44,325 nucleotides of DNA, taken from the NCBI GenBank assembly GCA_016938235.1, contig JAFGVA010000233.1, positions 1 to 44,325 on the forward strand, written 5' to 3'. The notes below the pieces were generated by a model. That model was given only the letters and a program-made list of their open reading frames with translations, ran no database searches and was not told the origin of the DNA. The translations under genes and the position numbers were made by a program. The stretch comes from Bacteroidales bacterium. GTDB taxonomy: Bacteria > Bacteroidota > Bacteroidia > Bacteroidales > UBA10428. This document shows positions 1 to 44,325 of the stretch, piece by piece (the stretch's first letter is position 1; each line of letters starts with the position of its first letter).

Positions 1-2
1 AT

Positions 3-62
3 AATACTAGGGCTAAACCATTTCAATGGACTTATACAGGTGAACCGCTTACTGTTAGTTAA
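3..62 (+). mobile_element. C-terminal end of an IS630-like transposase, cut by the window edge
   Basis: The third forward frame is open from the window edge to a TAA at 60-62 and encodes the tail AKPFQWTYTGEPLTVS. A terminal Ala-Lys-Pro-Phe-x-Trp-Thr-Tyr-x-Gly motif is typical of the end of IS630-family transposases, which act in cut-and-paste transposition. Only 19 residues are visible, so the DDE catalytic core cannot be checked and the copy could be intact or a remnant. No inverted repeat was recognised in the 25 bases that separate it from the next gene. The identification rests on this one motif. Confidence 0.55.
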
Positions 63-87
63 CCAATTTAATAATTATCACACTAGC

Positions 88-888
88 TTAAAAAACATCC
101 AACTCCACCATATACCCCCCAAACTTCCTGATATTAATTACATTGGTGTTGTCAAGGATCAGGTATTGACCCTTTATGCCGGTTAGTATTCCTTCAACAA
201 CTTGGTCTTTATCGAAGTTCAATGATTTCACTTTTTGAGGTGTGTCAAGCAATGGGTATCTAATTTTAGTTATTGTATTATCATCACTAAGATATCTTGC
301 AAAATCTGAATTTAATTTTTCTGCAACCAGGGTTTTAACTTCTTCTAAAGAACGATTATCCGTGATATTACCGGTAAGCATATTTCTCCAGTTGGTTTTA
401 TCGGGCAGAAAATCTTTGAGAGCCACTTCAATTTGTCCGGCCAGGTTTCGATTTGGGGTTTTTGCAAGGAAAATAGCTTGTGTGGCACCCTGATCAATCC
501 AGCGAGTGGGTACTTGAGTATTTCGGGTTACACCTACTTTAATGGCACTGGTTAGTGCTAAATATACATAATGGTCGATTAAACAATGGGATTTAGCAAA
601 TTCCATATCGCGGGCAATACCCTCATGAGCCCTGCACAACTCAGGGCGTAAAACACATTCTTCTGTTTCGGGGGCAGTCGTAAAACAAGGATAACAATAT
701 CCCTGGGAAAAAGATTTTGAAGTTTTCCGGCCGCATTTAATGCAGTTTATTTCTCCCGCATAAACAATTTTTATTTGCTTACCCAGGTATTCATTAAGTA
801 GTATTGAATTATGGTTAAGATGAATAGTATAGCAGACTGTGTCGCTCAATTGCACAGCCATTTTATTTAGATTACCCGAAAGTACCAT
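88..888 (-). CDS. DUF2797 family protein with zinc-binding Cys clusters
   Basis: A 266-residue protein matching my recollection of the DUF2797 family, whose biochemical role is not established. Visible features are C49-x2-C52-x12-C65-x2-C68, a zinc-ribbon-like arrangement, followed by C78 and C85, then a region with a YVYLALTSAIKVGVTR stretch that resembles the strand-rich core of GIY-YIG-like domains. It is the last of a minus-strand run after porZ and a methyltransferase, only 6 bases after the methyltransferase stop, so it is probably co-transcribed. The ATG at 886-888 is a good start. Function remains unknown; a nucleic-acid-related role would be only an inference from the zinc ribbon. 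Confidence 0.75.
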   Translation of the reverse strand: MVLSGNLNKMAVQLSDTVCYTIHLNHNSILLNEYLGKQIKIVYAGEINCIKCGRKTSKSFSQGYCYPCFTTAPETEECVLRPELCRAHEGIARDMEFAKSHCLIDHYVYLALTSAIKVGVTRNTQVPTRWIDQGATQAIFLAKTPNRNLAGQIEVALKDFLPDKTNWRNMLTGNITDNRSLEEVKTLVAEKLNSDFARYLSDDNTITKIRYPLLDTPQKVKSLNFDKDQVVEGILTGIKGQYLILDNTNVINIRKFGGYMVELDVF

Positions 889-894
889 ACCGAT

Positions 895-1488
895 TTATTT
901 TGTGCCGACAAAACGTATTACCGATGATTTTCCATTGTGCATAATCCCCTCATCAAGGCAAATGGTTGAAATGCTGATATCGTAAGTCGACAATTCTTTG
1001 AAGTCTTCTTCAAGTTCATTTTTACTATATAGCAGGTCGATATTTTTTGGGCCTCCCGTATTGTAATTAATTTGCTCTTTTGAGTAGGCTTCAAGAATTA
1101 AAGTACCACCTGGTTTTAAATAAGAAAGTAGTTTTTGGTGTTGTTTTGCTCTTAACCGTGAGGGCATATGTGCAAATAAAAGAGCAATACAATCGAAAAA
1201 ATCCGGTTCGTACTGTGCATCATTATATGATGCGAGTTGATAATCGATGCATACTTTAAACTTGTTCGCAAGTTTCAGGGCTTTTTCTTTAGCAACTTCG
1301 CTGGAGTCAAATGCGAAAGCCTTCCATCCAAGGGTTGCTGAATAAACAGAGTTTCGACCTTCACCATCGGCTGGGAATAAAATATTTCCTGGTTTCAGGT
1401 GTAATAATTCCGATTTGAAGAATTGATTGGGCTCCCTTCCATAAACATACTCTTCAACTTGGTATCTTTCATTCCAGGTTTCAATCAT
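895..1488 (-). CDS. Class I SAM-dependent methyltransferase
   Basis: A 197-residue cytoplasmic protein with a Rossmann-type SAM-binding core. The glycine motif is PADGEGRNSVY near residues 39-49, followed by an acidic end of strand 2 (AFDSS) and a later DCIALLF strand 4 region. The GEGRN form is common in small TehB-like methyltransferases. Its substrate cannot be told from sequence. It starts 18 bases after the porZ stop and ends 6 bases before DUF2797, so it belongs to the same transcript as porZ. The length is typical of stand-alone small-molecule methyltransferases. Confidence 0.8.
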   Translation of the reverse strand: MIETWNERYQVEEYVYGREPNQFFKSELLHLKPGNILFPADGEGRNSVYSATLGWKAFAFDSSEVAKEKALKLANKFKVCIDYQLASYNDAQYEPDFFDCIALLFAHMPSRLRAKQHQKLLSYLKPGGTLILEAYSKEQINYNTGGPKNIDLLYSKNELEEDFKELSTYDISISTICLDEGIMHNGKSSVIRFVGTK

Positions 1489-1506
1489 AGCATAAGATAT
1501 TTTATG

Positions 1507-3807
1507 CTAATGTATGAATAAAAGTTTTGTTATGTGAGTTTTACTTCCATCTTCGTTTGATAAAAACACCAAATACACACCAGTACTTGCTCTTTCTCCA
1601 TAAAAATTATTGCCGTTCCAAACGGCCTGGCCTCCTAAAGAAACACATTCATAAACCAAATTTCCGGACACATCAGTTATTTTAACAACTGAATTCTCAA
1701 CCAATCCCGAAATGGTTATATCACCCTTATATTCAGGGCGAATGGGGTTGGGATAGACTAATACATTCGAAAAATCTGAAGCACCTTCAGTAGAGTTTCC
1801 CATGTAGGAAATAATACCCTTGTTGGTAGAAAAGAATACTTCGCCGGTTTTTTCCTGAACACCCACCCCAATAACATTGTTTGATATAAGTGGAGAATTA
1901 TCTGTGGTGAATTGATGAATTGTTTCTTTACCATCGTCAGATACAAGAAAAACACCCGAGTTTTCTGTTGCAATCCATTTTCTGTTTCCCCCGTCAACAG
2001 CAATAGAATTTATTATTTCGTAATCCAAAAGGTAATCAGCCAGGTCTGTGCCATCGTTTCTGGCTATTTTTACCTGGTATCCCCTAACATCACTTTCGGT
2101 AAGTATATCGTTTGAGGGACTATAAATTATGGGGCCTTTGTTTGTTCCAACCCAAATATTTCCGTCGTTGTCTTTTGTCATGCAATAAGCTAGCGATAAT
2201 AAGTCGCCATTACTGTTTTTTATACTGAAATGATTTTCAGAAAATGTACCATCGTCATTTTGTTTTAAAACAGCAATACCATTTTTCTTCGATAAAATCC
2301 ATATCTGGTCATTATCAGCAACTACCAGGTCTGCAAATTTTCCGGGATTAACGAAAACAGAGGATGAAAAATTATAATGTGTCCACTTCTGTTCTGTTGG
2401 CCAATAGCTGTATACAGGTTGAGCAGCATCATCAAAAATTGTCCAAAGATTTCCTTTGCTGTCAAAATCGAGACCTGATATTCTCACAAGTACAATTGGA
2501 TTTATATTTTGCCGGAAGAGTTCGGTATTATCGTAAGTATAGCTTCTGGTGAGAAGTTGGTCTTCTATTTCATATAAGCCGTAAAAATATCCACTTGCGT
2601 AAATATGCTTTGAATCGGCGGGGTCATATGCAATTTTATAAATATTTCCAACATCGGTTAAACCTTGTCCCCATCCCGTATTAATACTGAACCATTTTTC
2701 ATCTGAAAAGTTATAAGCTCCTCCTTCGGTATATGGTCTGAAAGGGCCACCGGAACCAATCCAAACCTGGTCGTCTTTCGTCGATACCAGTCCGGTTGAA
2801 TTAAACCGTGGATTATTCACAGCCAGGTAGCTTTCATTATCCGGGCCATAATAATAAAAGCCATTATAATAACTGGCAGTAAATACTTTACCATCCTCAT
2901 CCATTATGGCATTATAACAACGATTTAAATTAATGGAAAAGAGACTTAAAAAATCGGTGTTAAAGATTTCAGTTTTGTTAAGTCCACAAACCGAAAATTT
3001 ATCGTTATTTACATCAAGTCCCAGAATTTCTGTATCTTTAAATAAACTCCATTCAGACCATGTGTTGTTTGAACCAACCAGAATTTTTTCTTCTGTAGCA
3101 GAGGAATCACTATAAACAGTAAAAATTTTACCACTGAAGCTCTCAACAAGTTTACAGGGCAAATTCATAGGTAAAAGAACATCATCGACCTGATTCCAAT
3201 ACGAATAGTCTAGTAAATTCGGGCTGTTCAGAGCTGCTTTGTAAAGTCCTTTTTCTGTTGCGGCATAGATATATCCATCATCAGAAACTGCAAGGTCGTT
3301 TACCTGTATACTTGAACCATTTTGGCCAAAGATATAACTGTCTTTAACCTCTTTTTTTTCCAGGTTTATAACAACAATACCAAAGTCGCAAGCCAGATAG
3401 GCCAGGTTAGATACAACTTTAATTTTGTTTATTCTTTTCGATGAGGTCATTAGTTTTTGAACGATATAGGGCATATTTATTATGCCGTCATGTGTTATCA
3501 GATCAATGTCACCAGAGTTATATCCTATTATCAGGACTTCAGGATCACTGGCATAGCACACCTGGCTCATTTCAATATCAGATAGATTCTGAACAGTAGT
3601 TAGTCGTTCAATTTCGCCTGTCTCCCGGTTATAGGATAACATCCCGCTTCCGTCGAATGTACAATATACTTTCTTGGGTGTAATTGCCAGGTCATGCGCT
3701 TTAATATAGGCTAAGTGGTCTCTCCAACTTCCATTTGGAATCTGCGCTTGAGGCAATACCAGGCTGAAGACAAACAGACAAAATACGATTATTCTTTTCG
3801 CGGGCAT
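1507..3807 (-). CDS. porZ: PorZ-like type IX secretion attachment-complex protein
   Basis: A 766-residue exported protein with a signal peptide (RIIVFCLFVFSLVLPQAQ), followed by a PorZ-type N-terminal propeller beginning around the NGSWRDHLAY motif, many Asp-Gly/Trp-x-Gly beta-propeller blades (IWVGTNKG and similar), and a C-terminal type IX sorting-like domain that starts near VYPNPIRPEYKGDITISGL and ends in an immunoglobulin-like fold. In Porphyromonas gingivalis PorZ sits on the cell surface in the attachment complex with PorU, PorV and PorQ and presents A-LPS used to anchor cargo. The domain order and length fit that protein. It lies 57 bases downstream of rdgB and heads a tight pair of small genes; no other secretion-system gene is present here. 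Confidence 0.85.
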   Translation of the reverse strand: MPAKRIIVFCLFVFSLVLPQAQIPNGSWRDHLAYIKAHDLAITPKKVYCTFDGSGMLSYNRETGEIERLTTVQNLSDIEMSQVCYASDPEVLIIGYNSGDIDLITHDGIINMPYIVQKLMTSSKRINKIKVVSNLAYLACDFGIVVINLEKKEVKDSYIFGQNGSSIQVNDLAVSDDGYIYAATEKGLYKAALNSPNLLDYSYWNQVDDVLLPMNLPCKLVESFSGKIFTVYSDSSATEEKILVGSNNTWSEWSLFKDTEILGLDVNNDKFSVCGLNKTEIFNTDFLSLFSINLNRCYNAIMDEDGKVFTASYYNGFYYYGPDNESYLAVNNPRFNSTGLVSTKDDQVWIGSGGPFRPYTEGGAYNFSDEKWFSINTGWGQGLTDVGNIYKIAYDPADSKHIYASGYFYGLYEIEDQLLTRSYTYDNTELFRQNINPIVLVRISGLDFDSKGNLWTIFDDAAQPVYSYWPTEQKWTHYNFSSSVFVNPGKFADLVVADNDQIWILSKKNGIAVLKQNDDGTFSENHFSIKNSNGDLLSLAYCMTKDNDGNIWVGTNKGPIIYSPSNDILTESDVRGYQVKIARNDGTDLADYLLDYEIINSIAVDGGNRKWIATENSGVFLVSDDGKETIHQFTTDNSPLISNNVIGVGVQEKTGEVFFSTNKGIISYMGNSTEGASDFSNVLVYPNPIRPEYKGDITISGLVENSVVKITDVSGNLVYECVSLGGQAVWNGNNFYGERASTGVYLVFLSNEDGSKTHITKLLFIH

Positions 3808-3864
3808 ATTGTTATTTCAATTATGGTATCAGAGTAAAATACGGTGGAATCGATATAAATATTA

Positions 3865-4446
3865 TTATTCTGCAGTAGAATTTAAATAATCAATAAATTT
3901 TTCCAGGGCTTTTGCTCTGTGTGATATCTTATTTTTTATGCTAAGTGTCATTTCTGCAAATGTTTGATTGTATCCTGTTGGCATAAAAACCGGGTCATAG
4001 CCAAATCCTTTGGTTCCGGATTTAATTAAAGTAATTTCGCCTTCAACTGTTCCTTCAAATGTTTTTAGTTTTCCGTCACGAATCATAGCAATAACAGTGC
4101 GAAACCGGGCTTTTCTGTTTTGTTCCTGACCAAGTTCTTCAAGAATTTTGTTTACATTATCGTCAAAAGAGCAGTTTGTGCCTGCATACCTGGCCGAATA
4201 AACTCCTGGTCTTCCATCAAGAGCATCTATTTCCAGGCCGGTATCATCTGCAAAACAGTTAAAGCCATATTTTGTGAAAATATATTCAGCTTTTTCTATT
4301 GCGTTTTCTTCGAGTGTTTCATGTGTTTCGGGTATTTCATCGTTAATGCCAACTTCACTTAGTCCCTGAACCATGTATTTCCCGTTCAATAAATCCTTTA
4401 TTTCTTCAAGCTTGTGCTTATTGTTGGTTGCGAAGATTAATTTCAT
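3865..4446 (-). CDS. rdgB: RdgB/HAM1 non-canonical purine NTP pyrophosphatase
   Basis: A 193-residue enzyme that hydrolyses dITP, ITP and XTP to monophosphates and so keeps deaminated purines out of DNA and RNA. The start MKLIFATNNKHKLEEI carries the family signature (S/T)xNxxK. Further hallmarks are the FADDTGLEIDALDGRPGVYSAR active-site stretch (shown in part), and GYDPVF and SHRAKAL near the end. An upstream in-frame extension of 40 residues exists but is unlikely: the ATG at 4446 is where the homology begins, and a TAATTTTG promoter element and a terminator both lie inside that extension. It is followed after 57 bases by porZ. Confidence 0.93.
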   Translation of the reverse strand: MKLIFATNNKHKLEEIKDLLNGKYMVQGLSEVGINDEIPETHETLEENAIEKAEYIFTKYGFNCFADDTGLEIDALDGRPGVYSARYAGTNCSFDDNVNKILEELGQEQNRKARFRTVIAMIRDGKLKTFEGTVEGEITLIKSGTKGFGYDPVFMPTGYNQTFAEMTLSIKNKISHRAKALEKFIDYLNSTAE

Positions 4447-4475
4447 TCCGTTTATCGTTGATTTTAAAATAGGCT

Positions 4476-4483
4476 CAAAATTA
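4476..4483 (-). promoter_or_regulatory. Probable -7 promoter element for rdgB-porZ
   Basis: The reverse strand reads TAATTTTG, matching the Bacteroidetes -7 consensus TAnnTTTG, 29 bases upstream of the rdgB ATG and just after the terminator of the preceding gene. No TTG is present at the usual 19-base spacing, so the -33 box is weak or absent. It supports transcription of rdgB-porZ independent of the stress-protein gene. Confidence 0.5.
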
Positions 4484-4491
4484 ATAAGAAT

Positions 4492-4513
4492 AAAAAAAGG
4501 GCCGAAGCCCTTT
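4492..4513 (-). terminator. Rho-independent terminator after the universal stress protein gene
   Basis: On the reverse strand a perfect 7-bp stem AAAGGGC/GCCCTTT closes on a TTCG tetraloop and runs into seven T residues. It lies 21 bases after the stop codon of the stress-protein gene. This is one of the clearest terminators in the window and separates that gene from rdgB. Confidence 0.88.
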
Positions 4514-4534
4514 ATATAATTAGTTGTAATGATT

Positions 4535-5368
4535 TTAACTTCCTGAAGTGCTAAAACTACCACCAATTTTAGCAGGTCTTGGATTTATACATATTACAGG
4601 AATATTAAATGAATTAGCAATTATATATTGTTCTTGCGCTCCAAGCATGTAATCTGTAATGCCAATATCTTTAGTGGTCATAACCAGTAATGAACCAGCA
4701 TTTATCTTTTGAGCGTAGTCTACAGTTTCTTTAACAAAGTCGGTTTGTCCGGGAGCTTCCACAACAATATGATCAATACCTTTGTTTTTGAAGTTACGTG
4801 TTAAGAAAAGCATATTTGAATCAACCCCTTTTACAAAATTTGAGTCGGTATGTTTTGCTTTAAAAAGGTGAATATTGGAATTAAAATATTTTGAGAAAAA
4901 CCCAATCCAGTTTATCGATTCTTTGTTTTCTTTTCTGTAGTTAATCGGAAAAACAATGTCTTTGAACTGATTCTGTTTTGGGGCATCCTGAACAACAATA
5001 AAAGGAACTTTGGTATGAGCAATAACTTTTAGAGCCCAACTACCAAAAAACTTCTGAGATCCTTTAATTCCGTGCGTACCCATAAATACCATACGCGCGT
5101 TTAGTTCTTCTGCAGTTTCTCCAATTGCTGTGAAAATGGAGCCAACTTTAACAAAAGCTTTGGGCTTTGGAGTCCTGTCGGCGTATTTTTCCGCTATAAC
5201 ACCATTTAAGCGTTCTTCCAGGCTCTTCACCTCACTTTCTTTCTTGGCAATATGAAGAAAAATAATATCTGATCTCAGATTAGATGCTGCTAACACAGCA
5301 TTTTCATAAGCGAATTCAGATTTTTCGGTAAAATCCCATGTTACCAGTATCACATTTCGTTCATCCAT
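4535..5368 (-). CDS. Universal stress protein (tandem Usp domains)
   Basis: A 277-residue cytoplasmic protein made of two Usp domains. The first begins with NVILVTWDFTEKSEFAYENA, the usual strand and helix with an Asp that contacts ATP, and ends with the nucleotide-loop motif GTHGIKGSQKFFGS followed by VPFIVVQ. The second domain (from about residue 150) is less conserved but ends with the similar VPVICINP strand. Usp proteins bind ATP or act as stress-response adaptors; the exact role here is unknown. I prefer the ATG at 5368 to a TTG three codons upstream. It is monocistronic, closed by a strong terminator. Confidence 0.85.
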   Translation of the reverse strand: MDERNVILVTWDFTEKSEFAYENAVLAASNLRSDIIFLHIAKKESEVKSLEERLNGVIAEKYADRTPKPKAFVKVGSIFTAIGETAEELNARMVFMGTHGIKGSQKFFGSWALKVIAHTKVPFIVVQDAPKQNQFKDIVFPINYRKENKESINWIGFFSKYFNSNIHLFKAKHTDSNFVKGVDSNMLFLTRNFKNKGIDHIVVEAPGQTDFVKETVDYAQKINAGSLLVMTTKDIGITDYMLGAQEQYIIANSFNIPVICINPRPAKIGGSFSTSGS

Positions 5369-5597
5369 GATACACAAGCTTTAAATTAGTGAGTAAGTTA
5401 GTAAAAATATTGTGCGGTAGAAGCTGAAATTGCTAATTCTTATTACAAATTCTACCTGATAATAAGTTAAAAATAGTAAAATAAACATGAAAAAAGAAAA
5501 TATTTTTTATAACAATCAGCTGCATGCAATGGTTACAGCCTAACAATTCTAACTTTTCTCTTCCAATAATTTTCTTTGTAAATATGACTAATGTTCA
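5369..5597. other. Intergenic region between divergent stress-protein and ilvE genes
   Basis: AT-rich spacer. It must hold the promoter of the stress-protein gene, but no good TAnnTTTG box was found on the reverse strand. An 18-codon open frame at 5487-5543 lies upstream of the ilvE promoter and has no supporting feature. Nothing else was recognised. Confidence 0.5.
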
Positions 5598-5627
5598 TTG
5601 TTTTAAAACGCTTAATCATTACTTTTG
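5598..5627 (+). promoter_or_regulatory. ilvE promoter (Bacteroidetes -33/-7 type)
   Basis: TTG at 5598-5600, a 19-base spacer, then TACTTTTG at 5620-5627, an exact match to the phylum consensus TTG-N19-TAnnTTTG. Transcription would begin near 5634, leaving an untranslated leader of roughly 75 bases before the ilvE ATG. No hairpin plus T-run was seen in that leader. Confidence 0.75.
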
Positions 5628-5709
5628 GTATGAGTTTAGATAATAATAATGAAGGTGGGCAGTTAAAAATAATTTTTCTGTCAACTGACTATTAATCCAT
5701 TTTTAATAG

Positions 5710-6729
5710 ATGAAAAATATTGACTGGAAACATTTACCATTTCAGTATTCCAAAACAGATTATAATGTAAGAAGTTATTTTCAGGATGGTAAATGGGGAG
5801 AATTAGAAGTATCTCAATCTGAATATGTTGAAATTCATATGGCTTCAACCTGTCTGCACTATGGGCAGGAAATTTTTGAAGGATTGAAAGCATATAAAGG
5901 GAAGGATGAAAAAATAAGATTATTTCGGGTAGATGAAAACGCAAAGCGTATGCGTCGTTCGGCAAAAGGAATTCTTATGCCGGATATTCCTGAAGATTTA
6001 TTTATTGAAGCTGTACATAAGGCAGTTACACTCAACAAAGAATATATACCACCTTACGGTACAGGAGCAACTTTATATATTCGGCCTTTGTATATAGGTG
6101 TTGGAGCAGAAGTTGGGGTGAAACCAACAAAGAAGGCGCTGTTTTTAATTTTTGTTACCCCTGTTGGTCCTTATTTCAGAGACGGTTTTAATCCGGTAGA
6201 TATAATGATTTGCCGTGATTATGACAGGGCTGCGCCTCTGGGCACAGGTACATACAAAGTTGGAGGCAATTATGCGGCTAGTTTGGCTTCTTTGCAAGCT
6301 GCCCATGACAATGGATTTGCAACAACCTTGTATCTTGATGCCCGTGAAAAGAAGTACATTGACGAAGCCGGCCCGGCAAATTTCTTTGGCATTAAAGGGA
6401 ATACCTATGTTACACCTGAATCTACATCAATTTTACCTTCAATTACTAATATGAGTCTTATGCAAATCGCAAAAGACATGGGCATGAAGGTTGAAAGAAG
6501 AAAGATTCCTATTGAAGAACTTGAAGAGTTTTCTGAGGTAGGCGCCTGCGGAACAGCAGCAGTAATTACTCCAATTCGCAAAATTGTTGACCCGGATAAA
6601 AATAAGTTTTACAATTACACAACCGATAATAAGCCCGGACCTGTATCAACAAAACTTTACAATACAATAACCGCTATTCAGTTTGGCGATGAGCCTGATA
6701 AACACAACTGGATAACTATGATTGATTAA
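5710..6729 (+). CDS. ilvE: Branched-chain amino acid aminotransferase
   Basis: A 339-residue fold-type IV PLP enzyme that interconverts branched-chain amino acids and their 2-oxo acids with glutamate/2-oxoglutarate. Hallmarks are the LHYGQEIFEGLKAYKG stretch near residues 49-64, the Arg-rich RPLYIGVG strand, the Schiff-base Lys183 in GTYKVGGNYAAS, and DEAGPANFFGI with the PLP-phosphate contacts. The layout with the long N-terminal extension is that of the larger, BCAT2-like subgroup. It is single, with its own promoter and convergent to the next gene. Confidence 0.93.
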   Translation: MKNIDWKHLPFQYSKTDYNVRSYFQDGKWGELEVSQSEYVEIHMASTCLHYGQEIFEGLKAYKGKDEKIRLFRVDENAKRMRRSAKGILMPDIPEDLFIEAVHKAVTLNKEYIPPYGTGATLYIRPLYIGVGAEVGVKPTKKALFLIFVTPVGPYFRDGFNPVDIMICRDYDRAAPLGTGTYKVGGNYAASLASLQAAHDNGFATTLYLDAREKKYIDEAGPANFFGIKGNTYVTPESTSILPSITNMSLMQIAKDMGMKVERRKIPIEELEEFSEVGACGTAAVITPIRKIVDPDKNKFYNYTTDNKPGPVSTKLYNTITAIQFGDEPDKHNWITMID

Positions 6730-6751
6730 CCCCGGAGAAGTAACTATGTTC

Positions 6752-7483
6752 TTAATTAGGATGAGCTGCACTTAAATGTATTTCATCCTTAATTTCTCTT
6801 ACAAACAGGTTTCTTAGTTCAACAGCACGCTGTAAACTTTTGTCTTTGTCGTAAACCCGAATGACGTGTTCTGGTCCCTGGAAACGATATATAACGCCAA
6901 TAGCTGCATCGAATTCAGGATTTTTTAAATTGTATTTTATTTTTCGTAAAATCGATTCAAAGCGTTTCCAGTTTAGTTCTGTCTGAATCCTGATGTAGAA
7001 CTTATCTCCATCGGTTAAATCACGATAAAGGCCATCGCCAATTTCAGCAAGTTTAAAATGTTTGAATATTTTTATTACACATTCCTGGTTAACAATACGA
7101 TGAGCACCAAGCTGTAAATCATTATTTTTCAAGTAATTCTGTATTATGGTAATTTTTTGGAGATCAGATATATTTTTGAGTCTGACGCATGGCAGAATGT
7201 TTTTTCCGACTATAATTTCACCGTAACTGGGACTCCTTGACAAATCTGCTTCTTCTAGCAATTTACAATTAATACGGTTTATCTTCTCCGGGGCATACCT
7301 GTATCTTAAAATAATATAAAATGAGTATATTTTCAGCTCATTCAGATTTTCGTTTTTTACTCCCGGAAATGGGAATTTATTGCGCAACACAAGCGAGTTT
7401 TCTAAAATATTCCTGTTTAAATCTTCCAGAAACTCATACTTGGTCATACTGCCGATGGTTTCAATAAGCTGTGTATAACTCAT
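6752..7483 (-). CDS. Unknown conserved-looking cytoplasmic protein
   Basis: A 243-residue protein I do not recognise. It has no signal peptide or membrane segment and is rich in Lys, Asn, Ile and Leu, with predicted alternating helix and strand. An Arg-Tyr-Arg-Tyr segment near residue 60, and FDAAIGVIYRFQGPEHVIRV near 190-210, look like the most structured parts. It sits alone between convergent ilvE, whose stop lies 22 bases away, and a divergent TonB-like gene. The frame is complete with an ATG start, and codon use resembles its neighbours, so it is likely a real gene, but no function can be proposed. Confidence 0.65.
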   Translation of the reverse strand: MSYTQLIETIGSMTKYEFLEDLNRNILENSLVLRNKFPFPGVKNENLNELKIYSFYIILRYRYAPEKINRINCKLLEEADLSRSPSYGEIIVGKNILPCVRLKNISDLQKITIIQNYLKNNDLQLGAHRIVNQECVIKIFKHFKLAEIGDGLYRDLTDGDKFYIRIQTELNWKRFESILRKIKYNLKNPEFDAAIGVIYRFQGPEHVIRVYDKDKSLQRAVELRNLFVREIKDEIHLSAAHPN

Positions 7484-7768
7484 GATAAGAAGAATTATAA
7501 ATTAGAACAATGCGAAGAGCATGACCCGGATTACCGGTAGAAAAGACCCCTTATTACATCATACAATTTACAAAAATTTATGCCGAATTACAAGACAATC
7601 TGCTTGTTTTAGTTTGACGGTACTGCTTTAAAAACAAAAACTATTCTGACATCTATACCAAAGAATTTAATATTCAGTTTTATGAAATAAAACCAGTTTT
7701 TTATACTGCTGGTAAAAACACAGGGATTTTACGTACATTCTTAGTAATTTGGTAGCAGTATTTTAAGA

Positions 7769-8464
7769 ATGAATATTGAACGGAAATATAAGATTAACGG
7801 AATATTAGGCACAATAATTTTTCATCTGTTGTTGCTAATTTCTTTCTTTGTTTTTAAGCTTGGTGATGTAAAATCGCAGCACCAGGATCTTCTTGCTATC
7901 GAATTTTCTGAAGAAAACTACAAAACAATAGAGCAAATTATTGAAGAAAGCAAACCAGAAATTAAGGCCATGGATAAGCTTTCGGATCAGACCATTTCAA
8001 ACATTGTATCAAACACTGCCAATGAGATGGATGAAAAAATAAGTACCGAGAAGTACATCGATGAAGTAATGAAAGAATTGGGAATGGAAGAAATTAATCC
8101 GCATTACGATAATTCAATCCCCGAAGATCCGGTGGTGAATGATGATATAAAAAAAGAAGACAAAGAAAAGGATCAATCTGCCAATTTTGGACAAACAAGA
8201 GTTTCATATAAGCTTGAAGATGGTCGTAAACACAGGCATATTGAAAGGCCAATTTATATGTGTCAGAATGGAGGAACTGTTGTTGTAAATATTCTTGTTG
8301 ATGATTCGGGCTTTGTTTTAGAGGCAAATTTAGGACAAGTATCATCCGTTGATGCCTGTCTTGCCGAAGCAGCATTGAACTCTGCCGGGAATTCATATTT
8401 TCATGCGGGAAGACCTGGAACTAAAGTTAAAGGAACAATTACATATATTTTTGTAGCTCAATAA
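7769..8464 (+). CDS. TonB-like energy-transducer family protein
   Basis: A 231-residue inner-membrane protein. A single N-terminal membrane segment (IIFHLLLLISFFVFKLG, about residues 17-33) is followed by a long acidic, low-complexity periplasmic linker and a C-terminal domain from about residue 155 with the TonB-C pattern GGTVVVNILVDDSGFVLEA, DACLAEAALNSA and a final strand ITYIFVAQ. In true TonB proteins this links ExbBD to outer-membrane receptors; the acidic rather than Pro/Lys-rich linker is unusual for a classical TonB, so a structural homologue is also possible. It ends 6 bases before the next aminotransferase gene, suggesting co-transcription. Confidence 0.7.
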   Translation: MNIERKYKINGILGTIIFHLLLLISFFVFKLGDVKSQHQDLLAIEFSEENYKTIEQIIEESKPEIKAMDKLSDQTISNIVSNTANEMDEKISTEKYIDEVMKELGMEEINPHYDNSIPEDPVVNDDIKKEDKEKDQSANFGQTRVSYKLEDGRKHRHIERPIYMCQNGGTVVVNILVDDSGFVLEANLGQVSSVDACLAEAALNSAGNSYFHAGRPGTKVKGTITYIFVAQ

Positions 8465-8470
8465 TTTATA

Positions 8471-9286
8471 ATGGATATCACAGGGAATTGGTTTTATTTT
8501 AAAGATGATTTTTACCCAACAGAAAACGCATCTGAATTAATCGGAACTCCGAAAAACAGCTTTTATGAGGTGCTAAGAGTTGTAAAGCGAAGACCCTTGT
8601 TTTTCGAAGATCATTTTGAGCGTTTTGAAGCATCTTGTAAGAGCATGAACTTGCATAGCGGAATACCTCAGGAAGAAATTCATCAACTTTGCCTTCAAAC
8701 CATTCAACAAAACAATGTTGAAACGGCAAATTTGAAATTTGAACTCTTGGTTTTTTCAAATAGCTTAGCTCTCAGTATTTGTTTGATGCCTCATTATTAT
8801 CCGAAGGAAGAGGATTATAAAAAGGGAGTTAAGTTAACCTGCTATAAAGCAGAGCGTCCGGATCCACATGTTAAACAATCGGTTATAAATAATAAAATAA
8901 AAGAAGAAATATCAGACTTAAAGCAAAAAGCCGGAGCATATGAAGTTCTGCTTTTAAACCACGATGATGAAATTACCGAGGGTAGTCGTTCAAATATATT
9001 TTTCATTCAGAATAATAGAATAGTTTCTCCACCATCGGGAGTGATTTTGGAAGGTATTACACGGAAAAAAGTTTTGAGTCTTACGGAAAAACTTGGAATT
9101 GGATACATGGAGAGGCCGGTTAAATTGGTTGAGCTTACAGGGTACGAAGCAGTTTTTCTGACTGGGACATCGCCAAAAATATTACCGGTTGCACAAATAC
9201 ATGAAACAGAATATTTAGTAAACCACCCAATAATAATTAGACTTATTGCCGAGTATGAAAAGCTTATAAACGAGTATTGTGCATAG
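8471..9286 (+). CDS. Class IV aminotransferase / aminodeoxychorismate lyase-like enzyme
   Basis: A 271-residue fold-type IV PLP protein. Features include NSFYEVLRVVKRRPLFFEDH (the Leu-Arg-x-x-x-x-x-x-Phe-x-x-x-His pattern at the start of the domain), the likely Schiff-base Lys in PHVKQSVINNK near residue 138, EITEGSRSNIFFI near residue 175 with the PLP contacts, and VILEGITRKKVL after it. D-amino-acid aminotransferases, branched-chain aminotransferases and PabC lyase share these motifs, so the exact substrate is unresolved; the short length favours PabC or DAAT-like enzymes. It is 6 bases after the TonB-like gene. Confidence 0.8.
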   Translation: MDITGNWFYFKDDFYPTENASELIGTPKNSFYEVLRVVKRRPLFFEDHFERFEASCKSMNLHSGIPQEEIHQLCLQTIQQNNVETANLKFELLVFSNSLALSICLMPHYYPKEEDYKKGVKLTCYKAERPDPHVKQSVINNKIKEEISDLKQKAGAYEVLLLNHDDEITEGSRSNIFFIQNNRIVSPPSGVILEGITRKKVLSLTEKLGIGYMERPVKLVELTGYEAVFLTGTSPKILPVAQIHETEYLVNHPIIIRLIAEYEKLINEYCA

Positions 9287-9365
9287 GTTAATAGGTTTTA
9301 TTAAGGTTGAAGTAATCAAAATGTTATCGAAGCAAAAAATCCTTATATCAAAATAGCATACAATC

Positions 9366-12311
9366 ATGAATCGTAAATCATTCTTATTTTTCATTTTAAG
9401 TATTGGAATTACAGCATATTCCCAAAAAACTTACTTTCAGCAAGCTGTTGATTACAAAATAAAGGTAAGTTTAGACGATGAAGCACATATGCTTCGTGCC
9501 TTTGAAACTATCGAATACACCAACAATTCTCCCGATGAGCTTACCTACATCTGGATGCATATCTGGCCAAATGCCTATAAAAATAACCAAACCGAATTTG
9601 CCAAACAGCAACTGGAGAATGGTTCAACCAACTTTTATTATACCGATGATGAAAACCGGGGATATATCGATTCTCTTGATTTTAAAGTAAACGGAGAAAG
9701 TATTAAAGTCGAATATTCTGTTGATACCATTGACATTTGTAAACTGTTATTAAATGAACCCTTAAAGCCGGGGAAAAAAATCAGTATTTCAACACCTTTC
9801 ATGGTAAAATTACCGGGCGATTTTTCCCGGATGGGTCATGTTGGCCAATCTTACCAGGTAACCCAGTGGTATCCAAAACCGGCAGTATACGATAAAACCG
9901 GCTGGCATCAAATGCCTTATCTCGATCAGGGTGAATTTTATTCTGAATTTGGTTCATTTGAAGTCGATATTACACTTTCGGATAATTATGTTGTGGGAGC
10001 AACAGGCGAAATACAAAATCCTGAAGAATGGCAATGGTTGCTTGAAAAGAATGAGCAGACACGTGCTATAGACACTTTCAATTATAAAGATAACAGCACG
10101 CCTGAATCAAGTCAGGAAATGAAAACCCTGAAATATACCTGCGAGAATGTACATGATTTTGCCTGGTTTGCCGACAAAAGATATAATGTGCTTATCGATT
10201 CAGTGAAGTTGCCTTCTGAAGACCGATGGGTAACTACCATCAGTATGTTTTTAAACAACCAGTCGAAATACTGGGTGAATTCACAGGAATATATTCAGGA
10301 TGCAATTACGAAATATTCGGCTTGGTACGGAAACTACCCCTATAAGTATTGTACAGCAGTTCAGGGAGCTATCTCAGCCGGTGGAGCGATGGAATATCCA
10401 ACCATTACAGTTGTTGGCAATTCCCAGAGTTCAATTATGCTCGAAGAAATGATAATGCACGAGGTGGGGCATAACTGGTTTTATGGTATTCTGGGATTCA
10501 ATGAAAGAGATTATCCCTTTTTAGATGAAGGAATTAATTCATTTAGTGAGTTCAGGTACATGGAAGAAAAATATGGCACGGAAAAGTATTTATACGAAAT
10601 GTTTATTCCATTAAAAATAGCGGAGTTAGCAAATATTGAAACACTTCCCTTATCAAAATATTACAGTATATCTGCATTTTTACCAATGAGCATTTATAAG
10701 GATCAACCTATGTTTACTCATAGCAATCAGCTTATACAAATAAATTATGGGTCAATCGTTTACCATAAATCTGTCCTTGCTTTCGCTTATCTTATGAATT
10801 ACATGGGAGAAGAAGAGTTTAACAATGTAATGAGAAAATTTTACCAGGATTGGAAATTTAAACATCCGGATCCAGATGATCTTGAGAAAGCTTTTACAGA
10901 AGGTACAGACAAAAATATTTCCTGGTTTTTTAACGATATTGTTAAAACAACCAAGAAGTTAGACTATAAAATTGTAAGAGCTAAGGATAACAAAGTTTTA
11001 GTTCGAAATATTGGAGAGATTGCTTCACCGGTTAATCTTAAAGGCTATAGTGTGTCAGGAGAAAAAGAATTTGATACCTGGAGCATTGGCTTTTCGGGTA
11101 AGCAATGGATTGACGTACCAACCACCGAGGTATATCAGATTAAATTGAATAAAACTGAAATACCAGAACCATTTCAACAAAACAATACTTTTAAAACATC
11201 TGGTTTATTCAAAAAGCTTGAGCCAATAGAACTGAACATAATTCAGATATTGGACAAACCAGACAAAACACAAATAGGTATTCTGCCGGCTATGGCCATG
11301 AATAATTACAATAAGTATATGCTTGGAGCATTTTTGTACAGTCCTGCAATACCTTTTAAAAGAGTGGAGTATCAGCTGGCTCCGATGTATGCTTTTGGAA
11401 ATAATGATCTGGCGGGTATGGGAAAAATTACCTGGAGAACATCGCCTGATATTGGATTTACAGAGCGCATTGACATTAGTGTTTCCGGCATGCAGTTTGG
11501 CCGGCCAGATTCATTAGGGATTTCGTATAATAAGCTTAAGGGGCAGATGGATTTTTTCCTGAAGAAAAAAAACGCCAGAAGTTACATTAGTCAAAAAGTA
11601 ATTTTATCCTGCCTTTTATTGAATAATCTTTACCACGAAGGCACTACAAGCCATTTTAACCTGAACTATAAACTAAAAAACAGATCCAAACTTCAGCCAT
11701 ACAGTGTTTCGGTGCTGGGTGAAATGAACGATGGTGCCTTAAGAACTTCAGCAAGTTTTAAATATAAGATCAATACCCAAAAAGCAAAAAATCAGTTTTA
11801 TATAAGATTGTTTGGAGGGTTTAGCACAAACCAGGACAAATATCCATTTTACCTTTCCGGAGGTTCTTCAGCAGACATACAAGCTGATGAGCTATACCTG
11901 GGAAGGTACGAGCAGTATGGCAACAGCTGGCTGGCACAGCAATATTCAGCTAACGATGGAGGTTTTATCAGTTCTTCTACAGTTTCTGCAAAGCTTATGC
12001 TTACGGCACAAATAGAAGTGAAAATTCCTAAAGTTCCTATAAGAGCATATGGCAGTATAGGAACATTTTCAGAGCCGATTGATAATGGAATTACTAATAT
12101 TGCAGACTTTGAAGATGATGGATATTTGGTTTACGAGGCTGGATTTATGACTAATATTACTCCTGTCTTAAAAGTTTATTTCCCTTTAGTTGAATCAGAA
12201 AATATCAACAATTACATTGAAGGCCAGACAAACAGCTATGGGCAGAAGATTAAATTCTCATTAAATATAAATGCGATTAATCTTTTTGATTACCGCGAAA
12301 GTTTGTTTTAG
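9366..12311 (+). CDS. M1-family zinc aminopeptidase-like exported protein
   Basis: A 981-residue exported protein with a signal peptide (SFLFFILSIGITAYS). The zinc site is H365-E-V-G-H369 followed by E388 at the canonical 18-residue spacing (DYPFLDEG), and the substrate-recognition motif appears as AGGAMEYPT in place of GAMEN. The N-terminal half is the usual beta-saddle. After the catalytic and helical part, roughly the last 350 residues form an extended beta-rich region with repeated aromatic strands, which is longer than in classical aminopeptidase N (around 870 residues) and may be a barrel-like or membrane-associated domain. It likely degrades peptides outside the cytoplasm. Confidence 0.85.
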   Translation: MNRKSFLFFILSIGITAYSQKTYFQQAVDYKIKVSLDDEAHMLRAFETIEYTNNSPDELTYIWMHIWPNAYKNNQTEFAKQQLENGSTNFYYTDDENRGYIDSLDFKVNGESIKVEYSVDTIDICKLLLNEPLKPGKKISISTPFMVKLPGDFSRMGHVGQSYQVTQWYPKPAVYDKTGWHQMPYLDQGEFYSEFGSFEVDITLSDNYVVGATGEIQNPEEWQWLLEKNEQTRAIDTFNYKDNSTPESSQEMKTLKYTCENVHDFAWFADKRYNVLIDSVKLPSEDRWVTTISMFLNNQSKYWVNSQEYIQDAITKYSAWYGNYPYKYCTAVQGAISAGGAMEYPTITVVGNSQSSIMLEEMIMHEVGHNWFYGILGFNERDYPFLDEGINSFSEFRYMEEKYGTEKYLYEMFIPLKIAELANIETLPLSKYYSISAFLPMSIYKDQPMFTHSNQLIQINYGSIVYHKSVLAFAYLMNYMGEEEFNNVMRKFYQDWKFKHPDPDDLEKAFTEGTDKNISWFFNDIVKTTKKLDYKIVRAKDNKVLVRNIGEIASPVNLKGYSVSGEKEFDTWSIGFSGKQWIDVPTTEVYQIKLNKTEIPEPFQQNNTFKTSGLFKKLEPIELNIIQILDKPDKTQIGILPAMAMNNYNKYMLGAFLYSPAIPFKRVEYQLAPMYAFGNNDLAGMGKITWRTSPDIGFTERIDISVSGMQFGRPDSLGISYNKLKGQMDFFLKKKNARSYISQKVILSCLLLNNLYHEGTTSHFNLNYKLKNRSKLQPYSVSVLGEMNDGALRTSASFKYKINTQKAKNQFYIRLFGGFSTNQDKYPFYLSGGSSADIQADELYLGRYEQYGNSWLAQQYSANDGGFISSSTVSAKLMLTAQIEVKIPKVPIRAYGSIGTFSEPIDNGITNIADFEDDGYLVYEAGFMTNITPVLKVYFPLVESENINNYIEGQTNSYGQKIKFSLNINAINLFDYRESLF

Positions 12312-12321
12312 ATTACAGATA

Positions 12322-12348
12322 TAGGCCGGGAACAAATTTCCCGGTCTA
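12322..12348. terminator. Bidirectional hairpin between convergent genes
   Basis: An 11-bp stem with one G-U pair (12322-12332 with 12338-12348) around a 5-base loop lies between the M1 peptidase stop and the DUF3667 stop. The sequence after the stem is AT-rich rather than a pure T-run, so termination may be moderate. Its position between two convergent genes fits a shared terminator. Confidence 0.6.
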
Positions 12349-12349
12349 A

Positions 12350-13438
12350 TTATATAATAACTACCGCTAGAACAATTAATATAACAGAGACAACAGCTAA
12401 TATCAAAAAATACAATAACCAAACCAACAGAGGCATGAGTATTGATTTAATCCATGAAGCCCGGTAAATTCTGCGAATACCCGAGATATGATAAACAGGA
12501 ATAAGCGCCAGCAATATGGGTTCAGGATAAACAGTCTTTTCCGGAAAAATAAGGTTCGTGGCAATTATTACTGATAAAATCAGGAACAGGAACGAGTGGA
12601 TATTTAATGAAAATATAAGGTGTGTAATATAATACTTATTTTGTTTCATGAAAAACAGCCACATAAAGAAGGCAAAAATGGGCATAAGCAGAAACAAGGA
12701 ATAGTTGAGTATCTTTAGGTATTTATTTACAAATATTTCAGGGTGTTCGCTTAATAGTTTGTCTCGGGATTGGTTATGCAATTTTTTCTCAAGCTTTGAT
12801 TTAAAGACGGTTTCTTTTAGATTTGCAACGCTATCTTGTTGTGTGGTTTTAGAATCATAATTTATATTAAATACTTTTCTGACAGAATCATATACAGGAT
12901 TTTCTGAGGATCGAATTGAATCGACAATTGCCTTGATTTCAGAACTTTCATCATTTCCTATTGCAACAAAATTGTCGTTGTTTTCGATACCTCTGCCAGC
13001 TATTATTGAGGTTAACAGGAACAAAACAAAACTTATAAAAACATAAAACCGGAAAGGAGGCATGTATCGTGCTCTTTTTCCCCGGGTGTAATCCAGAGTA
13101 AGTTTTCCGGGTTTAAAAAGAATAGCTTTAAGAGTGCGTATCAGCCTGGTGTCAAAAGTTATAATTGTTCCCATGAAGTCAACTATCATGAACTTAAGTG
13201 GACGCTCAAATTCTAAAACTGACTGGCCACAGTTGGGGCAGAACTTACCTGTAAAAGGGGTATCACAATTTTGGCATTTCACCTCAACCCGGGGAGTGGC
13301 ATCATTTTTCTTTTTTCTTTTGAATTTTCTTTTTTTTGGAGGTGCTTTGAAAAGCTTAATTCGCTTTATTTTATCTTGAATTAAATGGAAATGCCTTGAG
13401 ATAAAGGTTTTGAGTTTGGTAAATGGGATTAGTTTCAT
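12350..13438 (-). CDS. DUF3667 membrane protein with an N-terminal zinc ribbon
   Basis: A 362-residue protein: a very basic N-terminus (residues 20-45), a zinc ribbon C55-x2-C58-x8-C67-x2-C70, then a cytoplasmic-looking domain with the conserved IITFDTRLIRTLKAILFKPG and TRGKRARYMPPFRFY stretches, and about five membrane segments between residues 127 and 362. The arrangement matches DUF3667, a family of unknown function widespread in Bacteroidetes. It is transcribed toward the M1 peptidase gene and away from an exported unknown. Confidence 0.82.
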   Translation of the reverse strand: MKLIPFTKLKTFISRHFHLIQDKIKRIKLFKAPPKKRKFKRKKKNDATPRVEVKCQNCDTPFTGKFCPNCGQSVLEFERPLKFMIVDFMGTIITFDTRLIRTLKAILFKPGKLTLDYTRGKRARYMPPFRFYVFISFVLFLLTSIIAGRGIENNDNFVAIGNDESSEIKAIVDSIRSSENPVYDSVRKVFNINYDSKTTQQDSVANLKETVFKSKLEKKLHNQSRDKLLSEHPEIFVNKYLKILNYSLFLLMPIFAFFMWLFFMKQNKYYITHLIFSLNIHSFLFLILSVIIATNLIFPEKTVYPEPILLALIPVYHISGIRRIYRASWIKSILMPLLVWLLYFLILAVVSVILIVLAVVII

Positions 13439-13524
13439 TTCAGGTTGAGATATACAAATAGCAATTTTTCTCTGACACCCATACAGATATCAGTCAAGTT
13501 TTAGGCTAAAATAACGATTTTGGC

Positions 13525-14022
13525 TTATTTACCCTGCTTGTTCAGCATATTCACTATTACACGACTTTCTCCCTCGCAGGTATGGAAAATAACAATTCGT
13601 TCTCTTTCATCGCAGATACAGTGCGTATATAAATCACAGCCAATTACCGAGTCTATAGTTACAAGCGTGTCCTGAAAGAAGTATTTAAAAATATAGTAAG
13701 TATAGTCATGATAGAATACTTTTACAGTATCGTCATCTTCGGTAATGTAAAAAGTACGCTCATCTATATTGAAAGTATCCTTAATGTATAAGAATGCTTT
13801 TTTATGAAGTACCAGTACGTTGGTGTCAACATAATGTACTATTTCAACAGTGTCATGAACATATACAGTATCGTGAATGGTGTCTGCCAGGATAGCGAAA
13901 TCACCTGTAATTGTGTTAGCAGCGTGAGCTTCTGAAAAGTCAGGTGTAATGATGTGGTACATTAACCCTAATATTCCAGCAATTAATAATGTTTTTAGTG
14001 AATTTTTTGCCCAGGTTTTCAT
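13525..14022 (-). CDS. Unknown exported or membrane-anchored protein
   Basis: A 165-residue protein with one N-terminal hydrophobic segment (LLIAGILGLMYHII, residues 12-25) that may be a signal peptide or an anchor. The middle contains the alternating DTIHDTVYVHDTVEIVHYVDT stretch (in part), a His/Asp/Thr/Val pattern often seen at the exported N-terminal linkers of Bacteroidetes proteins. The C-terminal half holds four Cys residues in CDLYTHCICDE and HTCEG, possibly disulfide-bonded or metal-binding. I do not recognise a family. Its ATG is well placed and the next upstream gene is divergent (AraC regulator). Confidence 0.6.
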   Translation of the reverse strand: MKTWAKNSLKTLLIAGILGLMYHIITPDFSEAHAANTITGDFAILADTIHDTVYVHDTVEIVHYVDTNVLVLHKKAFLYIKDTFNIDERTFYITEDDDTVKVFYHDYTYYIFKYFFQDTLVTIDSVIGCDLYTHCICDERERIVIFHTCEGESRVIVNMLNKQGK

Positions 14023-14242
14023 CTTATTAAGGTTTAGCTATCTGTTTAAAAGTTTTTTGTCCCTGGTATTGAAGGACAAATCCAGTTTTGTGATAATAAA
14101 CTAATTTACAAAAAAATACTGTATTATAAAACGAGATTTCAACATATTACAATATTTGCCCCGATGAGTTCGAATTGTTTTGTTTTCAAGGGAAGCCGAA
14201 ATAATATTATGAACAACCTAAATTATTGTTCGGCTTTAATTC

Positions 14243-14250
14243 TATTTTTG
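14243..14250 (+). promoter_or_regulatory. Possible -7 element upstream of the AraC regulator
   Basis: TATTTTTG matches the TAnnTTTG consensus 51 bases before the ATG. The nearest TTG upstream is at 14-base spacing, shorter than the usual 19, so the assignment is tentative. Confidence 0.4.
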
Positions 14251-14301
14251 CATCGTTTATTAAAATTCAGAATAAGCTAATCCCATAAGAATTCAAAAGC
14301 G

Positions 14302-15450
14302 ATGGAAAAGTTTGTTGATATATTGGTCATTTCTGGAACTGTTTTGGGTTGTTTTATGGGGCTTTCCATTTTAAGCTCATCTTTTTTTCGAAGTATGGCT
14401 AATAAGTACCTGGCCTATTCTGTTTTTCTGTTAACAGCCATAATGTTTTTGGGTTGGCTTAATGCCGGTATCGGAATATTTGAATTGCTCAGGCAAATTG
14501 CGTGGGAATTGTTGATTCCTGTTACTTTGCTTACGTATTTTCTTACGCATCTTAAAAATCCTTTTCTTAATTCCAGGAAATATAAATTACTGTATCTGCC
14601 TTTTGGTATTACTCTTATAATCAATGTTGTTCTTGCGTTCGATTTTGCCATGCATCTCTACAACATGCCCTTTTCAAAATCAGCTCTTATAGTAGTTCAG
14701 TTAATCTATGTTTTCGAAGAATTGCTTGCTATAGTATTTAATTTTATTGTGCTTTTCTGGTCACGAAAACAGATAAAGAAGTCGCATGAAGAACTTCAAA
14801 TTAAAAAATGGTTGTCTCATTTAAACTCAGGTTTATTGATAATTGTAGCGGGTTGGGCTGTTTTTTTTATTGTTAGCTTCCTGCCAGATACTCAGTATTA
14901 TATCGATGTTATTTATTATTATATCGATGTTATTTGGGGGCTAATTGTTATCCTGTTGTGGTTTGTAATGTATTTTGGTGTTTTCAACCTGCAAATTGCT
15001 ATTGAACAAAAGGAAATTCATCAGATAAACGAAGAAAAAAAGCACACTAAATCAACAAAGAAGGTGTCGAAAAATAAAAATGAATTAAAATCGCCCAAAG
15101 TTTCAAAGCAAAATGAAATTGTTACTCAATTTATTAGGCTATTGGAGGAAAAAGAGTGGTACAAAAATCAATTATTAAGCCGACTTGATATAGCGACAGA
15201 ATTGGGAATTAGTGAAGGTTATTTATCGCAAATAATAAATCAAGAACTTGGTAAAAATGTAATTCACATTATAAACGAGTATCGCATAAATGAATCGAAA
15301 CGTTTATTTCAGGATCCGGAATTTTATCGATACTCCGTTCAAGCCATAGGAATGGAATCGGGGTTTAAAACGAAAAGTGTTTTTTACGATACCTTTAAGG
15401 CAAGCACAGGTGTTTCGCCTGGTATTTACCGCAAACAACAGATGTCATAA
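14302..15450 (+). CDS. Membrane-anchored AraC-family transcription regulator
   Basis: A 382-residue protein with about seven membrane segments in residues 8-235, a charged linker rich in Lys and Ser (residues 238-270), and a C-terminal AraC/XylS double helix-turn-helix: IATELGISEGYLSQIINQ forms the first unit and AIGMESGFKTKSVFYDTFK the second, ending with the family signature TGVSPGIYRK. Regulators of this build sense signals through the membrane domain and bind DNA directly. Its targets cannot be told; the exported hydrolase cluster 760 bases downstream is one candidate. Membrane segment 6 carries a tandem 7-residue duplication (see the repeat entry). Confidence 0.85.
   Translation: MEKFVDILVISGTVLGCFMGLSILSSSFFRSMANKYLAYSVFLLTAIMFLGWLNAGIGIFELLRQIAWELLIPVTLLTYFLTHLKNPFLNSRKYKLLYLPFGITLIINVVLAFDFAMHLYNMPFSKSALIVVQLIYVFEELLAIVFNFIVLFWSRKQIKKSHEELQIKKWLSHLNSGLLIIVAGWAVFFIVSFLPDTQYYIDVIYYYIDVIWGLIVILLWFVMYFGVFNLQIAIEQKEIHQINEEKKHTKSTKKVSKNKNELKSPKVSKQNEIVTQFIRLLEEKEWYKNQLLSRLDIATELGISEGYLSQIINQELGKNVIHIINEYRINESKRLFQDPEFYRYSVQAIGMESGFKTKSVFYDTFKASTGVSPGIYRKQQMS
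14896..14937 (+). repeat. In-frame 21-bp tandem duplication in the AraC regulator gene
   Basis: Two adjacent 21-base units (14896-14916 and 14917-14937) are identical at 19 positions and encode YYIDVIY-YYIDVIW at the end of a membrane segment. Both differences are in the final codon. The high identity suggests a fairly recent in-frame expansion. Confidence 0.85.
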
Positions 15451-15500
15451 ACTTTCAGAATACAAAGAAATTGGAGGTTTGCAGGTTAATGCCTGAAGAA

Positions 15501-15947
15501 TTATAAATTTGCAGTATCTGACCACGGCAATAATAATATGCCCGAAATTTTTTTGGAATCATTTATGGTAACTCGTATCTCAAATTTTTCTTCGCTTTTT
15601 TCGAAGTCAGCTTTAAACCGGAATATCTGAAAGGAATGCCCGCCTTCGCTTATCCATGTTTCAACAAACATTAAGCCTTGAAAATCACCAATTTCTTCTT
15701 TCATTTGCAACGAAGCTGCTTTTTGATTCCCTTTGTTCAAATCTTTTTTCACTCCATAACTTACATTATCCCGAAATTCATAGTATTCACCTTTGTTTTG
15801 CGTGTTAAAAAAATCAGAGGCAAAATCCTGGGCAATTTGAACATCTTTTTTATTTACTTCAGAAGCGGGCAATTTCTTAAAGTTTATGTTGCACGAATTC
15901 AAACAAAACAAGCAGAAAAATCCTATTATGAAAGAGATTGATTTCAA
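15501..15947 (-). CDS. Small unknown lipoprotein
   Basis: A 148-residue lipoprotein: signal IIGFFCLFCLNSC with the lipobox Leu-Asn-Ser-Cys, followed by a short tether and a compact alpha/beta domain (KDVQIAQDFASDFFN, then beta-strands ending SGILLLPW). The fold pattern recalls small cone-like domains such as DUF3887/DUF4019, but I cannot assign a family. It is convergent with the AraC regulator gene and divergent from the hydrolase cluster. Confidence 0.65.
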   Translation of the reverse strand: MKSISFIIGFFCLFCLNSCNINFKKLPASEVNKKDVQIAQDFASDFFNTQNKGEYYEFRDNVSYGVKKDLNKGNQKAASLQMKEEIGDFQGLMFVETWISEGGHSFQIFRFKADFEKSEEKFEIRVTINDSKKISGILLLPWSDTANL

Positions 15948-15988
15948 AGATTAGTTTGTAAAATTTCTATTTAGCGCTTAATTGCTGG

Positions 15989-15996
15989 CAAATATA
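15989..15996 (-). promoter_or_regulatory. Probable -7 promoter element of the small lipoprotein gene
   Basis: The reverse strand reads TATATTTG, an exact TAnnTTTG match, 42 bases upstream of the start codon. The -33 position has CTG at 20-base spacing in place of TTG. Confidence 0.5.
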
Positions 15997-16211
15997 ATCA
16001 TACTAACAGTTTATAACAGGAACCCACTATACAAATAGCCCTTAATATTTTTTGCTAAAGGCTGCAATTTATTCTATTCAAAATTATCTCCTAAAAGTCC
16101 GAATTCGTCAGAACTCAATAAAACCGGACTTCTAAACACGAATTGCATGGCGAAAAAACAGTTGGAGGCTCTATGTTTGTATCAATTTTAAAAACCAAAA
16201 ATAATAGAACC

Positions 16212-17036
16212 ATGAAAAAATTATGTTTAATAGCAATTACACTATTGACCATTTGTAGCTGCGAGAAAGAAAAAACAGAAATTGAAGTACCAATTAAAAG
16301 TCAGTTTGTGAATTTAACAAGCCATAAATTGGCAAGCTATTATACCAAAACAAACAGCAAGTACTTAATTGTATTTGAATCGGGCTTGGGAGACGATCAT
16401 GCTGTTTGGCAACAACAACCTGGTGAAATTGCTAAAAACACAGCAAGAAAAATGGATGTTCTAATGTACGACCGGGGAGGATATGGATCTTCAACACTCG
16501 GAAATACAGAGCGAAATATTGAATGCTTAAGTTCTGAGTTGGATAAAGTAATTAATACTTATTCAAACAACCGAAAAGTGATACTTGTAGGCCATGAATT
16601 AGGTGGAATGGTTGTCCGCGATTATGCCATTAAGCACTCCGAAAAAACAGCAGCAATCCTTTTTGTCGATGCTTTACACGAACAATATAACAACTTTACA
16701 GAAAGTGACGAGCAAACAATTTATTCTATATCTGCCCTTTTTAACGGGAGGGCCTCTGGTGCAGCACTTGAAGCTTTGCAGTTAAGAGAAGATGATGAGT
16801 ATATGTCTTCACTTCCGAATTTACCCGATGTGCCTGTAATTGCCTTGACAAGCATTAAAATAGAAGGAGATAAGGATAAACAGGATCGTGAGCTGTGGTT
16901 TCATTCGAAAGAGTCACTAAAAGAAGGTGTTTCCGATTTCGAACACATCACAACTGCGCAGTCGGAGCATATCATGAAGGAAGAACCAAATTTAGTACTT
17001 GATGCGCTGGATAATCTAATTAGTAAACTACCATAA
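16212..17036 (+). CDS. Alpha/beta-hydrolase-fold lipoprotein with Glu at the nucleophile position
   Basis: A 274-residue lipoprotein (signal LCLIAITLLTICSC, mature end CEKEKT) with a clear alpha/beta-hydrolase core: LIVFESGLGDD (strand 3 and oxyanion loop), DVLMYDRGGYGSS (strand 4), VILVGHELGGMVVRDYA (nucleophile elbow) and a final His253 in SEHIMKEEP. In catalytic members the elbow is Gly-His-Ser-x-Gly; here residue 129 is Glu (codon GAA), so the usual Ser nucleophile is absent. I start at the ATG at 16212 because it gives the signal peptide; an upstream in-frame ATG at 16143 would put 23 hydrophilic residues before it. First gene of a four-gene exported cluster. Confidence 0.8.
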   Translation: MKKLCLIAITLLTICSCEKEKTEIEVPIKSQFVNLTSHKLASYYTKTNSKYLIVFESGLGDDHAVWQQQPGEIAKNTARKMDVLMYDRGGYGSSTLGNTERNIECLSSELDKVINTYSNNRKVILVGHELGGMVVRDYAIKHSEKTAAILFVDALHEQYNNFTESDEQTIYSISALFNGRASGAALEALQLREDDEYMSSLPNLPDVPVIALTSIKIEGDKDKQDRELWFHSKESLKEGVSDFEHITTAQSEHIMKEEPNLVLDALDNLISKLP

Positions 17037-17147
17037 CAAATCTTTTTCAAAGCACTTTGTAAGTTCAGAATAATAAACATGTTCTCAATCTTGTTCCCTT
17101 TTCTGAATTATAAACACACACATTTACACAATTAAAATCGAATAATT

Positions 17148-17666
17148 ATGAAAAGCTTATTATATTTAATATCACTGATAATACTTGCCATAGCATGTAC
17201 CGATGACGAATTATACATCGATGAACCTTTAATTGATGTTGTTAAATTACCTTTTGCAAGCGACTCAATGTATGAACTTGCCACAAAAAAATACAATTCT
17301 GTTGAAGCCGATACATTTTTACGATTTGCTATCCTTGAAAAAAATGTTACCGGTTCTAAGATAGAAAAGTTAATGGACAAACCGGAAATGGATTCAGCTT
17401 TGGTTGTTTCTGTAAAGAGTTCAATTGGTGATAAAGAAATGTTTATTTCAGGAGCCGATAACTTTAGTGGACATAACCTAAGAACTGTTTTTGTAAATGA
17501 CATACAGTATACTCATTATGAATATTATCTTTTTTTACCCATTAAGTATAGCACTGAACCGCATTTACAGAATAAACGAATTGAATTTAGTGATACTGAA
17601 AATGATGATATACAAATATCATACAAATCGGAATTCACCGGATTAAGCATAACTAAGAAGTTTTAA
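17148..17666 (+). CDS. Unknown lipoprotein of the exported hydrolase cluster
   Basis: A 172-residue lipoprotein with signal LLYLISLIILAIAC and mature N-terminus CTDDE. Acid residues directly after the lipid Cys resemble the lipoprotein export signals that send Bacteroidetes lipoproteins to the cell surface. The rest is rich in beta-strands and has no recognised motif. It lies 111 bases after the first hydrolase gene and 11 bases before the barrel-like gene. A role as surface partner of the neighbouring proteins is an inference from position only. Confidence 0.65.
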   Translation: MKSLLYLISLIILAIACTDDELYIDEPLIDVVKLPFASDSMYELATKKYNSVEADTFLRFAILEKNVTGSKIEKLMDKPEMDSALVVSVKSSIGDKEMFISGADNFSGHNLRTVFVNDIQYTHYEYYLFLPIKYSTEPHLQNKRIEFSDTENDDIQISYKSEFTGLSITKKF

Positions 17667-17677
17667 TTCTAAGATTT

Positions 17678-18268
17678 ATGAAGGTTATAATTTTTATATT
17701 ATTAGTTTCTTTTTCCTCGGCATGTTTTGCTCAAAAAGAGATAAATTCAGCCTCTTTGAAAATTTCATATTTCGGCGAAATGATAACGCATCCGGGTTTA
17801 AAATGCGGCATTGAGTATTCATTGCTTACCAGGAATATTAGTAAAGAAACCAAACGGAAAACAAAAGAAAAGAAATGCGAAATTATAATCGGCTCAAATT
17901 TAGGCGCTTATACGCATTTTAAGTACAATACAGGCGTGTTTTTAAATGGCGAAATTGGTTATAGAACAACACGTTCTACAGGAAATATATTCGATTTTAT
18001 GTTTGGTGCCGGCTATTTACGAACTTTCTTAAACAGTGAAACTTTTGAGATTGGCGAAAACGCTGAAGTTAACAAGGTTTTTCTGGCCGGGAATAACTCA
18101 TTCATGCCTTCAGTTTCATTTGGTTTTGGGCGCGATATTTCACAAAAAAGCGAAGTGTTCGATTCGTGGTATCTAAAACCAATTATTTTTCTGCAAACAC
18201 AGCATAATTCTGGCATCTTGCCGCATTTAGCATTAGAAGCCGGGCTTAATTTCCAATTAAACAAATAA
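17678..18268 (+). CDS. Probable outer-membrane beta-barrel protein
   Basis: A 196-residue exported protein with signal peptide VIIFILLVSFSSACFA, then amphipathic strands alternating with short turns: SASLKISYFGEM, CEIIIGSNLGAYTHFKY, GVFLNGEIGYRTT, FDFMFGAGYLRTF, SVSFGFGRDI, WYLKPIIFLQTQ and a last strand LALEAGLNFQLNK with aromatic and hydrophobic residues at the end. This is the pattern of a small 8- to 10-stranded outer-membrane barrel. No family was recognised. It ends 4 bases before the second hydrolase gene, so both are surely co-transcribed. Confidence 0.65.
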   Translation: MKVIIFILLVSFSSACFAQKEINSASLKISYFGEMITHPGLKCGIEYSLLTRNISKETKRKTKEKKCEIIIGSNLGAYTHFKYNTGVFLNGEIGYRTTRSTGNIFDFMFGAGYLRTFLNSETFEIGENAEVNKVFLAGNNSFMPSVSFGFGRDISQKSEVFDSWYLKPIIFLQTQHNSGILPHLALEAGLNFQLNK

Positions 18269-18272
18269 CGTC

Positions 18273-19316
18273 ATGAGAAATATTTTTTTGTTACTAATAG
18301 CAGTTACGGTGGTTTTTGCCTCCTGCGAAAAGGAAAAAACGGGGAGTCATGTGTCAAATCATTTCTTTTTGCGCAACAACAATGCAGATATGCCGGTATA
18401 TGTCGAAGGTAATGTTGCATCGAATATTTTTGTTATTGTTTTGCATGGTGGTCCTGGCGATGAAGTTTTAGTGCACAAACATCTTTTAAACGACTTTACC
18501 GATGAACTTGAAGAAAACTATGCTATGGTTTACTGGCAACAAAGGTGTGCAGGCTCATCACAAGGAAATGTTGATAGAAATGAGGTACAACTTTCCGATT
18601 ATGTTGACGATTTAGAAAAGCTATTAATATTACTCATGCACCAGTATGGCCAGCAGATAGAGTTTTTTCTTATGGGACATAGTTGGGGAGGTGCCTTGGG
18701 GACAATGTTTTTACTCGAAGGCGATAATCAGCGCGATATACAGGGTTGGATTGAAATATGTGGTGCACACGACGGGCCATTAGCCTTGGAGTTTTCAAAA
18801 GAAAAAATAATTACCACAGGAGAAAATCAAATTGCTTTAGGTAATAATATTAACAAGTGGGAAGAGATAGTATACGATGCAAAACAGGCTGATTTAAGTA
18901 CTCTTGATGGTAAAATTGAAGTGTATCTGTCAGGCTTTGAATCAGAGAATCTTATGGTTGATTCAATGATTTCTGTTGAAACAGGTACAACAAAAGATTA
19001 CATAAGTGCAAGCTTTTTTAAACCATTTAATCTGTTTTCTAATATTATTCCGGCACCCTTTAGCGAAAATTTTTATGAGGAACTAAATTCACTTTCTTTA
19101 ACTGATGATTTAAGCGAAATATCAATTCCTTCCTTATTTCTGTATGGGCGCTACGATTTTTTGGTACCAGACAGTTTTGGGTATAGTGCCTATAACGAGA
19201 TAGGAACTAATGAAAAAGAAATTTTAATTCTTGAAAAATCTGAACATTGGCCAATGAAAACCGAGCCTGAGAAATGCCGGATTGCAGTTATTACATTTAT
19301 TGATAAATACAAATAG
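18273..19316 (+). CDS. Proline-iminopeptidase-like alpha/beta-hydrolase lipoprotein
   Basis: A 347-residue lipoprotein (signal LLLIAVTVVFASC, mature CEKEKT). It carries HGGPG at residues 58-62, the oxyanion motif of proline iminopeptidase-type S33 hydrolases, the elbow GHSWGG with Ser137, Asp295 in YGRYDFLVPD and His325 in SEHWPMK: a complete catalytic triad. It probably cleaves a peptide or ester at the periplasmic or cell surface; the substrate is unknown. It closes the cluster and is followed by a weak hairpin. The mature N-terminal six residues are identical to those of the first hydrolase in the cluster, although the catalytic domains differ. Confidence 0.85.
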   Translation: MRNIFLLLIAVTVVFASCEKEKTGSHVSNHFFLRNNNADMPVYVEGNVASNIFVIVLHGGPGDEVLVHKHLLNDFTDELEENYAMVYWQQRCAGSSQGNVDRNEVQLSDYVDDLEKLLILLMHQYGQQIEFFLMGHSWGGALGTMFLLEGDNQRDIQGWIEICGAHDGPLALEFSKEKIITTGENQIALGNNINKWEEIVYDAKQADLSTLDGKIEVYLSGFESENLMVDSMISVETGTTKDYISASFFKPFNLFSNIIPAPFSENFYEELNSLSLTDDLSEISIPSLFLYGRYDFLVPDSFGYSAYNEIGTNEKEILILEKSEHWPMKTEPEKCRIAVITFIDKYK

Positions 19317-19328
19317 AATATTGCTTTC

Positions 19329-19353
19329 AGCCTATTTGAGGCTTTCTCTTGTT
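19329..19353 (+). terminator. Probable terminator after the exported hydrolase cluster
   Basis: A 5-bp stem AGCCT/AGGCT with a 5-base loop is followed by TTTCTCTTGTTT. The stem is short, but position 12 bases after the last stop codon of the cluster and the T-rich tail fit a terminator. Confidence 0.45.
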
Positions 19354-19391
19354 TAAATATTGATGAAACTGAATAATAGTTCAAAATTCTT

Positions 19392-20009
19392 CTAATCGCA
19401 GATTACAGGTTTCTCAGGAGAATCAAGAAATTCGAACATTATATTTATTTGTTCCTGAGAAATGCGTGGCGTTGATAGCGGTAAGCGTTCATATTCCGAC
19501 ATCCATTTTACATCCAGGGTTTCCATGCCTGGCTTGATTTCTCCACCCAGGTCATCGCAAAGAATAAAAAATTTATATATATGATATTTATCGGGCGGAT
19601 GATTATGCTTTGATTTATCGAATACTGCCAGCAAGCGGTCAGGCTTAACTTTCAAGCCGGCTTCTTCCCAAACTTCTTTTTCGGCAACTTCAAATGGAGT
19701 ATAGCCTACATCTGCCCATCCACCGGGCAAGGTCCAGTTTCCATCTATTCCTTCCTGTACCATTAAGAGCTTACCCTCGCGAAAAACAACTCCTCGTATA
19801 TCAACCTTTGGAGTTTGGTATCCTTTCTCTTCGGCAAAAAGCTCACGAATTTTTTCAATTGGTGCATCGGTGTATGCATGCATAATGTCTACACTAATTG
19901 AACGAATCATCTCATACCGCTCAAGATCATATTTGTCTGCACCAAATTCCAGGCCAGCCTGAGCAATAGCTTGAAGTTTTTTTGCAATATCAAGCCAGTC
20001 GAATGCCAT
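19392..20009 (-). CDS. Nudix hydrolase with the Nudix-N leader domain
   Basis: A 205-residue hydrolase. Residues 1-65 form the helical domain seen in the ADP-ribose/nucleoside-diphosphate-X Nudix subgroup, and residues 68-200 the Nudix fold. The Nudix box GGWADVGYTPFEVAEKEV (start) followed by WEEAGL keeps the catalytic EVxEEAG core, but has Tyr where many family members have Glu, and Lys in place of Arg in REx. Expected activity is cleavage of an ADP-linked or nucleoside diphosphate compound; substrate unknown. Its ATG shares one base with the stop of carB (TAATG), so it is translationally coupled with it. Confidence 0.85.
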   Translation of the reverse strand: MAFDWLDIAKKLQAIAQAGLEFGADKYDLERYEMIRSISVDIMHAYTDAPIEKIRELFAEEKGYQTPKVDIRGVVFREGKLLMVQEGIDGNWTLPGGWADVGYTPFEVAEKEVWEEAGLKVKPDRLLAVFDKSKHNHPPDKYHIYKFFILCDDLGGEIKPGMETLDVKWMSEYERLPLSTPRISQEQINIMFEFLDSPEKPVICD

Positions 20010-23000
20010 TATAAACGTTTGGGATCAATTTTGTATTCATCCCAGCTTTTTATCTGAATATCATTTATGCTTAAAGTGCATACTCCTGTAAGAAATGCAC
20101 TTGCTAGCCTGGCATTTGTGATAAGAGGGATATTGTAATCAACAGCACTTCTTCTGATAACATAATCGTTGGTTAATTCATCAGATGATAAATCTTTCGG
20201 AATATTTATTACCAGGTCAATCATCTTGTTTTTAAGATAATCAAGTGTGTTTGGTTTTGCTTTTTCATCAGGCCAGTGAAGCATGGTTACTTCAATGCCA
20301 TTCATCTCGAGAAACTTTGCTGTTCCCTTGGTTGCAAATAAATTATAACCTTTATCCGATAGCAGTTTACAGCTATTTAATAATTCCACTTTAGAACGTG
20401 TCGGACCGGTTGAAAACAGAATATTTTTCTTTGGTATACGATAGCCTACCGAAAGCATTGCCTTAAGAATGGCTTCATAGTAATCATCGCCAATACAACC
20501 TACTTCACCTGTCGAGGCCATATCAACTCCTAAAACAGGGTCTGCTTTAGAAAGACGGGCAAAAGAAAACTGGGGAGCTTTTACACCAATATAATCCAGA
20601 TCGAAAATGGACGAACTCGGTTTCTCAACTCCTTTACCAAGCATAACCTGTGTAGCCAGTTCGATAAGGTTTGTTTTAAGAACCTTCGAAACAAACGGGA
20701 AACTTCTCGATGCCCTGAGGTTACACTCAATCACTTTTATGTCATTGTCTTTTGCCAGGAATTGCATATTGAAAGGGCCACTGATGTTCAGTGCTTTAGC
20801 AATCTGTCGGCTTATTTTTTTAATGCGTCGCTGTGTTTCAAAATAGATTTTCTGTGCCGGGAAAACCATGGTGGCATCACCCGAGTGAACCCCTGCAAAT
20901 TCAACGTGCTCGCTAATGGCATAGGCAACAAGCTCACCTTGTTTTGCAACCGCGTCTATTTCAATTTCTTTGGCTTGCTGAATAAACTCTGAAACTACAA
21001 CAGGATATTGTTTAGATACTTTGGCAGCCAGGTTCAGGAAATGTTCCATTTCATCCCTGTTCGAAACAACGTTCATTGCTGCCCCCGATAGCACATACGA
21101 TGGGCGAATTAGCACAGGAAAGCCAACCTCATCCACAAAGTCGTTAATATCTTTAATATTTGTTAGTTCTTTCCAACGAGGTTGATCAATCTTCATTTCA
21201 TCAAGCAGGCTGGAGAATTTATGACGGTTTTCTGCATTGTCAATGCTTTCCGGCGATGTACCCAGAATGGGGACCTTGCGCTTGTGAAGGCGCATAGCCA
21301 GGTTATTTGGAATCTGACCTCCCACAGATATAATAACCCCTTTTGGTGCTTCTAAATCAACAATGTCAAGCACACGTTCCAGGGTAAGTTCGTCAAAGTA
21401 AAGGCGGTCACAAATATCATAGTCGGTACTCACCGTCTCCGGGTTGAAGTTTATCATTATTGATCGATATCCTTCTTTATTTACAGTATTCAGTGCATTT
21501 ACACTGCACCAATCAAATTCAACCGAACTACCTATTCTGTATGCTCCCGAACCCAGAACAATTACCGATTTTTCATTATCGGTATAGTCCAAATCGTGCT
21601 TTGAGCCGTTGTAAGTCAGGTACAGGTAGTTGGTTTTTGCAGGGAACTCGGCAGCCAGGGTATCAATTTGCTTAACCGATGGCACTATTCCTTTTGAAAT
21701 CCTGTAATCGCGTACTTTTAACAATCCATCTTCTAAAAATTCCGATTCTTCTTTGAGAATCGAACGGGCTACCTGAAAATCAGAGAAACCGGCTTTTTTT
21801 GCATCAAGCAAGATTTCATCCGGAAGTTCTTCCAGACTGTTAAATTCTTCCAAATCGTTCTTAAGCTCAAAAATTTTCTGAAGTTTTGAAAGAAACCAGT
21901 TGTCTATTTTGGTTAGCTCATGAATTTTATCAATTGAATAACCTTTTTCAAGAGCGGCAGCAATCACGAAGATACGCATGTCGGTGGGCTCCTGAAGCTC
22001 TTTATCTATATCGTCGAAAGACAAGTCGCGGTTTCCAACAAAACCATGCATTCCCTGTCCAATCATTCTTAGACCTTTCTGAATCGATTCTTCAAAAGTA
22101 CGGCCAATGGCCATTACTTCACCAACAGATTTCATGCTGGAACCAATTTGCTTTGAAACGCCAATGAACTTATTAAGGTCCCAACGTGGTATTTTACAAA
22201 CTATATAATCGAGTGAAGGCTCGAAGAAAGCCGGAGTAGTTTTGGTAATAGAGTTTTTTAACTGATGTAGTCCATATCCTAATCCGAGCTTGGCTGCAAC
22301 GAAAGCAAGGGGATAACCGGTTGCTTTTGATGCAAGCGCACTGGAGCGCGATAGTCTGGCGTTTACTTCAATTACCCGATAATCTTCAGACTCCGGGTCA
22401 AGGGCATACTGCACATTGCATTCTCCAACAATTCCGATGTGGCGGATAATTTTTATAGCAAGCTCCCTTAGTTTATGATATTCAGAATTTGAAAGTGTTT
22501 GTGAAGGGGCAACTACGATACTTTCACCGGTATGTATACCAAGTGGGTCGAAGTTCTCCATATTACAAACAGTAATACAGTTATCAAACCTGTCGCGAAC
22601 AACTTCGTATTCAACTTCTTTCCAACCTTTTAACGATTTTTCTACCAGAATTTGTGGCGAATATGAAAAGGCATGGCCAGCTAGATTTCGCAATTCATCT
22701 TCATTGTTGCAGAAGCCTGAACCCTGTCCGCCAAGTGTATATGCTGCTCTGATAATTACCGGGTAACCTACTTCTGCGGCTGCTTTAACAGCGTCTTCAA
22801 TGTTTGTTACTGCAAGGCTTTTTATGGTTTTTACACTAATCTGGTCAAGTTTTTTAACGAACAAATCGCGGTCTTCGGTGTCCATTATAGCCTGAACAGG
22901 TGTTCCTAAAACTCTTACATTGTGTTTCTGAAGTGCTCCGATTTTAAAAAGTTCTGTACCACAATTCAATGCTGTCTGACCACCAAACGAAAGTAAGATA

Positions 23001-23248
23001 CCGTCTGGTTTTTCCTTTTCCAGAACTTTCTCAACAAAATGTGGCGTAACCGGCAGAAAATATATCTTATCTGCTATACCTTCCGAGGTTTGAACAGTAG
23101 CAATATTGGGATTAATAAGGACTGTTTTTACTCCTTCTTCACCAAGTGCTTTTAATGCCTGAGACCCAGAGTAATCAAACTCTCCCGCTTCACCAATCTT
23201 TAAGGCTCCCGATCCTAATACAACTACTTTTTTAATCGACTTGTCCAT
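20009..23248 (-). CDS. carB: Carbamoyl-phosphate synthase large subunit
   Basis: A 1079-residue enzyme (family about 1070) that makes carbamoyl phosphate from bicarbonate, two ATP and ammonia supplied by CarA. Two homologous ATP-grasp halves are visible: first from VVVLGSGALKIGEAGEFDYS and second from SVIVLGSGAYRIGSSVEFD, each with GEFDYSGSQAL- or EFDWCSVNAL-type elements. The C-terminus (from about 940, FSTGPTRSKVELLNSCKLL) is the MGS-like allosteric domain. It is the first gene of a pair with the Nudix hydrolase and divergent from argR. carA lies 15 kb away on the other strand. Confidence 0.96.
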   Translation of the reverse strand: MDKSIKKVVVLGSGALKIGEAGEFDYSGSQALKALGEEGVKTVLINPNIATVQTSEGIADKIYFLPVTPHFVEKVLEKEKPDGILLSFGGQTALNCGTELFKIGALQKHNVRVLGTPVQAIMDTEDRDLFVKKLDQISVKTIKSLAVTNIEDAVKAAAEVGYPVIIRAAYTLGGQGSGFCNNEDELRNLAGHAFSYSPQILVEKSLKGWKEVEYEVVRDRFDNCITVCNMENFDPLGIHTGESIVVAPSQTLSNSEYHKLRELAIKIIRHIGIVGECNVQYALDPESEDYRVIEVNARLSRSSALASKATGYPLAFVAAKLGLGYGLHQLKNSITKTTPAFFEPSLDYIVCKIPRWDLNKFIGVSKQIGSSMKSVGEVMAIGRTFEESIQKGLRMIGQGMHGFVGNRDLSFDDIDKELQEPTDMRIFVIAAALEKGYSIDKIHELTKIDNWFLSKLQKIFELKNDLEEFNSLEELPDEILLDAKKAGFSDFQVARSILKEESEFLEDGLLKVRDYRISKGIVPSVKQIDTLAAEFPAKTNYLYLTYNGSKHDLDYTDNEKSVIVLGSGAYRIGSSVEFDWCSVNALNTVNKEGYRSIMINFNPETVSTDYDICDRLYFDELTLERVLDIVDLEAPKGVIISVGGQIPNNLAMRLHKRKVPILGTSPESIDNAENRHKFSSLLDEMKIDQPRWKELTNIKDINDFVDEVGFPVLIRPSYVLSGAAMNVVSNRDEMEHFLNLAAKVSKQYPVVVSEFIQQAKEIEIDAVAKQGELVAYAISEHVEFAGVHSGDATMVFPAQKIYFETQRRIKKISRQIAKALNISGPFNMQFLAKDNDIKVIECNLRASRSFPFVSKVLKTNLIELATQVMLGKGVEKPSSSIFDLDYIGVKAPQFSFARLSKADPVLGVDMASTGEVGCIGDDYYEAILKAMLSVGYRIPKKNILFSTGPTRSKVELLNSCKLLSDKGYNLFATKGTAKFLEMNGIEVTMLHWPDEKAKPNTLDYLKNKMIDLVINIPKDLSSDELTNDYVIRRSAVDYNIPLITNARLASAFLTGVCTLSINDIQIKSWDEYKIDPKRL

Positions 23249-23280
23249 ACTATATAGAGAATGTTATTTTTAAATTGGCG

Positions 23281-23288
23281 CAAAAGTA
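23281..23288 (-). promoter_or_regulatory. Probable -7 promoter element of carB
   Basis: The reverse strand reads TACTTTTG, matching TAnnTTTG, 33 bases upstream of the carB ATG. No TTG lies at the usual spacing. It is 44 bases from the oppositely directed argR promoter, so the two may influence one another. Confidence 0.5.
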
Positions 23289-23309
23289 CAAATAATTCGG
23301 TTAAAATAA

Positions 23310-23339
23310 TTGTATTTAAATAAAATCTGTATAATTTTG
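23310..23339 (+). promoter_or_regulatory. argR promoter (Bacteroidetes -33/-7 type)
   Basis: TTG at 23310-23312, a 19-base spacer and TAATTTTG at 23332-23339, an exact consensus match. The start of transcription falls near 23346, about 18 bases before the argR ATG and immediately before the ARG-box-like palindrome. Confidence 0.75.
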
Positions 23340-23348
23340 CACAATAAA

Positions 23349-23362
23349 TGAATAATTATTCA
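23349..23362. promoter_or_regulatory. ARG box (ArgR operator) abutting the argR start codon
   Basis: TGAATAATTATTCA is a perfect 14-base palindrome and fits the known ArgR operator consensus TGAAT-wwww-ATTCA at every position. It spans roughly +3 to +16 of the argR transcript and ends two bases before the ATG, a placement that would block promoter clearance and so give negative autoregulation of the argR-argG-argH operon. The operator identity is an inference from the consensus and the adjacent argR gene. Confidence 0.75.
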
Positions 23363-23363
23363 A

Positions 23364-23840
23364 ATGGGAAACAGGACTGAAAGACTATTAGCAATAAAGG
23401 AGATAATTACAAATAATAAAGTTTCCAGTCAGGAAGAATTACTAAGTATGTTGGTGCGCAAAGGATTAAGCTATACTCAGGCTACCCTGTCGCGCGATTT
23501 AAAGTTCCTAAAGGTAAATAAAATATCTGACCCTGAAAAAGGTTATATCTACGAATTGCCGGATCAACATGCTGCTCTGGGCAATGAAATTGCAGAAAGT
23601 TATGCAGCTCAGGGGTTTGTTTCTATTCAGTTTGCCAACCATTTAGGTGTAATAAAAACGCTTCCTGGATATGCTCCAAGCATTGCTGCGCTTATAGATA
23701 GGTCAAATCCGTTTGAAATTATCGGAACGATAGCAGGAGATGATACTATTTTAATCATTCCTCACGATAATGTTTCAGAAAGTGATGTTATTAATGCAAT
23801 GATTCTTATTATACCAGAATTAAAAAGTCGTTTCGATTAA
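23364..23840 (+). CDS. argR: Arginine repressor
   Basis: A 158-residue hexameric repressor that binds DNA with arginine as corepressor. The N-terminal winged helix contains SYTQATLSRDLKFLKV (recognition helix with the Ser-Arg-Asp signature), and the C-terminal domain ends with GTIAGDDTILII, the arginine-binding and trimer-forming motif. It heads the argR-argG-argH-proB-like-proB-proA series; an ARG box lies at its own start. Confidence 0.93.
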   Translation: MGNRTERLLAIKEIITNNKVSSQEELLSMLVRKGLSYTQATLSRDLKFLKVNKISDPEKGYIYELPDQHAALGNEIAESYAAQGFVSIQFANHLGVIKTLPGYAPSIAALIDRSNPFEIIGTIAGDDTILIIPHDNVSESDVINAMILIIPELKSRFD

Positions 23841-23854
23841 GTATTAAAACATGA

Positions 23855-23868
23855 TGCATTAATATTAA
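23855..23868. promoter_or_regulatory. Weaker ARG-box-like site before argG
   Basis: TGCATTAATATTAA matches eight of the ten specified arm positions of TGAAT-N4-ATTCA, in the 49-base gap between argR and argG. ArgR operators commonly occur more than once, but two mismatches mean this could be chance in such AT-rich DNA. Confidence 0.35.
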
Positions 23869-23889
23869 CCAGAAAAAATTTATTATAAA

Positions 23890-25131
23890 ATGGAAAACAA
23901 GAAGGTAGTATTGGCCTACAGTGGAGGATTAGACACTTCAGTTATACTAAAGTGGCTTATTGATAAAGGGTTCGAAGTTATTGCTTATGTGGCTGATGTT
24001 GGGCAGGAAGAAGATTTTGAGGAAGTTAAAAGAAAAGCCCTTGCTATTGGTGCCACTAAAGTTTATATCGAAGATTTAAGAGAAGAGCTGATTACAGATT
24101 ATATTTTTCCGGCAATAAAAGCCAATGCTATGTATGAAAGCAGATATCTGCTTGGTACAGCCCTGGCCAGACCAATAATTGCAAAAAGACACATTGAAAT
24201 AGCTCATAAAGAAAATGCTACCTATGTTTCGCATGGAGCAACCGGAAAAGGTAACGATCAGGTTCGTTTTGAGCTGGGTTTTTATGCCTTAGATCCCAAA
24301 ATTAAAGTTCTGGCTCCATGGAAAATGCAGGAATTTCTTGATCAGTTCAAAGGGCGTACCGATATGCTTAATTATGCTGCCGATAAGAAAATTCCGGTAA
24401 AAGCTTCTTTAAAAAAACCTTACAGCGAAGATGATAACATCATGCATATCAGTCACGAAGCGGGTATTCTTGAAGATCCAAAATACAAGTTTGACAACGA
24501 GATTTTAACCAAAATGGTTGCTCCACAGGATGCACCCGATAAAGAAACACACATCGAAATACATTTTAAAGACGGTATTCCTGTAAAAGTAGTGAATACC
24601 GATGACGGAACTACAAAAGAAAAACCACTTGAATTATTCTTGTACTTGAATAAACTTGGTGGCGAAAATGGTATAGGTCTTTTAGATATGGTTGAAAACC
24701 GTTTTGTAGGGATCAAATCGAGAGGGGTATACGAAACTCCTGCTGGTGAAATTTTGATTAAAGCACACATGGATATTGAAGGTATAGCTATGGACCGCGA
24801 AGTTATGCGCCTGCGCAATATGCTTTCACCAATCTTTGCCGAAATCGTTTATAATGGATTCTGGTTCAGTCCTGAAATGGACTTTTTAATGGCTTCAATG
24901 AATAAAAGTCAGGAATTAATAGACGGTATTGTTTATGTAACTTTATATAAAGGCAATGTATTAATCAATGGCCGCGAATCAACCAGCTCATTGTACGATA
25001 AAGATTTATCAAGTATGGATATCGAGGGAGGATTTGATCAAAAAGATAGCGCCGGATTTATCAAAATCAACGCCATTCGTCTAATGGCACATAATGCTAT
25101 ACTAAAACAACAAGGTAAATCAATTCTGTAA
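23890..25131 (+). CDS. argG: Argininosuccinate synthase
   Basis: A 413-residue enzyme joining citrulline and aspartate with ATP to form argininosuccinate. The N-terminus [17 protein letters not shown] holds the ATP-pyrophosphatase loop (SGGLDTS), then [14 protein letters not shown], the citrulline/aspartate-binding [12 protein letters not shown], and SDDN-like [13 protein letters not shown]. Length and motifs are normal. It follows argR by 49 bases and precedes argH by 13. Confidence 0.96.
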
Positions 25132-25144
25132 TAAAAACATTTGA

Positions 25145-26479
25145 ATGAAGCTCTGGGATAAAGGGAAGGATATTAACAAAGCAATTGAGGAGTTTACCAT
25201 TGGTCGTGACCGGGAGCTTGATATGCTATTGGCACCTTATGACGTTTTAGGGTCAATAGCACATATCAGCATGCTTCAGAAAGTTGGATTGCTGGAAGAG
25301 GAAGAGCTGAAACAGCTTCATGCTGAATTGGTTAATATTTACAGAGAGATCGCTGAAGGTAATTTTAAGATTGATGAGGGCATTGAAGATGTGCATTCAC
25401 AAGTTGAGCAGCTTTTAACAAACCGCTTAGGCGATGTTGGAAAGAAAATTCACAGTGCCCGTTCCCGTAACGACCAGGTTTTACTCGACATAAAACTTTT
25501 CTCAAGAGCAAAAGTTAAAGAACTTACAGAGTCTGTTCAGATATTATTTAATAAGCTTATCGGGTTAAGCGAAAAAAATAAAGATATTCTTATTCCTGGC
25601 TATACTCATTTACAGGTGGCCATGCCTTCCTCTTTTGGACTGTGGTTTGGAGCCTATGCCGAAAGTCTGACAGACGATTTACAGGTTTTGTTAGCTGCCT
25701 TTAAACTAATTAATCAGAATCCGCTGGGTTCTGCTGCCGGATATGGTTCTTCTTTTCCAATCGACAGACAGGAAACTACAGACCTATTAGGATTCGACAG
25801 AATGAACTTTAATGTTGTTTATGCCCAGATGGGGCGTGGAAAGGTAGAACGAAATGTTGCCTTTGCACTCGGAAACGTTGCATCAACTTTATCCCGCATG
25901 GCTTATGATCTTTGTTTATTCATGAGTCAGAATTTTGGGTTTATCAGTTTGCCAGATGAATTTACCACCGGCTCCAGCATTATGCCACACAAGAAAAATC
26001 CAGATGTTTTTGAACTGATTCGTGCAAAATCAAATAAAGTTCAGTCGCTTGCGAACGAGCTAACAATAATTTCAAACAACCTCCCTTCGGGGTACTTTCG
26101 CGACATGCAGGTTATTAAAGAATCTTACCTTGAGTCGTTCAATTACCTTATCGATTGTGTAGATATTATGGCTTTTGTTTCTGACAAGATAAAGGTGAAC
26201 AATGATATACTGAGCAAGGATATCTACAAATACCTGTTCAGTGTTGAGGAGGTGAATAAAGAAGTATTAAAGGGAGTTCCTTTTCGTGAAGCATACAAAA
26301 GTGTCGGACTGAAAATTGAAAGGGGTGATTTTGATCCCGAAAAAAGCATTGACCATACACACCAGGGCAGTATAGGTAATCTTTGTAACGAAGATATAAG
26401 ACATAAGTTTAACCAGATCTATTCACAATTTAATTTTGATGCAATAGCAGAGTCTGAAAAGAAACTGCTGCAAATCTAA
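25145..26479 (+). CDS. argH: Argininosuccinate lyase
   Basis: A 444-residue member of the fumarase/aspartase superfamily that splits argininosuccinate into arginine and fumarate. Diagnostic are KIHSARSRNDQVLLDIKLF (substrate site), GYTHLQVAMPSSFGLWF (with the catalytic His-Leu-Gln region) and the family signature GSSIMPHKKNPDVFELIR holding the mobile catalytic Ser. It is 13 bases after argG and 7 before the proB-like gene. Confidence 0.96.
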   Translation: MKLWDKGKDINKAIEEFTIGRDRELDMLLAPYDVLGSIAHISMLQKVGLLEEEELKQLHAELVNIYREIAEGNFKIDEGIEDVHSQVEQLLTNRLGDVGKKIHSARSRNDQVLLDIKLFSRAKVKELTESVQILFNKLIGLSEKNKDILIPGYTHLQVAMPSSFGLWFGAYAESLTDDLQVLLAAFKLINQNPLGSAAGYGSSFPIDRQETTDLLGFDRMNFNVVYAQMGRGKVERNVAFALGNVASTLSRMAYDLCLFMSQNFGFISLPDEFTTGSSIMPHKKNPDVFELIRAKSNKVQSLANELTIISNNLPSGYFRDMQVIKESYLESFNYLIDCVDIMAFVSDKIKVNNDILSKDIYKYLFSVEEVNKEVLKGVPFREAYKSVGLKIERGDFDPEKSIDHTHQGSIGNLCNEDIRHKFNQIYSQFNFDAIAESEKKLLQI

Positions 26480-26486
26480 GAGCAAG

Positions 26487-27158
26487 ATGAAGAGGGGAAG
26501 AATAGTTGTAAGAATTGAGATAGCAACCTTGCTTGATGGAAATGGCAAGCTGAACCACCAGAAAATGGACAGGCTGGTTATGGTGCTTTCAAATCTGCAG
26601 AATAGCGGGAAAGAACTTCTACTAGTGAGTTCCGGAGCTATTGTGCTCGGAATTGAAAAGTTAGGGCTTAAAATTAACATGCAGGATTACAGCAGTTTGA
26701 TGGCAGCAGCAGCAATTGGGCAGGCCGAACTTATAAAATTGTATCAGAAGTATTTTGATCAGTTCAACCAAATGATTGCACAGGTATTATTAACTACTGA
26801 TATTGTTGATAATCCGAAAAGAAGGATAAATACCGAAAATACTTTTCGAAACTTGCTGGAGAGGAATATTATACCCATAATAAACGAGAACGATGTAGTT
26901 TCGACTGCCGACATTGAACTGGATGACAATTATCCGCTTGCAAGAAATGTTGCCATAATATCAAAAGCAGATATTATTTTAATAAAATCTGATGTTAACA
27001 GCAATTATATCATTCAGCCAAGAAACGGTATGAAAGCTATTATGGTGAAAAGCGAGCCTGAACTATTCTCAGAGCTTGATAGACTTTGTGTTGGTTTTGG
27101 CAAAATACCTGAAAAAGAATACTTGTTTCCAAATAATATTGAAGAGTTGGTTTTTTAA
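26487..27158 (+). CDS. Glutamate 5-kinase-like protein with degraded active site
   Basis: A 223-residue amino-acid-kinase-fold protein clearly paralogous to the ProB encoded next (shared elements VSSGAI, AAIGQAELIKLYQK, AQVLLT, NIIPIINENDVVST). Key ProB residues have changed: the first loop reads VVRIEIATLL against VVIKVGTSTL, so the phosphate-binding Lys and Gly-Thr-Ser are lost; the metal/ATP motif FGDNDTLSA has become LDDNYPLAR; LLSDIDGLY has become IKSDVNSNY; and the C-terminal GTGGM-TK segment is missing. The frame is intact with no stop, and the operon position is kept between argH (7 bases) and proB (10 bases). It may be a regulatory partner of ProB, or a slowly decaying duplicate. Confidence 0.8.
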   Translation: MKRGRIVVRIEIATLLDGNGKLNHQKMDRLVMVLSNLQNSGKELLLVSSGAIVLGIEKLGLKINMQDYSSLMAAAAIGQAELIKLYQKYFDQFNQMIAQVLLTTDIVDNPKRRINTENTFRNLLERNIIPIINENDVVSTADIELDDNYPLARNVAIISKADIILIKSDVNSNYIIQPRNGMKAIMVKSEPELFSELDRLCVGFGKIPEKEYLFPNNIEELVF

Positions 27159-27168
27159 AGCTGGAAGG

Positions 27169-27987
27169 ATGAAAAGGGAGGCATTTAAAGATATTAAGAA
27201 AGTAGTAATAAAAGTAGGAACATCTACATTATCTTATCAAAACGGAAGGTTAAACTTTCAGCGAATGGAGAAACTTGCATATACAATGAGCGCTATTCGC
27301 AACAAGGGATACCAGGTTGTTCTTGTGTCTTCCGGTGCTATAGGAGTAGGTGCAGGCAGGTTAGGAATGGTAGAAAAACCAAAGGATCTTTCAACAAAAC
27401 AAGCCTTGGCTGCAATTGGCCAGGCTCAGCTGGTTAAGATTTATCAGAAAATGTTTGAGGGGTACAACCAGACAGTAGCACAGGTATTATTAACCAAAGA
27501 TGTAATGCTCATAAAAGAAAGGCATACCAATGCCCAGGGAACGCTTTACAAGCTCATGGATATGGGAATCATCCCTATAGTAAATGAGAACGATACTATT
27601 TCTACAGATGAAATTGTTTTTGGCGATAATGATACACTTTCTGCAATGGTTGCAACACTAATCGATGCTGATTTATTAATTTTACTTAGCGATATAGATG
27701 GATTGTACTCTGCTGATCCAAAAACAAATACCAATGCTGAGATAATTCGTTCTGTAACAGAGATAACACCCGAGCTTGAAGGATTGGCTGACGGATCAGG
27801 AAGCTCCTTTGGAACAGGAGGTATGATTACAAAAATTTCAGCAGCAAGAATTACTTCCGAGGCAGGTATTGATACAATAATTACAAATGGGGATAACCCG
27901 GAGATAGTTTTTGATATTCTGGAAGGCAAAGAAATTGGGACACATTTCATTGCCTGTAAAGAAAAATTAACACTTTCAAAAAACTAA
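27169..27987 (+). CDS. proB: Glutamate 5-kinase
   Basis: A 272-residue kinase, the first step of proline synthesis (glutamate to gamma-glutamyl phosphate). The motifs are complete: VVIKVGTSTL, LVSSGAIGVG, PIVNENDTIST, FGDNDTLSAMVATLI, LLSDIDGLYSADP and GSSFGTGGMITKISAA. It lacks the C-terminal PUA domain of many ProB proteins, making it a short-form enzyme. The start at 27169 is chosen because GGAAGG lies right upstream and homology begins there; a longer frame begins inside the preceding gene. proA follows after 6 bases. Confidence 0.93.
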   Translation: MKREAFKDIKKVVIKVGTSTLSYQNGRLNFQRMEKLAYTMSAIRNKGYQVVLVSSGAIGVGAGRLGMVEKPKDLSTKQALAAIGQAQLVKIYQKMFEGYNQTVAQVLLTKDVMLIKERHTNAQGTLYKLMDMGIIPIVNENDTISTDEIVFGDNDTLSAMVATLIDADLLILLSDIDGLYSADPKTNTNAEIIRSVTEITPELEGLADGSGSSFGTGGMITKISAARITSEAGIDTIITNGDNPEIVFDILEGKEIGTHFIACKEKLTLSKN

Positions 27988-27993
27988 AAAACC

Positions 27994-29244
27994 ATGAGCG
28001 ATTCGATAATTCAAAAAGCTAAAAATGCCAAGGCAGCTACTCGGGAGCTTGTAAAACTTAATACCGATAAGAAAAACTTTGCTTTGGAATGCATAGCAAA
28101 ACAACTCGATAAAAACAGACTCCTGATAAAAGAAAGAAATAAGCTTGATATTGCCTATGCAACTGAGAAGGGAATGTCTACTGCGCTTATTGACAGGCTA
28201 AAACTTACAGATGCCAGAATCGATGGTATGATTAAGGTTCTGCATGATGTGATAACATTAAAAGATCCTGTTGGAGAGATAACAGGCATGAACACTTTGC
28301 CAAACGGGCTGAAAGTCGGACAAATGCGGATGCCACTGGGTGTAATCGGAATTATTTTTGAATCGAGACCCAATGTATGCATCGAAGTTGCATCCCTGAC
28401 AATTAAATCAGCCAACGGTGTGGTACTTAAAGGTGGTTCAGACGCCATAAATTCAAATATTTGTATTACCAACCTTATAAAATCCGGATTAAAAGATGCA
28501 GGGCTACCCGAAAATGCTGTTGAGATAGTTGAAAGTACCGACAGGGAAAGTGTGAAGGAACTTTTAAAACTAAAAGATTATATCGATGTTATCATTCCAC
28601 GTGGCGGATTAAACCTGATTCGTTTTGTTGAAGAGAATAGTGTAATTCCTGTAATCAGACACGATCAGGGTATTTGCCATACCTATATCGATGAATTTGC
28701 CAACAAGGAAATGGCAGTATCCATTGCCTATAATGCCAAAGTTCAGCGTCCGGGAGTATGCAATTCTATGGAAACCTTACTGGTGCACGAAAAAATTGCA
28801 AAAGAAATTTTGCCGATGTTGAAATCGGAATACGACAAAGCAAATGTTGAAATCCGGGGATGCGATAAAACCTGTACACTACTCCCCGGTATCAAAAAAG
28901 CAACTTCTGAAGATTGGGACACCGAATATCTCGATTTAATACTTTCAATTAAAACCGTAAGTTCCATTGATGAGGCAATTGATCATATCAATACGCACAG
29001 CTCACATCATTCCGATGCTATAGTCTCGGAAAATTATACCATGGGAATGAAATTCATAAACGAAGTTGATTCCGCAGCCTGTTACATTAATGCGTCAACC
29101 CGTTTTACCGATGGTAATGAATTCGGTTTAGGTGCCGAAATGGGAATCAGCAACCAGAAACTACACGTTCGCGGGCCCATGGGCTTGCGCGAATTGACCT
29201 CCTCGAAATACATTATTTTCGGGAATGGACAAATAAGAAATTAA
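27994..29244 (+). CDS. proA: Gamma-glutamyl phosphate reductase
   Basis: A 416-residue aldehyde-dehydrogenase-fold enzyme that reduces gamma-glutamyl phosphate to glutamate semialdehyde with NADPH. The catalytic Cys228 is in HDQGICHTYIDEFAN; also visible are PLGVIGIIFESRPNV (cofactor site), VVLKGGSDA and FTDGNEFGLGAEMGIS. It directly follows proB, as in many bacteria where the two enzymes channel the labile intermediate. It is the last gene of the argR-led series; a 64-base gap separates it from citrate synthase. Confidence 0.96.
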   Translation: MSDSIIQKAKNAKAATRELVKLNTDKKNFALECIAKQLDKNRLLIKERNKLDIAYATEKGMSTALIDRLKLTDARIDGMIKVLHDVITLKDPVGEITGMNTLPNGLKVGQMRMPLGVIGIIFESRPNVCIEVASLTIKSANGVVLKGGSDAINSNICITNLIKSGLKDAGLPENAVEIVESTDRESVKELLKLKDYIDVIIPRGGLNLIRFVEENSVIPVIRHDQGICHTYIDEFANKEMAVSIAYNAKVQRPGVCNSMETLLVHEKIAKEILPMLKSEYDKANVEIRGCDKTCTLLPGIKKATSEDWDTEYLDLILSIKTVSSIDEAIDHINTHSSHHSDAIVSENYTMGMKFINEVDSAACYINASTRFTDGNEFGLGAEMGISNQKLHVRGPMGLRELTSSKYIIFGNGQIRN

Positions 29245-29308
29245 AGAATACGTAAAAACCTTGATTATAGTAACATTTAGTAAATACTAACCGAAAAAAA
29301 ATAGTCCT

Positions 29309-30655
29309 ATGGATTTTTTAAAAGACCTCGACAGTTTTTCAACTCAATCTTCGCAGATTGACAAAGAATTATTTACCCGTTTCGATGTAAAACGCGGATT
29401 AAGAAATGCCAATGGTTCTGGAGTATTGGTTGGATTGACCAATATTGGAGATGTTGTTGGATATGAAAAAGATGGTGATAAGGTTATACCTTGCCATGGG
29501 CAATTATTCTACAGGGGAATTAATGTGTACGATATTGTAAAGGGTTTTCAGAACGATCGGCGCCATGGATTCGATGAAACCGTTTACCTTCTTCTTTCAG
29601 GTAAATTGCCAAATAGTGAAGAACTGGCATCCATGACATCGTACCTGGCCTCACTGCGCGATCTTCCATCCTATTTTACTAAAAATATGTTATTGTCGTT
29701 GCGTGGAAAGAACATCATGAACATGTTGGCTCGTTCGGTACTTGTAATGTACACACTTGACGATAAAGCAGAAGACCAGTCACACCTGAATATTGTAAAG
29801 CAATCGCTTGATTTAATAGCAAAAATACCTGTAGTAACAGCATATTCTTATTTTGGTATGCGACACTCATTTCAGCGTAAGTCGCTTATCATAAGGCATC
29901 CGGAACCTTCACTCAGCACAGCTGAGAATTTCCTGTATATGCTGAAAGGTGAAAAATATTCTAAACTTGAAGCCGATATTCTTGACCTGAACCTTGTTCT
30001 GCATGCTGAACACGGTGGAGGTAATAATTCTTCATTCACTACCCGGGTTGTTAGTTCTTCAGGCACTGACACCTATTCAGCCATAGCAGCAGCGCTGGGC
30101 TCACTTAAAGGATTTCTGCACGGTGGTGCGAACCTGCAAGTGATGGAAATGATGAAAGATATAAAGAAAAACGTCAAAGACTGGAACGACAAGCAGGAAA
30201 TAGCCGATTACCTGTTAAAAATACTTCGCGGAAAAGCAGGCGATGGCTCTGGTAAAATTTACGGTATTGGCCATGCCATTTATACCTTGTCTGACCCGAG
30301 AGCCATACTTTTAAAAGAAAAGGCGCGTGAACTGGCAGAAGAGAAAGGCAAGCAGGATGAATTCAAACTTTATGAGAATATCGAAGAGCTTGCTCCTGAA
30401 GTATTTGCCAAATTCAAGGGTGGGGGCGATGTAAAAGTGATTTCCCCAAATGTCGATTTCTATAGTGGATTTGTTTACAGATGTATCGATATTCCTAAAG
30501 AACTCTACACACCAATCTTCGCATTATCTCGAATGGCAGGCTGGTGTGCTCATCGTCTGGAAGAAGTAACTTTCAGTTCGAAACGTATTATTCGTCCAGC
30601 GTATAAAAATGTTTACGGCAGGGCAGATTATGAAAACTTAGACGAAAGAGAATAA
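29309..30655 (+). CDS. gltA: Citrate (Si)-synthase family enzyme
   Basis: A 448-residue citrate synthase-fold enzyme condensing acetyl-CoA and oxaloacetate. Catalytic residues are visible: His232/His235 in LHAEHGGGNNS, the second His in FLHGGANLQV (about residue 271) and Asp383 in NVDFYSGFVY. A 2-methylcitrate synthase activity cannot be excluded from sequence. It stands alone between proA and the gltB leader, and supplies the carbon route to 2-oxoglutarate used by the adjacent glutamate synthase. No clear promoter box was seen in the 64 bases before it, so it may be read from proA. Confidence 0.88.
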   Translation: MDFLKDLDSFSTQSSQIDKELFTRFDVKRGLRNANGSGVLVGLTNIGDVVGYEKDGDKVIPCHGQLFYRGINVYDIVKGFQNDRRHGFDETVYLLLSGKLPNSEELASMTSYLASLRDLPSYFTKNMLLSLRGKNIMNMLARSVLVMYTLDDKAEDQSHLNIVKQSLDLIAKIPVVTAYSYFGMRHSFQRKSLIIRHPEPSLSTAENFLYMLKGEKYSKLEADILDLNLVLHAEHGGGNNSSFTTRVVSSSGTDTYSAIAAALGSLKGFLHGGANLQVMEMMKDIKKNVKDWNDKQEIADYLLKILRGKAGDGSGKIYGIGHAIYTLSDPRAILLKEKARELAEEKGKQDEFKLYENIEELAPEVFAKFKGGGDVKVISPNVDFYSGFVYRCIDIPKELYTPIFALSRMAGWCAHRLEEVTFSSKRIIRPAYKNVYGRADYENLDERE

Positions 30656-30750
30656 GACTGTTTTTTTAAAATTTATCAAAAAAACGAGCATTTTATTGAT
30701 AAATTATTGTTAAAACAATACGAACGCTTTTAACTTACAGTTTTAAGTAT

Positions 30751-30758
30751 TATATTTG
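30751..30758 (+). promoter_or_regulatory. -7 promoter element of the gltB leader
   Basis: TATATTTG is an exact TAnnTTTG match. TTT rather than TTG occupies the -33 position at 19-base spacing. Transcription would start near 30765, some 10 bases before the leader-peptide ATG, giving a short leader of about 170 bases in front of gltB. Confidence 0.6.
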
Positions 30759-30775
30759 CCTCACATTATAACAGA

Positions 30776-30832
30776 ATGAGAGCAAATACTTACTACATAA
30801 AATCAGTTAAGAAGATTCCCGGTGCCCTTTGA
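30776..30832 (+). CDS. Putative 18-residue leader peptide of the gltB attenuator
   Basis: An open frame from ATG to TGA encoding MRANTYYIKSVKKIPGAL. It lies just downstream of the promoter box and its TGA (30830-30832) overlaps the first two bases of the antiterminator stem, the geometry expected of a translated attenuator leader. It contains no Glu or Gln codon; two adjacent Tyr and two adjacent Lys codons are the only repeats. No ribosome-binding sequence is seen, which is normal in this phylum. Translation is inferred from position. Confidence 0.6.
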   Translation: MRANTYYIKSVKKIPGAL

Positions 30833-30888
30833 GAATGGCAGTAGGCCGATATTATAATAGCCATTCTCGCATAAAGAATGGCTTTTTT
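30831..30888 (+). promoter_or_regulatory. Transcription attenuator before gltB
   Basis: Two mutually exclusive 9-bp stems are visible. Antiterminator: GAGAATGGC (30831-30839) with GCCATTCTC (30860-30868). Terminator: AGCCATTCT (30859-30867) with AGAATGGCT (30875-30883), loop of 7, followed by six T residues (30883-30888). Both use the same middle segment, so only one can form. A ribosome resting at the leader stop codon would cover the first arm and favour the terminator; a ribosome stalled earlier would free it and favour readthrough into gltB. A small TGCC/GGCA hairpin (30823-30840) could act as protector. Confidence 0.75.
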
Positions 30889-30934
30889 ATTATTGAGAAG
30901 AAACGAAAAGAAATAGTTAACGAATAGACAGAAA

Positions 30935-33900
30935 ATGGTAAAAGGATTTCCTAAACCACAAGGATTGTATAACCCAAATAACGAACACGACAATTGTGGA
31001 ATTGGGTTTGTAACGCAGATAAAAGGGATTAAATCGCACGACATTATCACTAAAGGACTTGAAGTTCTTGTGAACATGACGCACCGTGGTGCAGAGAGCG
31101 CGGATAATGTTTCGGGCGACGGAGCAGGAATATTAATTCAGCTGCCCCATCAGTATTTCAAGGCCAAAAATATTCAGGTACCTGAAGAAGGAAAATACGG
31201 TGCAGGACTGGTATTTCTGCCTTATGAAACAAAGGCAAGAAAAACCTGCGAATCGGTTTTAATCGAAGCTGTTAAAGAAGAAGGTTTACGTGTAATTGAC
31301 ATGGTTGACGTTAAAGTCGACAGCCGTGTTCTTGGTGATATTTCCAGGTCTACCGAACCTTTTATCAAGCAAATATTTGTTACCGGTGATTTTCCTGAAC
31401 AGGATATTCTTGAAAGGAAACTTTATATTGCCCGTAAACAGGCAGAGAAGAAAATTCGGGAATCTAAAATAAAGGATAGAGAAGCATTTTATATGCCAAG
31501 CCTTTCAAGTAAGGTAATGATATATAAAGGAATGCTTGCACCCGATCAGGTGGGCAGATATTTTGTTGATTTGCGCGATTCAGATATGACAAGTGCCATT
31601 GCTCTTGTTCATTCTCGTTTCTCAACGAATACTTTTCCTACATGGGATTTGGCTCAACCCTTCCGCTTCCTTGCTCATAACGGTGAAATTAACACTGTAA
31701 AAGGGAATCGCATGTGGATGACTGCCCGTGAATCTATCATGAAATCAGATTTATTCGGAGATGATTTAGATAAACTGTTCCCCATCATTGAACCTGATAA
31801 ATCCGATTCAGCATCACTAGACAATGCCCTTGAATTTTTAGTGCTGACCGGCAAGTCTTTACCACAGGCATTGAGTATGCTCATTCCCGAATCGTGGAAC
31901 GATAAAAACCCAATACCACCTAGCTTAAAAGCATATTACGAGTACCAGTCAACCTTAATGGAACCCTGGGACGGACCAGCTTCTGTTGTTTTCAGTGACG
32001 GTCGTTACATTGGTGGAACTCTTGACAGAAACGGACTTCGACCCTCTCGTTTTGTAATTACAAAAGACGATGTAATTGTGATGGGTTCCGAAGTTGGAGT
32101 TCAGGTATTCGAGCCTGAAGTTATACGTGAAAAAGGACGTTTACGTCCGGGTAAAATCCTTTTGGTAGACACCAAAATGGGAATCATTATACCCGATGAG
32201 GAAGTAAAACATCAACTTTCTGACAGACATCCTTATTCACAGTGGCTTGCCGAAAACAGAGTCGATCTTGACGATATCAAAGTTAAAAAACGCATTCGCT
32301 CTCAACTCGACGATAAATACGATCAAACAGTTAAAACATTCGGATATACCAAAGAAGATTACGAAGTAATTCTTGCGCCCATGGGATCAGGAGGTCAGGA
32401 ACCTACACACTCTATGGGCAACGACACTCCTCTGGCTCTATTTTCAGATAAGCCACAGCGTATGTTTAATTACTTCAAACAACTTTTTGCACAGGTAACA
32501 AATCCACCAATTGATCCCATTCGTGAAGGGCTGGTTATGTCTCTGACCAATTACATAGGTTCAGTTTCAAAGAATTTGTTATTTGAGTCTGCAGAGCAAT
32601 GTCGCCAGATTAAGTTTGGTTCTCCGGTTGTATCAAATACCAACCTGAACAAACTAAGAAATATTAAAGAAGAGAATTTCAGCTATATCGATTTACCTAT
32701 TTTATTTGATGCAAAATCAAAAAATCCGGGTAAGGCACTTGAAACTGCACTTGATAATCTGTGCATATCAGCAGAAAAAGCAGTGGATGATGGAATTAAT
32801 TTCATCATTTTAAGTGACAGGGCTATTGATGAAAACAATGCTCCAATACCATCACTTTTGGCAACCTCGGCCGTACACCATCACCTAATTCGAAACAAGA
32901 AAAGAATGCAGGTTGGTCTGGTTGTTGAGACTGCCGAAGCCCGCGAAGTAAGTCATATCGCTTTACTTGTTGGTTATGGTGCAAGTGTTGTTAATCCTTA
33001 CGGGGCATTTGCTGCACTTGAGAAGCTTTGCAGCACCGGCAAAATAAAAATGGACTATGTTGAAGCCCGTGAAAATTATTATAAAGCAATAAATAAAGGA
33101 TTGCTTAAGATTCTTTCGAAAATGGGCATTTCTACACTTCGCAGTTATCATGGTGCCCAGATATTTGAATGTATTGGTCTTGATCCAAAATTTGTTGACA
33201 AATACTTTACTGGTACCGACAGCAGAATTGGTGGTATCGGACTTGATGAAATTGCTCAGGAAGCACTTATTCCTCATACCCAGGCATTTGAACAAAGTGC
33301 ACAGGGAAATGGAGAACTGAAGTCAGAGGGTATTTACCATTACCGTGTAAAAGGTGAAAAACACGGATGGAATCCCGAAACTATCGGATTACTTCAATGG
33401 GCAACCCGCACGGGTGATTATAAAAAATTCAAAGAGTTTAGTGCCGTTGTTGATGAGAATACCCGTAAGCCTCATTTTTTAAGGGGTTGTGTAAATATCA
33501 GAAAAGGAGAACCAATCCCTATTGAAGAAGTTGAACCTGTTGAAGAAATTACTAAACGGTTTGTATCAGGAGCAATGTCATACGGATCTATCAGTAAGGA
33601 AGCCCACGAGGCGCTTGCTATAGCTATGAACAAAATTGGTGGTAAAAGTAACACAGGCGAAGGTGGGGAAGACCCAGAAAGATTTTCTACTCGTCCCGAT
33701 GGTACTTCAGCACGTAGTGCAATCAAACAGGTAGCTTCCGGTCGTTTTGGTGTTACAACAAATTACCTTGTTAATGCCGATGAGATTCAGATTAAAGTAG
33801 CACAGGGAGCAAAACCCGGCGAAGGAGGACAGCTTCCCGGCCATAAAGTAAATAAAATTATTGCCAAAGTTAGAAATTCAACACCCGGTATTACGCTGAT

Positions 33901-35479
33901 ATCACCGCCACCTCATCACGATATCTATTCCATTGAGGATTTAGCACAGCTTATTTTCGATTTAAAGTGTACAAATCCGAAAGCTAAGATCAACGTAAAG
34001 CTGGTATCGGAAAGAGGTGTAGGAACCATTGCTGCGGGTGTAGCCAAAGCATATGCCGATAGTATAACTATTAGTGGTACCGAAGGCGGAACAGGAGCAA
34101 GTCCTGCAAGTTCTATCAAACATGCAGGTCTTCCAATGGAGCTTGGTATTTCCGAAGTTCAGCAAACCCTGGTAATCAATAATCTTCGCGACAGGGTAAA
34201 ACTTCAAACAGATGGTCAGATGAAAAATGGCCGTGATGTTGTTTATGCTGGTCTTTTGGGTGCCGAAGAATTTGGCTTTGCAACGATTGGGCTCATTGTA
34301 CTGGGTTGTGTAATGATGCGTAAGTGTCACCTGAATACATGTCCGGTGGGCGTTGCTACTCAAAATGAAGAATTACGCAAGCGTTTTACCGGTAAATCCG
34401 ATTACCTTGTGAACTACTTTACATTTGTTGCCCAGGAGGTTCGCGAATTGCTTGCAGAGATGGGATTCCGTAAGTTTGAAGATATCGTTGGACGTACCGA
34501 TCTTTTAGAGCAACGTACCGACATCGAACATTGGAAAGCAAAAACGGTGGATATGTCTAATATTCTTTTCCGTCCGAAAGAGGTTGAAATTCATGAGACA
34601 CATTGCTGTGTTGATCAGAAGCATAAAATCGAAGATGTTATGGATCACAGTCTGATTAAAAAAGCAAATCGTGCCATTAAGAATAAAGAAAAAGTCTGGA
34701 TTACTGAGTGCATACAAAATACCGACCGTACTGTTGGCGCCATGCTTTCAGGAGAGATTGTAAAACATCATGGCGGAGAAGGCCTGCCGGATGAAACATT
34801 AAACATTAAGTTTAAAGGTTCTGCCGGACAGAGCTTTGGTGCATTCCTTACAAAAGGAGTTAACTTCAAACTGGTTGGTGATAGTAACGATTATCTGGGT
34901 AAAGGTCTGTCAGGCGGAAGAATTACCGTAGTACCTCCAAAAGGGGTAAGTTATAAACCCGAAGAAAATATTATTGTTGGTAATACCTTATTGTATGGGG
35001 CTACCGATGGCGAAGTTTATATTCAGGGTGTAGCTGGCGAACGTTTCTGTGTACGAAACAGTGGTGCAAAAGCTGTCATTGAGGGTGTTGGAGATCACTG
35101 TTGCGAGTATATGACCGGAGGAAGAACAGTTGTGCTTGGTAAAACAGGCCGAAACTTTGCTGCCGGTATGAGTGGAGGTATAGCATACGTGCTTGATTTG
35201 GATCGGAATTTCGATTATTTCTGTAATAAAGGTCTTGTTGAACTGGGCCAGGTAGCTGATAAAGATGATGAATCTGAATTGCAGGAAATGATAGCGAAAC
35301 ACTATAAGTATACCGGTAGTGAACTTGCCGAGAAGATTTTGGTAAACTGGGACGAATACCTGCCAAAATTTGTGAAAGTCATTCCTCTTGAATATAAAAA
35401 GATTCTTGAGGAGCAAAAACTTGAACTAATACAAAGCAAGATCAAGCAAACTGAGGATGAACCTCACATTCAATATTAG
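30935..35479 (+). CDS. gltB: Glutamate synthase large subunit
   Basis: A 1514-residue multidomain enzyme making glutamate from glutamine and 2-oxoglutarate. A 20-residue propeptide precedes Cys21 (DNCGIGFVTQ), the N-terminal nucleophile of the amidotransferase domain (to about 420). A central domain follows, then the FMN-binding synthase barrel (about 800-1200, with SGAMSYGSIS, GEGGEDPERF and GGTGASPASS), the 3Fe-4S cluster Cys1125/Cys1131/Cys1136 in CVMMRKCHLNTCPVG, and the C-terminal beta-helix (GGRTVVLGKTGRNFAAGMSGG, in part). It is preceded by an attenuator and followed after 36 bases by gltD. Confidence 0.96.
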   Translation: MVKGFPKPQGLYNPNNEHDNCGIGFVTQIKGIKSHDIITKGLEVLVNMTHRGAESADNVSGDGAGILIQLPHQYFKAKNIQVPEEGKYGAGLVFLPYETKARKTCESVLIEAVKEEGLRVIDMVDVKVDSRVLGDISRSTEPFIKQIFVTGDFPEQDILERKLYIARKQAEKKIRESKIKDREAFYMPSLSSKVMIYKGMLAPDQVGRYFVDLRDSDMTSAIALVHSRFSTNTFPTWDLAQPFRFLAHNGEINTVKGNRMWMTARESIMKSDLFGDDLDKLFPIIEPDKSDSASLDNALEFLVLTGKSLPQALSMLIPESWNDKNPIPPSLKAYYEYQSTLMEPWDGPASVVFSDGRYIGGTLDRNGLRPSRFVITKDDVIVMGSEVGVQVFEPEVIREKGRLRPGKILLVDTKMGIIIPDEEVKHQLSDRHPYSQWLAENRVDLDDIKVKKRIRSQLDDKYDQTVKTFGYTKEDYEVILAPMGSGGQEPTHSMGNDTPLALFSDKPQRMFNYFKQLFAQVTNPPIDPIREGLVMSLTNYIGSVSKNLLFESAEQCRQIKFGSPVVSNTNLNKLRNIKEENFSYIDLPILFDAKSKNPGKALETALDNLCISAEKAVDDGINFIILSDRAIDENNAPIPSLLATSAVHHHLIRNKKRMQVGLVVETAEAREVSHIALLVGYGASVVNPYGAFAALEKLCSTGKIKMDYVEARENYYKAINKGLLKILSKMGISTLRSYHGAQIFECIGLDPKFVDKYFTGTDSRIGGIGLDEIAQEALIPHTQAFEQSAQGNGELKSEGIYHYRVKGEKHGWNPETIGLLQWATRTGDYKKFKEFSAVVDENTRKPHFLRGCVNIRKGEPIPIEEVEPVEEITKRFVSGAMSYGSISKEAHEALAIAMNKIGGKSNTGEGGEDPERFSTRPDGTSARSAIKQVASGRFGVTTNYLVNADEIQIKVAQGAKPGEGGQLPGHKVNKIIAKVRNSTPGITLISPPPHHDIYSIEDLAQLIFDLKCTNPKAKINVKLVSERGVGTIAAGVAKAYADSITISGTEGGTGASPASSIKHAGLPMELGISEVQQTLVINNLRDRVKLQTDGQMKNGRDVVYAGLLGAEEFGFATIGLIVLGCVMMRKCHLNTCPVGVATQNEELRKRFTGKSDYLVNYFTFVAQEVRELLAEMGFRKFEDIVGRTDLLEQRTDIEHWKAKTVDMSNILFRPKEVEIHETHCCVDQKHKIEDVMDHSLIKKANRAIKNKEKVWITECIQNTDRTVGAMLSGEIVKHHGGEGLPDETLNIKFKGSAGQSFGAFLTKGVNFKLVGDSNDYLGKGLSGGRITVVPPKGVSYKPEENIIVGNTLLYGATDGEVYIQGVAGERFCVRNSGAKAVIEGVGDHCCEYMTGGRTVVLGKTGRNFAAGMSGGIAYVLDLDRNFDYFCNKGLVELGQVADKDDESELQEMIAKHYKYTGSELAEKILVNWDEYLPKFVKVIPLEYKKILEEQKLELIQSKIKQTEDEPHIQY

Positions 35480-35515
35480 GATTTAACATTTAGATAATTT
35501 AGAAAACAAGATATC

Positions 35516-36943
35516 ATGGGAAACCCAAAAGGATTTTTGGAAATAGATCGCAAACCTGCCGGATACCGCCCGATAAATGAGCGGGTAAAAGATTACAGCG
35601 AAGTTGAGCAGGTTTTAGATGAGAAAGATCGCCGAGACCAGGCTTCTCGTTGCATGGACTGTGGAGTACCGTTTTGTTCATGGGGATGTCCGATAAACAA
35701 TAATATGCCCGAATGGCAGGATGCAATTTACAGGGGCGATTGGGATGAGGCTATAAAAATTCTGTCTCAAACAAATAATTTTCCTGAAGTAACCGGTCGT
35801 GTTTGTCCTGCACCTTGCGAACATGCCTGTACACTTAACATTCACGAACAACCTGTAACAATTCGTGAGAACGAATGTGCCACAGTTGAACAGGCTTTTG
35901 AACGCGGACTGATAAAAGCACAACCGCCAAAATTCAGGACCGGGAAAAAAGTTGCTGTTATTGGTTCAGGCCCTGCTGGACTTTCATGTGCTGATCTTCT
36001 TAATAAATGGGGGCATGAAGTAACAGTTTTTGAGAAGGATGAGGCACTTGGAGGATTAATGCGGTTTGGAATTCCTGATTTCAAACTTGAGAAAAGTGTT
36101 ATTCAACGCAGGGTTGATATTTTTGCTGAAGAAGGCCTTAAAATAAAAACCAACTGCACGGTTGGAGTTGATGTAAAAGGTAAAGATCTTTTAAAAGATT
36201 TCGATGCAGTAATCCTTGCGATAGGAGCTATGAAACCTCGTGATTTACAGGTTGAAGGTCGCGAATTAAAAGGAGTTCACTATGCAATGGAATTTTTGGG
36301 ACAGCAAAACAGGGTTGTAGCCGGCACAAAAATTGCTGAAAAGGACAAAATTTCTGCCAAAGGGAAAAATGTACTTGTAATTGGTGGTGGTGATACAGGA
36401 AGCGACTGTGTGGGTACTTCTGTACGTCATGGTGCAAAATCAATCCGACAGATTGAAATACTTCCAAAACCACCCGAAAAAAGAGCTGAAAACAATCCAT
36501 GGCCTTACTGGGCAAATACACTTCGCACATCTTCTTCACATTTGGAAGGCTGTGAGCGTGAGTGGCTGGTCAATACGAAGCGTCTGATTGCTGATGATAA
36601 AGGCAATGTAAAAGGAGCTGAAATTGTTGAAGTTGAATGGACAAAAGATAATAAAGGACAGTTTAAAATGATTGAAAAAGCAGGTACTGAACGTGTTGTT
36701 GAGGCCGATCTTGTTTTGCTTTCAATGGGTTTTGTTCACTGTATTCACGAAGGTCTTGCTGATGAACTTGGTTTAAAATACGACTTAAGGGGAAACATTG
36801 TTGTTGATGATAAAATGACTACCAGTAAAGCAAAAGTTTTTGCTGCCGGTGATGCGGTGTCTGGAGCTAGTTTAATTGTAAGAGCGATAGCTTCTGGCAG
36901 AAAAACTGCTGAGACCATCCATGAGTTTCTATCGTCAAAGTAG
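35516..36943 (+). CDS. gltD: Glutamate synthase small subunit
   Basis: A 475-residue flavoprotein that passes electrons from NADPH to GltB. The N-terminal domain has the two 4Fe-4S motifs, CMDCGVPFCSWGCPINN and CPAPCEHAC; the FAD Rossmann motif is VAVIGSGPAGLSCADLL near residue 145, and the NADPH motif VLVIGGGDTGSDCVG near residue 285. The C-terminus has the usual VFAAGDAVSGASLIVRAI. Length is standard. It is the last gene of gltBD, closed by a strong hairpin. Confidence 0.96.
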   Translation: MGNPKGFLEIDRKPAGYRPINERVKDYSEVEQVLDEKDRRDQASRCMDCGVPFCSWGCPINNNMPEWQDAIYRGDWDEAIKILSQTNNFPEVTGRVCPAPCEHACTLNIHEQPVTIRENECATVEQAFERGLIKAQPPKFRTGKKVAVIGSGPAGLSCADLLNKWGHEVTVFEKDEALGGLMRFGIPDFKLEKSVIQRRVDIFAEEGLKIKTNCTVGVDVKGKDLLKDFDAVILAIGAMKPRDLQVEGRELKGVHYAMEFLGQQNRVVAGTKIAEKDKISAKGKNVLVIGGGDTGSDCVGTSVRHGAKSIRQIEILPKPPEKRAENNPWPYWANTLRTSSSHLEGCEREWLVNTKRLIADDKGNVKGAEIVEVEWTKDNKGQFKMIEKAGTERVVEADLVLLSMGFVHCIHEGLADELGLKYDLRGNIVVDDKMTTSKAKVFAAGDAVSGASLIVRAIASGRKTAETIHEFLSSK

Positions 36944-36977
36944 AATTTTGTAAAACCGAAATATTAGATTTAGCCTT

Positions 36978-37012
36978 AACCGGAATGTTTTATGTGTAAC
37001 ATTCCGGTTTTT
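36978..37012 (+). terminator. Rho-independent terminator after gltD
   Basis: A perfect 12-bp stem AACCGGAATGTT/AACATTCCGGTT (36978-36989 with 36998-37009), 8-base loop, with the T-run 37008-37012 partly within the stem end. It lies 34 bases after the gltD stop. Confidence 0.88.
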
Positions 37013-37049
37013 GTTAAAATTTTATAAGAGAATTTCCAGGTTGTGTTTC

Positions 37050-37084
37050 TTTGTTTAAATTCTCCCTTTTTATTGCTATTTTTG
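37050..37084 (+). promoter_or_regulatory. Probable promoter of the thioredoxin-like gene and carA
   Basis: TATTTTTG at 37077-37084 matches TAnnTTTG; TTTG at 37050-37053 lies 23 bases upstream, longer than the usual 19. The expected transcript start near 37091 supports the ATG at 37111 as the real start of the first gene. Confidence 0.5.
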
Positions 37085-37110
37085 CCCACTGGAAATCAAA
37101 TAGATTTGGC

Positions 37111-38580
37111 ATGAAACGTTTCATTTTTTCTTTCCTCTTTATTTCATTCTCACTGGCACAATTTGCTCAAAACAACGGATATTCAATTGGTGTAACCATT
37201 GATGGTTTTGCAAATCAATCAGTAATTTTAGGCCATTATTTTGCCAGCCAGACTTTATATCCGGATGATACTGCCCAGTTTGATGACAACAACCATGCCT
37301 TGTTTGAGGGAGATAAAAGTTTAGGAGTGGGCCTCTATTTCATCTATTTACCAAGTGGTCAGTATTTCGAACTGGTGGTGGGAGAAGATCAACATTTTAC
37401 AGTTGAAACAGATTCAAGTGATTACGTAAAGAATATGAAGGTGTTTGGCAGTGCAGATAACCAGATTTTCTTTGATTTTCAGCAATACATGCTCAGTAAG
37501 CAGGATGAAATGAAAATGCTGCAGGAAACGCTGAAAGATTCAACATATTCGGAAAAACAAAAAGAAAAAATACGCTCAAAAATAACCGAATTAAACTCAG
37601 AGCGGGAGAAAAAAGTGAAAGAAATTGTTGCTGATAACCCCGGTTTATTTGCAAGCAGGTTTTTAAATGCCACCATTGATATTGAAATTCCTGAAGCTAT
37701 TAAAGATGATAAAGCAGAAGCATATAAATACTATAAGAAGCATTACTTCGATAATTTTGATTTGTCAGATGTAAGTCTGTTGTTTACTCCTTTATATGAA
37801 GGGAAAATGAAGAATTACCTCGATAATATGGTAATTCAAATGCCCGATTCTTTAAACAAGGAAATTGATTTCATTATAGAAAAAGCGCGTGCCGACAGTG
37901 CCATATTCCGCTACGTACTTATCACTCTTTTTAACACCTATGCAAAAAGTCAGATAATGGGTATGGATGCTGTTCAGGTTCACATTGCCGATAAGTACTA
38001 TATTGATGAAGCATGGTGGAGCGACCAAAAGTTTAAAGATGAACTAAAGGAACGTGTCGAAATACTGACCCCAATCTTAATCGGCAAAAAAGCGCCGGAC
38101 GAGCAGCTTAGAGTTGTTCCAAAAGATCATTTTATAAAAGCGGCAAACGATACTGCCCTTAAAAAATTTCCGCATGCCGGGTATTTTATGAACATAAGCA
38201 ATGTTGATGCAGAGTATACTGTTTTAGTTTTCTGGGAAGCTAACTGTAGCCATTGTAAAAAAGTAGTGCCTGATTTGTATAAAATTTATCAGGATACCTT
38301 GTCAAAATCCAACATTGAAGTAGTGGCAATAAACACACTGTTTGGCGAAGACGGCAAAGAAAAATGGGTTGATTTTGTAAACAGGCACAAACTATACGAC
38401 TGGATAAATGCCTGGAATCCCTATGAATATAAATATAAAATAAATTACGATATCCGTTCTACCCCCCAGATTTATGTTCTGAACAAGGAGAAGGAGATAA
38501 TAGGTAAAAAGCTGGGTCCGGAAAATGTTCTGGAACTTATAACTGCATATAAGAAAACGAAAGAGAAAGAGAGCGAATGA
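37111..38580 (+). CDS. Exported thioredoxin-like protein (TlpA/DUF4369 architecture)
   Basis: A 489-residue exported protein. Signal peptide RFIFSFLFISFSLAQFAQ, a DUF4369-like N-terminal beta domain (about 22-115), a helical middle (about 120-330) rich in charged residues (SEKQKEKIRSKITELNSERE), and a C-terminal thioredoxin fold from about residue 330 with the redox pair C379-S-H-C382 and the cis-Pro region IRSTPQIYVL. Such proteins act in periplasmic disulfide exchange or respiratory-chain assembly; the partner is unknown. The start at 37111 is chosen for its signal peptide; a TTG 20 codons earlier lies inside the promoter. Its stop overlaps the carA start by four bases (ATGA). Confidence 0.82.
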   Translation: MKRFIFSFLFISFSLAQFAQNNGYSIGVTIDGFANQSVILGHYFASQTLYPDDTAQFDDNNHALFEGDKSLGVGLYFIYLPSGQYFELVVGEDQHFTVETDSSDYVKNMKVFGSADNQIFFDFQQYMLSKQDEMKMLQETLKDSTYSEKQKEKIRSKITELNSEREKKVKEIVADNPGLFASRFLNATIDIEIPEAIKDDKAEAYKYYKKHYFDNFDLSDVSLLFTPLYEGKMKNYLDNMVIQMPDSLNKEIDFIIEKARADSAIFRYVLITLFNTYAKSQIMGMDAVQVHIADKYYIDEAWWSDQKFKDELKERVEILTPILIGKKAPDEQLRVVPKDHFIKAANDTALKKFPHAGYFMNISNVDAEYTVLVFWEANCSHCKKVVPDLYKIYQDTLSKSNIEVVAINTLFGEDGKEKWVDFVNRHKLYDWINAWNPYEYKYKINYDIRSTPQIYVLNKEKEIIGKKLGPENVLELITAYKKTKEKESE

Positions 38581-39659
38581 GAAAATCACAACCCATTAAA
38601 CTTGTATTAGAAGACGGAACAGAGTTCCACGGGAAATCATTTGGTGCCGGGAGATCTGCCTCTGGCGAAGTTGTTTTTAATACAGCTATGGTAGGTTACA
38701 CCGAAAGTCTTACAGATCCATCATACAAGGGACAGATTTTAACACTCACATATCCATTGATTGGGAACTATGGTGTTCCCGGTCCTGAAGAAGAAAACGG
38801 ACTACATAAATTTTATGAGTCTTTTGCTCTTCATATTACTGGTTTGATAGTTTCTGACTATACAGAAGAATACAGTCACTGGAATGCAAAAAAGAGTCTG
38901 GGCGATTGGCTTAAGGAGTATAATGTACCCGGAATTTATGGGATTGACACACGCGAGCTAACCAAAATTCTTCGTGAAAAAGGAACCATGTTGGGCAAAA
39001 TTATATATATGGAACAGGATGTACCCTTATACAATCCTGGTGAAGAAAATCTTGTAGCCCAGGTTAGTATCAAAGAAAAAAAAGTATTCGGAAGCGGAAA
39101 ATACAATGTAACCCTTATCGATTGCGGCGTAAAGTACAACATCATAAGAAGCCTGATAAAACGTGATGCAACTGTTACACTTGTTCCGTGGGATTACGAC
39201 TTCACTAACGATGATTACGACGGACTTTTCATTTCAAACGGTCCCGGAGATCCCAAATTCTGTACGGCCACTATTGACAATCTGAAGAAAGCATATCAGA
39301 AAGACAAACCAATAACTGGTATTTGCCTGGGTAATCAGTTGATGGCACTTGCTGCCGATGCCGATACCTATAAACTGAAATATGGACACAGGAGTCATAA
39401 CCAGCCGGCTATACAGGTGGGTACCGATAAGGCTTTTGTTACATCGCAGAACCATGGTTATGCAACGGATAACGATACCCTGACATCTGATTGGGAGCCT
39501 TTGTTTATTAACCTGAATGATAACACAAATGAAGGCGTAAAACATACTTCAAAGCCATTTTTTAGTTCACAGTTTCACCCCGAGGCCTCGAGTGGACCCA
39601 CAGATACAGAGTTTCTGTTTGACATGTTTATGGAGAATGTGAAGAATTACAAAGCATAA
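38577..39659 (+). CDS. carA: Carbamoyl-phosphate synthase small subunit
   Basis: A 360-residue class I glutamine amidotransferase that provides ammonia to CarB. The N-terminal CPSase-small domain has the EVVFNTAMVGYTESLTDPSY signature, and the C-terminal amidotransferase holds Cys250 in GICLGNQ, His334 and Glu336 in FHPEAS, with NGPGDP before them. The start ATG lies inside the stop of the thioredoxin-like gene, so translation is coupled. carB is 15 kb away on the other strand and no other pyrimidine gene is nearby. A MITE-like repeat begins 2 bases after its stop codon. Confidence 0.95.
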   Translation: MRKSQPIKLVLEDGTEFHGKSFGAGRSASGEVVFNTAMVGYTESLTDPSYKGQILTLTYPLIGNYGVPGPEEENGLHKFYESFALHITGLIVSDYTEEYSHWNAKKSLGDWLKEYNVPGIYGIDTRELTKILREKGTMLGKIIYMEQDVPLYNPGEENLVAQVSIKEKKVFGSGKYNVTLIDCGVKYNIIRSLIKRDATVTLVPWDYDFTNDDYDGLFISNGPGDPKFCTATIDNLKKAYQKDKPITGICLGNQLMALAADADTYKLKYGHRSHNQPAIQVGTDKAFVTSQNHGYATDNDTLTSDWEPLFINLNDNTNEGVKHTSKPFFSSQFHPEASSGPTDTEFLFDMFMENVKNYKA

Positions 39660-39660
39660 A

Positions 39661-39813
39661 AAAGAGGGTGTCTAAAAAGCCCAAAACAACGTCATTCCCA
39701 TGAAAATGGGGATCTCCTAATAACAGTAGTACACCTAAGTAGGAGATCCTCTACCGATAATTATCGGTACAAGTTGAGGATGACGAAAAAAGGACTTTTT
39801 AGACACCCTCTTT
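39661..39813. mobile_element. MITE-like element with perfect 19-bp terminal inverted repeats
   Basis: A 153-base non-coding element bounded by AAAGAGGGTGTCTAAAAAG (39661-39679) and its exact reverse complement (39795-39813). Inside are a 9-bp pair GATCTCCTA/TAGGAGATC, the perfect 18-base palindrome TACCGATAATTATCGGTA (39752-39769) and a GTCATTCCCATG start that resembles a widespread class of intergenic repeats with the core GTCATTCCC. It has no coding capacity, so any mobility would need a transposase acting in trans. It starts directly after carA and may also terminate its transcript. No clear target-site duplication was seen. Confidence 0.75.
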
Positions 39814-39833
39814 CCTTTCAAGTAAAAAATATT

Positions 39834-40886
39834 TTAATTTTCTAACTTCAATAATCCTTTTCTTGTACCAACCCAAATATTACCTTGAGAATCAGGATAC
39901 ACTGTTGTGGCCATTTTATGAGGGAGTGGGCAGTTTTTCTTAGTTTTTATTTCCCAATTACCGTCAACGGTTTGTTTTAATAATCCACCATTCATACTCG
40001 CCCAAATATTCCCCTTTTCGTCACAGGCAATATCTGATATATATTTGATTGTCTTTGGTAAACCCTGGCTCTTGCCAAAATTCGTCCAGTTAGCGCCATC
40101 AAAACGGTACAAACCTCCACCCCAGGCAGCAAGCCAGACATTTCCACTCTGGTCGATTGCCAGGTTAGTAAAATTCATATTATATGGTATTGCATATCCA
40201 ATCGGCAGACCTAGCACCAAACCTAAAAGCATTCCACTAGGAGAGAATAGTGTACCAATGGTTAATACATCGAATACAACAAGAAATGCTAAATTGTTAA
40301 AGTATCCACTACCTTGTTTATAGTAGTTCCAGTTAGCGCCATCGAATGCACCTACTTGTCCTTCAAAAGCCCCATACCACGTGGTGGCATCTGCAAATTC
40401 AATATCATGAATACAGTTTTTAGGTAATCCGTCAGATTCTTTTAATACAGTAATGTTTTCATCAGCATTCATTTTTGCAACGCCACCTTTTGTGCAGATA
40501 TATATATTACCATCAGGATCTTCGTTAATTGCCGTTACATATAAATGCGGAAGACCTTGCTTCATGCCAAAGGCTTCAACATTTTGGTCTGTTAGTTTTG
40601 CAGCACCTTTATTAGTTCCAGCCCAGATATTTCCTTTAGAATCTTTAAAAAGATTTAAGACATAGTTGCTGGGCAATCCGTTTTTACGGTTAAAGGTTAT
40701 TATGTTGCTTTCGGTAAGTTTAACAACACCCTTGTTTGTACCAACCCAAATGGCACCTTCATCATCTTCAGTAACAGATGTAATCCATTGCGAAGGCAGG
40801 CCGTTTTTCATGTTATAAACCATAGATGTTTGGCATAACGTAATTGATGAAATAGTAAGTACAATTACTAAAAATAAATTTTTCAT
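39834..40886 (-). CDS. Exported two-component-type beta-propeller protein with a hydrophobic insertion
   Basis: A 350-residue protein with signal peptide NLFLVIVLTISSITLC and propeller blades of the regulator-propeller type (repeats of NGLPSxxV and GNIWVGTNKG), about five copies. Between blades, residues 197-234 form a strongly hydrophobic stretch (AFLVVFDVLTIGTLF and GMLLGLVLGLPIGYAI) that is not part of a propeller blade and could form a membrane hairpin. There is no histidine kinase or DNA-binding domain, so it is not a complete hybrid regulator. It lies 33 bases downstream of the outer-membrane protein gene, probably co-transcribed. Confidence 0.75.
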   Translation of the reverse strand: MKNLFLVIVLTISSITLCQTSMVYNMKNGLPSQWITSVTEDDEGAIWVGTNKGVVKLTESNIITFNRKNGLPSNYVLNLFKDSKGNIWAGTNKGAAKLTDQNVEAFGMKQGLPHLYVTAINEDPDGNIYICTKGGVAKMNADENITVLKESDGLPKNCIHDIEFADATTWYGAFEGQVGAFDGANWNYYKQGSGYFNNLAFLVVFDVLTIGTLFSPSGMLLGLVLGLPIGYAIPYNMNFTNLAIDQSGNVWLAAWGGGLYRFDGANWTNFGKSQGLPKTIKYISDIACDEKGNIWASMNGGLLKQTVDGNWEIKTKKNCPLPHKMATTVYPDSQGNIWVGTRKGLLKLEN

Positions 40887-40919
40887 GTTTGAATAAGATT
40901 AGGTTAATATTTATAGCGA

Positions 40920-41636
40920 TTAAAAATAAAGCCGGTACCCGATATTTAATTTGATATGCCCCATGGCATTTAAATCGAAGTCATATCCCATGTTGATGTA
41001 TTCTTCCAGCCTCTCAGCACCATTATGAACTAAATACATAATATCTAAATCTAAGCCCCGATTACCACTACCCAAAACCCAGGCCTGACCAATGCCAAAA
41101 CTTACATTATTTAGCTTTTCCCTAATATCAGGCAAATAACTATCGCCTGAATACCAAATAATGGCATTTGTACCATAATAAACGGATGCCCTGGGTCTCC
41201 ATTTTTTTTCTGCTCCGGTAAAATATAGTTTACATCCTGCATCAATTATCGGCGTAATGAAAATGGCTGTTCCAACCCCTAAGTTTAACGATACATTAGG
41301 ATGTGCAAAAAATTCACCGTTAATACCAATTGTTCCGTAAGATATTCCAATACCAAAGCCTAATGAGGCTTTATATTGTGAGCTCGCCACATCAACGGAA
41401 ATAACATCGGCCAGAACATAGGAACGTGGATCTTGGTTACCCTCTTGAATATAAATGTTTTCTTTGTCAATACTTGTAATCTTACCCTTGATTACCTGGC
41501 CGGAATTAAAACTAACCAGATACATACGGTTAGTTCCTGCAATAATACCTTTAACGTTTGGGTTTTGACTAAAAACAGAAATGCTAAATACGATAAAACA
41601 AAGCATGAATATGCTTTTCCAGACTTTTTTGTTCAT
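40920..41636 (-). CDS. Probable outer-membrane beta-barrel protein with N-terminal small domain
   Basis: A 238-residue exported protein with signal peptide SIFMLCFIVFSISVFS. Residues 27-85 form a small beta domain (VIKGKITSIDKENIYIQEG), a pattern like that of SH3-like or Sm-like modules, followed by alternating hydrophobic strands rich in Gly and aromatic residues (GFGIGISYGTIGINGEFF, SLNLGVGTAIFI) and a last strand HIKLNIGYRLYF ending in Phe, as expected for barrel insertion. No family recognised. It precedes the propeller gene on the same strand. Confidence 0.65.
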   Translation of the reverse strand: MNKKVWKSIFMLCFIVFSISVFSQNPNVKGIIAGTNRMYLVSFNSGQVIKGKITSIDKENIYIQEGNQDPRSYVLADVISVDVASSQYKASLGFGIGISYGTIGINGEFFAHPNVSLNLGVGTAIFITPIIDAGCKLYFTGAEKKWRPRASVYYGTNAIIWYSGDSYLPDIREKLNNVSFGIGQAWVLGSGNRGLDLDIMYLVHNGAERLEEYINMGYDFDLNAMGHIKLNIGYRLYF

Positions 41637-41805
41637 TTTGGTTAGTTTTAGGTTGATGCAAATTATGAAAAATAATTCTATTTGTTATATATCAGTCATT
41701 TTTCTAACTTATTTATAATCAAACTAAATTCTTTTAAAAGTATCCAGTTTAATGAAGCAATTATTATGAATCAGTTTACGAATAATTTTTCCGATGGATT
41801 CCCGG

Positions 41806-42198
41806 CTATCTTTTCTCAAACAAATTTTCTAATTCAACGTGTTCAATATAATTGAAGCTAACTCTTTCAAGGCAATCTTCGTAAATTTCTGCCATTTCTT
41901 TGTTATCATCATCATCAAATTCGTAATGCCAGTTTACAACAGGCTTTTCAATGTTTTTGTTGGCATCGAATATTTTAAGAAATTCCAATAACCGTTTCGA
42001 AGTAGCGGTATTAAAATAATCCATGTTAATGTCAAGCACTACTTCAGGTAGTTTTAGCTTGCTAATAAATTCCTCAAGGGGAGCAAAAAGCTTGTTTACA
42101 TCTTCGGGGATTGCTCTGCCCTCGATTAAGAGTTTTCCACTTGGCTGGAAATCAATTCTTGGAGAATGATTCGTTGGCGTAATTTCAATTGCTGTCAT
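41806..42198 (-). CDS. SiaC-family regulatory phosphoprotein (DUF1987)
   Basis: A 130-residue cytoplasmic protein matching DUF1987/SiaC. The family is an anti-anti-sigma-like partner of the SiaB kinase and SiaA phosphatase, phosphorylated on a Thr/Ser in the conserved MDYFNTATSKRLLEF segment (the Thr or Ser candidate lies in NTATS, about residues 63-67). I start at the ATG at 42198 rather than a TTG seven codons upstream, because the promoter places the transcript start next to the latter. No siaA or siaB gene is in the window, so any partner is encoded elsewhere. Confidence 0.8.
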   Translation of the reverse strand: MTAIEITPTNHSPRIDFQPSGKLLIEGRAIPEDVNKLFAPLEEFISKLKLPEVVLDINMDYFNTATSKRLLEFLKIFDANKNIEKPVVNWHYEFDDDDNKEMAEIYEDCLERVSFNYIEHVELENLFEKR

Positions 42199-42231
42199 AA
42201 CGGTTTTGATAAATGGCAAATATCATAAATG

Positions 42232-42261
42232 CAAATATATAGTTAGCTGTATAAAAGCCAA
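42232..42261 (-). promoter_or_regulatory. Promoter of the siaC-like gene
   Basis: The reverse strand reads TTG (42261-42259), a 19-base spacer and TATATTTG (42239-42232), a full match to the phylum consensus. Transcription should start near 42226, about 28 bases before the ATG. Confidence 0.72.
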
Positions 42262-42374
42262 GTAAAAAGTTTTTAACATCTTAGCACAAATTTTACGACT
42301 CAAATTATCAAGTAGGGAAAGCCCATTCATTCAAAATATTTTCCTTTAATTAGTAGAAAAAATTCGTATTAAGC

Positions 42375-43418
42375 TTGAATTCAATTAAACTTTATTATTT
42401 CTCAGGAACCGGAAATTCCAGGAAAATTGCCGAATGGTTTTCAGAAGTCTCTGCAGGGAAAGGTCTCAAAACGGAGATTTGCAATATCTCAGAAATCTAC
42501 AGGAAGAATATTGAGCAACCCGCAAACGAACAGTTCATTGGGTTTTGCTCACCTACTCATGGGTTTAATTTCCCGCCTGTAATGATGAATTTCATTTTCA
42601 GGTTTCCCAGGGCAAAGTATTGCAATAAGGTTGTCTTAATGAATACAAGGGCTGGAATGAAACTCTATAAGTTATTTCTTCCCGGATTAAGTGGTATTGC
42701 TTTGTTACTAGCCTGCCTTTTTTTATTTCTAAAAGGATATAAGATTGTTGCTTTGCGCTCTTTTGATCTTCCGTCAAACTGGATTTCACTTCACCCGGGA
42801 ATCAGGAAAAAACCGGTTGATTCAATGTTTATTCGTATCGAAAAAATAACCAAAAAGTTTGCAAAACAGATACTGGATGGGAAAAGAAATTACAAGGCAT
42901 TGCTTAGTCTTCCTTTTGATCTGGCAGTTGTTCCCATCGCATTTTTATATTACTTTTTTGGCAGATTTGTGTTGGCAAAAACTTTTTTTGCATAAAATGC
43001 TTGCACAAAATGTGGATTGTGTGTTAAACAATGTCCCATACATGCTATAAAATGGGTAGATAAAAGGCCCTACTGGAAATTTACCTGCGAAAGTTGTATG
43101 CATTGCATGAATATTTGTCCGGAGAGAGCCATTGAAACTGCTCATGGCTTGGTGATGGGATTGTTTATTTTATCATCCACCATCGGACAAACATATCTGT
43201 ATTCAAAAATTGGCGAGAAATATTTTCATATAATCCAGGCAGAAAGTTTTATGGGAGGTTTAATTCAATTTATGCTTGAAACAATTATTGTATTCGGAGC
43301 TTTGCTATTAAGCTATCGTGTTTTCCATTTTCTGAAACGCTTTACTTTTTTCGAAAAACTTCTGGTATATACTTCTCTTACACATTTGAAGTTCTGGAGA
43401 AGGTATAAGCCTTCATAA
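42375..43418 (+). pseudogene. EFR1-type flavodoxin-ferredoxin gene split by an in-frame TAA
   Basis: The first frame (42375-42995) gives an N-terminal flavodoxin domain with the FMN loop YFSGTGNSRKIAEW and CSPTHGFNFP. At 42993-42995 a TAA interrupts the frame, yet the same frame continues directly with the ferredoxin motif NACTKCGLCVKQCP (43002 on) and a second cluster CESCMHCMNICPERAI, then a C-terminal hydrophobic region to 43418. Both cluster motifs and the frame are preserved across the stop, so a single nonsense change appears to split a once continuous gene of the EFR1 (flavodoxin-ferredoxin) type. Only a TTG start is available for the first part and no ATG restarts the second before its first cluster. 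Read error or natural readthrough remain possible. Confidence 0.75.
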
Positions 43419-43434
43419 ACAGGAAAGGTTTAAT

Positions 43435-43487
43435 TATTTCAACCCAGAGGTATGTACAAACCTGAAAAGTTTATCGTTTCTTCTGAC
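43435..43487 (+). repeat. 53-bp direct repeat, copy A
   Basis: Shares 47 of 53 bases with copy B (43649-43701); the last 32 bases, containing AAACCTGAAAAGTTTATCG, are identical. It lies 20 bases after the split ferredoxin gene. No coding potential was seen. The three copies A, B and C lie in the same orientation. Confidence 0.75.
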
Positions 43488-43539
43488 GATTTCGGGTATA
43501 ACAACAGAAAACTTAGTGCCTTTTATTTAATTCCTTAGT

Positions 43540-43572
43540 AATCCCCCATGGAGAAGGGGGCTAGGGGGATTG
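43540..43572 (+). repeat. G/C-rich repeat, copy 1
   Basis: The unit AATCCCCCATGGAGAAGG and the following GGGCTAGGGGGATTG form a short element with C-run, GGAGAA and two G-runs. It can fold back through CCCCC with GGGGG. Copy 2 lies in the same orientation, copy 3 in the opposite one. The rest of 43419-43790 holds only copies A and B of the longer direct repeat and AT-rich spacer. Confidence 0.75.
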
Positions 43573-43648
43573 TGTAACATGAGAACCAACAGCTTCTAAA
43601 ATGTAAACAACCAAGAATCAAATGGCTTGGTAATTTTCCCTGAATAGC

Positions 43649-43701
43649 TATTTCGAACCAGAGGGTTCAACAAACCTGAAAAGTTTATCGTTTCTTCTGA
43701 C
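43649..43701 (+). repeat. 53-bp direct repeat, copy B
   Basis: Reads from TATTTCGAACCAGAGGGTTC to a TTCTTCTGAC end, 47 of 53 bases identical to copy A. Its first 27 bases differ from copy C at the window end at only two positions. It precedes G/C-rich copy 2 by 51 bases, as copy A precedes copy 1 by 52. Confidence 0.75.
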
Positions 43702-43752
43702 AGTTTCCGATACGGCAATGTAGGATTCTAAGTGTTTCTTCGACTCCGCTGT

Positions 43753-43786
43753 ATTCCCCCTTGGAGAAGGGGGTTAGGGGGATTGA
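43753..43786 (+). repeat. G/C-rich repeat, copy 2 (one end of the DUF559 unit)
   Basis: ATTCCCCCTTGGAGAAGGGG continuing to GTTAGGGGGATTGA. It ends 4 bases before the stop codon of the DUF559 gene, and its reverse complement matches copy 3 at the other side of that gene, so the two flank it as inverted repeats. Confidence 0.8.
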
Positions 43787-43790
43787 ATGT

Positions 43791-44144
43791 TCAAAGGTAT
43801 GATTCAAGCTCCCGGATAACATTCGAAAAGTCACAAAAAATCATTTGATCATCAATACGAATTACTTTATACCCGGCGTTTGTAAGGAACTTATCTTTTT
43901 CTTTGTCTTTTTCAAAATTATCGTGGTGTGAATAGCCATCTACTTCTATAGCTAATTTCTTGCTTCTGCAAACAAAGTCAACAATATAGTTGCCAATGGG
44001 GAATTGCCTGTTGAATTGCAAATCATGAAATTTTCTTCCTTTAAGCAGATTATCCCATAGTATGACTTCGCCTTTCGTTGAATGCTTCCGCAAGCCACGA
44101 GCCAGGCCTTTTAGTTTTTTATTATACCCGGATTTATTGTCCAA
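43791..44144 (-). CDS. DUF559 (Vsr-like) endonuclease-domain protein
   Basis: A 117-residue protein of the DUF559 family, small restriction-endonuclease-fold proteins related to very-short-patch repair nucleases. Features are the N-terminal LARGLRKHSTKGEVILWDNL segment, FNRQFPIGNYIVDFVCRSK, and KLAIEVDGYSHHD, which give the D...E-x-D pattern of PD-(D/E)xK enzymes, followed by DKFLTNAGYKVIRIDD. Catalysis on DNA is inferred from the fold. It is a stand-alone gene, enclosed by inverted G/C-rich repeats only 4 bases after its stop and 42 bases before its start, which suggests it travels with them. Confidence 0.85.
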   Translation of the reverse strand: MDNKSGYNKKLKGLARGLRKHSTKGEVILWDNLLKGRKFHDLQFNRQFPIGNYIVDFVCRSKKLAIEVDGYSHHDNFEKDKEKDKFLTNAGYKVIRIDDQMIFCDFSNVIRELESYL

Positions 44145-44186
44145 TTTGCAGGGTTCAAATGTTTATGTAAAGGTATTCAAAAATGT

Positions 44187-44221
44187 CAATCCCCCTGCCC
44201 CCTTCTCCAAGGGGGATTAAG
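44187..44221 (-). repeat. G/C-rich repeat, copy 3 (inverted relative to copies 1 and 2)
   Basis: TCAATCCCCCTGCCCCCTTC continuing to TCCAAGGGGGATTAA. Its reverse complement has the same C-run, GGAGAA and G-run order as copy 2, so copies 2 and 3 form an inverted pair around the DUF559 gene. Confidence 0.8.
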
Positions 44222-44298
44222 ATATAAAAGAATCAAACAGTTTCGCAAGAGCACCCAACCGAAGACAGAAAAGAATAGCGGTATTAGCGGTACTTGAC

Positions 44299-44325
44299 TA
44301 TTTCGAATTAGAGGGTTCAACAAAC
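44299..44325 (+). repeat. 53-bp direct repeat, copy C (cut by window edge)
   Basis: The first 27 bases of the repeat, TATTTCGAATTAGAGGGTTC then AACAAAC, differing from copy B at two positions. The copy is truncated by the end of the window, so more copies probably lie beyond it. Confidence 0.7.

Follow-up and report, generated by a model that had tools for sequence, protein, structure and literature searches.

The window, by which we mean the whole stretch of 44,325 nucleotides of Bacteroidales DNA analysed here, contains the genes for the large and small subunits of glutamate synthase, gltB and gltD (Table 1). Judged by the first 300 residues encoded by gltB, the closest named relative is Bacteroidales bacterium UBA10428, with 89% identity. 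Between positions 20009 and 39659, gltB is preceded by carB (on the opposite strand), argG, argH, a proB-like gene, proA, and a citrate synthase gene, and gltD is followed by a gene for a thioredoxin-like DUF5106 protein and then carA; gltBD thus lies amid arginine, proline, and citrate genes. The interval between the citrate synthase gene and gltB holds a short leader element.

Table 1. Features of the gltBD locus and its leader (positions in the window)
Feature	Position	Strand	Evidence
Bacteroidetes-type -7 promoter box TATATTTG	30751..30758	+	sequence
Leader ORF, 18 sense codons + TGA, peptide MRANTYYIKSVKKIPGAL	30776..30832	+	sequence; comparable ORFs in relatives
Leader start codon ATG	30776..30778	+	read directly
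Codon -6 from leader stop, AAG (Lys)	30812..30814	+	position class in gltB leaders
Leader stop codon TGA	30830..30832	+	read directly
Arm 1, antiterminator 5' arm GAGAATGGC, overlaps leader stop	30831..30839	+	
Terminator hairpin, whole	30859..30883	+	
Arm 2, shared arm GCCATTCTC: antiterminator 3' arm; with A30859, terminator 5' arm	30860..30868	+	
8-bp terminator arm, 5' side GCCATTCT	30860..30867	+	
8-bp terminator arm, 3' side AGAATGGC	30875..30882	+	
Arm 3, terminator 3' arm AGAATGGC(T)	30875..30883	+	
Six-T run, intrinsic terminator	30883..30888	+	sequence
gltB, glutamate synthase large subunit	30935..35479	+	NF008730, 1794.7 bits
gltD, glutamate synthase small subunit	35516..36943	+	TIGR01317, 621.3 bits

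A preliminary description of the locus had reported an 18-codon open reading frame (ORF) whose stop codon overlaps the 5' arm of a 9-bp antiterminator stem, and direct reading confirms this. Arm 1 has two bases in common with the leader stop codon and pairs perfectly with arm 2 over 9 bp. Arm 2 is common to both helices, and antiterminator and terminator are mutually exclusive. The terminator had been described as a 9-bp stem followed by six T residues; stem and T run are both present, but the ninth pair, A30859-T30883, takes the first T of the run, so that the structure amounts to 9 bp with five T or 8 bp with six. The promoter box noted earlier upstream of the leader ATG is also in place. 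We call TATATTTG a promoter box on the basis of what we take to be the consensus of the Bacteroidetes -7 box; it ends 17 bases before the ATG, and no convincing -33 box was seen by eye upstream of it. The pattern TA..TTTG occurs near the start in 23 of 34 gltB leaders, compared with 6.3% of base shuffles.

A strict scan of both strands of the window for perfect stems of at least 8 bp with at least five T yielded two terminators. One of them, the gltB leader element, has an alternative upstream arm, and 60 dinucleotide shuffles of the window gave no terminator with such an arm. The element is real and not a product of chance. Its folding energy is inconspicuous: the whole leader folds no more stably than shuffled sequences (z of -0.43 and -0.05). 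Taken alone, the antiterminator hairpin of the window has an energy of -13.6 kcal/mol and the terminator hairpin one of -11.6 kcal/mol, and the fold of the whole leader adopts the terminator. The terminator is the more stable of the two in 29 of 47 gltB, 47 of 85 ilvD, and 10 of 24 leuA leaders (see below for the latter two groups). The strong evidence for the element is, in our assessment, the comparison with related sequences.

The three arms precede gltB in nearly all members of the host family. This family comprises 23 genomes including the window's own, and the gltB N-terminus finds a match in 21 of them. All three arms were found upstream of gltB in 19 of these 21 (own genome included), and a leader ORF accompanies them in 18 of the 19; the two genomes without arms carry divergent gltB genes with 54% and 47% identity. 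The preliminary description had named the absence of the ORF or of the alternative stems from related genomes as evidence that would speak against the element, and within the family we find the opposite. We aligned 25 gltB leaders, 19 from the host family and six from elsewhere. The terminator helix is paired in 99.6% of the cells of this alignment; 12 cells are changed on both sides, a number reached in none of 500 shuffles, and these changes fall in three pairs, a number reached in 72 of 500. A wider set, whose alignment was fitted to the model, gave 26 both-side cells (0 of 500) in four pairs (31 of 500). The antiterminator is paired in 95.6% of cells, compared with 38-53% when slid. Its changes are one-sided only, and since arm 1 scarcely varies, shuffled columns pair equally well (490 of 500). 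Among 81 further gltB loci, which include the two remaining family members and non-Bacteroidetes and from which five copies had been removed, the only matches to the model were two weak ones: L039, with 26.2 bits, is in the right place and has an ORF, and L073 is on the wrong strand. Outside the host family, the element is patchy.

To call a leader ORF, we required an ATG start, a length of 12-33 codons, and a stop near arm 1. By this rule, 34 of 35 gltB elements have one, with 14-25 codons and ending within 8 bases before arm 1; shuffled upstream sequences contain a 14-25-codon leader ORF at a rate of 4.2% per element. With 14 leaders from one other family, the set grows to 48, in which two leaders with identical peptides, probably from one genome, are both counted; only one of them is among the 33 non-redundant representatives used below. 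Among the 48 gltB leaders, 42 (that of the window included) have the stop one base upstream of arm 1, as do 77 of 86 ilvD leaders and 16 of 24 leuA leaders; the mean length is 18.6 codons for gltB and 20.6 codons for both ilvD and leuA. Across the 18 family leaders, stop codons number 23 in one alternative frame and 41 in the other. One other genus supplied 13 leaders that could be aligned; their pN/pS is 0.59 for the leader frame, compared with 0.88 and 0.83 for the remaining two, values given here without a significance test. The leader peptides show no conservation between genera. In one family leader (L018), CGA stands in place of TGA; the frame continues into the hairpins, and the arms are intact. 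A conserved re-initiation ORF starting at an ATG within arm 1 was considered and dropped, as the frame lengths, inspected by eye, vary widely and several frames end after 2-4 codons.

The position of the ORF bears on an alternative account of the element, in which it is the terminator of the upstream citrate synthase gene, or a metabolite-binding RNA, and the ORF is coincidental. Arm 2 starts 205 bases past the end of the citrate synthase gene at 30655, which would suit such a terminator, but a coincidental ORF should not end at arm 1 with the regularity just described. A promoter box lies between the two genes, and branched-chain modules of the same kind precede ilvD and leuA. Moreover, no Rfam family, whether riboswitch, T-box, Bacteroid-trp, or other, reaches its curated gathering score in the window; region 30400-31100 gave just RF03225 and RF02849, both at chance level and far below gathering. 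Of nine loci of the attenuator family described below, none matches Rfam at the gathering score; this includes Bacteroid-trp RNA, which we take to be an attenuator. A riboswitch or other Rfam family was dropped from consideration for lack of any match at the gathering score, and we regard the whole account as highly improbable.

To place the gltB leader among related elements, we used two covariance models, R1, built from gltB leaders only, and R2, a wider model. The window element scores 60.3 bits with R1 and 54.4 bits with R2, but these scores are not independent, as the window sequence was among the training set of both. On the window's own genome, R1 also found the matches C16 (46.3 bits) and C126 (31 bits). 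The first precedes ilvD (dihydroxy-acid dehydratase) and the second leuA (2-isopropylmalate synthase), both genes being confirmed by NCBIfam, and the corresponding leader peptides are MRNIITVVLSILVLVVKMTG and MKNYTSILSIILLLGIIILQG. By their sequences, these look like textbook branched-chain leaders. Two further matches, C167 (37.4 bits with R1 and 39.2 with R2) and C216 (34.6 and 36.4 bits), score higher than the leuA element with R1 but lower than it with R2 (42.1 bits); they were not counted, since both lack an ORF of leader size that ends at arm 1, and weaker matches were treated likewise.

Similar elements are found well beyond this genome. R1 finds a match at E up to 0.01 in 103 of 392 genomes from the order, some of the weaker of these matches probably being ordinary terminators. 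For R2, the figure is 37 of 395 genomes from the class at E up to 0.001. The elements analysed were the best-scoring matches; they include a minority of the order-level R1 matches weaker than an E of about 9e-4 and a portion of the R2 matches in the class. Among the 157 best-scoring elements, 70 precede ilvD, 35 gltB, and 27 leuA, and 25 none of these; in a later set of 37 elements, only one had none of the three genes downstream. Six of the 70 ilvD elements, three of the 27 leuA elements, and one of the 35 gltB elements have no ORF by the rule and were left out of the leader counts, which do include five ilvD-class elements and one leuA-class element lying 0.9-1.1 kb before the matched gene. 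Measured against base shuffles, Val, Ile, and Leu are enriched in the 64 ilvD leaders (z of +22, +17, and +5), and Ile, Gly, and Leu in the 24 leuA leaders (z of +14, +7, and +6); by the same measure, the gltB leaders show no richness of the Ile/Leu/Val type and no single dominant amino acid. The arms of all three groups share the consensus TGAGAATGG ... CCATTCTC ... GAATGG. By this comparison, the gltB leader is a member of a Bacteroidales TGAGAATGG attenuator family, defined here and unmatched by Rfam. It resembles the ilvD and leuA attenuators in arm sequences, stop position, approximate leader length, and co-occurrence in its own genome. Because it has both the design and the arms of branched-chain attenuators, a ribosome-dependent reading is very likely, and the gltB leader is conserved and very probably a working leader-peptide attenuator. 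The proposal in the preliminary description that gltBD expression is set by ribosome progress through the leader thus gains support from the homologous modules with Ile/Leu/Val-rich leaders that the window's own genome carries upstream of ilvD and leuA.

Several individual elements deserve mention. In three genomes, ilvD is preceded by a tandem pair of attenuators 186-207 bases apart, each with a branched-chain leader. Six related elements in other Bacteroidia precede acetolactate synthase-like genes, five identified by eye and one, behind an element from the 25 counted above as having none of the three genes downstream, confirmed by NCBIfam; several of them have Val-rich leaders and arms like GAGAAAG/CTTTCTC. 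Two weak related elements, without a leader ORF by the rule, precede an aminotransferase-like gene (identified by eye). A genome of the same genus as the window carries a gltB-type leader, MKNHTNTSNQNKNVRK, together with the arms (L202), and no gltB match in the stretch behind it; this genome has a divergent gltB, and the leader is perhaps a remnant after gene loss. In three elements, inspected by eye, arm 1 is kept as GAGAATGG despite an arm 2 of CCTTTCTC, which leaves a U-U mismatch. Something beyond pairing with arm 2 seems to constrain arm 1, perhaps a protector stem in the case of ilvD leaders.

Leader-peptide attenuators of the Yanofsky type, known from the trp, his, and ilv operons of Proteobacteria, consist of a leader ORF, an antiterminator/terminator switch, and a T run. 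The gltB element resembles them in having a short leader ORF immediately ahead of the hairpins, in a stop placed so that a terminating ribosome would mask the 5' arm of the antiterminator, and in its mutually exclusive antiterminator and terminator with a T run. In contrast to them, it has no run of codons for the product, the window leader has no protector stem, and the operon is gltBD. In the window, the energy of a candidate stem 1:2 has a z of +2.3, and the pairing of arm 1 is 0.31, compared with 0.37 in shuffled sequences. Pairing of arm 1 with the ORF exceeds that of shuffled sequences in 62 of 64 ilvD leaders (mean z -2.41) and 22 of 24 leuA leaders (z -2.37); as far as their sequences tell, these are attenuators with the classic four arms, and they differ from the gltB leader in this stem as well as in their Ile/Leu/Val richness. 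For gltB leaders, the proportion is 21 of 34 (z -0.89), which splits into 8 of 18 in the window's family (z -0.49) and 13 of 16 among the others (z -1.35). The preliminary description had spoken of a complete, classic amino-acid attenuator. The ORF, the placement of its stop, and the exclusive hairpins are in keeping with that design, but the words complete and classic are not borne out: the protector stem is missing in the window, and the codons of the expected product are depleted.

This depletion emerged when we compared the 564 codons of the 33 non-redundant gltB leaders with dinucleotide shuffles lacking in-frame stops. Glu and Gln together occur 25 times, compared with 43.6 expected, and none of 1000 shuffles fell below 25; the window peptide contains neither. 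Classical product-specific attenuation through glutamate or glutamine codons is therefore rejected on the codon counts and is hardly credible as an explanation. Gln does occur eight times at codon -2 or -3 in the 18 family leaders, mostly in one genus, but a ribosome stalled at either codon would still mask arm 1.

Other residues exceed expectation in the same 33 leaders. Lys occurs 79 times (59.6 expected), a count reached in none of 1000 shuffles; His (27 vs 18.3), Asn (61 vs 49.9), and Ser (56 vs 45.0) are mildly enriched, and Arg alone is not (30 vs 34.4). Lys, Asn, His, and Arg taken together occur 197 times, compared with 162.2 expected (0 of 1000 shuffles), a grouping that was made after the counts were known and that needs an independent test. 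The composition varies with lineage. Leaders of the host family are high in Asn (46 vs 31.2), low in His (4 vs 7.6), and weakly elevated in Lys (43 vs 37.4); gltB leaders outside the family are high in His (22 vs 9.8), low in Asn (13 vs 19.1), and elevated in Lys (38 vs 23.2). Only Lys lies above expectation within the host family and outside it alike. The mix consists of Lys with Asn in the window's family; a second family has Arg with Lys, and a third combines His with Lys and Asn. In the window peptide, Lys, Asn, Arg, and His make up five of the 17 residues after Met, a smaller share than the set's mean of 35%.

The preference is sharpest at codon -6, which encodes Lys, Asn, Arg, or His in 28 of the 33 non-redundant gltB leaders (p = 5e-9, uncorrected for 15 positions). 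Among all 48 gltB leaders, this codon falls in the same class in 42 and encodes Ile, Leu, or Val in one; at the same position, 85 of 86 ilvD and 21 of 24 leuA leaders have Ile, Leu, or Val. A ribosome's footprint extends about a dozen bases past the codon it occupies. Class-specific residues at codon -6 fit this geometry, since the codon lies near the last position at which a stalled ribosome would leave arm 1 open.

Our best explanation, which we consider likely on the sequence comparisons given above, is that gltBD is controlled by a ribosome-dependent transcription attenuator that responds not to glutamate or glutamine but to how well other amino acids, rich in nitrogen, are supplied, or to translation generally. 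Transcription would start just after the TATATTTG box, and a ribosome would translate the 18-codon leader, as suggested by the open frame in the window and by the conservation of similar frames. A fast ribosome would reach the UGA and mask arm 1, so that arms 2 and 3 pair and transcription stops at the T run. If the ribosome is held at least about five or six codons before the stop, or is not loaded, arm 1 would pair with arm 2 and gltBD would be transcribed. In a last and weaker step, the switch may read the charging of Lys, Asn, Arg, and His tRNAs, or of aminoacyl-tRNAs generally, as a proxy for nitrogen supply. The mixed Lys/Asn/Arg/His zone would not allow one amino acid to be read sharply; it would answer a broad shortage.

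Whether particular codons matter in this scheme is where two readings part. Tentatively, the gltB leader can be seen as a nitrogen gauge that uses codons of nitrogen-rich amino acids and not those of its own product, a reading made attractive by the fact that glutamate synthase supplies amino nitrogen. Alternatively, the leader may be blind to its codons: only the loading and running of the ribosome would count, and A-rich codons would serve to keep the RNA unstructured and arm 1 free. No amino acid dominates the gltB leaders, their commonest codons in the family are AAT, AAA, and ATT, and arm 1 pairs with the ORF in family leaders much as in shuffled sequences (0.42 vs 0.39, above shuffled in the 8 of 18 already given), all as a codon-blind switch would have it. 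The Lys/Asn/Arg/His bias itself may arise at the nucleotide level, from a preference for RNA that is A-rich and unstructured, though dinucleotides were preserved in the shuffles. Against the codon-blind switch, the residue preference peaks at codon -6, the very position that is almost invariably Ile, Leu, or Val in ilvD leaders, and the His codons and AGG Arg codons found there in other families are not AAN codons. We regard the codon-blind switch as possible but somewhat doubtful; it has the first four steps of the mechanism in common with our best explanation, and the confidence we place in the two overlaps. If the nitrogen gauge were true, scarcity of the most nitrogen-costly aminoacyl-tRNAs would switch on the enzyme that supplies amino nitrogen.

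Attenuation of amino-acid operons was reportedly surveyed by Vitreschak et al. in 2004, with cases from the Bacteroidetes/Chlorobi included. Bacteroid-trp RNA (RF01692) is listed as a likely cis-regulatory RNA in Bacteroidetes (PMC2864571), Flavobacterium psychrophilum is reported to show hints of leader-peptide attenuation upstream of amino-acid operons (PMC9723704), and short ORFs reminiscent of leader peptides are mentioned for Bacteroides thetaiotaomicron (PMC7366714). The preliminary description knew of no attenuator for gltB in Bacteroidetes, and our full-text searches of open-licence papers agree, as they revealed no description of an attenuator of gltB, of gltBD, or of a Bacteroides glutamate synthase. 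As far as these searches reach, both the operon and the codon logic are new for a device of this known kind.

The family of attenuators with common arms before ilvD, leuA, and gltB amounts to a natural experiment, one switch being combined with several sets of codons. In its gltB version, ribosome progress is uncoupled from product codons, which makes it possible to test whether an attenuator can respond to a class of amino acids instead of a single one. To our knowledge, little is known about the regulation of central nitrogen assimilation in Bacteroidetes, and the leader described here suggests that leader-peptide attenuation extends to gltBD.
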